A DNA stretch of 64,000 nucleotides, from positions 2,390,001 through 2,454,000 of the forward strand of contig NC_091940.1 of NCBI RefSeq assembly GCF_041260155.1. The letters are read 5' to 3'. The notes below the pieces were generated by a model, which was not told the DNA's origin, did not search any database, and saw only the letters and a list, made by a program, of their open reading frames with translations. This DNA comes from Ptychodera flava (Eukaryota; Hemichordata; Enteropneusta; Ptychoderidae). Position numbers and translations under genes: made by a program. This document shows, in pieces, positions 1-64,000 of the stretch. Positions within the stretch are counted from its first letter, which is position 1; each line of letters begins with the position of its first letter.

Positions 1-934
1 AACCCCCAAGTTCGACAGAAAAGACTGCCCAATTTACTTCAGATACCGATTCCCACCGACACCATACGAGTTGTTGATACATTTTACACAAATAAAAACC
101 AAGTTGCGTAAAATCGTACGCTAGTTTTGAAATTGTAACGGAAACGCTGTTATATAAATTTAAACTTGTGAATATTTGCTGTAGTCAATAGGTTGAAATA
201 CTGGTTGCAGGCTGAAAGAACCTACCTGTCCACTTGGACAAGTACTTTTCAAAACTACTTGTCCCAGGCCAAATTTCACTTGTCCGGGACAGGCAGACAG
301 GTAATATTTCGAGCCCTGTAGTATACAGCAACTGTGCCAGACATACCGGTATGCCAGTATGACGAACATTTTCTGCTGTCTTGGTTGACTTAAGCATATG
401 ATTTACTGTGTAATAATCAAAAAGTCCTGAAATCAAAGTTGAATAAGCATACAAGGGGAATCATATATAATCTTGAGACAACACAAGTAAAGACTCAAAT
501 TCATGTTGATTCTTGAAATTGTCAATTTGAAGGAAGTCCATTGTTGTAGCATAAATTGAGTTTTTGTGACAGATAGTAAAGCTAGTAAAAGTTTTTGGTC
601 AAAGACTGCATTCACTTTCTATACTAGAAAAAGGTACCTAGATACTAGACAGGACATTATTATGAGAGATGACTTCTCAAAATTTACTTAGTATATCAAT
701 GCAAGACGGCCACAACTGATATTTCTGTTAAAATCACACTTTCTTCTGAAAATTACTGACTTATATACTTGTTTAATTCATGGAGTAAAATACAAATGAA
801 TGAATTTTTTATTGAATATTTGTAATTTGCATGTTTCACATTGACATTATGATTGCTACAATTACAAAATTAAGTTTGTCTGACACACCTGCCATTGCAC
901 TGACACAATCACTTGTCTCTTTATTTTATTTCAG
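1..934. other. intron of the kinesin gene (upstream end cut by window)
   Basis: No coding exon is recognised. Positions 215-300 hold several copies of the octamer ACTTGTCC or its near variants in a short compound repeat. I could not assign it to a family. Confidence 0.4.
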
Positions 935-1084
935 GGAGTCACAGATCATGAAAAACAGGTAGAAAAGTTAGAAAAGATCAATGCACAATTACAGGAAGAA
1001 CTGGATAAAACCAATTCACAGTTGCACAATGATGTCAGCAATGGCATTGATGAAAAACAGCTTGCAGATTCAGCTGAAATACAG
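935..1084 (+). CDS. kinesin exon (coiled coil), first visible exon
   Basis: The acceptor follows a pyrimidine-rich tttatttcag, and the donor is gtcaga after ATACAG. The 50 codons begin [16 protein letters not shown] and form a heptad-rich coiled coil. Both ends are in phase 0, so at least one further coding exon lies upstream of the window. Confidence 0.85.
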
Positions 1085-4000
1085 GTCAGATGATATTATT
1101 GTTTTCATATTTTAATACATTGAATAGTGACCCCTGCTGGTAGAAGCATAGACCCTCTTTTCTTACAGTCTATTGTAGAAGTCAACTTTTGCAATGTTAT
1201 ATGTGAATGCTATAAAGCATGCCAAATCAAAAATTTGCTGTTCCATGATGTGAGGAATGTAGTCTACATTTGCTTTATACTACCTCCTGTAAATTATAGA
1301 GTACAGATCATGGATGTATTGAAAGCTGTTTGCATGCTACGTTGTTGCATTACAGACTCCAAGATATGTCATATCTCTGATCCTACTTTCACAAAGAATA
1401 AAATTGTAATAGATACCAGGAATTAGGAAACAGCCTGTAATAACAGCAAAGACAGACAACATCTCAGCTTGTGTGTGAAATATTTAGCATCTAATTCATT
1501 TATCATGCCAGCTGTAAGCATTGCTACTTTGATGAAGTCTACATTGTGAAAAATATCCTTGATCGAAGGATAGGAAATAAAGAGAAAAATACTGTCATTG
1601 AAATCAATTGATAATCGAAGACATGAAAACGCTTGCTTAGTTTTACACCAATTTTCCAATGAATTATGTATCATTTAGGATCGTCACTTGAAGATGTGCA
1701 AAGTTGCCAAAAGATTTCCCACCTATTTCTGTTTTTTGAAACAAAGCTTGTGTAAAAATCATCCCTTGCTCATCTCTTGAAATTGTTCTGTCATTGATTT
1801 AGTTCTGGATGGTTGGCTATCAGGGTCAAAGTTCAGTGTACAGATTTGATTTGCATATTGAATGCCAGTAGAAGACATGCATACTCCAACTGTATCAAAA
1901 AACTTATTAATTTTAATGATCAAAACACCTTTAGGAAGCATATTGCCATTACAGCAAGTCAATCGACTACCATCTCCAGAAAATCATTTGCATTGATCAA
2001 TATCATATGAAAGAATCCAGTCAGGAAGTCATACATGCATTTATCTCATCCAAATTACAGTACACTTTCTGTGTAATGCTCTCATCCTTGGACTTCATTC
2101 CAAAAACATCAAGCCACTCTGACAAGCTCAAAATACTGCTGCAAAGACAGTATTGAGGACAAAGAAATCTAACCATATCACCTCTACACATAAGGAACTA
2201 CACTTTTTACTGGTGCAATACAATTCATTACAAAATTCTTCTGATTACATACAAGGCATTAAATGGCACTGCTCCTGTGTACTTGTCAGATCTACTTCAC
2301 ATAAATCCTTCACCTTGTTTACTTCGATCAAATGACAAATGTCTTCACCCTGTACCATGGTGTAACCTGTAATCGTATCATAAACACTCATTCTCAAGAT
2401 GTGCTCCTTGTGTGCAGAATGGTCTTCCACTGTAACTTTGCCAGTCACCTACCTTGGACCTGGTAAATTTCATAGTTACCTTGAATGATAATGATTATTG
2501 GACCTGATTTGATGTCTATTGAACATCTGTGTGAAGGACATGATATCACGTCTCTTTGAGAGAGCTTTTCAAATTTTGTGTTCTTGTTCAGTACCTTTGA
2601 ATGTTATTTTGAAATTAATTTTGCGCAATATAAATGCCTTTGATTGATTGATTGCTTGATTGATGACATTCTTACAGAAACTTCAGGAAGAGAATACATT
2701 TTTACAGGAAGATAACAGTAAGTTACAAGAGGATCTTATTTCATTGGAAAATGATGTCACAATTTTGAACAAGAGACTTTCAGATAAAGATGTTCATTTC
2801 AAATCAAGTGAGAAGAAAGCCAATACTGAAATCAAGTCACTTAAAGTTAAACTTAGACAAGTAGAGATGGAATTAGCAGAACTTAAAGCAAACCCAAAGG
2901 TAAGTAATCTATAATGTGAACTTTTTTTGCTCTTCTCTTATTTTTATGCAATATTGGATTCTTTATTTCTGTCAAAAACATCATGACGCGTTCTGAGGAT
3001 GAAACCACTCTCTATTGTCAAACTTCTGCTATCATATTGCACATCATTCAACAATCACTCAATATTATATATAACATGTCCCTCTTTGTGAACATCACTT
3101 TGACTTTAACCCTTATCCTGCCAGATCTGTCACATCCCCATCTGCCAAGTGGTATTGAGCCAAAAGCTATATGTATTTTAACCTACTTAGCATGGTATAT
3201 TATGGCAGATTTATTAACATATCTCTGTTTTCAAGGACCCTGAAACATTCAAGACTGATAAAATGTAATGCATAGGGCATGTGAAATTCACTGGTTTTAA
3301 CCAACTTGATGGTGACATGTGAACTTAGCAGGATAAAGTTTAATACAAGTACAACAATCATATGAATCACTGATGATGATAGTATTGTAATCAAAAGTGT
3401 GAAAGCTATCGGAGTATGTAAATCTTTTTTGAGCAGTGATAGTGAAGACATGCAAAAGCACTTCAGTAATTAACAAAATCACAAAATTGTGAAACCGCTG
3501 AGCAATTCAGTGATTTTGGAATCAAGAGTACCAGTAATATTTCAACACTTAGATAGGCAAACCTTGCTAAATGTGATTGTCAAGATAGGCAAACTTAGCT
3601 AAATTTGATTTTCATGATAGGCAAACCTAACTACATGGCATTGTAAAGATAGGCAAACCTGGCTACGTCTCATTGTTATGATAGGCAAACTTAGCTACAT
3701 CTGATTGTCAAAATAGGCAAATTTAGCTACATCTAATTGTTTAGATAGGCAAACTTATCTACATCTCATTGTTAAGATATGAAAAACTGGCTCTGTGTCA
3801 TTGTGAAATAGTCAGTCAGGAGAACTTTTCTGTGTACAATTCTGTGATATTAAAGGAAGCTGAAGAGATACGGAGACTTGTCGATTGACCTCTTGACATG
3901 TGCCAATTACACTGACAGATTGTTGAAGTGACAAAAACAGTGTCTGTTGAATCTGAGGAAAGTAAACAGGCGCTGAGTGAATCGCACAGTGAAAATACAC

Positions 4001-7000
4001 AACTACGCAGTCATATTGACAGACTACAAAAACAGAAAGAAGACGCACAAAGAAAATGGAAGTCTGCACAACAGAGAATTCAAAGCTTGGAAAATAAGGT
4101 AAAGATTTCTGTGCAAAGCAGCTTTGCTGTAGCAGTACTGTAATGACACCATGGATTTTGATCACCAATGGATATATCAAAACATGTACAAATGAAAAAT
4201 GTCCAAATATAAATGGATGAAAACCTTGTATTTATAATGTGTTGCCCTTGAATATCAATTGAATGTGTCCTCAACAAGCAGTCTGTGGTAATTTATATGA
4301 AAATGGTGTGCCAAATTCTTGATAGAAATGAAATATTTACCCTTAGAGTTCAGTATTAACGTTAAAATTAATTTGCCGAAGTTGAAAAAAACTTTACTGA
4401 ATGTAAACACCCATGAATGTCAATTGAAAGTTGTTCATTTGAATTTAGTTATCAGAAAATGAAAGTGAAATGGAAATTGTGAAAGAGGAATTTGAGCATG
4501 ATTTGATCAAGTTAGAAGCAAGCAAACAAGAAGCAATCCAAGAACTGAAGTTGGACGCTCAACAAAATAACGAAATGTTGAATAGACGTCTTTCTCTAAT
4601 GAGAGTCAGGTTTTCACAAATAAGACCTGGCTTATTGGACATTGCTGAAGAGTACAAAAATCTCAGAAAGATATGTTCACAGTTTCCAAAGATAATCAGA
4701 GCCACAATTCAACATACCAAAAACGAGGTAAGATTACAGTAATACTTACTCATTCAGCTCCAGTTTGCTGTTATCGCTGTCTTTTCAGATGAATGATTTA
4801 GTTTGCTGTTATTGCTGTCTGTACACATCAATGATATGACAAGAAATGTAACACAGCAAGATGTTGACTTATTACCTGTGTTTATGGATATAGACGCTGC
4901 AAGTAAAATGTCATGGAAATTATATTTTTCATCAGTTTATTTTAGATCCACTTTCTTTATTCAACTTATTTATTCTTATTGAATCTTATTTTCATTGGCA
5001 CTTCAACTACAATCTAAATGGATTCCTAAATTTACCTATCATTCAATGTTATCATCATCAAACGGTTTCACAGAAATCAGATTCAATCAAGTTTAAGACT
5101 AAAATATTTCAAGCCATTAGTGTATTATGATATTTACCATCTATAAAAGAAATACTGCTGTCTGACAACTGTCAATAATACACAATGTCATTTATTCATA
5201 ACACTTTTCATTTGTTGTTGTTGTAGATCCAGCAAGCAATATCTGGTGTCAGTGAACACAACAAAGAATTGGTCAGAAAATATAAAAAAGAAATGCAGCT
5301 CAGGAAGAAATACCACAATGAATTGGTAGAGCTTAAAGGTAACTATGATTTAGTGACATATATGTGAGAGCTCAACTGATCACTTGCCAGGGTGCATGTG
5401 ACAATCAACTGATCACTTGCCAGGGTGCATGTAACAATCAACTGATCACTTGCCAGGGTGCATGTGACAATCAACTGATCATTTGCCAGGGTGCATGTGA
5501 CAATCAACTGATCATTTGCCAGGGTGCATGTGACAATCAACTGATCATTTGCCAGGCTGTTTGTGAGATTGACTTTTCAATTGCCAGTCTGAATGTGAGA
5601 TCAATTTTTCTGCTGCCAGGCTTTATATGAGATTGGCTTTTCATTTGCAAGGCTATATGTGAAAATTAATTGATCATTTGATAGACTCTGGAAGGTCAAT
5701 ATTTTCAGTCAGTCGACTGTAAGATAAGATACATCTGAAATGAAAAATGTAATACATCTGAATTTTTTAAATTTTGTCTAAAGAAAATTATATTTTACTC
5801 ATGGTTGCTTAATATCAAATTTACACGATAAGTTCTCACATGCCATTATCTTGTGTATATGAAACAATGAAAAGAGAATTTTGGTTCTTATATTGTATTA
5901 CCGTGTATAATAATTCTCATGAAGTGAAATTCTGGTATACATGTAATTATTCTCATGAAGTGAAATTCTGGCATTTCGATGTGAAAGTGAACATTGACAT
6001 GATATTTCTTTCCTGACATTTTTCTTACACAGGTAATATACGAGTGTTTTGCCGTGTGAGACCACCCATCAAAGAAGATGGAGCAGGTCTTATGGCTAGA
6101 GTTGTAGTTACCTGTGATGAAGATGATGATGGTATAGTATTTGTTACTAGCAAAGGACGAACCAATTCTTATGAAGTTGATAAAGTATTTAGCCCTTCAT
6201 CTAGTCAGGAGGAGGTAGGTATACACCAATGTATCATTCATGCTCATTCTCATGCATCCATGGATGTTATCTAATGTCAGTGAAGATATCTGTGTGCCCT
6301 CACTGTTGAGTGGTTTCATGCAGAATCATGTAGAATCCACCATTACATTCCACCATTGCAACCACTCATAGTAAACACACAGTATCTCTTCTAACCTTTC
6401 AGAAGTGACTTTGAGGACGTATACTCACTTTAGAGTTCAGATTATATCAGGAAATGTGTCTTCATATGCCACCACCAGTCTCATCATATGTTTTTTCTGC
6501 TTTCTAGGTATTTGAAGAGTGCAAACATTTGGTTGTGTCGTGTATTGATGGATACAATGTTTGCATCTTTGCATACGGTCAAACAGGATCTGGAAAGACA
6601 TACACCATGGAAGTAAGTGACTCAATGTTATATTGATAGACCCATTCAAATTTACTCTTTAGCTGCAGTGTGTAGGTCAATATGCCACTCAATAAATTAT
6701 ACTGGTATTAACTTAAGATCCATACTCAATGATTTCCATGCCAAAAGATTGATCTACACATGTGTAGATTCTGAACGTATTTGATGAATCTTATTTTGAT
6801 AAAATTGCAGAGAATGTATGTATATGTTTGTCCATGATACAGGGAAGTGAAACGTTTCAAAGTTATGACACCCTTACAATGTTCATTGAAGTATGTTCTA
6901 AAGAGAGTATGAACAACATATTTTGGTGCACAGTGCTTAACCAAGAATAAGTGTACAACTTCTGAAATGTGTACAGTTCCTTAAAGATAGCTTCATGACA

Positions 7001-10000
7001 AGTCATATTATATCATATGAACTTCATATCACATATGTTATACTTTAAGACTGACTCTTCCCTGTGCATGTAAATGCAGTAATATTCAGTAAATCGGTTC
7101 AGATATGATGACCAAGGATAAATGTATATCATTGAATTTGGCAGGGACCAGCAGATGACCTTGGTATCAATCAGAGAGCATTACAGTTGTTGTTTGATGA
7201 GAGAGAAGACAGAGAAAAGGAATGGGATTACGTTATCACTGTCAGTATTATGGAAATCTACAATGAAATGCTCAGGTAACAACAAAAGTCTGATCTAGTC
7301 ACCATCTCTGTATCTCAATTTTAGTGAGGTTTTGAAGAACAAAATAATATGTGCAATCTGGTGACTGTCTCTTGACCCTTGATTTGATGTATGGCTCTAT
7401 ACTAACCCTTGTCCTGCCAGTCCTTTCACTTTCCCATCTGTCAAATCAGGAAAATGCTATATTGAACCAAAGCCTGTATGTATTGTCATCCACTTGGCTC
7501 GGTCTGTTATAGCATCTTAGTCTGTAAAATGGTTACAGTCCCTGTGTTTTCATAGGCCTTCAAATGTTCAAGTCTTTGTTAAAATGCAACTTAAAGGAGA
7601 TGTCACGCCTCACTGGTTTCAACAAACTTGACCTGATGGTGAGCTTGGTAGGATAAGTGTCAAGTACTCTCAGTGGTCCATCTGAACATGGCACACAGAA
7701 CAACCTTTGCATTATTGTAGTTAGGCTACTCCCTGCTGAACTATGGAGACTGTGTTTGTGTACAGAGGGAATGAGACAACATTGTGTAATCTACATTGAG
7801 TTGTAAGAGAGCGTAGAACAGTTCTGTTATACTGTCCTGTGTATCTCTTGCTATTACCTCTATTTTATAGTGGTAAAATATAACTGTAAATTTGAGTTTT
7901 TTAACCTTTTTCACTCCAAACGGTTTCCAATGTTTCAGTCTGTGGTTTTTGGTTTTGTATGCATTGATATGATAGTTCCTTGTATAGTGTATGAACACAA
8001 AAATTCTCAAAGGTACACCACTTGTTAATGCCAATAGCTAAAAGATTATGCAATATCTGGACAAATAATTCTGTCTCTTTTACCAGTGTTTTAGTGCATA
8101 ATTTGATGGTGGTATGCGTCTCACCCCATCTGTATTCTGTGTTTCCTTCATATTTATTCATGCAACTAATGTACATTCATTTCTGATAAAGTCAAGAAAC
8201 CACAAAAAGCTATTTACATTTTGCAATATACTGTTATACATAAAGAAATATACCAAAATGAAAATAAAACTAGTTTAATAGAGTATACCAAATGTTCATT
8301 TCTTGAATTGTTTTTCTTCTCTTCTGTGCAGAGATCTTTTAAGCAATGATCCAACATATAAAATGGACATCAAAATGAATCAAGATGGTGGATTATATGT
8401 ACCGGGGTTAACTTGCCATGAAGTAGAAACTGTTGATGAGGTCAACCAGGTGAGTCACAACCTTTCCAATCAGCATCCAACAACTTATTATCAGAAATTA
8501 TGGACAAATAATAGACAAGACAATGACAAAAATGTAGCTGCTTTTAAATTGTTTAACTTGATTGCTGAAATGACTTCTGTTGAAGGTGTAAATATTGCTT
8601 GTTTCCTTGACATTTGCAGGTATTGAACTTGGCCAAGGTAAACAGAGCCACTGCTTCCACTAATATGAATGAACACAGCTCAAGGTCACATGCATTGTTA
8701 TGTGTAACAGTGAAAGGTATGAACAGAACTACAGGCAGTAGAACAATTGGTAAGTCATCTTCTTATTGGTGGCAGCATGGCAACTATGATTTCATTGTTA
8801 CCTAGTTACCTATTACCATAGTGACACTGTCTCATCTAATTATTTCTGTATGTCTATCCATGCCTTTTTTCACTGCACATATCACCTGTGTTCTCTCTAT
8901 CTTTGAATCTTCACTTTTATTTTGAAGATTTGTGTCCCGATCTTTTGATAGCCAACTGCCAACTCATAAGTCATTTCTTTAGTAGTATGTTGTGAAACCT
9001 TGATACAGTGTTTTTTTTATAGGAAACTAACACCTGTGAGAAAAGCCTAGTTCTCTTGTCTATTGCCATAGACCATGAGAATAGCAATTCTAAAGTTGAT
9101 GGAATTCCTTTGGTCCTATAACAGGACCATCATCTTTACTTTGGAGACCGATAGATTCTGAAATGGATTTGTTGATGCCAGTGTTTTGTGTACTTGATCC
9201 ACAGGGAGACTCAACCTAGTTGACCTTGCCAGTGTTTTGTGTACTTGATCCACAGGGAGACTCAACCTAGTTGACCTTGCCAGTGTTTTGTGTACTTGAT
9301 CCACAGGGAGACTCAACCTAGTTGACCTTGCCAGTGTTTTGTGTATTTGATCCACAGGGAGACTCAACCTAGTTGACCTTGCCAGTGTTTTGTATATTTG
9401 GTCCACAGGGAGACTCAACCTAGTTGATCTTGCCAGTGTTTTGTGTATTTGATCCACAGGGAGACTCAACCTAGTTGACCTTGCCAGTGACCTTGCCAGT
9501 GTTTTGTGTACTTGATCCACAGGGAGACTCAACCTAGTTGACCTTGCCAGTGTTTTGTATATTTGATCCACAGGGAGACTCAACCTAGTTGACCTTGCCA
9601 GTGTTTTGTGTATTTGATCCACAGGGAGACTCAACCTAGTTGACCTTGCCAGTGACCTTGCCAGTGTTTTGTGTATTTGATCCACAGGGAGACTCAACCT
9701 AGTTGACCTTGCCAGTGTTTTGTATATTTGATCCACAGGGAGACTCAACCTAGTTGATCTTGCCAGTGTTTTGTGTATTTGATCCACAGGGAGACTCAAC
9801 CTAGTTGATCTTGCCAGTGTTTTGTGTATTTGATCCACAGGGAGACTCAACCTAGTTGACCTTGCCAGTGTTTTGTGTATTTGATCCACAGGGAGACTCA
9901 ACCTAGTCGACCTTGCAGGATCTGAAAGGGTTAGTAAATCAGGTGCTGATGGTGCTAGGTTGAAGGAAGCACAAAATATCAACAAATCATTATCTTCACT

Positions 10001-13000
10001 TGGTGATGTCATCCACGCATTGAGAAATAAACAAGGACACATACCATACAGAAATTCAAAACTAACGTATCTACTACAAGACTCCTTAGGTGAGTACTAA
10101 AATGCGTTTTTATGTCGCCATCTTTGTTCACACAGCAAGTAAATTTGGTGTTCAGGCAAGTGAAATATAAGTATTCTGCGTGTCTTAAAGGCAAGTACAT
10201 TTGAACGAACTATGCACAGAACAATTTAGATTGAAGTTTGAAAATGTATTTCATTCAGTCTGTAGACACTTGGATGTCACTGCAAGTCAAACATTTTAAA
10301 GCTTTTGTGAAAACCCTATGGAAGAGTGTCCTGGAGATCGATTAACTAGATCTCGAAATGACTGTTCTCTGTATCCGGTGTATCAGTGTACAAATCAACT
10401 GTACTTGATAGTGTAACTGCACCATTATGCTCGGTAAATGGACTGTAAACTTATTCAAAGCCACCAATGTTGTGAGTTTTTAATGGGCTCTGGCAAGCCC
10501 CATGCCATCAAAGGCGACATAGTACAGACTATTTCTATTTTGAGGTGACCTTTAATTGGGAGGGATGGGCCGCTACATTTGCAAAAGCATCAGTAGAGGG
10601 AAAATCAGCTCTGAAAAGTTCTGTTTGCTTCAAAAATATAAGAGTCAAATTCAGAAAGACTGCCATGCATTACAAGCAAACGTGTTCTTAAGGGGTGCAG
10701 ATGTACAAATACATAGGCAAACAGCAATAATGAGTAGCAGCTAGGCATATTGTAATTGGGAAAAGTTTGAACAGAATACTTATGAAAGATTTTATTTTAT
10801 GGATAACGTTATGAAAAAGTTTCAAAATAAGAAGTTTTTTAGATGTCCAAAATCTGCAGTAAAGAAAAAAAATAGTCTTAATGTAACTTTTTTCACATTT
10901 TACGTGTGATAGCAATCCTTCATTCTGAGAAAATATAGTTGGTGTTTGAATCCGCTCTTGTTCTTCTTCAGCTACACTTGCTCCCTAGGGTTTCCTTTTA
11001 ACAAAACTATATTCATATTTAATCAAAAGGGACAAATTATTTGTACAGTTACTTGAAATTGAAGATCCAGGCAAGTGAAATTTAAAATTCACTCTTCTCA
11101 AGTTTAAACAAATTTGAGACCTGTGTTAAAATGACACCAGTTTAATATTTTACAAAGGAAATGATGATTTCATCTTTGTAAATGCAGTGAATTGTAGTGT
11201 TTTAGTAATTTTTACACTGCAAAACTTGTCACATTACTAAGTGACAGAGGTTTTAGAGACACAGTAAGCTTTTTTAAGATGTCACTTTTAGATACAAACA
11301 TCTGTCTTGACAATCCATAAAAAAGTCAAAGAACTTGCAAACAAAATCATCTGAGAAACCTGTGATAGTATATTCTTTGTTATATAAACAAAGCTTGGCA
11401 AACTTTACAGAAAAGTGATAGATCATACAATGATTTGATGTTTTTCATTTTTTAGGTGGAGACAGCAAGACATTGATGGTAGTTCAAGTGTCTCCAGTAG
11501 AAAAGAATTGTGGAGAAACTTCATCAAGTCTGAGTTTTGCACAGAGAGTACGTACTGTTGAACTTGGCCAGGCTTCCAAGAAGATGGAAAGTTCAGAAAT
11601 TGCTATGCTAAAGGGTAGATTGGCTCAATATGAGGTAAACAACACAAAATATTCATCAATGTACATAAGATATGAAAAATATGCATGACTAGGTTATGCT
11701 GCATTGCAAGTACAATGCTAATGTTATCCTTAAAGCCTCAGTGGCTCAGGTTTTTTTCTCACTATTTGCCTAATGTTACAATTGTACAATGACTGTATTT
11801 ATATTTAATGGTAAATTTTAGTTTTCAAATTTGATTTTTTCCAATACATGCCAAATTATGACCATTTATGTATTATTTTATGGAAAATATACAAACATGC
11901 TGTTTCTGTGTTTGTGTAGATGGAAAACAACACCAAAAAAATGCAATGATCTTTCTGTGTTCATTCACCCATAAAAAACACTGCTTGGGAGTTCAATGTT
12001 TAGAAAGCAATTGTGCAGTAATAAAAACTGTCTGGAAATATTTTATTGGAAGTAGACATAAGAAAAAAAGGAGTAAAATATCAAATCAGTTGCATGTTTA
12101 CAAGGTGAATATTTCACTTTATATGTTACATCAATGGTGATAGAGTTTACTCTGCCTTAAGAAACAGAAACTGAAACACTGTCAGTGTGGAATTTGATAT
12201 TTTAAGAAAAAATTAAAGAAAGAGTTGCCGTAACTGTGGCTTTTAATAAAGAAAATAATTTCTAAATCATAGATTGTTGTATGCAGTTATATTACGCTGT
12301 TTTAAAGTTTAAACCAAGTTTCAGCAACGTAATTGCATCCAAACAACAATGTTGTTAACTTAGAAAATAATGACAATGCTCTGTGCAAGATTTATACCTA
12401 CAAAAAAGCAAGTTGACACCAAACTTAGACTAGTGCTTTCTTTAAACAGCTATAATGTAGATAGTAAATGCTGTATGCTAGATTGACATAGTGTATCAAA
12501 TAGAAGTGAATGAAATTCACATGTTGCTGTACATGTCCAATACTAACCATTAAAGACTGTCCCTTTCATCTTTGTAAATTTTGGAACTATATCATAACTT
12601 TAGTTTCATGTCACACATCTACATCTCTGATAAAAATCACATAACAATCTTAGTCCTTACATTATTGTCTTTGATTTCAATGTGAAATGTAGCTTACTCT
12701 TTCTCTTTAACTGTTCTCCATTTTCTTTCATAATTTCTGTTTCAAGTTGCCTCCAATTGATGAACAAAGTGAAATCACTTCTGGTATGCACCACCTTTCC
12801 TACTTTATATCTTTGTTTTGTCTCCTTATATTTGTTTTGTCTCTATTTTCTTCCTGTCACCCAGCACACTCTGTGAATTAGAGTCTTTCAAACTGTTCTA
12901 TCATTATTCTTCACATACACCTGGATTATGACTTTTCATTGACTTGCCACATGTATGATATTCTCATGAGTACACAGACAGACACACACAAACATGGCAC

Positions 13001-14699
13001 AATCATACAGTTTTGCTGAAGGTTTCACTGCAAATTAGGATGCTACTGTAATCCGTTATCCTGCAGTGTTTTTGTTTAGTACGGTAAGCAGGTAAATCTT
13101 ACCAGGTTGCAAAGTCATTTTACTGGGAGTTCCCTTGGTATATCAATGCAATCAGATTAGGGGACATCAGAAATGTAACTACACCTCCACAGTTCCCAAA
13201 ACATTTACCAACCCACAGTCCCTCCACCCACGTGGAGGGACTGTGACCAACCTTAGCAGAAAATGGCTCAGATAAGGATCTGTTTGTTTTCAAAACTTTG
13301 ATATTAGATATTAATCCATACACAGGTTGGATCAGGAGATAAAGAAACCTTAAAAAAATTGAAAGTACAGTTGAGTATTACATTAATTTAGGAAATAAAT
13401 AATGTTAGAGTTTGGTCTGATACACAACGCATTGACAAGGTAAAACCATAAACAGTGTCTGCTGTCTATGGTAAAACTTATGTAAGTTTATGTGAATTAT
13501 ATTTCCCAGTGACCAGTATCTGGAAAGGCAAGCTTACAAAATCTGATGATATTTCAATAGACTGATGAGATCCCTGTATGATCATCTGTTTGTTGACTCA
13601 GCAGAGTATAACCACTGTTCTTTCCTGTTGCAAATATTTCAGATCAAATGGAAAACAATTTACAAGTCTTTTTAAAGGTTTAATGATTATCATAGAGAGA
13701 TTGAATTGAGTTTGATAGTTCTATAAATTTATCATGGGAAGCTAAGCTATACTGATGAGTGTTAATGCTTTGTACATGCAAATTACTGCAGTCACTTTTG
13801 TAATTGACAGTGGTTGCACAACAAAACTTACACATATACTTGACAGCACATTATACTTCCTCAAAAGTTCTGTGAAAATAGTTGCTATATATCAGTCCTG
13901 CAGGTACAACAGAAATTCTACATGAAAGATAACAAATGAAAAAGTAGCCGTCATCATTGTTTATTGCAACCAGTCTAATTATTGTAGCCAGTCTAATTAT
14001 TGCAGAATCTCTATTCAAACAAAGTTGCAGGTGAAGTACATAGGTTTAATATGAGTCAGTCTTAAAGTCAGCCACATGAAAGAGTCATGTTTACTGATCT
14101 GTAAAAGTTGCTGCCAGGAGTATTTCTCAGTTGTCGTGTACTCTACAGTGAAGATCATTGACTTTCTGTATGTTTCATGAAACAACCGATACAGTTTTTC
14201 ATTCCAAATAGGCGCCCTCTGTGGTGGAGTTTAGCACAGCAAGGCTGCATATGAGTGAACTAATGGAACCAATGAGGCTAGAATTATTTGTGTTCTATGC
14301 CTCATAAGGTGCAGCTGACAGCACATTTATGTTTTGTACGCCCTTAATACAGAAGTTAAACCTAAACTCAACCAAATGAAACTCTCAGAAAGTGTATAAA
14401 TGAACGTCTTCGTATGCAGATATGATTTCACTGATTTATATGCCATGCCGTCTCATTACAATGTATATCACTATTGATTGTTATTTGATATAGCCAAGAC
14501 AGGGACATAATCACCTTTTCCCATCCTTTGATTTGACTTGTCAGAAAACGGACAAACATTTAATGATTGTATTCTTATCCAGTGTATTTGTGTTTCTCTG
14601 TGACAGGATGTGTCAGCTGTCAGTTACAGTTCACCTGCCAAGAGCAGTAGTAGATCTACTCCAAATAAAAACACACCTAGAAGTACCCAGAAGAAATAA
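935..14699 (+). CDS. KIFC3: KIFC3-like kinesin-14 motor protein, 13 exons, 5' end outside window
   Basis: Predicted minus-end-directed microtubule motor with a C-terminal motor domain. Thirteen exons join in frame with GT-AG introns: 935-1084, 2678-2899, 3919-4098, 4449-4727, 5227-5338, 6033-6214, 6508-6612, 7145-7275, 8332-8449, 8620-8749, 9892-10089, 11456-11634 and 14607-14699. They give 692 residues ending at a TAA. Residues 1-310 are Glu/Lys/Gln-rich coiled coil. The motor starts at the kinesin-14 neck [11 protein letters not shown] (about 315). It contains the P-loop GQTGSGKT (399-406), switch I NEHSSRSH (510-517) and switch II DLAGSE (543-548). The segment [17 protein letters not shown] follows, and the protein ends in a short Ser/Thr/Lys-rich tail. 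From memory of the family, the closest match is vertebrate KIFC3 (about 830 residues) rather than KIFC1. The start codon and first coiled-coil exons are missing, so this is a partial gene. The KIFC3 orthology is an inference; membership of kinesin-14 is secure. Confidence 0.93.
2090..2660 (+). mobile_element. 3' end of a CR1/L2-like LINE (reverse transcriptase C-terminus and tail)
   Basis: In shifting frames the stretch encodes remains typical of LINE reverse-transcriptase ends: [39 protein letters not shown] and then [16 protein letters not shown]. It finishes with an AATATAAATGCCTTTGATTG-type tail running into TGAT repeats, as in L2/CR1 LINEs. It is a 5'-truncated, frame-disrupted copy sitting in a kinesin intron, ending just before the next exon. 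Confidence 0.75.
2678..2899 (+). CDS. kinesin exon (coiled coil)
   Basis: The exon has 74 codons in phase 0/0, with acceptor cttacag and donor gtaagt. It reads [20 protein letters not shown] and onward, a leucine-heptad coiled coil. It begins directly after a LINE tail made of TGAT repeats. Confidence 0.88.
3106..3343. mobile_element. small MITE with TTAA flanks, copy 1
   Basis: The ends are imperfect inverted repeats: TTAACCCTTATCCTGCCAG on the left, and TTAGCAGGATAAAGTTTAA on the right. Each lies next to TTAA, the target used by piggyBac- and Kolobok-type elements. A diverged copy lies at about 7403-7662 in another intron of the same gene. There is no coding capacity. Confidence 0.55.
3551..3785. 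repeat. about 32-bp tandem repeat, roughly 7 copies
   Basis: The unit is built on GATAGGCAAACTTAGCTACA followed by a TCTGATTGT-type stretch. Copies are imperfect. The array lies in the intron just before the exon at 3919. Confidence 0.8.
3919..4098 (+). CDS. kinesin exon (coiled coil)
   Basis: The exon has 60 codons in phase 0/0. It runs from [17 protein letters not shown] to RIQSLENK. The acceptor is actgacag and the donor is gtaaag. The composition is strongly charged coiled coil. Confidence 0.85.
4449..4727 (+). CDS. kinesin exon (coiled coil)
   Basis: The exon has 93 codons in phase 0/0. It starts [18 protein letters not shown] and ends [11 protein letters not shown]. The acceptor is gaatttag and the donor is gtaaga. 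Confidence 0.87.
5227..5338 (+). CDS. kinesin exon (coiled coil to neck)
   Basis: The exon has 37 codons plus one base, starting [19 protein letters not shown] and ending ELK plus a split Gly. The next exon continues with [10 protein letters not shown], so the junction is the canonical ELKGNIRV neck of kinesin-14. A 33-bp minisatellite starts about 30 bases past the donor. Confidence 0.9.
5371..5690. repeat. 33-bp tandem repeat, 6 good copies plus degenerate copies
   Basis: The unit contains CAACTGATCACTTGCCAGGG and then TGCATGTGACAAT. Good copies run to about 5565, and decayed ones (TTGCCAGGC, TTGCAAGGC) continue to about 5690. The array starts about 30 bases after a kinesin exon donor. Because 33 is divisible by three it stays open in two frames without being coding. 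Confidence 0.85.
6033..6214 (+). CDS. kinesin exon (motor start, RxRP motif)
   Basis: The exon encodes [16 protein letters not shown] through [10 protein letters not shown]. It contains the RVRP nucleotide-base contact motif. The acceptor is cttacacag and the donor is gtaggt. Confidence 0.95.
6508..6612 (+). CDS. kinesin exon (P-loop)
   Basis: The exon has 35 codons in phase 0/0. It contains [20 protein letters not shown], which is the Walker A/P-loop of kinesins, and ends at TME before gtaagt. Confidence 0.97.
7145..7275 (+). CDS. kinesin exon
   Basis: The exon encodes [19 protein letters not shown] and then [18 protein letters not shown]. The last Arg codon is split over the intron. VSxxEIYNE is a conserved kinesin strand. 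Confidence 0.95.
7403..7662. mobile_element. small MITE, copy 2 (diverged)
   Basis: It is a collinear relative of the element at 3106-3343. It begins TAACCCTTGTCCTGCCAG, shares internal words such as CACTGGTTTCAAC and GATGGTGA, and ends TTGGTAGGATAAG. The terminal TTAA sites are less clear than in copy 1. Confidence 0.5.
8332..8449 (+). CDS. kinesin exon
   Basis: The exon encodes [20 protein letters not shown] and then [25 protein letters not shown] is a conserved kinesin-14 segment. The donor is gtgagt. Confidence 0.95.
8620..8749 (+). CDS. kinesin exon (switch I)
   Basis: The exon encodes [20 protein letters not shown] and then [13 protein letters not shown]. NxxSSRSH is switch I. It ends RTI plus one base of a Gly codon before gtaagt. 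Confidence 0.95.
9178..9905 (+). repeat. 51-bp tandem repeat carrying a splice acceptor plus exon start, about 14 copies
   Basis: Each unit reads CCAGTGTTTTGTGTATTTGA, TCCACAG, and then GGAGACTCAACCTAGTTGAC CTTG. The part after CCACAG is the first coding sequence of the kinesin switch-II exon (GRLNLVDLA). Fourteen copies of CCACAGGGAGACTC can be counted, and the last is the functional exon start at 9892. Two copies carry an extra 12 bases (CCTTGCCAGTGA). One copy has GGTCCACAG instead of GATCCACAG. The copies differ by only a few bases, so the expansion looks recent. Confidence 0.93.
9892..10089 (+). CDS. kinesin exon (switch II)
   Basis: The exon begins [20 protein letters not shown], with the first Gly split over the intron, and ends LTYLLQDSL plus one base. 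The true acceptor is the last of a tandem series of near-identical copies. Only this copy continues into the switch-II sequence DLAGSE. The donor is gtgagt. Confidence 0.95.
10090..11455 (+). other. kinesin intron without recognised content
   Basis: This is AT-rich intron sequence. I see no exon-like segment, repeat array or element ends. Confidence 0.5.
11456..11634 (+). CDS. kinesin exon (end of motor)
   Basis: The exon encodes [30 protein letters not shown] and a short helical segment ending LAQYE. The acceptor is tttttag and the donor is gtaaac. Confidence 0.95.
11635..14606 (+). other. large last intron of the kinesin gene
   Basis: This is mostly AT-rich sequence without coding signal. 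At 11736 it holds CTTAAAGCCTCAGTGGCTCA, which resembles the ends of the TTAA-type MITE found at 18914, but I found no partner end. A 32-bp hairpin lies at 13214-13245. Confidence 0.45.
13214..13245. repeat. short perfect hairpin, arms CACAGTCCCTCCAC / GTGGAGGGACTGTG
   Basis: Fourteen-base arms are separated by four bases. The same arm sequence forms the tandem hairpin array at 21901-22112, so this is a dispersed single copy of that motif. Confidence 0.85.
14607..14699 (+). CDS. kinesin terminal exon and stop
   Basis: The exon encodes [20 protein letters not shown] and then [10 protein letters not shown] and a stop. The Ser/Thr/Pro/Lys-rich tail is the usual low-complexity end of KIFC3-type proteins. 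The acceptor is tgtgacag. Phase 0 agrees with the previous exon, 3 kb upstream. Confidence 0.85.
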   Translation, partial: DVSAVSYSSPAKSSSRSTPNKNTPRSTQKK

Positions 14700-14778
14700 C
14701 TCAAGCAGATGATGTCTGATGTTATCAACAACTGATATGCACAACTGTTCTGCCTTGTAAGTCAACGGAAAGCAAGGT

Positions 14779-15110
14779 GTACTTAATATGTCAGTAATGA
14801 AGAACTTAAAAGTACTTAATCCATTAACATGGCTGTTACCATTAGCAAAGAAGAACCTAAGGGTACTCATCCCTAAATATGGTGTTAATAATCTGTCAAC
14901 ATGGCTGCTAGTGGAAATTTGAACAGCCTAGGGGTACTTATCCTTCAAAGTGGCTGTTACGAACAGTAATGAAGAACCTAAGGGTACTTATCCATCAACA
15001 TGGCTGTTACTTTTTGTAATGAAGAACCTAAGGATGCTTATGCATCTGTGTGGCTGTTAGCAACAAAGAACCTAAGGATACTCATGGTATCCATCAATGC
15101 GATAGTTACC
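14779..15110. repeat. about 55-60-bp degenerate tandem repeat in the kinesin 3' UTR/flank
   Basis: The recurrent words are AAGAACCTAAGGGTACTTAT, CCATCAACATGGCTGTTAC and AGTAATG. Five or six diverged copies start about 80 bases past the kinesin stop codon and are probably transcribed as 3' UTR. Confidence 0.75.
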
Positions 15111-15609
15111 AGCTGCTTTGACTCCTTTTTCATGAAACCATGGCAACAGTCTGTGAACCACACACATTCCAAATCCTTTAACAACTTGTCCAAATAGAAA
15201 ACCCTTTCCAATATTCTTAGATGTTTTATATTTATCAACATTAAATCAATGACATGTATTCATGAGTTTTACAAAGCAGTGTCTTATTCTATTGTTTTAG
15301 TTTCTAAACTGGGGTTATGTACATTGTTCTTTATTCTGACATGGTACCTGTGAACCTGTTTTATTTATTTTACTGACATCGTATCAATAACAAAACTATA
15401 TAATTATTCTCCATTTGCCATCATCAATTACTGATCATATTCAGTAAACTCAGTTCAAATTTTGATGTAATATTTTCAATACCCCATCTAGTTCGTCAAC
15501 TTGAAAGTACAGAACACACACATGAAAGTGTATTTTTTCCATGTAATATGCTTGAATTTGTGTGAGAGCATTGTCACTTTGTGCTGAAAGGTTTAATTCA
15601 GTGCAATGA

Positions 15610-16865
15610 GGATTTGATGGGATGGGATGGGATAGTACTTCATTGGGAAAGGATTTGATGGGATGGGATGGTACTTCATTGGATAAGGATTTGATGGGAT
15701 GGGATGGTACTTCATTGGGTAAGGATTTGATGGGATGGGATGATACTTCATTGGGAGAGGATTTGATGGGATGGGATGATACTTCATTGGGTAAGGATTT
15801 GATGGGATGGGATGATACTTCATTGGGAGAGGATTTGATGGGATGGGATGGTACTTCATTGGATAAGGATTTGATGGGATGGGATGGTACTTCATTGGGT
15901 AAGGATTTGATGGGATTGGATGGTACTTCATTGGGTAAGGATTTGATGGGATGGGATGGTACTTCATTGGGAAAGGATTTGATGGGATGGGATGGTACTT
16001 CATTGGGTAAGGATTTGATGGGATGGGATGGTACTTCATTGGGTAAGGATTTGATGGGATGGGATGGTACTTCATTGGGTAAGGATTTGATGGGATGGGA
16101 TGGGATGGTACTTCATTGGGAAAGGATTTGATGGGATGGGATGGTACTTCATTGGGAAAGGATTTGATGGGATGGGATGGTACTTCATTGGGTAAGGATT
16201 TGATGGGATGGGATGGTACTTCATTGGGTAAGGATTTGATGGGATGGGATGGTACTTCATTGGGTAAGGATTTGATGGGATTGGATGGTACTTCATTGGG
16301 TAAGGATTTGATGGGATTGGATGGGATGGTACTTCATTGGGTAAGGATTTGATGGGATGGTACTCCACTTGGTTTTAATGGCTTGGCACTTCATTGTGTT
16401 AGAATTTGATGGGATGGCACTTCATTGGGTTAGGGTTTAATAGGTAGCACCACATTTGTTTAGGATTTGACAGGGTAGCACTTTATTGGGTTAGGATTTG
16501 ATGGGGTAGCTCTTTATTGGGTTAGGATTTGATGGGGTAGCTCTTTATTGGGTTAGGATTTGATGGAATGGGATGGGATGGTACTTCATTGGGTTAGGAT
16601 TTAATAGGTAGCACCACCTTTGTTAGGATTTGACAGGGTAGCACTTTATTGGGTTAAGATTTGACAGGGTAGCACTTTATTGGGTTAGGATTTGATGGGG
16701 TAGCTCTTTATTGGGTTAGGATTTGATGGGGTAGCTCTTTATTGGGTTAGGATTTGATGGGGCAGCTTTTTATTCGGTTAGGATTTGATTGGATGGCACT
16801 TTATTGAGTTAGGATTTAACAGGGTAACACACCACTGTGTTAGGATTTGACAGGAAAGTACTCCA
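15610..16865. repeat. 36-bp G-rich minisatellite (about 20 copies) with degenerate extension
   Basis: The unit starts GGATTTGATGGGATGGGATG and continues GTACTTCATTGGGTAA. The regular part runs to about 16360. Decayed units (GGATTTGATGGGGTAGCTCT and similar) continue to about 16865. Since 36 is a multiple of three, long open frames appear on both strands (MGWDGTSLGKDL forward, MKYHPIPSNPYP reverse). These are repeat artefacts. Confidence 0.92.
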
Positions 16866-16869
16866 ATGT

Positions 16870-18055
16870 GGTTTGACTTTAAGAAATTTTACCCAGGGAT
16901 TTAAAGTTGTTATTATTACAGTACCATTACAATTTGACAGATCTGTTATTGAATACTATTTCACTGCCATAATTTATACTTCATGTGAATTCTGACAAAG
17001 TAACAGTTTATGACTGTACTTAATATCATTTGATAGGATGGGATGAGAACATCTGTTATTTCAGTTTTACAATTGTGTGCATAAATTCTCATATGCATTA
17101 GGAACCGTAACAAACAAGGTTAGGCAATGTGTTTGTCCTAAAGAAAGAGTTGACAATACTGAATTTGTGAACAGTACTTACCAACCAAAAATGTGTTGTG
17201 AAGCAATTTCTATTTGTTCAGGAAACCACTTTTATAGAGGCAAATGTTGTTTGTAACAGTTTGAATACTATTTGAAGACTTAAATGGTATTTGAAATAAC
17301 CATTGGTGTATGATTTGATATTGTTGGACAGCCGTCAATCAAGGGAGGAATCGTTTCCGTATGTGTACTTCGATGATGAACTTTTTCTTGCATTAATAGA
17401 TATCTATTTACATGTTGATTCTGGTCTGTCACATTTGACAAATTAATGCAGAGAGGAAATCTTTTTTTGAAATATTGGTAAAGTTGGCATGGCAAAAAAA
17501 AGGTTTTTTTGAATGGAGGAGATTTGATTAGAAATCAAAAAGTTTTGTATTTGTATGTTTTTTGTTTTTAAGTCTAGTACATAGTGTTTATTACATTGAT
17601 TTGAGAAGGTTACTTAATCATAATCATCAGGGAATCAGATTTACTTCACAATGCAAAATGCTGAAGTCAATGAAGAACTACCTATTGTACTTAAGTTTAT
17701 GGAAGTGTACATGGAGTTTATATTCAGTCTTGTCAAAGGAAACATCTGGTGTATGGAAGTATCTGGTCTACAGAGTCTTCGTATTGTGAATTATCTGGTC
17801 TGCAGAGTGTCTGGTCTCTAGAACATGTTTTAGAGAGTGACTAACATTTGAACTTTTTTGTCTTTTGGAGTCTATTGTAGTGTTTGGTCTGTAAAAAAAC
17901 TGCCACATACTAGTGTGGGGTTTACTTAATTTTGTGATCTTAGGAATCATAAGTCTAGAAATACAATTTTTTTCAGAGTTCAGAGAAGAAATCTTGGATT
18001 ATTAATATTTTAAAACAGCAAATCAGATGTGTGTAGATCGTGTAGTGCAGAATCA
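16870..18055. other. intergenic, no recognised gene
   Basis: This is AT-rich sequence with no family-level coding similarity, no RNA gene and no clear repeat. Confidence 0.5.
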
Positions 18056-18263
18056 TTGGTCAACAGATGTACAGCTGATAATTCAACTAATTGGTCAACA
18101 GACGTACAGCTGATAATTCAACTAATTGGTCAACAGATGTACCGCTGATAATTCAACTAATTGGTCAACAGACGTACAGCTGATAATTCAACTAATTGGT
18201 CAACAGACGTACAGCTGATAATTCAACTAATTGGTCAACAGATGTACCGCTGATAATTCAACA
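18056..18263. repeat. 35-bp tandem repeat, 6 copies
   Basis: The unit begins CAACAGATGTACAGCTGATA and continues ATTCAACTAATTGGT. Copies begin at 18061 and recur every 35 bases. They differ mainly by GATGT/GACGT and ACAGC/ACCGC. Confidence 0.92.
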
Positions 18264-18909
18264 ATTAGAGGCATACTTAGTTTAGTGTCTTCAAATTGTG
18301 GTAATATTTTCATATATTTGCATTTTGGGGGCAATTTTCTCCAATTTTGGTCATAAAATCATTTTCTCAGAAATCTTTCTTCAGATTGCTTTGAAACTTG
18401 GTATGCATCTTCACAGGGGTAAACTCAGTTAAGTATAATCACTTTGGCCTGCCACATCAAAACAAATGTGAGCCCAGTGTCATTGACAGTATTTTACTGG
18501 CATGGAATACTACTGGTATTACCAACTATCATGATGAACCGTTACGAGCAAACATGATATGATATTATCAGCCAGCATGCTACCACATTGTCAGATATCA
18601 TAGTGTACATGCTAAGGTTTCGATATGATGGTACATGATAAAAACACTAATGTTTATGTTGTAACATATGATAACCTACCATGCAAGAAAATATCTGTCT
18701 TGAGATAAATCCAAGTATTTTATATGGCTGGTATTTGTGATTGTTTCAAACCCATGGTCTGTATTGCAAGTTTAACAGAGATTAAACACAGTGATACCAA
18801 AATATATTGGCAGAGAGAATTGAAAATACACAGCTAATAAAATTGTTTACCAGAAATACTTCAGAATTATATTGATATAGAAATGTGAACTTTAATATCA
18901 GAGTTATCA

Positions 18910-19450
18910 TTAAAGCCCCACTAGCTGTACTCTTGAGATTTGTTAACCTCAAAATATCTTCCTATTCTCTCCTTGTTTTCTCTAAATTCTACCCTCTGAA
19001 GGGATATTGGCTTTTATTGCATTAGGAAACCATTCCTTTTGTGAATCATTTGACAAGTAAAGTCAAATTTTAACGGTCATTTTGATTTCCCGCCATTTTT
19101 TAAAAATTGGTAATAATTACAAAGAAAACAGAACATACAGTCTAACAGTTGAAAACATTCACCCCTATGCATTATATTGGACTATTCTGTGCAGTTGATG
19201 TGAAGATTTCAATGCAGATATGCACAGTATCCATGGTTTTTGTTTTTCCGTGTGGGGCTGCGATTTAATGTTTGGACAAATGTTTAATCATAGTGTAATC
19301 TTTCTCTTATTCAAAATAGCATATAATGTCTCAGCAGGTAATCAATAAGAATATACACACATCTAAATTTGTACATTGTCATAAACTTATTTTAGCTTGA
19401 AAGTAAAATCATTAAAATAATGATAAAAGATACAGCTAGTAGGGCTTTAA
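18910..19450. mobile_element. 533-bp MITE with TTAA target duplication
   Basis: The left end is TTAA followed by AGCCCCACTAGCTGTA. The right end is TACAGCTAGTAGGGCT followed by TTAA. The 16-base ends are inverted with one mismatch. No ORF of note lies inside. The TTAA target suggests a piggyBac- or Kolobok-mobilised non-autonomous element. A similar end (TTAAAGCCCCAAGAGCTG) occurs at 44194. Confidence 0.75.
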
Positions 19451-21240
19451 TGTGTGTTTGTTGTGCAGTGGGAGGTTTGGTTTTTGTGAATTCTTTCAAA
19501 TAATGCATTAATGTAGTTTTTTAATCTTAGATGAATGTGTTTTGATAAAGTGTAGTCCTTAATCTTGGATCATTTATTTTCATATAGTTTTTTTGTCAAT
19601 CATGGCATAATTTCTGCATACAATTTCATCAAGATACGTATAGTTTTACAAATAATCTCTCAATCTCTAATTTTGGAGTTGTTCTAGTGAACTTCAATTT
19701 TTGTAGTAATTTAGATGTTTATCACAATAGCCATATAGGGTCTTTTTGACCTAAATCAATGTAGTATACAATTTGCACGTCAATTATTTTTCAGATGAAT
19801 TTATAGATATCAAAGTTTTTATCCTGTCCACTTTGCACAGATATTTTTCTACTCACTGCCAGATGATCAAATCCTTTACAACAATATCAACTCAGCGTAT
19901 CAATATGTATATAATATATATCTACTTTGTAGTAAAACTTTAATTCAGTTCATAGCAAACAGTACCAACTTCCCTGTCAACAGTAATTACAGACTGCTTC
20001 ACAAAAGGAATTTGTAACTTTGTAAATTTAATAAATGTCTTGTCAGATACTGTATTTTCTATAAACAGGTATTCAATGTAATTTATTCATAAAGTAATTT
20101 ACCTATATTGTTGATATCTTAAAATAGTGTTTCAACAGATCAAGTGTTGTTTTGATAATTGAGTCTTAACACCACTTTGGATATCCCATCATTTACAGAT
20201 GTTAAACACACAGTTATAGACCGACATTTCCATGACAGCAATGTCTTATTACAACTAAGCAATTAGCATCAAAGTGTATCTGTTCTCTCATATTGTAATA
20301 GTCATTTTCATTGCAGTTGTCATATTCACCTACTAAAGTGTTGATAAATGGGATCTGTCATGTAAAATGTTTTTACAGCAAGCTGATCTTAACAGTCCGG
20401 TTTTATCCTGTGTACTGGTGAAGACAAAGTCCGGAACGGGGACTTATTGATCTCAAACATAAGGAAAACACACTATGGCATACATATGCATGTTGATTGA
20501 TTTTGTTGTCCAGTCCAATATGACCATCGGTCGGCCATTTTGTGCAAAGAGCTATAATTTACACATGCCTCGACTGATTTCATTCAAAGTCTGTACAAAG
20601 ACAGTACACTGACTTATTTATGCATTTTGATCGTTTTGCAATTCTGTCCAGTATGGAACATTGGTGGCCATTTTGTATTAAATTTTTGTCAGTTTAGAGG
20701 TGAGTATACTTGCTAAAACTGATTTCAGTGAAACTAAGAAGAACATAGTACCATGTGACTGATTTTAAAATGCATGTCAATTTATCTTGCAGTACAATTC
20801 AATACTGCAGCCTGGTGGCCATTATGTCTTTGAATATTTGATGTCCAAGAGCCACTGCTCAGACACTGGACTGATTTGATTCAGGACAGCCACATGTCAA
20901 TATCGTATGTGATTATGTATGCTTGGTGGCAATTTTTCAGACATACTGAGATAAATTCTATTTCAATTTGACACAAAGACAAGATGCTATGATGTGTATG
21001 TATGATTCAATACCGTATATTTACCCACGTTGACCAGTCACACATTCTAATTGGTGCATTCAATTAAATCTAATCAGGCAAATTACAGATGAGGACTGTG
21101 TCATTTACAGTGACTTGTCATCTCATGTACTGCTGATGATTTTTCAAAGAAGATTGACATGTAGCTCAAACAATGTCAAAGTCTGCAAATTTCACATCTG
21201 ATTTGAATATAAGTGTAAGTTCAAAGAGTTGAATTACAAC
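19451..21240. other. intergenic; decayed repeat around GGCCATTTTGT words
   Basis: There is no gene. Between about 20480 and 20960 the words CCAGTATGG..., GGTGGCCATTTTGT and ATGCATTTTGATC recur every 130-150 bases. They resemble the 150-bp array at 44860-45790 read on the other strand, so this is probably an old relative of it. Confidence 0.45.
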
Positions 21241-21253
21241 CCTTTTCAGAATT

Positions 21254-21424
21254 AGAGCGGCGAAGCCACTGCAGTGAACTGCAATAAAACTGCTCACACT
21301 AATTAGTTTCAGCTGTAGCCAGCTGGCAAAGTCGACAATATTGTATGTCCCATGCAGACAGTTTGTCTGGGGAAGTTGAAATAAAAAAGATTTGTACATG
21401 GACCAGTGCATGGTGTAGAAAGGC
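21254..21424 (-). mobile_element. fragment related to the foldback element at 27414-28112
   Basis: From CACTGCAGTGAACTGCAATA through CAGCTGTAGCCAGCTGGCA and the GTACATGGACCAGTGCATGG stretch, it matches the inverse of 27812-27957 with small differences. It holds one arm plus part of the loop, so it is a partial copy. Confidence 0.75.
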
Positions 21425-21650
21425 AAAATGTAAATTCTGTACTTAATAATTTGATGTTACCAATCTGTCGGTTGCACTTTGCTGACAGTGGTATCATGTT
21501 ACTGATAGTAACAGCAATTCTGTTACATATCACTTGCTTGAATATGTAAATAAATTTCATCCCAACAAGTCAAAAATAATCTTTCTGTTGTGGGAATTCC
21601 ATCTCCAAGTAGAGCAAACAGTCCCGTACTTCTCTTCCTTTTCATTTGCT

Positions 21651-21855
21651 ATGCTAGCTAAAGGAGTTACCTGAATGCTAGACTGTACAGATACATACTC
21701 TATGCTAGCTAAAGGAGTTACCTGAATGCTAGACTGTACAGATACATACTCTATGCTAGCTACAGGAGTTACCTGAATGCTAGACTGTACAGATACATAC
21801 TCTATGCTAGCTACAGGAGTTACCTGAATGCTAGACAGATACATACTCTATGCTG
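21651..21855. repeat. 51-bp tandem repeat, 4 copies
   Basis: The unit begins ATGCTAGCTAAAGGAGTTAC and continues CTGAATGCTAGACTGTACAG, ATACATACTCT. Copies start at 21651, 21702, 21753 and 21804, and the last is shortened. The core AGCTAAAGGAGTTACC reappears alone at 22847. Confidence 0.92.
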
Positions 21856-21896
21856 ATTACTATAATGGAGTAGTATGCAAGCATAGATGTTAGATA

Positions 21897-22112
21897 CTCC
21901 AAACACAGTCCCTCCACCCACCGGACCTGTGTGTGGAGGGACTGTGCTCCAAACACAGTCCCTCCACCCACCAGACCTGTGGGTGGAGGGACTGTGCTCC
22001 AAACACAGTCCCTCCACCCACCAGACCTGTGAGTGGAGGGACTGTGCTCCAAACACAGTCCCTCCACCCACCGGACCTGTGTGTGGAGGGACTGTGGGTG
22101 GAGGGACTGTGC
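21897..22112. repeat. tandem array of 50-bp units, each a hairpin
   Basis: Four units recur at exact 50-base spacing (AAACACAGTC at 21901, 21951, 22001 and 22051). Each contains CACAGTCCCTCCACCCACC, a short GGACCTG loop, and a return arm GTGTGGAGGGACTGTG. Each unit is therefore its own reverse complement, and the two strands read the same peptides. The arm matches the lone hairpin at 13214. Confidence 0.9.
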
Positions 22113-22878
22113 TTCAAACAAGTTACATATACTTTCAGTAACACAACATTTGAACACTTGTTGATAGCAAGTCACTACACAGTGTGATCAAAAGATCAAC
22201 TCATTCTTCATGTAATCTTAGAGTCTATCGCTGCTTATAATTTACTTGTGAGTGTTTCTTGGCAGCTGACAAAGCTGGCCAAAGCCGGGGTTAAGGGAGT
22301 TAAAGTACAACACATTGTTAAATCATGAGTGAAGTTTCCTGGTAGGAAGTCTAGATCTGCCAAGTGTCTATGGAGCAGTATAGTCAATGGATCAATGCAA
22401 CACTCAAAAGCAATAATGGCTACTCTATGATTCTACACATAATTGAAATTTTCATAATGATTTGAAAAGTACGGTTGTAAACAATGAATGTGATCAGGTT
22501 GATTTATTACATCATTAACAAATTTTGAGACCATTTCACCAAAATCACTTATTTCAAAGTTTTATACACTACAGATGGAATGTGCAGCACCATACTTAAC
22601 TCATCAATGCTGCTTTGCATTTGATTATTGGGTTATACGTCATATGTAGCCATTCCAGTACCTGCTAAGTATGTCTTTTCTCATCGCAGGATGATATTTT
22701 AATTTGGCTGAGCCCTACAACTCTAATTTGGGCCAGTAGTATATTCTTACTACCATATTTCTCTCTGTGAGTGCCCAGTGACCTGAACATGAAAAATTTG
22801 CAAAACAAATGTGGAATTGCCTCAGAGTGTTATATGCACCTTTGTTAGCTAAAGGAGTTACCAGAGTGTTAGATGCAC

Positions 22879-22958
22879 CTTTGACATCATATCCTTGACA
22901 CCATGTCCTCAATTTGTGATGTTTCTTTTGGATTTTTTCTCATTGCCGATGCACCTGA
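22879..22958. repeat. 80-bp direct repeat, copy 1 (copy 2 at 23573-23653)
   Basis: Both copies read CCTTTGACATCATATCCTTG, ACACCATGTCCTC and end CCGATGCACCTGA, with a few substitutions. They are about 0.7 kb apart and in the same orientation. Confidence 0.85.
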
Positions 22959-23572
22959 ATTTGAAAATTTTAAGTACTGATGTTTTACCCACAGTAGATT
23001 CAGACACATTGGCCAAGGTCATGATTGGATCAATGAAAGTGGAAGCAAATGAAAACATGCAGAATAAATATCTATAATAAATGAGAATCTACATGCTCTG
23101 ACATGTTGGTTTCTAAAATTTTCATTTCTTCTATAGGTACTGAAAGATTTATGGAGAAAAGTAGTGAGTTTTGCATAGCAAATACAATCACACAGAGAAA
23201 CATGGTAGTATGATATGTGTGAAGTCAATGTCAAATCTTAAAACTCTTATACTACTCAATTACAAAGCAAATTTGAAAATAGATGTCCAATGTGATACAT
23301 CGCAATTCATTATACATTTACATAGTGTAGTACTCTGTCAGAATTGTTACTCGTACTTTCAAATCAAATATATAATGGCTGATACCTTTATTATGCCATT
23401 CAGTGGCCTTATTTGTAATAAATTTAAATGCTTAGATGCTAAAAGTGTTGTCTGTCATTATTTATTGTCTCATTTTCAACAAAAAGTGTTAAACAGCTTC
23501 TCTCAAAGAAACTATATTTCCTACCGGCAGAAGGTTTCTGAATTTGCTGAAATTTTATGTTCATCTACCCAA

Positions 23573-23653
23573 CCTTTGACATCATATCCTTGACACCATG
23601 TCCTCGATTTGTGTTGTTTCTTTTAGATTTTTTCTAATTGCCGATGCACCTGA
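23573..23653. repeat. 80-bp direct repeat, copy 2
   Basis: It matches 22879-22958 with about five differences. The DNA between the copies contains an AT-rich 140-codon open frame without recognisable domains. Confidence 0.85.
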
Positions 23654-25440
23654 AGAAAATGGAACACAATCTTCCATATGCTTCATTTTGAAATGGCGCT
23701 TTCTGTTGATGAGTAACTGAACCCAGGATTAAATTGATTTGTAAATCTGTTGAGTGAGAGAGAGCCCAGTAATTTCAGTCTTCCCCTATGCCTTATAAAT
23801 AGGTAACTGAAACTAGCATCTTGATTTTTAAAGAAATTATTACATCGAATTCCATTGTACCTGAAGAGTCAGAGAGAGATTCCCAATACGAATTGAGCAT
23901 TCAAGACTGCAGCATTTCAGATCTGTGTTTTTGGTATGGTGTGTTTGCAAGGCATAAAACAAAAGGATGAGCTTTAACTGTAATTAATGCCGTGTACATG
24001 AACAATTGGCAATTACGCCTCAAAACAGGCATCGTTTTCAAAATTGAGATCATTTGCAATTGTTGTATTCATCAGCAAATCACACTGTACTGTTAGAGCA
24101 TGTAAAGTAAAGAATAATAATCAGTGATAATGTACATATATTTGTCAGTGCTTACCAGATGAAACTACACAGGTAATTGATGTAGTTGTATAGAATTTAC
24201 AAATTAAAATTTACTTATGGTGTGATAGAGTTATTTGGTTATTTTTGTAACTTCCTTTGCATAAATTATTGTACAGTAAATCCACCATACCAGGGCACTT
24301 GTACCCTGGCTTAAAGCTATGGTATTAGCGCCCTCATACGATGAACCTACCAGTCCACTATTGCTATTGAAGTCGGACTGAACAACGGATTTGATACAAT
24401 TGTTCAAAGTCATTAGGTTGTCAGTTTGGGATTCCCATTTGAACTGGCTTAAATGAAAAAATCCTAGAGCTGTTAAAGCAGCACAAGACAATCACGTACA
24501 TGGGAAAAAGTTGAACATAATTTTCAATTTCACTGCCCCTAAATTGAAAAAGATACAATTGACATTAAATTAAGAGAAAACTACATATTTTATTTTAATT
24601 ATCACCTGTGCATTTTTTTCTTGTTGATTGATTACAACCAGTATGAATGGTTACATTAATTTTTTTTCTGTTTTTATCCTGTCATATATAATCATAGCGT
24701 CTTCTGTATCTTGCAAGGCAGTCTATATATGACTCCTATTTGTAAGGTAATGATTTTTCAACAAGTATATGAGTGTCTTTGTTACTTTTTGCAAAGAATT
24801 GACACAATATGTCAAATACATTTGTTGATTAAAAACTACACCTAAAAGATAGTCAACTTACACATTTGATGCCTTACCCTTCAAGATACAAGATATCATT
24901 ATATTTAAATACCCACGTAGATGCGATGTGATTTCTGAATTATAGCTTTCTAACTGGGTTACCCCGGATGTAAAAGCCTTTCCAGTCACCTCATTGTGTT
25001 TGTTGATACACAATCAACAATCACCATGGAGATAGACGATCTTTCTTCAGTGCATTCACGCCTGTACAGTGTGCTTTCCACAGAAAACTTGAAAGGAAAG
25101 CGATGGCGGGTTCATGTTGCCAACAATGATATACAGAAATGAACTTTCAAGACGCGCATTTGCCACAGTGTTATAACATGCTGTCTTCTTCGATATACTT
25201 GCGTGCAGGAGACACATCCTTCCCCCCTCCTTCTTCCTCCTCCACTCACACATATAGACAAATAGGGCCTACTGCAAAATAGGCCTATACATTGCTGCAG
25301 CCAGGCAGCAATTTGAAACAGCAATATATATATCATATTATGAAATATTTGCCTGCGTCAGGTTTGAAATAACAATGTTATCTATTGATACTAGTAGTAA
25401 TACTGTCGATGGCTTGCAATGACATATTGATGTGTGTCGT
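23654..25440. other. intergenic, no recognised gene
   Basis: No domain-level coding, RNA gene or clear repeat is seen. A short hairpin CCAGGG...CCCTGG occurs at about 24290-24307. Confidence 0.45.
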
Positions 25441-26437
25441 TAGTGTGAAGATCAAACGAGTCCGACAGACTCCAAATAGGCGGACATAATTAAATCAACT
25501 TTCTACTCCGCCGGTCGTTCATGGAAACGCTAATACGCGTTTGCGCGAAGTAGACTGTACGTGAGTGTATTGCTGTGATCTCGCTGTGGTATTAAAAGAA
25601 ACGAATTACACGTTATTCATCGATTGCCGTAAAACATTTTCATCAAATTAGATAGACGATGTTGAGGCAATTCTGATTGAATTCCGTGATCGGGTAATTA
25701 TGAGTACAGTGTAAAAGTTTTGACCCAGCATAATCTACTGTCATTGGGGAGTGAGGCCGTACCCTACCGCCGAAAAAACTCGTCATGTTTCTATATCTGA
25801 AAACCGAACGATTAAAGAATTGAGAAGTTTGCTCAGCTTTGTAGCATTTATTTTATTTATAAGCACGTAATTAATCCAGTGTCACTCAATGCAAAAGCGG
25901 GGCAAGTTTTATCAAGAAAAGAATGATAACAATATTCAGTCGGCTTTGGAAATATCCTCATTTCATCGGTAAATGTGACTCAGTTGACAGTCATTATAAC
26001 AAATTAACTGCGTGTAATTTCCCGTGAGAGTTATTGCAGTTATAGACCCCCGTTACACCGTCAGGTATTGGCCCAGGCTATCACAGTGAAGCCATACAAA
26101 AGCCTTAACAACTGTTGCTTAGGCCCGGCTTCGTAATTTGCATATCAGCTTGTACGGCAGTGGGGGTACAGCTACGCGGGTAAGACGTCCGGTCACCCTT
26201 GTCATAACTGGCTAAAAACGCTGAGTTACGGGAGTTTTCCCGTAAATTGTCAAGAACTTCGACTTGTCTGACCAAAGAAGTGGTTTGAAGACTCGCAAGT
26301 AAACAGGTTTTAATCTCTGTTGAGTTAAGACACGGAAGCGAATGGGAAGCAACTCAACAACAGTTGACCGACTACCGTACACCTTACCACGAGTGTGTTG
26401 ACACTATTCGGAGTGGATAAGACCTCGATGAGCCGTC
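25440..26437 (+). promoter_or_regulatory. putative promoter / 5' UTR of the CARD-Death gene
   Basis: CpG dinucleotides become visibly more frequent here than in the flanking AT-rich DNA (for example CCGCCGGTCG and ACGCGTTTGCGCG). The ATG of the CARD-Death gene follows at 26438. I cannot place a transcription start or TATA box. Confidence 0.35.
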
Positions 26438-26477
26438 ATGGCTCCAGGGAGTATTACTTTACCAGGGAGCGACAAAC
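26438..26477 (+). CDS. CARD-Death gene exon 1 (start codon)
   Basis: The exon encodes MAPGSITLPGSDK plus one base before gtaagt. The C joins TA of exon 2 to give Leu, leading directly into TPEKCKQLL. The exon is short and 7 kb away from exon 2, so it needs transcript support. The perfect donor and matching phase favour it. Confidence 0.65.
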
Positions 26478-29400
26478 GTAAGTATGCCATTAGGTTAGTC
26501 CGTAAAAAACCTTATAAATACCAGTTACATATAACACTATATTCCTATAATCCAGAGCCCACGGGTCAGAGTGTTCACAATTAGATCTGTTGTTGGTCTC
26601 GGTTTTGTGTTGCTACCTTTGTGAGCTAGCTACCAGTGTACGCTATAGCGGACTGGGGCTAGCCTATAGACTGTATTATAATGAGGTTGAGGTGGCTAGT
26701 GGCTTTTTATCGTCTTTGCTGTAATTGACGGTAAATGTGCTTTATGAACCGCAAAGGTAAATCGTTTTGATACCGGTAATAGATCTATTCATAGTCTGTT
26801 TATCACAGGCAGGCATACAGACTGGCACTTCGAATGCCGACACATAGCGGATACTGTTATATCAACCTAAAGTACAGAACATGTTTATCTGCAGCTGGTT
26901 TTGTTACACGTACTGTGACAGCGATAGCCTAGGTTACACTTTACTACCAGCATTCATAGGTGATCTTAGCCCTGCGTACAGGTCTGTGTGTTCCCGGCGT
27001 ATACGAATTCCACCACATCATGTGGTGGAGGCCGTATAACGCCGGGAACACACAGACCTGTACGCAGGGCTACCGTGATCTCTGCGTAACCCATTTGACT
27101 TTAATGACAGAGAGTAAACGCCGAATAAACACACTCAGTTATAACACTGTAATAAAGATCAACAACAAAAGATGTGCCCTCTAATAAAGTGCGTGCCAAG
27201 TCAGTGGTCGACTGTACATTAGCTAATTTAAACCAAGTTTTTATTTATTGGTTAATTTGGCTGTGTTTAAATGCCGTTCTTGGGCTTGAAAGATTAATGT
27301 GAACCATTAAAAATAAATGCATCTGCCATCTTCCATTGAGTCAATATGACTCCTGCATGCGTAAACGGTGACACCTGTTGGTGACGTGACTTTTCATTTA
27401 TTGCAATAACTTACAGCAAAAAACAGGATGGTTGGACAGTCTCATATACATTACGTTTACTTTTTTGTACGTGGCACACAAATTTTGTAGATAACATTGT
27501 AGACAAAAAGAACCGACTCATTTGAGTGTCTGGATAGAACACACAAGGGAATTGCTAAATTACTAAGCTACTGCAGTGAACTGCAATAAAACTGCTTACA
27601 CTAATTAGTTTCAGCTGTAGCCAGCTGGCAGATTAGCGGTAGTGTGTTATAACTGGGCAGTTTCTGTTTCACCCGTGGCCACTTTAGAGTTGACCGAGGT
27701 TACTTGATACAGACAAAAAATTCTGCTTGTCCAAAGGCAAAACTAGCTCTGTCTGGGGTTGTAAGCTTAAATAAGTTACGATTGGCACCCTGTGTACAAT
27801 GTAACATTACCATGCACTGGTCCATGTACAAATCTTGTTTATTTCAACTTCCCCAGACAAACTGTCTGCTTGGGACATACAATGTTGTCTACTTTGCCAG
27901 CTGGCTACAGCTGAAACTAATTAGTGTGAGCAGTTTTATTGCAGTTCACTGCAGTAGCTTAGTAATTTAGCAATTCCCATGTGTGTTCTATCCAGACACT
28001 CAAATGAGTCGGTTCTTCTTATCTACAATGTTATCTAAAAAACTTGTGTGCCACTTACAAAAAAAGTAAACGTAATGTATATGATACTGTCCAACCATCC
28101 TGTTTTTTGCTGTATTTGTTTGGCAATCGAATTGTAAAGTGTTATTTTCGGTCAGCTTTGACCCCGGTCAGCCTTTCGTGTCGAAATACCACAACATTTG
28201 TCGTCAATAAGAAATAGCGAGCAATATTGTCGGTAAACTGATTTTGAAATTACTTTATATTTGCTCGCAAACGTGCTATATTGCATGCTGTTTAATTAAC
28301 ACGTTTGTGACCAGACATCTGGAATCGCCAGAATCGCACAGGTGTCCAACATCAGTATACGAAAGCTGAAGCTACATTAGCTTTACAGTTGTGAGTCATA
28401 ATTGATTGAAGTATTGCTACAATCTAAAACATGTGTTACAAAGCCAATTTCAAATAGAATTTCACAAAATACCAATCTTAGGAATCTTTGCCATGACAAC
28501 TTTGCGGCTTCGTCCCGGTGCGTATGATTCTCACGCCCAAACTAGAGCTGTGATCTCAGATGTGCAATACCAAATGCATTGTTCAAGTTCAAGTGATCAC
28601 ACTCATTGCAGATTGCTCTCGATTGAAAACTTCGTATTTGTGATTACGTTCTGTGAAAATGTTTCTGCAATTTGAGTGTGTTCACTGTGGTGCTATGCGT
28701 GTGTATGCTTGGAATATAGGCCTACACCAACGCAAATTAGTCCTAACATGTATCTGTTTCATTGAAATAGTGTAATCCCTATATAAAACACTGCGTCAAT
28801 ATACCTAATCCTAAACGTTTCTCTTCAACTATCTGACAGAAGACATTACGAGTCGACCATAGCATGGAACTCATGTCCGTGAAATACTAACATTGTCTCT
28901 GTATCTATAGACATTCTTTCCAAAGCGATTGAATTTCATTAGTGTGAAGCATTTCAGTCAATACTCAACTCAAGGCCCTTTGTCCACAACAAAAACTAAT
29001 CTTTAAAATAGGTATGCATTCACAGCAATTGTATAATGTGACGTCATCGGCGGATTTATGGTCGACGATCGACTACCCTGGAATCGCCAACATTGGGTTT
29101 AATGTCTCTAACAAAAAAGACAGTCACGTGGCTAGCAGAATTTCATTTCTTGTGAAAACATTGCATGTAAAGATATGTGTATTTATTCGTATATTGTACA
29201 GAGCGTTGATAACACGGGAGAAACTAACGTAGGAAAAGGATATCTTTAATTTGTGATAACCAGATCGAATTTTAACTGATCGAATTTTTATACACATGCA
29301 GTTAAAGTTAAAGTGATGCTGTAGAAACATCTATGAAGTAAAAATCGATTACTTACACAGCGAAGTAGACTAAACACTGACATATTGTATGGTGGGTAGG

Positions 29401-32400
29401 GTCTATTTCAATAAAAAGTAAACGTTGGAAGTAAAATGAACATTCTCGTCAACTATTGTGAATGAAAAAGAGCGAAATACCCTCTAGCTCTGCATGGCAG
29501 ATGGTTTCAAAGCTCAGTACCCGGATCTGATATCCCTTACCCGGTAGAAGCATGGTAATACAAAGCTCAGCACCCGGATCTTATACCCCTCCATATTCGG
29601 TAGAGGCGTGGTTTCAAACCTCAGTACCAGGAGATGAAACGGTAATGTGGGCTTCGCAAGGAAGCGTAGATTTGACTTCAAGGAAAAGTTCCGACAGTGT
29701 CGACAAAACTATAGCAAATCAGAAAGGCGATGCCACGTTCTGTTAGCATGATATACATTGACATAATAACGGGAAAATTAAAACAGTGATCGCCAGGAAT
29801 CCCCAGTTTTTCAGATGCCAAGATATTCATCACCCTATACTCACCGCGCTTTGTCGATCTCAGTGATACGAAATTGTAAATTTGACAGGTTGACAGGATT
29901 GACCATGGATGTTCCAAAGACTCGACATCAGTTTTCAGATGAACGACTGTGGTCGCATTTCAATGAAGGAGAATAATTCTTTACAGTGTCAAGTCAAATT
30001 TTCTCTATGTTTTGAACGTGGAATAGTATATTAACACGAATAAACTGGTTACACGACGTGATGTATAGTCACATGCTCTTTTACAGTATATCATTTTGGT
30101 TACCTGTTTATCTATGCACTTCCTATAGCTTAGATGCACTGCCGCCTTCAAATGATTTTTTTCTTGATCAGAGCGAATTACCAAATCACATTCTCCACAA
30201 ACGAGTCGTATCTATATTCATGACACATTACCTCAACGTCCAAAGGACAGAAGTGGAAGTATAATTGTGTATAAAGATTGTAGAAGTTTATAGTGCGAGT
30301 GTAAAGCTCTATAAAAACCGGGATAAAAACATGGGTACAGTGTACGCTGAACACTTTATCGTGAAACTACAGCGGTTTAGCCACATACACTTTGTGCACG
30401 GAAAACGGGTGTTTAGGCGAAAAAAATTACAACGTTACATTACTGCGACATATCGTTTTATCAGGTTAAAGAGATAAATTGCCCAACCTCTGGTAATCAC
30501 TTAAAGCACTGTATACATCCACCATGAAAGCTGTCGTTGTCACCTGAGCACAAACAAATGATGGGTGTCAACACCAGAGAGAAGTGAATAGTATGCATTT
30601 AATACACGATATAATTATTAGTACATTGATAATTAATGGGTTTATTCAGCTCCAAAAGAAGCCATGTATATTTAGATCGATAATATAAAAATTGTGTGCA
30701 GATAGAAGTAACTCTTGACGACACGATATCAGGTGTCATTGCACACAAATCATCTTTTCCATATTCCTCAAGTCAACTTTTATATAGATTTAAAATTCTT
30801 AATTTCATACGGAGAAAAAAAAATCGTCGTCGATCTAGCATTCCAAAATATATGACCGCTTTAGATTAGATTTAGACATACTGAACTATTCGTAAAAACT
30901 AAGAAATATTATTCTTAAAACTGTTCAATATGGCAAACAAATTATACTATTTTACAACGAAACAGTCAATGATGTGAAATGATAAATAAAACTACTTTTG
31001 CCCCCGGGGAAAAACGTCACGGTGAACTATTTTGTTAATTTCGATCGTGTCACTGTGAATATGGCTACACAAGACTTTAATAATGAATCGGTTCTCTATG
31101 ACAACCAGTGCAATACTTAATATTTAATAACACATACATCGGAACCAGACTGCCACAGCGGTCGCATCACCAGACTGATGTATTGCCGGGTATTTTAACT
31201 TTTCTGTGTTCATCCCTTTATCCTTTATCCCGCAACAATGTAATATAAAGATATTCTTTTGCGATACTTGACAACGCGGCCACAGTACATCACCACTAAT
31301 AACTTAATAACATGCCGATTTTGTGGAAAAGCTAATGATGTGTGCAGTCATTGAAAAGGAATATCGATTGTTCTCAGCGATAGTGAAAAATGTCCTTTAT
31401 TACATTTGTTCCTGTACACACATTTTTAAGTATATGATCTCTAAACATTAATGTCTTTATTTCTTTTCGTTCGTACTAAGCACTTCTTTCTTTATTATTT
31501 TGTAGTCACAGTCTGTCACGTCGTATAATTGACTTAAATTGAGAAATAATTTTGGCATGAAACCTTCCTTTCAATGTAGCGTGCGAGTCACGTGACTTAT
31601 AGTCAATAAGACATGAGACTTGCAAGCTCTGACATTGGTCAATGAATATTGGAATATAAGCTTACATTGGCTAAGGCAGAAAGAATTAAAGGTGACAAGT
31701 TGAAGATGTGCGATGACAGATATTTTCTCTCTTATCAACGGCCTTTATATAACGTTGAGTCTGGTATCCTTCTTTCTTTCCTGGTCAAAGTTCATGGCGA
31801 TAGTGTACACTCTATGAAATGTATTAGTGATAACGAGAAACAATCAACACGAACTACAGTACCTGTCTCCACAGTTGACTCTGACCTCGTTTGAAATTTA
31901 TCGACAATAAAGCTTGTCCTTCTGTTCAAGTATGCGAATAAGGTGTTTACCTCGTGTAGAAGACCATGTTTAATCTATTGCGTCTAAATATTTTACACTG
32001 TCAACACAACCTACGTCCAAGAAAAAATAATACACACAAACGTTAGGGCATTTCAAGGCGACTATAATGTGAAATATATGAACAATATTCTATCAGAGCA
32101 TGCATGCCATAGTAAATATCGTAATTATGATTACTGGTTTCTTGAATATTCCAGTATCAGGAAGTGAACAAACTATCCCATTGTTTTTAGTCGCGATGTG
32201 TTTTGTACGTGCATCGGTCCGTGAGACGATCGATAAATGTACAAAGTCGATATGAGCTGTCCTCAATAAATTACTGATAATAGGCTGGTTGCATGTTGTA
32301 TAAGTATAAACTGTTGACACTGCCTATTTGTTAAACACTCAAGTTAGTATTCGTGTAAGGTTAACATCAATTTGATTTATATAAGATTATTAAGTTGTAT

Positions 32401-33859
32401 GAAACCCACTCTGTAGGGTAATTTACAACAAATGGTTAATTTAATGTTGTCTTCTATTATTCACAAATGTTTGCATTATCCATGAAAATGTAAATAATAC
32501 AACACGATAGTCTACTTTTCAAGTTAAAAGTGCGTCGAAAGACGAGAAACTGAATGTTTGGTGCGTTGTAAATAGAAAACGTTGACTTGAACAGACTTTT
32601 AATCAGACTCGGATGCATGAACATATTGCGTCATGTGTTGGTTATTTTTCATCACAACTTGCAAGGACGCAAAGCTTATTTATTACCTACAGTGTATTTA
32701 TAGGCACACAAACAGCCAACCCAATGCTAGTGAATGCGCTCAATAACACTGATAGATCCGAATGACCAGGAAGGGCAAAAGAAGACAAAAAAATACCATC
32801 AATGAATACTATTTTATCGAGTATTTTATTTCCAAATTGACGTTTTTGAGATTTGACAGGTGTTTAGTTGATTTAACGATGAATTCTAGACCCCAGCATC
32901 ATCATTGTGATCTAGGGTTCCTTTGAGATTTCTGCAAAAAATTAAGGCGTTGATAAAATGGAAAGTTAGTGAGTGATAAATAGAAACTATTTTCATTACC
33001 AAAATTTTACACAAGCAGAGACATTTTCGCTTGTAAGAGGGTCGCCCCGAGGATGAAGGAGAAAACTTGTCGAGCGGTTAAATCATTATAGTTTAAAACG
33101 TTTACGATTTTATAGCACGAATTTTTCTTTTTTAACCCCATACATGGTGATAGTCTGAAGTAGTGGAGACAAACAATGATTTTAATTCGAGAGCAAAGTG
33201 CTCATTACAGGTCTAATCATACGACCAATACAGTGAATTATAAAACAGCAAAAAAGGCGAAGCTTTCAATAATAACAATACTGAATTTTCCGACGGGTTA
33301 AAACAAAACACCACATACTTGTATTAAGTTACATTTAGCAATGCCTGGATTACTATGAAAATGTATTATTTTGTATTATGAAGTTGGAAATGAAAGTTGG
33401 CGATACCACTTCAAAAGTTTCATACGTCTGTAGTCTGTGTTTTTAATATTCTGAAAAATGTAGTTGGATTATATTGTATTGTAAAGTTGGATAATTTGCT
33501 GTACCATTTAGGTCTTTTAATATTTTATCTCGGCAGTAACTCCAGAAAAATGCAAACAACTGCTGCAACACTACCGAACGGCACTAGCATGCAACATGGG
33601 CCCACGTTCAACCCTGTTCTATCTCTTCCAAGAGAGAGTATTCTCAAAAGAAACTATCGACGACATCAGAAAGAAGGGTAAAGGGGATCAATATGAAACA
33701 AACGTCGAAATCATTGAACAACTGATGCAAAAAGGTGTGAGAGAATTTGAAGTACTCATCAAGATATTACGTAAATTACAACTAAATTTGTTAGCAGACA
33801 TACTGGAAGAGCAAAGAACATCAGGTATTTATTTTAATAAAAATAATGCTACTGAGATA

Positions 33860-33890
<31 letters not shown>

Positions 33891-35259
33891 TGTATGTATG
33901 TATGTCAGCATCAGCAGTACATTGATGTTGAAGTAGATCGTGAGGTGTGTACATGGATATGATATGTCAGTAAACAATGCTTCTGTTTGCAAGTGTCAGT
34001 GAATAAATGAGTGTGCTCGTGCACAGTGAAGGGTGCAAATGCTGATGATATTGCATGCAATTGCCTTCAAAGATAGTTGAACATTACTCAGTTGTAAACT
34101 GTTTTCAGGTTCAAGAAACAATTTTATGACAACACTTACAGTACGGTATTTTCCTGAAGACAAATATAACTAGACAAAATTTATGAAAACAAAGTGTTTC
34201 AACTTTCACAGATATTCTACATTTGACTGAACCAACGAGTCGGAAGTTGGGTTTTCATTGGAAGAGGATAGCAGATGAATTAGGAATGAAGTCGATGATT
34301 CCAATCATACAGGATCGCTATCCCGACAAACTCAGGGAGCAAGCACTTTATATGCTACTCATGTGGGAAGAAAGGGATGGCATTGGAGCTAATGGAAGAC
34401 GGCTGACACAATTACTGGAAATGTGCAATATGAGGGCTGCTGCAGGTATATAGTGCCTTATCTCTTTACAAAAATGAGTCACAATGCAGAACTCATTTAG
34501 GATTATAAATTGGTTTCTTGCTTTCTTGTAAAGTAATTGTTATTGCAATAACAAAAACGAACTGCTTAGTTCTTCCCAGCATTCCCCACATTGTATTGCA
34601 GTCCCCTTCTGACCAGTCTTCTTTTGTGTAAGAATGGCTTAAATGAAAAATAAAATTACATTCTCAAGCCAACCATGAAATATCACTGTGAACTTAAATC
34701 TTATCAGCTGTTATTGTTATTATTGCAAGTTGAGGAAATGCTTATTAATTATTCATGTTGAAGGGAAGTCTCCTGGTAGTGAGTGATATTTGTACAGTGA
34801 TCATAGGATAGATATAGACCTCATTTCCTTTGATGTCCAATAAACAGTCAATGTTACACTTATCAATCATTGTTTGTATTAAATGCACTGAGAGGTCTGT
34901 TCACATCTTAAACCTGGTCCATAGACTATGTTGCTCTAGAGTATGCATAATAACAAATTTTGTTCTGTTTTGCAGAAAATGTTGAAGTGATTATGAATGG
35001 AGGAAAGAAAAAGAAGAAGAAAAAGAAGGGAAAGAAAGGTGAAAGTATTGCAATATTTCAATTGTTCATTAATTCATCGTTCTATGTGTGATGACTTTGA
35101 TATGGATATGATAGTGAGACAGCTTTATCAAGAGAAATCAAAACTAAAACAGTTAGAAAGGACAACTCTTTCATGATGTTGACTTACTGATTAAAACTTT
35201 GATTCATTTTCACAGGAAAGAAGTCTGGAAAGAAGAAAAGTAAATCAGCCAAACTATAG
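26438..35259 (+). CDS. CARD + Death-domain adaptor (CRADD/RAIDD-like) with lysine-rich tail
   Basis: Five exons join with matching phases: 26438-26477, 33537-33824, 34212-34445, 34976-35038 and 35216-35259. They encode 222 residues ending at a TAG. Residues 14-106 look like a CARD (LTPEKCKQLLQHYRTAL, then VREFEVLIKILRKLQLNLLA). Residues 110-187 look like a Death domain (RKLGFHWKRIADELGM, then LREQALYMLLMWEERDGIGA). The CARD-then-Death order is that of the caspase-2 adaptor CRADD/RAIDD (199 residues in human), which links PIDD1 to caspase-2. The tail from about 198 is nearly all Lys/Gly/Ser, which CRADD lacks. The start rests on a short first exon whose single overhanging base completes a Leu codon with exon 2. 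The domain calls are by pattern only. One-to-one orthology with CRADD is not claimed, because deuterostome invertebrates have expanded CARD/Death families. Confidence 0.8.
26967..27072. mobile_element. 106-bp near-perfect palindrome, possible minimal MITE
   Basis: The left arm TAGCCCTGCGTACAGGTCTG TGTGTTCCCGGCGTATAC returns as GTATAACGCCGGGAACACAC and then AGACCTGTACGCAGGGCTA. The centre is CCACCACAT C ATGTGGTGG at 27019. The heptamer GTGATCT flanks both sides (26960-26966 and 27075-27081), as expected of a target duplication. It lies in intron 1 of the CARD-Death gene. Confidence 0.85.
27412..28114. mobile_element. about 700-bp foldback element with about 215-bp inverted arms, TA target
   Basis: The left end is TA then CAGCAAAAAACAGGATGG. 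The right end is CCATCCTGTTTTTTGCTG then TA. The arms match over about 215 bases with small indels, down to CAGCTGTAGCCAGCTGGCA and its complement. The loop (about 27631-27888) has no recognised gene. Ends in CAG...CTG with TA duplication suggest mobilisation by a Tc1/mariner-type transposase. It lies in intron 1 of the CARD-Death gene. A partial relative is at 21254-21424. Confidence 0.85.
28115..33536 (+). other. remainder of CARD-Death intron 1
   Basis: No exon or known element is recognised. Positions 29498-29632 contain about 2.3 copies of a 58-60-bp repeat built on CAAAGCTCAGTACCCGGATC and a CGGTAGAAGCATGGT stretch. Confidence 0.5.
33537..33824 (+). CDS. CARD-Death gene exon 2 (CARD)
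   Basis: The acceptor is ctcggcag and the donor is gtattt. The exon encodes the complete CARD, from TPEKCKQLLQHYRTALACN to LADILEEQRTS. A GTAT microsatellite starts about 40 bases past the donor. Confidence 0.88.
33862..33904. repeat. GTAT microsatellite
   Basis: About ten tetramer units lie 40 bases past the exon-2 donor of the CARD-Death gene. Confidence 0.95.
34212..34445 (+). CDS. CARD-Death gene exon 3 (Death domain)
   Basis: The exon encodes ILHLTEPTSRKLGFHWKRIA through RRLTQLLEMCNMRAAA. The WKxIAxELG and LxxMLxxWxER patterns are typical of Death domains. The acceptor is tttcacag and the donor is gtatat. Confidence 0.88.
34976..35038 (+). CDS. CARD-Death gene exon 4 (lysine run)
   Basis: The exon encodes NVEVIMNGG followed by eight Lys, Gly, Lys, Lys. 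The acceptor is ttttgcag and the donor is gtgaaa. Phase agrees on both sides. Confidence 0.8.
35216..35259 (+). CDS. CARD-Death gene exon 5 and stop
   Basis: The exon encodes KKSGKKKSKSAKL and then TAG. The acceptor is ttttcacag. Confidence 0.8.
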
Positions 35260-38200
35260 GCAAATAATTTTTACCATGACAATGACACATTTGTGAAATG
35301 CCAAACAAAACTTCAGAAATGCCAAATGTTCTGATTATAAGTATATTGTATATATTTATCTTAAACTGGAGCTAAAGACGTCATAGGTACACCTTAACAG
35401 AAAGATTCCGTCCTACTAGTTCTTTGGGTGGTTGATCATCATTACAAATTTTTACGAGTTTTTGCCAAATTATCGTAATGATGATAACTCTTCACGGGGA
35501 TGCCATAAACCCATTATGTCTGATGTAGATATTTATTCCTTGCAATCAATGTAAAAATATAAGGATATGAGTGAATTGGGGTTTATTCTATAAGAGTATC
35601 TTTGTAAAATATCATTACTTGTGAATCATGGCAAGAAATCTTCATGGTGTTTTATTTGGAAATTTGATTTTTCATTGAGCTATGCAATCTTGATAAATAT
35701 ACAAACTTTCAGTTTGTGGTTTTGAAAGGTGAAATAATAAATTGTGTTATGGTGCCACTGACATTTTGACTGGCATGGAGATTGTTATACTTTAGAAAGA
35801 TTATTCGTGGTACCATCATAGTTTAAAAATGCAAAAATATGCATCTCTGACCTTGTGAAATACACTCTTATCATAAAGTTATTGTTCAAAGAAATCATTT
35901 TGTAATACTGTAAAATCATTTGTATATATTATATTTTTCATTTCCATTTTCCTTGAAAAATTTTTTTTATAAATGCATAGCAGTGACACCTGATCATATC
36001 AAAATGTATCTTACTTTATCTTGTATCTCCACCGTAAGTAATTTTCCCCATAATTTTTTTGTCAGTTATTGACTTTGATAATCATACTGACATATCTAGT
36101 ACTGAAAATTCAAAACTCAATCACACGTGGCAGCTCTGAGGAGGACATCTTGATGAGTGACATTTATCACTAGTTTTCAGCAAGGGTCATACTGGCACTC
36201 TTTCCAAACATACAGAAACAAGTGATGTACTTGTGGTTTTACAATTTTATGATGTCATAGTACAAACAACCTTTTGAATTTGTTACCGATTGACTCCTTC
36301 AATATTTCTATCAAACATAACCATTTTATAGTGTGCATAACAAGTCTTGATTACGACTTGTTTTCAAAATTTACTGAAGGAAATTTCAAATCTTGTATGA
36401 AAAATTTCAAAACAGTGCAACATTGTACATTTCATCAAATTCATTGTGTAAAAATCTTTAACAGGGAAAATGCGAAATCAAATTTTACAATGAAATTCAA
36501 TGTTTTATTCTACCTAAGAGCATTTGTCAAATACAAAGTTACATTTGGTACACAAATACATGTACGAATAAAATTCCTCTTAAATACACTGTACAGAAGA
36601 CAATGAACTACAAGTATTTTTCATTCAGTGAAGATTCTTCACTCATTCATTCATTTATAAAGCACTTTTCTCTGCTCCAAATACACTGGAACAATCATGA
36701 ATAAACAAGATTTTTTTCTAAAGAATAATGAGTGTATTGTATTTTTGTAAATTATTTTCCAAACATTCTTGGCTTTTAAAACAAGAGCAACAGAATGTTA
36801 TACACATAGTGAAATGTATATGTTGTGTACCGTAACTGGTCAAGTCATGATAGATGATTTAGCTGGTGTAATATATTTGGTGGAAGTAAGTCATGATACA
36901 CAGATGATTCACTTTAAGCAATTCATTTATTCAAAAAGACACCCTTTAGATACAGCTTTCAGCAAATCTTTAGTGAAGGCATTTCTGAGAATTTGCCCTT
37001 ATGAACCAATGATAGATTGCACTGCTACACAGAAAGTCCGCTGTTGTTTTCAATAATTGACATTCATATTTACTTAAAAAACAACCAAGTGATATAATTT
37101 GGCAAGTTATATATACAAGTAAATGAGCTCAAAATATTGAGCTCAGAGATTGAAGATGCAGTGGCTGGTCAGTGATTTACCACTAATAAAGTTTCGACTG
37201 CAACAGACTTGCATATTAAAGACACATAAAATTGAATGTGTAAGAATGTATCTGTAAAACAACACATTCATTTTGCAGAACAAATTGACAGGCATTCAGC
37301 TCTATTTGCAAAACATACAATGTATTGTTTAATTATTCCTGTGCCTCTACCAAAAATGTTTGACAAAAGATGAATCAAAGCATTGGAGATGTCCATAGTG
37401 ATGTATAACATGGAAAAACTGAATGACTGGTAACCCTAACTTGACTTCATGAAACATTGTATCATTAAAAACAAGATAAAATTGTATTTACCAATACATC
37501 CACAACAACAATGAATGTTGTTGCAATTTCCAACATTGTATAATGATTGAATTTTTGTCAGAGAGAATCAAATTCTCTTTGCAGTAGACTTGACACCATA
37601 TTGTTGAAAAACATTAAATTTACACAGAATATTGCATTCACTAAACAATCAGAGTCTGTTGTAATGTCATCAAAATAAATGCCATGAACACATTTTGTGA
37701 ATAACACTAATGTGTTTCTGAATAATTCTATAATTCTATAACCTGTACATGACAATGAACATCCATTCGTATGGGAATTTGAATACTCATCTCAATGACA
37801 GAATTCAAAAGCAGATAAGTAAACAACACTGAAAATTTCACATCTCTTGACAGACCTCTACCTTTGTGCTTTGTCAGCATTGACAATGTTATTAAAAACT
37901 TGCAACAGAGGTATCAATCAATGTCAAATGTCACAAAAAACCAGCAGAGTTGTTTCCAGTTGTATCCTAGTCATTAGATGTCAAAATTTATTTTTGTAGG
38001 TGAACAGGCTTGATTCCAAATGAGGTTACAGATCTAAAGATTTTCATAGACTTTAGCGTGCTACACATTTAAGATGGGCACAAGTTGTATTTTGTTACAG
38101 CTGATGTTCAAACATGTCTGCAGCAGAGGACACAGCTACAGAACAGAAAGTTTGTCAGAATTTTTGGAGACAGCAGCAAATATCAAGCATGCCATGCTAT

Positions 38201-38490
38201 ATTTAGAAACAACCCTGTGATCAGACACGGTTGCTTTGAGCGAGTCATTCACTCCAACAAAGTGTACACTGTGGCAGAACAGAGAGGTTTTATCAAAGTG
38301 TAATTGTAAAGATTTTGGATAAAGTTTCTTTACAGTTGTTTACACTAGACATCAACAAAGGTTGATATCTATGTACAAATATGACAGATTATCTTTATAC
38401 ATACAGTTACTTTCTTTGGACAAATAGCTAACTCTATCGGTATTTGGAGGTTGAATTCAAAATAAAATAATGAGTGCTTAAGTTATGAAT
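35260..38490. other. region between convergent genes: 3' UTRs and spacer
   Basis: It holds the CARD-Death 3' UTR and, from the other side, the MPHOSPH6 3' UTR. Open frames at 36769-37056 and 38085-38303 have no recognisable domain and I do not call them genes. TTTATT at 37987-37992 reads AATAAA on the minus strand and is a candidate MPHOSPH6 polyadenylation signal. Confidence 0.45.
35736..35741 (+). terminator. candidate polyadenylation signal of the CARD-Death gene
   Basis: AATAAA lies about 480 bases after the stop codon. It is the first such hexamer I see downstream. Confidence 0.45.
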
Positions 38491-38614
38491 TTAATCATCA
38501 GCTGGTTTTAGAAATGCTTTTTTCTTTTTCTTTCCACCATTTTCTTCTTCTTGAGATGATCGATGTCTCTTCTTTGTAAATTTTTTGCCAATTGTGCCGA
38601 CCAATGAGTCATAT
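38491..38614 (-). CDS. MPHOSPH6: MPHOSPH6 exon 5 and stop
   Basis: The exon encodes YDSLVGTIGKKFTKKRHRSS and ends KKAFLKPADD and TAA. LVGTIGKKF and the FLKPxD end are diagnostic of the family. The acceptor is atttcag. Confidence 0.96.
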
Positions 38615-41600
38615 CTGAAATAATGAGAAAATAAAATATCATACCAATTTCTTGTTGATGTAAAATCCATAAATTCATAACAAGTATGGTTTACATATTT
38701 CACTTTTTATTTGACATACCGTAGCTGAAAATTACAGAATGAGTACTGCATGGCTCACCAATACGAAGTGACCAAAATACATTTATTATTTTGCTGAAGA
38801 TAACTGTTTCCATAGACAACAGAACATTAGTTTTACTAATTACACTAACTATATAAGATTGAGACACAGCATGATATTTGTAAAAGTAGTGGTACATGAG
38901 ATTGAGACAACATAATATTTACAGCAGTATATGGAGTTGAGACACAGCATGATATTTGTAGCAGTAGTAGTACATGAGATTGAGACACAGCATGATATTT
39001 GTAACAGTAGTAGTACATGAGATTGAGACACAGCATGATATTTGTAGCAGTAGTAGTACATGAGATTGAGACACAGCATTATATTTACAGCAGTAGTAGT
39101 ACATGAGATTGAGACACAGCATGATATTTGTAGCAGTAGTAGTACATGAGATTGAGACACAGCATGATATTTGTAACAGTAGTAGTACATGAGATTGAGA
39201 CACAGCATTATATTTACAGCAGTAGTAGTACATGAGATTGAGACACAGCATGATATTTGTAGCAGTAGTAGTACATGAGATTGAGACACAGCATGATATT
39301 TACAGCAGTAGTAGTACATGAAATTGAGACACAGCATTATATTTGTAGCAGTAGTAGTACATGAGATTGAGACACAGCATGATATTTGTAAAAGTAGTAG
39401 TACATGAGATTGAGACAGCATGATATTTGTAACAGTAGTAGTACATGAGATTGAGACACAGCATTATATTTACAGCAGTAGTAGTACATGAATTGAGACA
39501 CAGCATGATATTTGTAACAGTAGTAGTACATGAAATTGAGACACAGCATGATATTTACAGCAGTAGTAGTAAATGAGATTGAGACACAGCATGATATTTG
39601 TAACAGTAGTAGTACATGAGATTGAGACACAGCATTATATTTACAGCAGTAGTAGTACATGAAATTGAGACACAGCATGATATTTGTAACAGTAGTAGTA
39701 CATGAAATTGAGACACAGCATGATATTTACAGCAGTAGTAGTACATGAGATTGAGACACAGCATGATATTTGTAGCAGTAGTAGTACATGAGATTGAGAC
39801 ACAGCATGATATTGTAGCAGTAGTAGTACATGAGATTGAGACACAGCATGATATTTGTAACAGTAGTAGTACATGAATTGAGACACAGCATGATATTTAT
39901 AAAAGTAGTAGTACATGAGATTGAGACACAGCATGATATTTACAGCAGTAGTAGTACATGAGGTTGAGACACAGCATGATATTTGTAGCAGTAGTAGTAC
40001 ATGAGATTGAGACACAGCATTATATTTGTAGCAGTAGTAGTACATGAAATTGAGACACAGCATGATATTTACAGCAGTAGTAGTACATGAAATTGAGACA
40101 CAGCATTATATTTGTAACAGTAGTAGTACATGAGGTTGAGACACAGCATGATATTTGTAACAGTAGTAGTACATGAGATTGAGACACAGCATGATATTTA
40201 CAGCAGTAGTAGTACATGAGATTGAGACACAGCATGATATTTGTAGCAGTAGTAGTACATGAGATTGAGACACAGCATGATATTTGTAGCAGTAGTAGTA
40301 CATGAGATTGAGACACAGCATGATATTTACAGCAGTAGTAGTACATGAGATTGAGACACAGCATGATATTTGTAACAGTAGTAGTACATGAGATTGAGAC
40401 ACAGCATGATATTTACAGCAGTAGTAGTACATGAGGTTGAGACACAGCATGATATTTACAGCAGTAGTAGTACATGAGATTGAGACACAGCATGATATTT
40501 GTAACAGTAGTAGTACATGAGATTGAGACACAGCATGATATTTGTAGCAGTAGTAGTACATGAGATTGCGACACAGCATGATATTTAAGGAGGCATCATG
40601 GGCCAGTGGCTAGAGCAGTGGACGCACGATCACAGGATGGTGAGTTCGAGCCCCGGCATGGCTATGGTGTTGTGTCCTTGAGCAAGGCACTTTATTCCTC
40701 ATTGCTTCTCCCCACCCAGGAGTGATGGGTACCTGGTAGGCAGTGGTTGTAATGTGTGCGTTTAGCTCTGCTGCGCTTATTGGCTGCACATGTGAGCTGT
40801 AGTTTGCTCCCAAGGGAGTTGAGTGGTATCAAATTAGGTCCGATGACCAGGGGTAATAATAATTGTAAAGCGCCTTGAGCACATGTACTTGTGGATATGT
40901 GCGCTATATAAGAACCCAATATTATTATTATTATTATATTTGTAACAGTAGTAGTACATGAGATTGAGACACAGCATGATTAGTGCAGCAATAGTAGTAC
41001 TGAGATTGAGACACAGCATTATATTTACAGCAGTAGTAGTACATGAGATTGAGACACAGCATTATATTTGTAGCAGTAGTAGTACATGAGATTGAGACAC
41101 AGCATGATTTGTGCAGCAATTGTAGTACATGAGATTGAGACACAGCATGATATTTGTAGCAGTAGTAGTATAACATTTCACTAATAAGAAAAGTGTTGTA
41201 TCATACAAAATAAACGAAGACAGGTAAATCAACAATTATCATTGACGACATTACCTCTAGCTATATTAATAATGAAAACAAAGCTTGGTAAGGAAAACTG
41301 ATAAACCTTAGAATAAATATTTTCATCAATGCTACTGACCGTTCAGCCATTTCTTCATCTGATACAGCTACTTTTTTCTCCCTCTCTTCAGCTAAATTTA
41401 ATTCTTGTTCCGTGTCCTGTTGTTTCATAAGTTTCTACAAAGTAAAACAGTTTAGAATCATTTGAAATTTCAACTGCATTGCCATAGTAAATGACACAAA
41501 GTTTTCAGTCTCATATTCTTTGTGTGAGGATGATTTGCATCATACTGAGTGATTATGATTTGCACCATACTGAGTGATTATGATTTGCACCATACTGAGT

Positions 41601-44600
41601 GATTATTACTGTGTTCCCACTAGCCAAACCAACGCCGCCGGTAACTAACGGTTTTGATTGGTAAACACCTGTGGATTAACCCTTAATCTCTACTTATGTC
41701 CATACACGGAATTTCCTCCGGTGTTTTGAGGAAAACACCGGTGTTTTGCGCCCTCTACGTTCAATATATGTCTATAGTACAGGTTGGATATAAACAACAA
41801 TGGCGGATGTCCAGGACGCAACTGTAGCGGCGTGTCTCCTGTATTTTCACCTTCATATGCGATCCAGACGGATTCAACAGTTCAATCGTCGCCTCAGGAA
41901 TGCATAAATGGACTCACAACGAGACCCAAACATTGATATTCTTGCCTCGCTATTCGATGAGCAAGATCACTAAAACCCATTAAAATAATTTTTCACAAAC
42001 CAAACAAAGGAAAGAATCTACACTGCGACTGATGAGAAACCACACTCGGGTTTCGAAACGCTAGCGTCAAAGGGCCACTCTATCAACTTTGTAACACCAT
42101 AGGTCCGGCTGCGTCTCGCCATAAGCTTTCCCCACACAAACAAAAAGTTACCGTACACACTAATCCAAACTTCCCTACAAATATCCGAGGCGAAACAAAC
42201 ATTTTTTATTAACACAAACAATCGGATAAGAATGTAGGAACACATTTTTGAAACGAACCAAACACAAACTCGACACAAAAACATTTTGGATAGTTTATGT
42301 GGGCAGCCTCTTTCACACTTTATACATGGGAGCGAGAGATCTGTTGTCTTCCATGGTTCGTGTCGAGTCCAGCTATGCGTACTGTGCACTCGAGCTGATA
42401 GGTCAGAGGTAATGTTTTGGACAAAAGTCGTCGCGAGAGGGCGTTTACACCGTCGTTAACCGTTCTGACACACAATTTGCGTCGGCGCGCCGTTGCAGGT
42501 CTGACGAAATTCGACGCCGTAGATCGACGCCGTCGCAGCACCGTCGTTAACTGTTCTCACACGTGGTTTTCGTCGTTGTTTACCATAACAACGGCGTTCA
42601 CAACGTTGTTAAATGCTGTGTCAGAACGGCCCTTTTGATTTGCTCCATACTGAGTGATAATGATTTGCATCATACTGAGTAATTATGATTTGCATCATAC
42701 TGAGTGATTATGATTTGCACCATACTGAGTGATTATGATTTGCACCATACTGAGTGATTATGATTTGCACCATACTGAGTGATTATGATTTGCACCATAC
42801 TGAGTAATTATGATTTGCACCATACTGAGTGATTATGATTTGCATCATACTGAGTGATTATGATTTGCATCATACTGAGTGATTATGATTTGCTCCATAC
42901 TGAGTGATTATGATTTGCATCATACTGAGTGATTATGATTTGCATCATACTGAGTGATTATGATTTGCACCATACTGACCTCTATGGCTGGATTGAAACC
43001 TTTGAAAGACATTCTACCATATTTGAGATCTTCACATGTGACATAGCTTGGCTCTATTGTAAACTTAGTCCTGTGAATAAAATCAGTGAGAGGTCTTAAG
43101 CATTCAAGAGCGTTAGAAATCACTGGGGATGTAAATGCAATACCACATAGCACTACTACAACATCAGTGAAAAATTTATTCTTCAGACGCAAGAGCGTTC
43201 AATACCAGTAGATGTACATACACCTAAATACAGTGTGTGGAGGTGGGGACTGTAATTGAATACTACTGTGTCATGTAGTTTTGGGTATTTTGCCACTACT
43301 TTTTGGTCTACATAACTGATTGGCAAGAATGCTGGTGTATAATTATTAGTCAACATTGTAATTTCTTTAGTTTCATTATCATCTGTTGTTATGATTTATT
43401 ACTCACTGTTTTGCTTGAAGTTCTGGAAGATCTAAAACCCAGTGACTATCATCAATTCGTCTCTGTTGTTCTTGTTCTTCTTCAACGTTTGTAGCATCTT
43501 TATTTCTTTGCATAAACTGTTGGCAGATAAAACCATTCATATTAAAACTTGTAGATTTGCCATTGTTTTCAGAGACTACAACAGTTAGTAAAACGTGAAA
43601 ACATAAATGTACATTAATTAACAAGTCACTGACAATGACACAGTCCCCACTTGTTAATGGGTACTTTAATTACAAGTCCTCTGAGAGGAAAGAGTCCTCC
43701 TCATTAATCAGGTCTGTGACTGCAAATACTGCGATATAGATGGGGCTTAATGGCCAAAAATGAGTTCCATGGTGGTGAAAACATAAAACCAATGTAAGTC
43801 ACCATGCTAATTACAAATAGTCATTAAAATGAATCAATAAATACTTAATCGACAGGATGCTGCCAAACATTTTTGCATCCTATCCTAACCCTGACAGATT
43901 ATCACTGGTACCATATTTCATAAAGTTTGATGTAGTACTTTGGACATTCACCCTAAAAACAAAAATCCATTATGTAAATGCAAACTAGCAATTAATTTAT
44001 ATACATGATACCACTAAGTGTCATTGATTTGTACTTTCAACACTATGAGATCAAAATCTGTACCAAATTTCATCAAATTTAACAGTTTTTGTGGATATAT
44101 CACTCTAATTAGGAAAGTTCATTACATATGCAATTACAAAGTAATTAACTTGACACTGATAAATGTCTTTTTCACAGTTAAAGCAATGTGAGCTTAAAGC
44201 CCCAAGAGCTGGAACTTTTGACATTATTTTCATGATTTTACTTTCAAACCACTTTCAAACCTTTGTTCGTGATTGGATGTTCAAATGTGAATAAAATGAT
44301 TATTAAACGGGTGCCGCACCCGTTTAAGGTAATATGCACCTCGAAAGTGAAAGACTTAAACTTTTGCTCAAACTTTCCTCAGTTAAACTTTCAACCATTC
44401 TCTTACCGAAGCAAGAATAAAAATCAGGGGTCACCGTGCAAACTTTGGCACTAGAGAGACAAATAACTTGCGATTTCTCGATATTTGAAATTCAAAATGG
44501 CCACCATCCCTGTGTTAACTCTATGGGAAAAAAATAAAATTTTCGATTTTCGAAAAACTAAGACGGTGAAAACTTTTCTTTCGCCAAGAGCTTCAAAATG

Positions 44601-47600
44601 AGCTCCCACAAGTGGTAGGTCAGAAGAAAATTGATAAAATTTGAAGGCCCGAATATCTGTCCCCGAGATGCGTTCTACCTTAATCGGCCTCCAAAGCAAG
44701 AGTAAGCAGCTACGTTATATGTGCGTATGTGTACTAGAATCTTCACAGATTCAACATGGTGTCGTCCATCGCTAAGCATGGACGGGGCCCGCGCAGACGC
44801 CTGTTACTACGAGCTCGGCAAAAAAGCGAAGGCAGCTGCGTGGCAATGCATTGAAGCGTCAATGCATGTTTCATGAAATTTGATGCAGTATTTCTTGACA
44901 TATCGAAAATTACGAAAATTCAATAATTGACATGATACTGCTACATGCCATTAAACAAATTGATGTGCATATGTATGACATAGGTCAATGTCCTTGTGCC
45001 AACTTTGAATGATACTGGTGGAAATATGTCTAAGTTATAGCTCTGTACATGAAAAAATCGTGACAAAATAGCCACCAGGCAGCCATATTGCATCAGATTG
45101 TGAAACCAATTGACATGCATATTTATGACATAGGTCAATGTCCTTGTACCAACTTTGAAAAAATCAGTTGATACATGTCCAAATTATGGCTCAGGACATG
45201 ACATAATCATAACAAAATGGCCACAAGGCAGCCATATTGCATCGGTTCGTAACCAATTGACATGCATATTTATGACATAGGTCAATGTCCTTGTACCAAC
45301 TTTGAATAAAATCCGATGATGCATGTATCAGTTATGGCTAAGGACATGAAAAAATTGTAACAAAATGGCCGCCATGCTGCCATATTGGATCATATTGTGT
45401 AACAAATTGACGTGCATATGTATGATATAGGTCAATGTCCTTGTACCAACTTTGAATAAAATCAGTTGAGATGTGCCTGAGTTATGGCTCCGTACATGAA
45501 AAAATCATAACAAAATGGCCGCACGGCGGCCATATTGGACTGTATCACAAAACAAATCAATGTGGATATGCATGACATAGGTCAATGTCCTTGTACCAAC
45601 TTTGAATAAAATCAATTGAGACATGCCTGAGTTATGGCTCCATACATAAAAAATCGAAACAAAATGGCCGTCATGCGGCCATATTGGATCATATCATGAA
45701 ACAAATTGACGTGCATATGTATAACATATGAAGTACGGTAATCCTTGTACCAAGTTTGAATGAAATCACTCAAGGCATCTCTGAGATATCTGCGTGAACG
45801 GACGGACAGACGCAAGCACGCATGCATGCACAGGCACGACCAAACGTATAAGTCCCCCTGGACGGTGTCCGTGGGGACAAACAAGCATGCAGATGAAACA
45901 GCAGGCATATAATCTACACAGAATCTACAGAATACAGAACTGGTTCAGCAATGGTGAAGTAAAAAATTGCCAATACGGAAGCGGCATAACTATTGTGGGC
46001 ACCTCAGAAACATTTGCCCAATTTCAGTCCCTTTTGTAGACAACCCTGTCAATTATTTGTACCCAATTGAAAAATAATGCTAGATCTCATCACTTGTGTT
46101 TTCTATCTGACTTCTCAATAGTATTTCACTGAGTGTAACTTTTTATTAGTTGACCAATCACACTCAAATCATTGACAAAGCAGGGCTTGATTAAATCATT
46201 TATCATATGAACTTTGTCGCAATTCCTGGCCTCCCAGATTTTTATAAACAAGCTATCATTGCATGGCACTAGGCTTGATCAGACTGTCTGGCCATTGCAA
46301 ATGACATCATGCAGCACGTTATCTGATGCAATGAATGTGTGCAGTTCAACGGTAAAGTTTTGATATTTAAATCATGGGTAGGGTTCAACATATTCATGAA
46401 TGACAGTACTTTCCATACCCATTGGATTACCAAGGAACTCATAAATTCATTACAGGTAAAACCTAGTAGTAGTATGTGCATTATTTATGTTGTACAATGC
46501 TGTACCAAGAAGCTCATCTTTTCAAGAAGTACAATTAATCTTATCTTTCAATCACAGCCAGGCCCTGTAGATATTTAAACCGCTTCTGTGTTCCTGAAAA
46601 ATCTATCTTTTGGAAAAAATTTCAAAAACTGACTATACAAGAATCCTATTTAGCTTTTACTTGTAATACATTTGCTGAGCCCCGGATTCCTAATAAGTGG
46701 AATTGAGACGTGAATTTAGGTACTGAATGCAACTTGTCAAAATTATGGTGTGACACAGTTATAGCTGTGACTAGGAAAAGAAAACTCTTTGTTCAGATTT
46801 ACACACAACACACTTAAATATGGTTTACTTGTACACATGGAAAATAACTCAAACTAACCTTTATAGCATCCATAAGATGACAAATGATATGTTCATTGAG
46901 TGTCAATGAGTAACACTGTTTTGGATAGAATTCCAATATTTTTTACCACATAATTTTCATTTTCATGTGGAAATTACGAGGAAAACACTTTTGTGTGGTT
47001 TGATGAGTCAAGATAAAGATATCAATCTCCTTTTAATAATAGCAATGTTTAACCTTTTTTGCCCCAAACACTTGCATTTTAACTGCATCTTGTCTGTGTC
47101 TTAATCTGTCAATGAAAGTCTTGAAATTGAACACATCTAGAGAAATTGACGTCTCCCAATTCTGTGTAAGGTACAATTCATAACTTCTACTAGCAGTATA
47201 TACAAGTAGGAAAACAGCGTTATCACAGCCAAATGCTTTCAAAGTGCTATTTAAATATTCATAGTGCTACAGTTGTAAAGCATATAAGCATGCAGTTTCA
47301 CCAGCACATTTGAGATGTTACTCCCCCACCACCCTACCTAAATCTACCGTTTATGGTTTTGGGGAGAATAAAAGTTTCATGGTAGCCACAGTGTCTTGAC
47401 ACAGTAATCAATCAATCACTTTGTTGCTCAACATCATATTTAGGTAAAAATTCCACAGCAATGTGTCCATACTACTTTGGGCGAACTGGTTTTGGTATCA
47501 GGTGGTACTTGAGACGAAGTGGCAGAATACGAAGTGGATGGCACTAGGTACAAACTGACTTAGGAAGTGTTCAGAATGTACTTCGGGGGCTGGAGGATTT

Positions 47601-50600
47601 TCTATTTTTAGGTGATTTTTTTCCATGCCCCCTCTGGTAAATTATGGAGAAAATCTATGCCCCCCTCATATTTCCTGTTTTTTTTCCATAACCCCTCCCC
47701 CACCCCCCATTTACAGTGTTGTCCTTAGAAGCCGTGTAAATAACCCGCCTGTTTTGCATTTTTTCCCGGCTACTTTTAACGTAATTAGATTATTTTTATA
47801 GACCTATTAATGTCGGGATCGCCCTGCCAACTGTTAGACAGCACATGTATGATTAGCAGTTTCGCAACCCCTTTCCCCACCTGGAACTACACAAACATAA
47901 AACAGTTTCTAAATATCCATTTGCGGCTTTTCGAGCCTGATCTTTCACTTGTTAAATAGTGTGATTGGCTGATGGACGCGCCTATGGTGTTGCCTTTGTT
48001 ACGAGCAGCGTGATTGGTTTGATTAGTATGAAGGTCATCTTAGGTCATCCTTAACCTGTTAACGATGGCGTCAAAAAGAAATGTGGTGTCGGCCACTGGC
48101 ACCTTGCCGATAGAATATTTTTTCCCAAAGAAAGCCCGTTCAAAAGCCTTATGTATGGAAAACTTCAATTTCACTGAATTTGTGAGAGAAAAGCACCAAT
48201 TTTGATAGACGATTCGAAGTTGACGAGAGTGGCAAGCTAGTTTTCCACCGCTGCACGCTGCACTGGCTGCAAACGTCACTACGAGTATGATAATCTTCTC
48301 AACAAATCAAGTTATTCTCAGAGCAATACCGACACATTTACTAGATTTAAAAAAAACAGCTTGAACTGAAATTTTATTTAGAACCAACTGATTATTTGAA
48401 TGGGTATTTTACTTTCATAGATTATTTTTATATACTAGAATCCATGGTCACAGGCATGTGTGTTGCCGATTGTTAATTACACAGTCACAGGCAACTGTGT
48501 TTTCGACCGTTTTACGCTGTTCTCTCTGACAGCCTCGCCTACCTACTGATACGCTATACGTGTGTGCGTGTATACACACTGTTAAAATTAAGGGTATGTC
48601 AGGATATTTCATTTTATGGGGTATCATTTTTAGATAATAGGTTCATCGATAGAGTATGTTACTAAAGGACCACGTCAAAAGATCGATGTTGGATAACAAT
48701 CTAAATTCTTTAAAAAGTTTTTCATCCGACAAAAACGATATTCTAGTTTGATTTGGTTGAGAATTCTTAAGAAATGATGATTTACATATTTTTGCTCCTT
48801 ACAATGCCGTAATTGCAACTGGAAAAATTTTTTTTCTTGGTTTGACTGTGGCAGGTACAGACTTTTAAGGTGAGGGACTACCCAATACCTAGAATATTGT
48901 CATTTTCTGGAAATCACATATGTTGTAGCTTGTTAAATGGGTGTTCCCAATCTACTTTTTGAGATAATTTATATTCAATCATCCATTACCCCATGATTTT
49001 GAGCTCCACACATGAATTTATTGGAAATATGACCTGTTCAAAGAAAACAATAGCCATGGTGGATAAAAATATTGTTATTTCATTACACTCTTGATTCTCA
49101 AGTATTGTCTACATTTAGTATTTCTGATATATACATCCTATATGAAGTTTATCATCTAAGAACAAAGATGCCACCTTATTTAATGTAATAAAAATTGTAA
49201 AAAAATGCAGAGTCAGCACTTTAGCATCAGTGATTTGTCAAACAAAAACATACAATTATGATTTTCTTTAAAAATCAAGCGCATCTACATGTATGCAATC
49301 CTATGCAATGACTAATTTTGCATAGCCGCTGGGTAGTCTTATACCTAATGTCAAGAAAAATCGCTATTTGCATCAAGCCTTAGATTATTTATCTCATTGC
49401 AAGGCAAAACCAGTCATTTTATACTTCCATACTGTGCAAATCCTCTCTGTACTTTTTACAGTGCAATTTGTGTAAATAAACATGACTACAACGTAAGTTT
49501 TCTCACTAATAAACATGATACACACAAAGACAAGCACATAATTCAGTTAGAAATTGTCGGAGCATATAAATGGCAAAGTGATATCAAACTTTCTTTGAAG
49601 TTTAATGGTACACAATTTGCAGGTCTCCAGATATTTATGGAAAGTAAAATGTTACATGCACAAGTCCAGCATACATTTTAATCTGATGATACTGAATAAC
49701 TTGCAGACTCACGGTGAAAATTGGGGAACCCAAGTTCTAGTGTTTTCTTTTCTCTTTTTTTTCAAATTTGGTCGCCCTAAAACAGAGTGGCTGCCACTGA
49801 AAGCAAATCCTTTTGAATATTTCAGAACCTTTGTTGAATAGAACACCTAATCCATAACATGAATTCACATATGTTATATTTCTACTGGTTGCATTCACGA
49901 TTCAATGTTCATAAATGCAGGTAACCCTTGATACGTCAAAGTTCACATTTCATCAGCTGTACATCTTTTTTCACAGTTGACAGAGCATGCATATTTCACA
50001 TTTTTTCTTTAAAACAGTCATGATGCATATGTTTTCAGATGATATGAAATAAAACACATTAATTTGTTTTGGTCTTTACTGCTAGCCGTCACTGAGCAAT
50101 CCTTGATCATAAAAATCAGAACAAATAGGATAATAGCGAGCGCAGCGAGAGCGGCCGAAGGCGCTCGCGAAGCAAGCATTAGGACTAACGTGTGTACATA
50201 AAATTTAGAATGGAATCTCTATATACCTACGAGTTTGAAAAGAGTGCGTTTCCAATGGGGGCGGCCATTTTGAATATTTTTACATGGATTGCGTGAAATT
50301 AAAGATATCATCTACCACAAATCCTACTCGATAACGCGTTTTTCCGACAAAAGAATCTCTCTGTTCCAAAGAAAGTGGGAAATTAAGTTCGAAATGACTG
50401 TTTTTGATCACTTTTGAAAGCCCAGTTCGGTCATACAGTAGCGCCGCTATTTTGAAACAAGCCAACTCACGCGAGAACAAACGGTCAATGCACACGAGAA
50501 TTAAAAATCGTGTGCTTCAGCCAGTGAGAGCTACTGACGGGAATATCAAGTGCTTGTTTTACATTTAGTTAGACTGCCTCGGTTCCTGCGCCTGTTACAA

Positions 50601-52045
50601 TAAACTGATCGTAATAATGTACTTTACCAGTTTTAAATAATTTTTGTTGGTGAACTTGGCATTTCCGAGTTAAATTGCTATAATACTCTATAGTTGTTAT
50701 TCTAGAAAACAATTGACAGCAAATCAACCTCAATGGCAAAAATGTGCATCATGCATCAAACACAGAAATTAGCATGCTATTGCCTGAAAACTTCAATGAC
50801 GATATGCCCTACGCTGCGTTCGCTCTCAGGTCAGACCTGTTACATATTACCGGTAAAGTATTTATATCATTACACAATGTGTGAGCCTACCCTTAATTTT
50901 CCTTGATTCATACACACTGAGATCACTTCTTGAATTACAGCAAATTTCTTGTGTACACAGGATGCTAAGGTGAAGATTTCAATGATCTGGCACCATAGTA
51001 TTGATGCACATGTTCTTCTGGATGCATATACAGATTTATTGGAAAATCAACCCTTTATCAAAGGACGAGCTGGCAAATTTGTAAATTTTCACCAGATATT
51101 TTTGACAGCCATGCATAATTTTATAGATCAGGACTTCTGGGAAAATATTTAATTGATGTATTTTTTCCATAGCCCCCCGAAAGACTGGTATTTTTGTCTG
51201 CTCCTCCCCCTCCCCGATTTTTCTCGGTGAAAATGGATGGCCCCCTGAAAATCCCCCAGCCCCCCTGGAAGTAAATTCTGAACACTCTTACATCCATGCA
51301 GAAAATTACCCAGCTGGTTTTGGTGTGGTGCCTGGACCCTGAAAAATTGTACTTGGTAGATGTACGCACAAGTGCTGGTTTGCTGAGTAGTTTGCTCGAT
51401 CCTGCAATCACATACCTTTGCTCTGCCCTCCTTTGCGCTGGAGTATTTTTAGTTGCTGGAGCAAATACTACGCGATCAATGGATCGAGCAGACAATCAGT
51501 CAATCACACAGACTGCCCAGCCCACACGCAACTGTGGATGCACGGTGTGGGGAGAGTAACTGAGGCAGTTGTCTTTCTATTCTGCACTTCAGAAGAACCA
51601 CTGTCATGAACATAAAAAATACGTCCATGGTAGTACTTCAGCACCGTGGAGCTACCAGTCTTTTGTTCAGTAGTAACCTGATTTTGCTGTCCGACCCACA
51701 TACCCAGACAAAACCTCGAGCTAATGTACTGCAGCTGCAGACTGATAGTGATTTTGTAGCTCATTCTTTACTAATTTTCATAGTTTTTGGTAGCCGGTAA
51801 CAGACACTTCGTGTTCGTGTCGGCTACATGGACGATCTAACCTTTCTACCATGACAGTCATCTGAAAAAACGGTTTGATTGATATAAATGGTTCCATAAA
51901 TGTATGTTTGTCCTGGTTTTTCTCCTTGAATATACAAAAGACCTCAATGCAAGGGCGCCATTGTCATACACACCTTCATTTGCCGTACATAGATGGATAA
52001 TTTCGTCTTGCCAGGCTCACGATCGACACTTGTGGGCGCCGCCAT
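38491..52045 (-). CDS. MPHOSPH6: M-phase phosphoprotein 6 (nuclear exosome cofactor), 5 exons
   Basis: Exons on the minus strand are 52045-51974, 43516-43407, 43070-42980, 41434-41340 and 38614-38491. All phases agree and give 163 residues, against 160 in human. MPHOSPH6 (MPP6) binds the RNA exosome with the helicase MTR4 and acts in 5.8S rRNA 3' maturation in the nucleus/nucleolus. Recognisable segments are KFMQRNKDATN, DSHWVLDLPELQAK, CEDLKYGRMSFKGFNPAIEK, VSDEEMAERYDSLVGTIGKK and the end KKAFLKPADD. The order matches the vertebrate protein along its length. Intron 1 is about 8.5 kb and intron 4 about 2.7 kb, both swollen by repeats. Assignment rests on recalled family sequence and is very strong for exons 2-5. 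Confidence 0.95.
38868..41172. repeat. 43-bp tandem array, about 45 copies, in MPHOSPH6 intron 4
   Basis: The unit begins ACAGCATGATATTTGTAGCA and continues GTAGTAGTACATGAGATTGA GAC. Two unit forms are interspersed, one with GATATTTGTA(G/A)CAG and one with (G/T)ATATTTACAGCAG. A SINE interrupts the array at 40587-40935. Several open frames on the minus strand (CTTTATNIMLCLN and similar) are only repeat artefacts. Confidence 0.95.
40587..40935 (+). mobile_element. tRNA-derived SINE inserted in the 43-bp array
   Basis: The head contains an A-box-like GTGGCTAGAGCAGTGG and a B-box-like GAGTTCGAGCCCC. The body ends GTGCGCTATATAAGAACCCA and then ATT repeats. The array sequence ATATTT is duplicated on both sides (40581-40586 and 40936-40941) as a target duplication. 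This SINE type with an ATT tail is common in marine deuterostome genomes. The copy looks full length. Confidence 0.88.
41340..41434 (-). CDS. MPHOSPH6: MPHOSPH6 exon 4
   Basis: The exon encodes KLMKQQDTEQELNLAEEREK and then KVAVSDEEMAE plus two bases. The acceptor is ctttgtag and the donor is gtcagt. Confidence 0.94.
41531..42979. repeat. 25-bp tandem array in MPHOSPH6 intron 3, split by an insertion
   Basis: The unit is GATTTGCACCATACTGAGTG then ATTAT. About three units lie at 41531-41606 and about 14 at 42637-42979, with a 1-kb insertion between. On the minus strand the unit reads CTCAGTATGGTGCAAATCAT, and the outermost unit forms the exon 3 splice donor. Confidence 0.9.
41607..42636. mobile_element. 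about 1-kb insertion in the 25-bp array, DNA-transposon-like
   Basis: It interrupts the array cleanly. The ends are not perfect inverted repeats, but both carry a GTTC(C/T)(C/G)ACA-type word. The right 240 bases hold repeated motifs ACCGTCGTTAACCGTTCTGA and ACCGTCGTTAACTGTTCTCA. At 41800 a short frame reads MADVQDATVAACLLYFHLHM and then RSRRIQQFNRRLRN, which recalls the N-terminus of PIF/Harbinger proteins. A non-autonomous or decayed Harbinger-like element is my best guess, but the family is uncertain. Confidence 0.45.
42980..43070 (-). CDS. MPHOSPH6: MPHOSPH6 exon 3
   Basis: The exon encodes (Q)TKFTIEPSYVTCEDLKY and then GRMSFKGFNPAIE. This is the conserved CEDLxYGRMSFxGFNP core. The donor gtcagtatgg merges straight into a 25-bp minisatellite in the intron. 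Confidence 0.96.
43407..43516 (-). CDS. MPHOSPH6: MPHOSPH6 exon 2
   Basis: The exon encodes FMQRNKDATNVEEEQEQQRR and then IDDSHWVLDLPELQAK plus two bases. The acceptor is ccaacag and the donor is gtgagt. HWxLDLPEL is a family hallmark. Confidence 0.95.
44324..44683. mobile_element. 352-bp MITE with TTAA target duplication, MPHOSPH6 intron 1
   Basis: The left end is TTAA then GGTAATATGCACCTCG. The right end is CGAGATGCGTTCTACC then TTAA. It is non-coding. Immediately to its left lies a small hairpin AAACGGGTGC/GCACCCGTTT. Confidence 0.7.
44860..45790. repeat. about 150-bp tandem array, about 6 diverged copies, MPHOSPH6 intron 1
   Basis: The recurrent words are GACATAGGTCAATGTCCTTG, TACCAACTTTGAATAAAATC, GAGTTATGGCTC and AAAATGGCCGCC(A/C)GCGGCCATATT. 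AACTTTGAA recurs at about 45003, 45155, 45301, 45451, 45601 and 45752. It ends in GAACGGACGGACAGACGCA, a low-complexity tail often seen at such repeats. The TATTGG/GGCCGCC words make short hairpins in each unit. Confidence 0.85.
45791..47560. other. MPHOSPH6 intron 1, no recognised content
   Basis: No exon, RNA gene or clear element is seen beyond the repeat tail at its left edge. Confidence 0.45.
48065..48205 (+). CDS. 46-residue frame inside the 3.7-kb element, possible first exon
   Basis: It reads MASKRNVVSATGTLPIEYFF, PKKARSKALCMEN and FNFTEFVREKHQF, then stops. Basic and rich in Lys/Arg, it looks like a short DNA-binding or nuclear-import start of an element protein. I do not recognise the family. 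Confidence 0.3.
   Translation: MASKRNVVSATGTLPIEYFFPKKARSKALCMENFNFTEFVREKHQF
50969..51152 (+). CDS. exon-like frame at the right end of the 3.7-kb element
   Basis: After an acceptor-like GTGTACACAG it reads DAKVKISMIWHHSIDAHVLL and onward, and stops at TAA just before the right inverted end. Its position fits a last exon of an element-encoded protein. The function is unknown. Confidence 0.3.
51974..52045 (-). CDS. MPHOSPH6: MPHOSPH6 exon 1 (start codon)
   Basis: The exon encodes MAAPTSVDREPGKTKLSIYV RQMK, then gtgtgt. Joined in phase 0 to FMQRNKD it gives KTKLSIYVRQMKFMQR, equivalent to the vertebrate KTRLSKNLLRMKFMQR start. It is too short for ordinary ORF calling. It was found by searching for this motif. 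Confidence 0.85.
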
Positions 52046-52489
52046 GTTGTTTTGCTGTCTCGTACCAGGACGCTTTTTTTGTGCTGGTGGTGTTGATCAT
52101 TAATCCCTTTCTCATCGCAATATTTTATATAGAAAACCTATCACAAACTTTTAAACATTTTCTTAAATTTGTATAAAATGTTACTCAAATAACATGAGAT
52201 ACTAAACAATCTGCAAAGTATTACTATACAAGAGTGAGGCCTTTTCCTTGGGGGCGTTGTTTTCTTAACAAAGTTTCGGCATCATGCCTCACATGATCAG
52301 TGATGATGCGAGGAGAGGAGGGATGGTGTGAGCTGGATCCTAATTGACCGTCCATATTGCAGACAATACATTACAAAGTAAGTTCGAAACTACCTTAGCA
52401 TTTTCATGATAGAAAAGTTCTTTTAGCGTGGTTGCTATCTAAATACATGTTTACTCCCATGGACAGGTGATGGAAATTTGTTTTCGGGC

Positions 52490-52597
52490 ACAGTCGCTTG
52501 TGGTTCGATACACGGCGAAATCCGCTGTATGCATTGGACTTTTCAATGTTTACAGCGGCCGTCGCGCGCGCCGTGTACCGAACCACAAGCGACCGTG
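52490..52597. mobile_element. about 108-bp imperfect hairpin upstream of MPHOSPH6
   Basis: The left arm CAGTCGCTTGTGGTTCGATA CACGGCG returns as CGCCGTGTACCGAACCACAA GCGACCGTG. An inner pair CCGCTGTA/TACAGCGG is also present. It is probably a short MITE relic. It lies about 450 bases upstream of the MPHOSPH6 start codon. Confidence 0.7.
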
Positions 52598-52751
52598 GTA
52601 AACATGCATGGTTGTAACAGCAAGATCACTAGAGTTTCTTATTCTTACTGACGACATAAATGACTCATAAAGTTATGCCCTGGGAGTTACTGAGGAATGG
52701 CATCGGATTTCGGTAGACTTTGGGTTGGGTGCTAAGGCACGGCTGCTTGTT

Positions 52752-54124
52752 CAGTCGCGACGCAGCTCCGCGAGAACAATAGAATCCATTTGCCGTTCGT
52801 GGGGGGTCTGCATATATTAAATTCAAATATATGGCGGCCATTTTCGCACTCAACATGTCCTCGTTTGTCGTGGAATTTTTCACCTTAAATGATTTCATTT
52901 CGCGTTCTAAATCAACACAGTCCGAAAACAGAACATTATAAATAACTACATTGGTCAAATCAATGGTTACCTCATCAAGAACCCCCCAAAATTGGCAGGC
53001 ATGGGAGATGACTCGCGATCGTATCGATGCGATATAATCTATTCATCGACCGTAAAAAGCAGCAAAACGTTTGTGTCCAGAGTCGAAAATGCACTGAACC
53101 CATAACAGATTATGTTTTGACCAAATAATCCACTTCCTTACCGCATTCTTTTTCTAGGACGGCTATGCCAATTCGTCAAAACAGTTCCCGCACTCAGTTC
53201 ACCTACCGATGCAGCCAAGAAGCGCCCTCAATGGTCACAAGATCAAATCTTACCTTACTTCGGATTTGTGCTGAACAAACTCAGATGAAGGTCGCACACT
53301 ATTTTTGAAATCGTGCTGCTTTATGATCTGCTTTATGATCTGAATCTAACAATTACAAGATTTTTTCACCTTTGTGGCTCATAAAAAAGACAATATTAAG
53401 CATGGACGTGGCAACACAGCTGAACACGGCGGATACTACCACATGTCTATCGAAATACGAGTTTTATCAGCGAAAATAACAAACATCGGGACATCCTTTG
53501 GCGAATAGGTGCGAAATAAGGTCCGAACCCGGTCTGGTAAGAAAAATTTGGAATTTAGGGGCCTAAAGAGGAACAATCGCAGATATGGAAAACGGAGCGC
53601 TGGCGCTTAAAATCAACTGTCGCCCAACATTCCGTCCACACACCCTGCAGCTCTATAGGTGAAACCAGTCACCGTACAGGCAGAGTTTTACTGCAAAATT
53701 TTACAAGTCTTAATGGATGTACCGGTTCCATATTCCACAATTTCGTAGCACAAGGATGATAAAAAAAAATTTCTGTTAATGGTTAGGTAAATCGCTGTCT
53801 AGGACGGTTTTGCCAATTTCGAAAAGAATCGGTACGTAACGAGTAGCTGGAAATCAACGTATTACATTCGTAGACATATAAAATAGGTCGATGTCGTATG
53901 TACAAATATCATGCATCGTCCACATAAAGGCAACGTCTTTCTTTAATACATACTGCCTGAATTAGACAGACAGATTAACAGATGTTCGAGAATTCCATCG
54001 ATTCCTAACTCATACCACTTATATGATCGTACAGCTCAATCCGCCATGAGCATTCCTGGCAACCTGCGCAGAAAAAGTGCGCAGTTCAAATTAACCGCCA
54101 AATCGCGGAGCTGCGTCGCGACTG
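52752..54124. mobile_element. 1.37-kb element with 22-bp CG-rich inverted ends
   Basis: The left end CAGTCGCGACGCAGCTCCGC GA and the right end TCGCGGAGCTGCGTCGCGAC TG are perfect inverted repeats. TTGTT lies just outside both ends. No ORF with a recognisable domain lies inside. The interior has a repeated word CTAGGACGG...TGCCAATT (about 53155 and 53799). The superfamily is not assigned. Confidence 0.65.
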
Positions 54125-55962
54125 GTTGTTTGATAGATGGCGAGATTCACTGTAAGCATTAGAAAGGTAGGGCCCTAAACGTGTATCGGACCACGTGACT
54201 CTGTGCTATGTCCGATGGTACAAGCAAGGGATCAACTAGTAGATCTTTGAGGGGTGGATTAAATGGAAAGAAACCAATTGCTGCTAGGACGTACGCGTTT
54301 GCAGCCTTCGAATTTAGTTTTTTAATGTTAGTGGCAGTTGAAAACAATGAGTATGGAAGTTATTTGGAAGTTTAATGTATTACTGTACTCGTTTGATTAT
54401 AAGACCCTGCTTGAGTATAAGACCCTCTCCCGCTTCAGAGGCTGTGAACATAATTTTGTCATATTTGGTATCAATTTGCAGTAAATGTGATCCAGAAAAC
54501 AAAGCTGAGGTAAATTTTTCATTGCGGATCAATTTTTGCAACATTTCCGTGTAAGACACACAAGAACTGATGTGAAATTTGGATCCAGGATAATTCCAGA
54601 TGTCGTAATCACCTCCACAGTGGAAGGCATTTCACTATCTGTAACTAATTTAAGTGCTGTTTACATTCAAATGATATCACTCATAGCATTGATTAAAAAA
54701 TCCCCAAGGTTGTAACAGGGTCCCTCCACATTTTCTCCTATCTGGCCATTGTAAACATGGTCAATACCAAGGGATGGAACATTTGATATCTAGGAGGGGG
54801 TAGGGTCCAGAAGATTGATGAGGTAGCATTACTTTTTACCAGATCCCTTGTACATTTTATCCCTCTCTTTATTTTTTCCCCACCCTTCCAACCTTTTCTT
54901 TTTGTTGACATTTGCTTATGTATGTACGATCTGCTTGTCCCATTGCTATAGAAGTTGATGTGCATGTTCTTAAAGATGATCTCCAGTACCTAAGTTGGAG
55001 ACCTTATTTGCTTTTGTCATTCTTCTTTTTCTGGTTTAAATATTTCTTGAATGGACCAATTCAAACCGAATGTGAGCACACTGTCACTGATGGTATTTTT
55101 GAATTACACTCACTTTGGTTTATTTTGCTGTTCAAAGTTCCAACATAAGTTGTGTCATCATAATAGACCCATTTTCACTCTGAGTTGGCCCGCAGCTATC
55201 CGTGGCGGGGTTGACCTTTTGATGATCACCATAGCAATACACGCTACCCCGCTAATAATTTGCGTATAAGCTTTTCTATTGGGTAAAATTGATTCTAATT
55301 TCTCTGGTCTTGGGGGATGATCATGTTCGACACTGCTGATTTTCCATCAAATATCTGATGTACGCGTCCCTGATTACTTCCAGACACCATTTTCAAATGC
55401 CGTCATAGATGACCCATGTGCCTTACCGTATGAACTTTTCATTATGCCATAGGCAACCAAATGAATTGTTTAAAAATTGCACCTTTGGATAGATTAAACC
55501 TCTATTATCACAAATTTTGTTAACTTTACTTCAAAGTTTGAATCGAGAATAACCATGCCTTATGGCGAAAACAAATAAAACTGTGATATTTTACAAGCAC
55601 ACATATGTTAGTGTGTAACCCCTTGGTGTGGACAAACCATAGGAGTCATCGAACTCTCAGTAGAGTTTGGAAGCGGAAATTTACAAATTTGCAGATGGAT
55701 AAGTGGGAACTTTCCGTACTTTGCACACCAAACTTGGCAATCACAAGTTAACTGACCTGGTGACCTGTTGAGGATAAGTGTTCAGTTGTTCGGATGCTTC
55801 GGCCACCGCATCATATAAAGTGGTGGGGTGGAGATACATATGCGTTGTTTTGCCATCATGCAATAAACTGTACTTCCCTTTGCTAGTCGGCTTTCATGTG
55901 ACTACTTGAGTTGTAAAATTGTGAAAATTAAGGGGGAATTAGATTCTTATGGAGGAAGACTA
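54125..55962. other. intergenic, no recognised gene
   Basis: This is mixed AT-rich DNA with no domain-level coding. A phrase GATTATAAGACCCTGCTTGA and its near copy occur at about 54395-54425. Confidence 0.45.
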
Positions 55963-56552
55963 TACTGTAGAGGGGGAAATTATTCACGGGGTTAAATTTT
56001 CGCGCTTTTCGCGCGGCGGCAAGTGCGCGAAATTAAAACGCCGCCAATATTGTTTACACTGCCATCGTGAGCTTGAGTAGGGGTCATTTGGGGGTCACAC
56101 CTCACTACGCACACTCATAACAAGCACTACACAACACACGCAAGCAGGACGACACAAAGAAAATGAAATTAAAAATCTTGCTCTTTATTTATTACACATT
56201 AAAAAAAAATTGTTACTTCATAGCGAAATACAGACTAAATAGAGATAAAAACAAAAAGTAAGACAGACAACAAGCTATTACTAAACTGTGCCGATGTTGT
56301 AAAAACACTGCAGAACTTGCTCACTCACTGACAGTTCACATTTATGAAAACAAGACATCGTTTTACAATGTTATCAAATCTGGCAAAAATTCTTCAAAGA
56401 AACTCAAGAACTGATGATAAAAATAAAATATCAGATACAGATAACAAGCAAGTTGACCCATCGCCCAGTACTCGCACTTTTCAAAGAAAAAATCAATACA
56501 TCGGCGATTTCAATTTTCATGCGATCTCTGTTACATGTGTTACACACAATTT

Positions 56553-57605
56553 CTAAACGAAACAGTCAAGAATGCCTGCCTTCGAAAAACCCTCCACAAG
56601 TTCATCACGGCGCTGAGATACATTCTGGACGGCGGACACCAACCATTTCGCGTGGAGAGGTTTAACTTCTGATAGACGCAAATCTAAGGTCGGATCTTCA
56701 TCACCATTTTGCATCGCTGTACACATTCGATCGCTGTACCAATGCTGAAATTCGTGCTTCATGATGTCCTTGAAAACTTTGTTGGCAGCTAAATCCATAG
56801 GCTGAAGGCGATCAGTACACGATGCTGGGACGTAGACGACGGAAATGTTGTGGTTGTTGAGTTCTTTCAACAATTCTTCACTGCGATGTGCCTTGTATAC
56901 GTCGAATATGGCGATGGCTTGCTGGTCGGAAGGGAGTTCTAGCCGAGATCGAGTAGCGTCGACATACGGGATGAACACCTTGTTGATGTAGCGCATCATG
57001 GAAGCGTGATTCGACCAGTGGCTTTCTGTGTGGAAAATGTCCCAAGAGTCCGGAAACGCGTAAGTGGGGTGACAGCGATCAGTCTTGCCTTGATATAGAA
57101 GTTGCGGCGGAAGAAAATCACCAGCTGCAGACGAAGCAAACACGGCCGTAATTTGACGCTTGTCATCCAAACCCACGATGGAAACTTGACGACTTCCTTC
57201 TTCTTCCATAGTCCACTGGCCGACAGGAATGATGGACACGCCAGTCTGGTCCCAGTTTATGACGAGCTGTGGGGGTACGCAATGCTGCTGAATGACATTC
57301 CGTATGCGCTGAAGAAAAGTTTCTTTGATTGATGGAAAGTCGTCGACGTTCGCCTTGACAGCTTTCGTTCCCTTCCGCTTCACATACCCCATGCGGCCTA
57401 GCAAAGACTTTGCCCAGTCCACAGTCAGAGTAATGTGTCCGCCAAACTCTGCTAATGAACTACGGTTGGTGTGGAGAAGCAGACCTCGAGCAATGCATGG
57501 CGATGCAGACTGATGAATTAACGACACCGCCCTTGATTCGAATCTGCCGAACGTATGACTGAACTTTCGAATCAAGGTCACCACCGAGCATGACAGGACG
57601 ACCAC
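56553..57605 (-). CDS. pogo transposase catalytic part (DDE_1)
   Basis: The frame has 350 codons. Genuine homology starts near residue 40 (ARGLLLHTNRSSLAEFGGHI). The DDE catalytic acidic residues fit INWDQTG (Asp119), AIFDVYKAH (Asp235) and LQPMDLAANKVFKD (Asp271). This DD35D spacing and the NWDQTG/CTDRLQPMD context are typical of metazoan pogo-like DDE_1 transposases of the Tc1/mariner superfamily. The first 35 or so residues are out-of-frame read-in, reflecting a single frameshift relative to the N-terminal frame. Confidence 0.9.
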   Translation of the reverse strand: MVVLSCSVVTLIRKFSHTFGRFESRAVSLIHQSASPCIARGLLLHTNRSSLAEFGGHITLTVDWAKSLLGRMGYVKRKGTKAVKANVDDFPSIKETFLQRIRNVIQQHCVPPQLVINWDQTGVSIIPVGQWTMEEEGSRQVSIVGLDDKRQITAVFASSAAGDFLPPQLLYQGKTDRCHPTYAFPDSWDIFHTESHWSNHASMMRYINKVFIPYVDATRSRLELPSDQQAIAIFDVYKAHRSEELLKELNNHNISVVYVPASCTDRLQPMDLAANKVFKDIMKHEFQHWYSDRMCTAMQNGDEDPTLDLRLSEVKPLHAKWLVSAVQNVSQRRDELVEGFSKAGILDCFV

Positions 57606-58038
57606 GTGATGATGCTAACTCGTCTATGTTTTCTTTACCGCTTCTCACTGCCCGGATGTACGCTTTTTTCATGCCGCGAACGGTACTCTCACTGATCGGC
57701 GTGCCCAGTTCTTTCGTGAATTTACGAGCTGCGTTCATCACACCGTTGTCGATAGCAAACTTTGCGATCTTTGCTCTTGTACCATTGTCGTAATGTTGAT
57801 AATTACCGCGCTTTCGTTTCCTACTACTCGATGCGGTGATTTCTTCGTTGACAGCTGCGATGGTTTCAGGTAGCAGATGACAGGTCTTCACGTCTATAAC
57901 ATCGTTAGGGTCAGGCAAACCGGGTTGGGTTGGAGTCGGCAAGGGAGCCTTCTTCAACCATTTCAGCAGGCCAGAAGACATTGTGACGTTTGTAGAATAG
58001 AAGTACTGTAGTTGATCTGACAGCGAGAGATGTGACAC
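57460..58038 (-). CDS. pogo transposase N-terminal part (DNA binding)
   Basis: The frame has 192 codons. After an acidic/Pro-rich start (SGLLKWLKKAPLPTPTQPG) it carries a basic segment and a psq-like helix-turn-helix (YDNGTRAKIAKFAIDNGV, then ISESTVRGMKKAYIRAVRS). A CENP-B-like start follows (RGRPVMLGGDLDSKVQSYVR). The frame then shifts near 57500, after VVNSSVCIA, into unrelated residues. Continuation lies in the overlapping frame ending at 56553. Confidence 0.85.
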   Translation of the reverse strand: MSHLSLSDQLQYFYSTNVTMSSGLLKWLKKAPLPTPTQPGLPDPNDVIDVKTCHLLPETIAAVNEEITASSSRKRKRGNYQHYDNGTRAKIAKFAIDNGVMNAARKFTKELGTPISESTVRGMKKAYIRAVRSGKENIDELASSRGRPVMLGGDLDSKVQSYVRQIRIKGGVVNSSVCIAMHCSRSASPHQP

Positions 58039-58461
58039 AAGCGACGGCTAGACGTGTACTGACGTCTCGTCAAAAATTGTTCATCATTTATAGAGAATTT
58101 TACTATCATCTTGCGGTTGTGAAAGACCTATCCTTTGACGGTTCTGGCGGTTTTGGTTTGTTTACAGGAAAAATATCCTTTGTACCCCGCAGGGTGTGAG
58201 CGTTGTGTTGTCATTTCAGTCAATGTGAAAAAGGTGTCAACAACATGCCTTTTAGTGGAACAACGTATGACAGCGTAGCTTACCAGTATACTTATTACAA
58301 TGAAAACGTCGTCTTTGTCGGTTTGTTTCTTCAAAGGAAAAGTTACAAGTATGTGACAACGCTGATGAACTAGTGCTGAGCGCGAATTTAAAACACCGCC
58401 AACGACGCGATCGTGTGAGTGGCGCGAAATTTTAACCCGCGATTATTCCCCTCTTACAGTA

Positions 58462-59857
58462 ATAAATTATGCAAATGTAAGTGATGCAAATTAAGATTTT
58501 TTTCCTGGTATTAGAAAATTAAGGCTGAAGCATATACAAAAATAAAATAAAAGACACTCAGGCCAGAGAAAAAAAAAATTCTGTTCATCAGATTTTTTGG
58601 ACCAAGTCCCAGGAGCGGCGAGCGAAAAATTTTTTTTTTATTTTTTTTAGGCCGAAGGTAAACGCGGTTCTCTGGCATTTTTGCACAGATGCAGACAAGG
58701 CAAGATAATTGTTTCCCTTTTTACCAGAAATATCTCAGACAAGAAACACTGATACTAGTAACTGAATTCAATACTATATTTCCCAACAATAACATAGGCC
58801 ATTACATTCACAGTTAGTGTTTGCACAACATATTCTGAGCATTTCAACATTCTTCAGAATAAAACTGAAATGTGCAGCAAATCACTGAAATTCAACAATT
58901 CAGTATTGTCCTTTAATATTGTTCTGGTGGGACCTAGCATCTGAGTTTTTTCATTTTACTTTGGCCCCATGTTTTGGCCTCTTTACCACTGTCTAAATAT
59001 ACACATTTTACATAATGGTCTAACAACACTGTACTGTGATCGGAGTGAAGTTATATAGTCATCATTCAGATCGTACTTCAACATCGACGCAACCATGTGT
59101 TTTGTCATTGCCGTAAATTTTTATACTTTCGATGCAATTTTCATTCAATCGGATGCACCGTCCATCTGCTGTCATGATCTTGTTGAACAAATCGCCGAAC
59201 GTATAATATCAAGACAAACACTGCACTGAATAGCGACTCTGGAACTAACTGTTGGCCATCACGTCAAATGTTGGCGATCAAATTAATACTCGTGTGACAT
59301 GTACTAACCTTGACAAAACGAGCAAATTTCTGGCCAAATCGACCCACTTTGCGTCGTGATTCGCCAAATTCAGACGTAACAACAACGTGTTGGCGGTCAA
59401 CTAAGTCCGAACACGAATGAAGTCTCATTCAAAATCCCGTGCCCGCGAAAACCCGACACAGTGTAGGGCGCCACCAGCGGCAGTACTAAAAATATTTGTA
59501 ATGCGGAAGTAAGAATTTGCCGCGATCAAAAAAAAAAAAAAATTCTAAATATGCCAAAGTAGAAGCGGCGATTCCGATGAACAATTTATTTTTTCTTCCT
59601 GGCCTCATGTTCCTTTATTTTTTTTTTCTAATAAATGTTGAATATTAAAATTAGAAGCACCATAAATCACCCATAAATCATTCAAACTTCATTCGTTTCA
59701 GTTCCAACACAGTTTTGTAATCTGTAGGCAAACTCTAGTTGATAGTCTTTCAGCTGTATGACAACTTTCTGCCAATAGGGGTGTCACTTTACTGTGGCAA
59801 CAGATTATGGATTAAATCAACTGTATGAGGTTACATAAAATGGAATGCTTATATATG
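58462..59857. other. intergenic, no recognised gene
   Basis: This is AT-rich sequence with several long A/T homopolymers (58560-58640, 59520-59640). No coding or RNA gene is identified. Confidence 0.45.
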
Positions 59858-60001
59858 ATCCCATGGTATTTTTCTCTGTTTGACGTCATCGTATACGATT
59901 GTTTTTCGTGGAGCCACACAACTTCTCGCCTTCAGCTCGAAGTTGTACGGCTCTGCGAAAACACTCGTATACGATGACGTCAAACAGAGATACCATGGGA
60001 T
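59858..60001. mobile_element. 144-bp hairpin element
   Basis: The left arm ATCCCATGGTATTTTTCTCT, GTTTGACGTCATCGTATACG returns as CGTATACGATGACGTCAAAC, AGAGATACCATGGGAT. An inner pair AGCCACACAACTTC/GAAGTTGTACGGCT brings the arms almost to the centre (loop near TCGCCTTCAGCTC). TATAT lies on both sides. It is probably a minimal MITE. Confidence 0.85.
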
Positions 60002-63000
60002 TATATATTTATCACATGAACAGTCTTCTTATTTTTCTTTTGACGTGAATGGATCAAAATTATCATAACAAATTGCATGAATTTCGTCGCGATTTGTGTT
60101 TTACTTACGCGGATTACTTTCATTTAAAGAGTAAAGCGGCCCGTCACCCAGGAGATACTTTCATTCATAAATCCCATCAAGCTGAAATTTGCTACATCAA
60201 ATGGTATCTCCACCAACCAGACATACGGATTCTGTTACGTGAACCTGTCAATCATTGTCTCGCGCTGTACCGATGCCAAGGCAAGTCGGCCATCAGTATA
60301 GTGGACATAATCGTGCTAGCGACGTATAGCCATAGTATTCAGAGTTATGCAGAATATTTACAAATAGATTTATGAAGTAAATGCAACGACACGATCGAAA
60401 CAGTAATTCTCATTCTCAGAGATTCCGTGGCTTTTCAAAATATCACACAAATTTACGACCGTGGCGAGCGCGAAAGATTCCGTTTGATGATACACAGACT
60501 GTACCTCATTGCATGTTTATGCCCACAACGCTGCTGTCACTGGTCTCGGCCATGCCGGTGTCAACTCGTTAATCCCGATCTCGGTTGTCAATGTTTTCGT
60601 CTTTGATGTTTGCAGTTATATATATCTCGACCCGTAGATACAGCCTAATTTTACTTGACGGAAACTCTGTTTTGAGTGTTGTCTGAGTCAACTTTCGAAG
60701 TACATTGGATTCCACAGCGCTGCAATGCATATACAGCTAAACAGTTGATGTCTTCGCTAGTGCTACAGCCTTACGCTGTGCTACAGGTTTGATTCCGAGC
60801 AAGAATTTACGGAATTTTTTATATGATGAAGGAAATTTATCGTTGTTAGTCGAATAACGTTATGCTTGTGCCTGTATGTCGCTTTCCGGAAGATTATACT
60901 GTACTCATTTATTCAGTTGAACTACCGTTGAGGTGAAGATTTCAGGTTTAGCGCCAACCGGGATCGCCAGGTACGACGTCCACATTGAGCCTTACAAGGC
61001 AACTTGACTGGATCGGCGGTATCCCCATTCGATTCTCGGGAACAGCTATAGTTTTAGCTACTCGAAATTTTGCTGGACATGCCTTCTATGTTTCCATGTG
61101 TGGATTTATCGGGTCACCTTTTTTGAAAAAGTGTCATGAGAGCACGGTATCGATCACGAAAAATCGGTCTATCTATGTTAACGTCATGACCCGCATGTAT
61201 GAAAGGTACCATGCAAGAAAAAAGTTCCGATTGATGACGTACAACAGGGGTTTTCGGATTTCTTATCCGTCCTGTTCTACGTCACACAGATGGGAATTCG
61301 GGCCAGTTCATGTGATAATACTACAAATACCCTGTGTATATGTGTTATATGTATATGTATCATCATCTGAAACCTCAGTGTAGAAGGGTGACATGTCATC
61401 CCCTTGTGGTTATTTTGAAGGGTAGTGGGAGGCATAGCCATCAACATACAGCTAGTGGCCATGTAGAGCTATGTGCTGCATGGAAAGACAACAGTGGACA
61501 CTGCCAAAGCCAAAAGCGTGTGCTAAATTTGCTACTACCAGTTATGCTGGTAATATTGACATTCTCCTATAAGACATCTCCTATATGGTCCACCCCTGTT
61601 GTATTTTGCGTGCAATTATACATGCAGTGTATATTACTTAAAGATGTCAAGTTATAGGTAAGGATTTGAAAGGAATAGTCAAGTTCACCACAGTTAAATT
61701 TCTTTACTTTGTCTCTTGTGTCATCATCCTTGTGTAATTGGTTAAGTTTGTAAGTTGTTCCAGGTGTGGATGCACCAGCTCTTCCGGAAGAAAACAATGT
61801 TTACTTTTCCCTGAAGGGTTTCTGAGTTAACGATTGTATGTTGAAATCTCTCCATGTATCTGGTGTATGGGCAAAATGTAAACATTGGTTGCATGTTATG
61901 CATTTCAGTCTATGTCAAATGTTGTAAATGAAAAATCAAGAACAGCTTGCTGTTGCTGTTTGTTGTCAATACATACATCATATAAACTGCCTTGCAGATT
62001 GATTATCTTCAAAATTATCACAGAAGTAGAAAAGGAAAAGAAACTAATCAAATTGCTGTAACATATTCACCCTGAGTACCTGTAGACCATAATATTTAAC
62101 TATTTTATCATTACATTCAGCTGTTTGTTATATCTTTATCACTCTCCATGGGCCAAAGTACACTTGAGGGCCAATGTCATCACTCTGTGCCAGTCTGTGT
62201 ATGTCAGTCTGTCTGTATGTATGTCCATGTTTCATACAATTGTTGGCATGTTTTGATAAATATATTTCTATATTGCAAAATATAGCTACATTGTTTGGCG
62301 TGTACCAGGCCAGTACGGCATCGGCGCTACATAAGCATTCTTTTGACATACAAAATGATATGAATCAGTGCATGAGTAGAATAATGTAACAATCATTTTG
62401 GATACACAGTTTCATTTATTCTAAGAATAAGGCTTGGTTGGATTTTCGCACTTCCAAACTTTCATTTAGGGGAAGGGGGTGTTGAGGACAAATGCACTTA
62501 GTTTTGTTTACCGTGCGCATGTTTTAATTATCCACAGCCCGTAACATACATGTTTAACACAGTGTTTGTCAAGAAGTACATGTATTTAGTATCTGATTAA
62601 GTATTCTATCAGCTCTTAGAAAGTGCACAGTATATGTTGATTGTTGAATGTAATTTATTTCTTTTTGACATCTCAGATGAATGATTTCCTCTATGGAAGA
62701 GCAATTATATTAAAGTTTTGTATGTGTTTATAGTGACATATAAATAATAGAATGGAATCAAAATCAATTTATCAAATGCATGTTTTCTTGTTTATTCACA
62801 GTAGACAGTGTTAATCCCATGAAGAATAATGGCAGTGGACATTACTATTCTTAAGGTACTTGAATGTGATTTGCACAGTTTGCTGACATTTTATTGGCTT
62901 CTTTCCTTCAATGAAAAGTATCGCTTTACTGCACAGTACCTAGTGAAATCATCGTCGTAAACCACGCCCTCTTCGGCGAGTCTTATCACCCAACGCCGAA

Positions 63001-63983
63001 ACGGCCGTGGTATCACTGGCCACGTTTAGCGTTCACGCATTGCTGCAAGGCTCTATGATAGTCGAGGGAAAAACCTACGAACCAATCAGATTGCCCGTTA
63101 CAGAGCTGATCTTGGTGCTTACCACCACACAGCGTTCACTGTCGACGAAGAGCGCGCAATGTGTAAATGTTTAATGATTTTGGACTCAACCGCTCTATTC
63201 ACACCAAAAAGACGCCATTGATAACTATTTTACAAGGAAAAGATGGGTTTCTCTGCACAAGGACCAGCGTTGGCAAGTCTGTATGCTACCAGGCATGGCA
63301 GGCCGTCGCCGCCATCGTGTTTCACGGGCGTTATATCGAAGGGTATCGCATAACTGGAGCAGCTGGCCCCACGCCTCGCTATGCACAGTGTCCGACCCAG
63401 ACGTAGAACAACACCGCTGTGTAAAACCCGTTGGTCAAAACTATTGATCATAAATTTACTTTACCACAAGTTATGTATAAACGTTTATGTATCGATCTCT
63501 TCATTAAGGTTCACACTGAAAGCTTTCTTATCGTGCTGTGGGTATACATGGAGCTAGAAACGTATGAATGGTATATTGGGCCCTTTCATTCGAGCTGGTG
63601 CTCCGCGATACAAATCACAAATGTACGCTAGGCTCCCGATCGTCTCAACACTGCCGAAATCACAGATCTCGGGAAATTGCGTAGTTGTTCAAGTCCGATT
63701 ATGTTTCATTAATTCATCACAAAAGTTACGCTTACAACGGAATCAAACCAAGAGAGCTGGTTTAGTTTGTTCCATGGATTTGCAGTTCAGCGGGGTACAA
63801 ACACGTATAAGCTTATGCGTACACTCGCTCAGTGTGACCTGCAGGTGACAATTTTTGGACAGGGTATAGTGAATTTCGCCCAAAGCCGTTTCACAAATAA
63901 CGAGCAGTACGAAATCTTATTACCATACCCTTCGAAACTTTATTGTGTTATCCTAAAACTGTTAACAGGACGGAAGTGGTATT
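60002..63983. other. no recognised gene
   Basis: Open frames occur (60049-60375, 60985-61383, 61334-61657) but carry no domain I recognise and no splice-consistent partners. CpG is more frequent around 62950-63420 than in neighbouring DNA, which could mark a promoter of a gene beyond the window. I cannot confirm it. Confidence 0.4.
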
Positions 63984-64000
63984 GGGGGGGGGGGGGGGGG
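63984..64000. repeat. poly-G run reaching the window end
   Basis: There are seventeen consecutive G with no interruption. It may be a true homopolymer, or a sequencing/assembly edge artefact. Confidence 0.9.

Follow-up and report, generated by a model that had tools for sequence, protein, structure and literature searches.

Tandem repeats that extend across intron-exon boundaries are a named phenomenon in amphioxus, where they are called mirages (PMC3087553). Cases named are amphioxus Adh3 and TnC and the globin genes BflGb6 and BflGb9 (PMC3087553, PMC3902484), and unit lengths in the cases cited range from 10 to 160 bp (PMC3087553). In the BflGb6 mirage, the 3' terminus of an intron is repeated together with the 5' part of an exon; one haplotype has 6 units and another 3, each 150-160 bp long, and the edge units are reported to escape homogenization (PMC3087553). 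Lancelet PGBD5 has repeats of 60 and 108 bp at its splice sites; their copy numbers in two sequence versions are 2 or 7 and 3 or 6, and they were likened to mirages (PMC3902484). According to the globin paper, the AG and GT signals of such repeats could act as cryptic sites, and the amphioxus Adh3 data and globin RT-PCR are described there as suggesting that normal splicing is left undisturbed (PMC3087553); the PGBD5 paper likewise states that the Adh and TnC mirages yield no aberrant mRNAs (PMC3902484).

Related cases are known from potato and human. In the potato RdRp gene, an intron was gained by a single tandem duplication across such a boundary (PMC4974935). Human segmentally duplicated genes are described as having internal tandem repeats at exon-intron boundaries, with units averaging 30 bp repeated 4 times and altered introns backed by transcripts (PMC2812944). 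The original prediction for the locus analyzed here had held that units straddling such a boundary are rarely described, which was too strong (PMC3087553, PMC4974935, PMC2812944).

The locus lies in a 64 kb stretch of Ptychodera flava DNA with a GC content of 37%, hereafter the window. Its host is a kinesin gene with the following features, in which a slash marks the splice junction.

4449-11634, + strand: part of a KIFC3-like kinesin gene with nine mapped exons, from the spliced frame and Pfam; where the first exon begins is uncertain
4449-4727, 5227-5338, 6033-6214, 6508-6612, 7145-7275, 8332-8449, 8620-8749, 9892-10089 and 11456-11634, + strand: the nine exons
8620-8749, + strand: upstream exon, encoding NEHSSRSH, donor TTG/GTAAGT
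8750-9891, + strand: host intron, 1142 nt, phase 1, containing 13 decoy units
9892-10089, + strand: authentic exon, 198 nt, donor TAG/GTGAGT

Splicing of the nine exons through the acceptor at 9892 gave a 478-residue frame with 0 stops for the mapped part of the gene, and the product contained a complete kinesin motor (Pfam PF00225, E 1.6e-113, profile positions 1-327 of 327). The motor scan covered this authentic splice product only. A 148-residue part was compared with PDB, and within the best 60 of 156 matches KIFC3 (5wde) scored 198.5 bits and the next kinesin 138.7, a gap of 59.8. The full-length PF00225 match, with 5wde best among the PDB matches listed, marks the product as a kinesin motor domain closest to KIFC3, and we take the host gene to be of the kinesin-14/KIFC3 class. 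The coiled-coil exon (4449-4742) returned nothing better than E 0.79 from PDB. NEHSSRSH presumably marks the switch I region, and the start of the exon at 9892-10089 is taken to be switch II; the residues SRTI stand directly before the host intron and the switch-II region directly after it. The original prediction had set about 13 extra acceptors ahead of the authentic one at the start of the switch-II exon of a kinesin gene, with the upstream exon ending at 8749 and the authentic exon at 10089, and this anatomy proved right. Two other arrays within the gene, at 4762-4835 and 5372-5662, start 33-34 nt past the exon ends 4727 and 5338 and leave the junctions uncrossed, so that of the three array sites in 4449-11634 a single one extends across a mapped splice junction.

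The array that crosses the junction was resolved into the following parts.

9176-9916, + strand: 14-unit minisatellite array that extends over the intron's 3' end and the beginning of the switch-II exon (TRF, word count)
9178-9864, + strand: 13 decoy units, with acceptors followed by exon-like starts
9205, 9256, 9307, 9358, 9409, 9460, 9523, 9574, 9625, 9688, 9739, 9790 and 9841, + strand: the decoy exon-like starts
9865-9915, + strand: last unit, with the authentic acceptor (CCACAG, 9886-9891)

TRF returned a period of 51 with 14.1 copies and 91% matches. The 22-base word CCACAGGGAGACTCAACCTAGT, which holds the CCACAG acceptor and the first exon codons, was found exactly in 14 of 14 units, all on the + strand, starting at 9199, 9250, 9301, 9352, 9403, 9454, 9517, 9568, 9619, 9682, 9733, 9784, 9835 and 9886. 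No further match with up to three mismatches was present on either strand of the 64 kb window, and none of 100 shuffles reached 14 copies. The spacing between units was 51 bp in 11 of 13 cases and 63 bp in the other two; the 63-bp units (9433-9495 and 9598-9660) owe their extra 12 bp to a second copy of TGACCTTGCCAG. All 14 copies are composed of 27 nt derived from the intron and 24 nt derived from the exon, and kinesin coding sequence continues from the last copy only (1/14). The claims that a 51-bp unit recurs about 14 times in tandem, that each unit has CCACAG and the first exon codons, and that just one copy runs into the real exon were thus borne out.

Five sites vary across the 14 units, all by transitions, and pairwise identity over the first 49 positions is 0.92 to 1.00. 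Of the 91 pairs, 16 are identical, and units 1-3 are the same throughout their 51 bp. Three of the variable sites are in the intron-derived half; the two in the exon-derived half are third codon positions and synonymous, a number too small to speak for or against selection on that half. The last unit is the sole one of the 14 with C in GTCGAC, a synonymous change in a Val codon. The two 63-bp units are three units apart, and TRF also gave a higher-order repeat of 165 bp. This was set aside as weakly supported, as identity by lag had no peak at 3 (mean of 47.6 of 49 positions at lag 3, 47.8 at lag 1 and 48.0 at lag 6).

The window was also examined for other features. Scans for Rfam families at gathering thresholds and for tRNAs returned nothing, and a 27-base piece of the unit had 0 matches among viral contigs. 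A long minus-strand ORF at 9116-10096 was not regarded as a gene, because repeat units whose length is a multiple of three leave an open frame open. Nine other ORFs of the window were searched against Pfam, with a match in two. On the - strand, the ORF at 56553-58047 resembles that of a transposon and encodes a DDE_1 endonuclease domain (PF03184, E 1.4e-11); we take it to be pogo/Tigger-like. Its start is overlapped, in a different frame, by an ORF at 57460-58047 for which Pfam returned nothing. An ORF on the + strand at 33521-33859 has a CARD domain (PF00619, E 1.9e-06) and is followed by a TATG microsatellite at 33861-33905. Further arrays include a 36-bp array of about 20 copies (GATGGGATGGGATGGTACTTCATTGGGTAAGGATTT) at 15621-16854, grading into several related periods; a 43-bp minisatellite of 38.5 copies at 38937-41170, with a second block of the same period and 5.5 copies about 350 bp on; and a 25-bp unit, TGATTTGCACCATACTGAGTGATTA, occurring in two registers in separate arrays at 41530-41606 and 42636-42978, about 1 kb apart.

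The kinesin array resembles the amphioxus mirages in being a minisatellite-like tandem duplication of an intron-exon boundary. Its units span the boundary in tandem and are of minisatellite length (51 and 63 bp), and the authentic copy stands at the edge of the array with the host frame intact over the nine mapped exons. As in the BflGb6 mirage, it joins the last part of an intron to the 5' part of an exon and has an edge unit unlike the inner ones; the private synonymous C of the last unit recalls the BflGb6 edge units reported outside homogenization (PMC3087553). Whereas BflGb6 has 3 or 6 units of 150-160 bp, the array here has 14 units with a period of 51 bp, and its host is a kinesin gene. 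The copy number exceeds the counts reported in these sources for BflGb6 (3, 6) and PGBD5 (2 or 7, 3 or 6) (PMC3087553, PMC3902484). The potato RdRp duplication likewise runs from the 3' part of an intron into the exon that follows and includes a branch site, tract and acceptor; in potato, however, there is a usable GTAAG donor and a new intron with RNA-seq support, whereas the kinesin unit is without a good donor. The human segmental-duplication repeats are also minisatellite units at exon-intron boundaries, variable in copy number, but average 30 bp x 4 as opposed to 14 x 51 bp. The kinesin array thus appears to belong to the mirage kind already described, as a striking example of it.

When the upstream exon (end 8749) was spliced to each decoy acceptor in turn and the frame followed to 10089, an in-frame TGA was encountered in 13 of 13 cases. 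Ten decoys reached it after a switch-II-like peptide ending in I/T, or a YI variant. In decoys 6 and 9 it follows a short SDLA insert, whereas decoy 4 meets it one unit later, unit 5 having TGG instead of TGA. The TGA is located in the intron-derived part, TTGATCCACAG. It had been predicted that the splicing machinery must skip the decoys or use them; this can fairly be kept in the form that decoys must be skipped or purged, since every one gives a premature stop if joined to the same exons. Exons started at decoys would be 249 to 885 nt long, and length alone does not rule decoys out, as the 249 nt of decoy 13 is an ordinary size. Six of the 13 decoys are identical to the authentic site from -20 to +3, decoy 9 remains the same for 65 nt upstream, and identity downstream extends for 16 nt in every decoy. 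Splice-site sequence therefore cannot decide for those six; the real acceptor is no stronger there, and the difference is what follows. With an unfitted weight matrix, the strongest GT in the array scored 2.7 (at the two 12-bp insertions) and the other repeated GT contexts -0.1; by the same matrix, the real donors at 8450, 8750 and 10090 scored 13.3, 8.5 and 11.0.

Candidate branch points were sought across 9150-9892 with yTnAy, a short consensus, and two are of particular relevance.

9172-9176, + strand: TTGAT, candidate original branch point; its A (9175) precedes the first acceptor by 29 nt
9856-9860, + strand: TTGAC from the exon-derived part of unit 13, candidate present branch point of the authentic acceptor, with its A at 9859, 32 nt away

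The TTGAT of acceptor 1 is in unrepeated intron. Acceptors 2-14 are preceded by TTGAC or TTGAT at 32 nt (11/13) or, downstream of the 12-bp insertions, at 44 nt (2/13), and here the motif derives from the exon-derived GTT GAC/GAT codons. A second TTGAT lies 7 nt before 13 of the 14 acceptors, with unit 5 as the exception, and is probably too near the acceptor to serve as a branch point. Downstream of the candidate branch A at 9859, one other AG, 8 nt on, comes before the authentic AG. These motifs suggest that every unit may constitute a full 3' splice module.

We consider it very probable that the array is a mirage-type minisatellite, with splicing mostly from 8749 to 9892 and no evident function of the array itself. 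Approximately the last 27 nt of the intron and the first 24 nt of the kinesin exon, 51 bp together, would have been duplicated in tandem, the first time perhaps via TGC common to both ends. TGC is common to the left flank TTGATGCCAGTG, the internal junction GACCTTGCCAGTG and the right edge GACCTTGCAGG at the breakpoints, and this three-base microhomology is suggestive only as the origin of the duplication. Slippage or unequal exchange would then have expanded the segment to 14 copies, and the array is now almost wholly intronic. If each unit can act by itself as a 3' splice module, with a branch-point-like TTGAC/TTGAT, a U/G-rich tract and CAG, the authentic acceptor would keep working signals at any copy number. 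Context would determine that the last copy is chosen, most likely through exon definition involving the strong 10090 donor and true-exon sequence. Transcripts using decoys would meet an early stop and be cleared by nonsense-mediated decay, which could hide even common use of decoys.

An unlikely alternative is that decoys are used appreciably to attenuate expression, copy number tuning productive kinesin mRNA through early stops. The near equality of decoy and authentic local signals, the decoys' own branch-point-like motifs and the stop in all 13 are in keeping with this, but one intron-end TGA and unit lengths divisible by three explain the stops without selection, and the Adh, TnC and globin mirages are reported as harmless to splicing (PMC3087553, PMC3902484). 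A form of this proposal, quite improbable on present evidence, is a splice rheostat: an array variable in copy number, with complete 3' modules drawing their branch point from the conserved switch-II Val-Asp codons, in which the number of units sets pre-mRNA loss to early stops. If so, repeat polymorphism would tune the dosage of the host kinesin.

It is very unlikely that the true genome has one or few copies and that the array arose in assembly. Near-identical units are difficult to assemble, and the BflGb6 mirage is said to be aberrantly assembled in the amphioxus draft (PMC3087553); against this, the irregular order of the five variable sites and the two 12-bp insertions tell the units apart, and several other, unrelated arrays are present in the window. 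Extremely improbable is the occasional inclusion of a unit as a 27-nt in-frame exon, from the acceptor to CCA/GTG, the array serving as an incipient source of exons or introns. The 27 nt preserve the frame and yield a switch-II-like duplicate (in the one case joined, unit 1), but CCA/GTGTTT is a poor donor (-0.1 versus 8.5 to 13.3 by the unfitted matrix), and the sequence left over within one 51-bp unit, 24 nt, is below workable intron size, so that inclusion would require the skipping of units. Duplications of this type have been shown to give rise to introns in potato (PMC4974935), and the same has been proposed for amphioxus globins (PMC3087553). Recursive splicing and Rogers-type intron gain, which looks to AGGT in the duplicated segment, were ruled out, as no AGGT is present on the + strand within 9178-9905.

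The preferred reading, a mirage-type minisatellite, adds a high-copy kinesin gene to the mirage kind. With 14 acceptors ahead of one exon, the locus offers a natural test of acceptor choice: local strength is constant for the six decoys identical to the real site, so position or context must decide among them. The points on acceptor choice and tolerance leave the known picture of mirages unchanged, and a branch-point-like motif derived from the exon would be a simple reason that such arrays can be tolerated.
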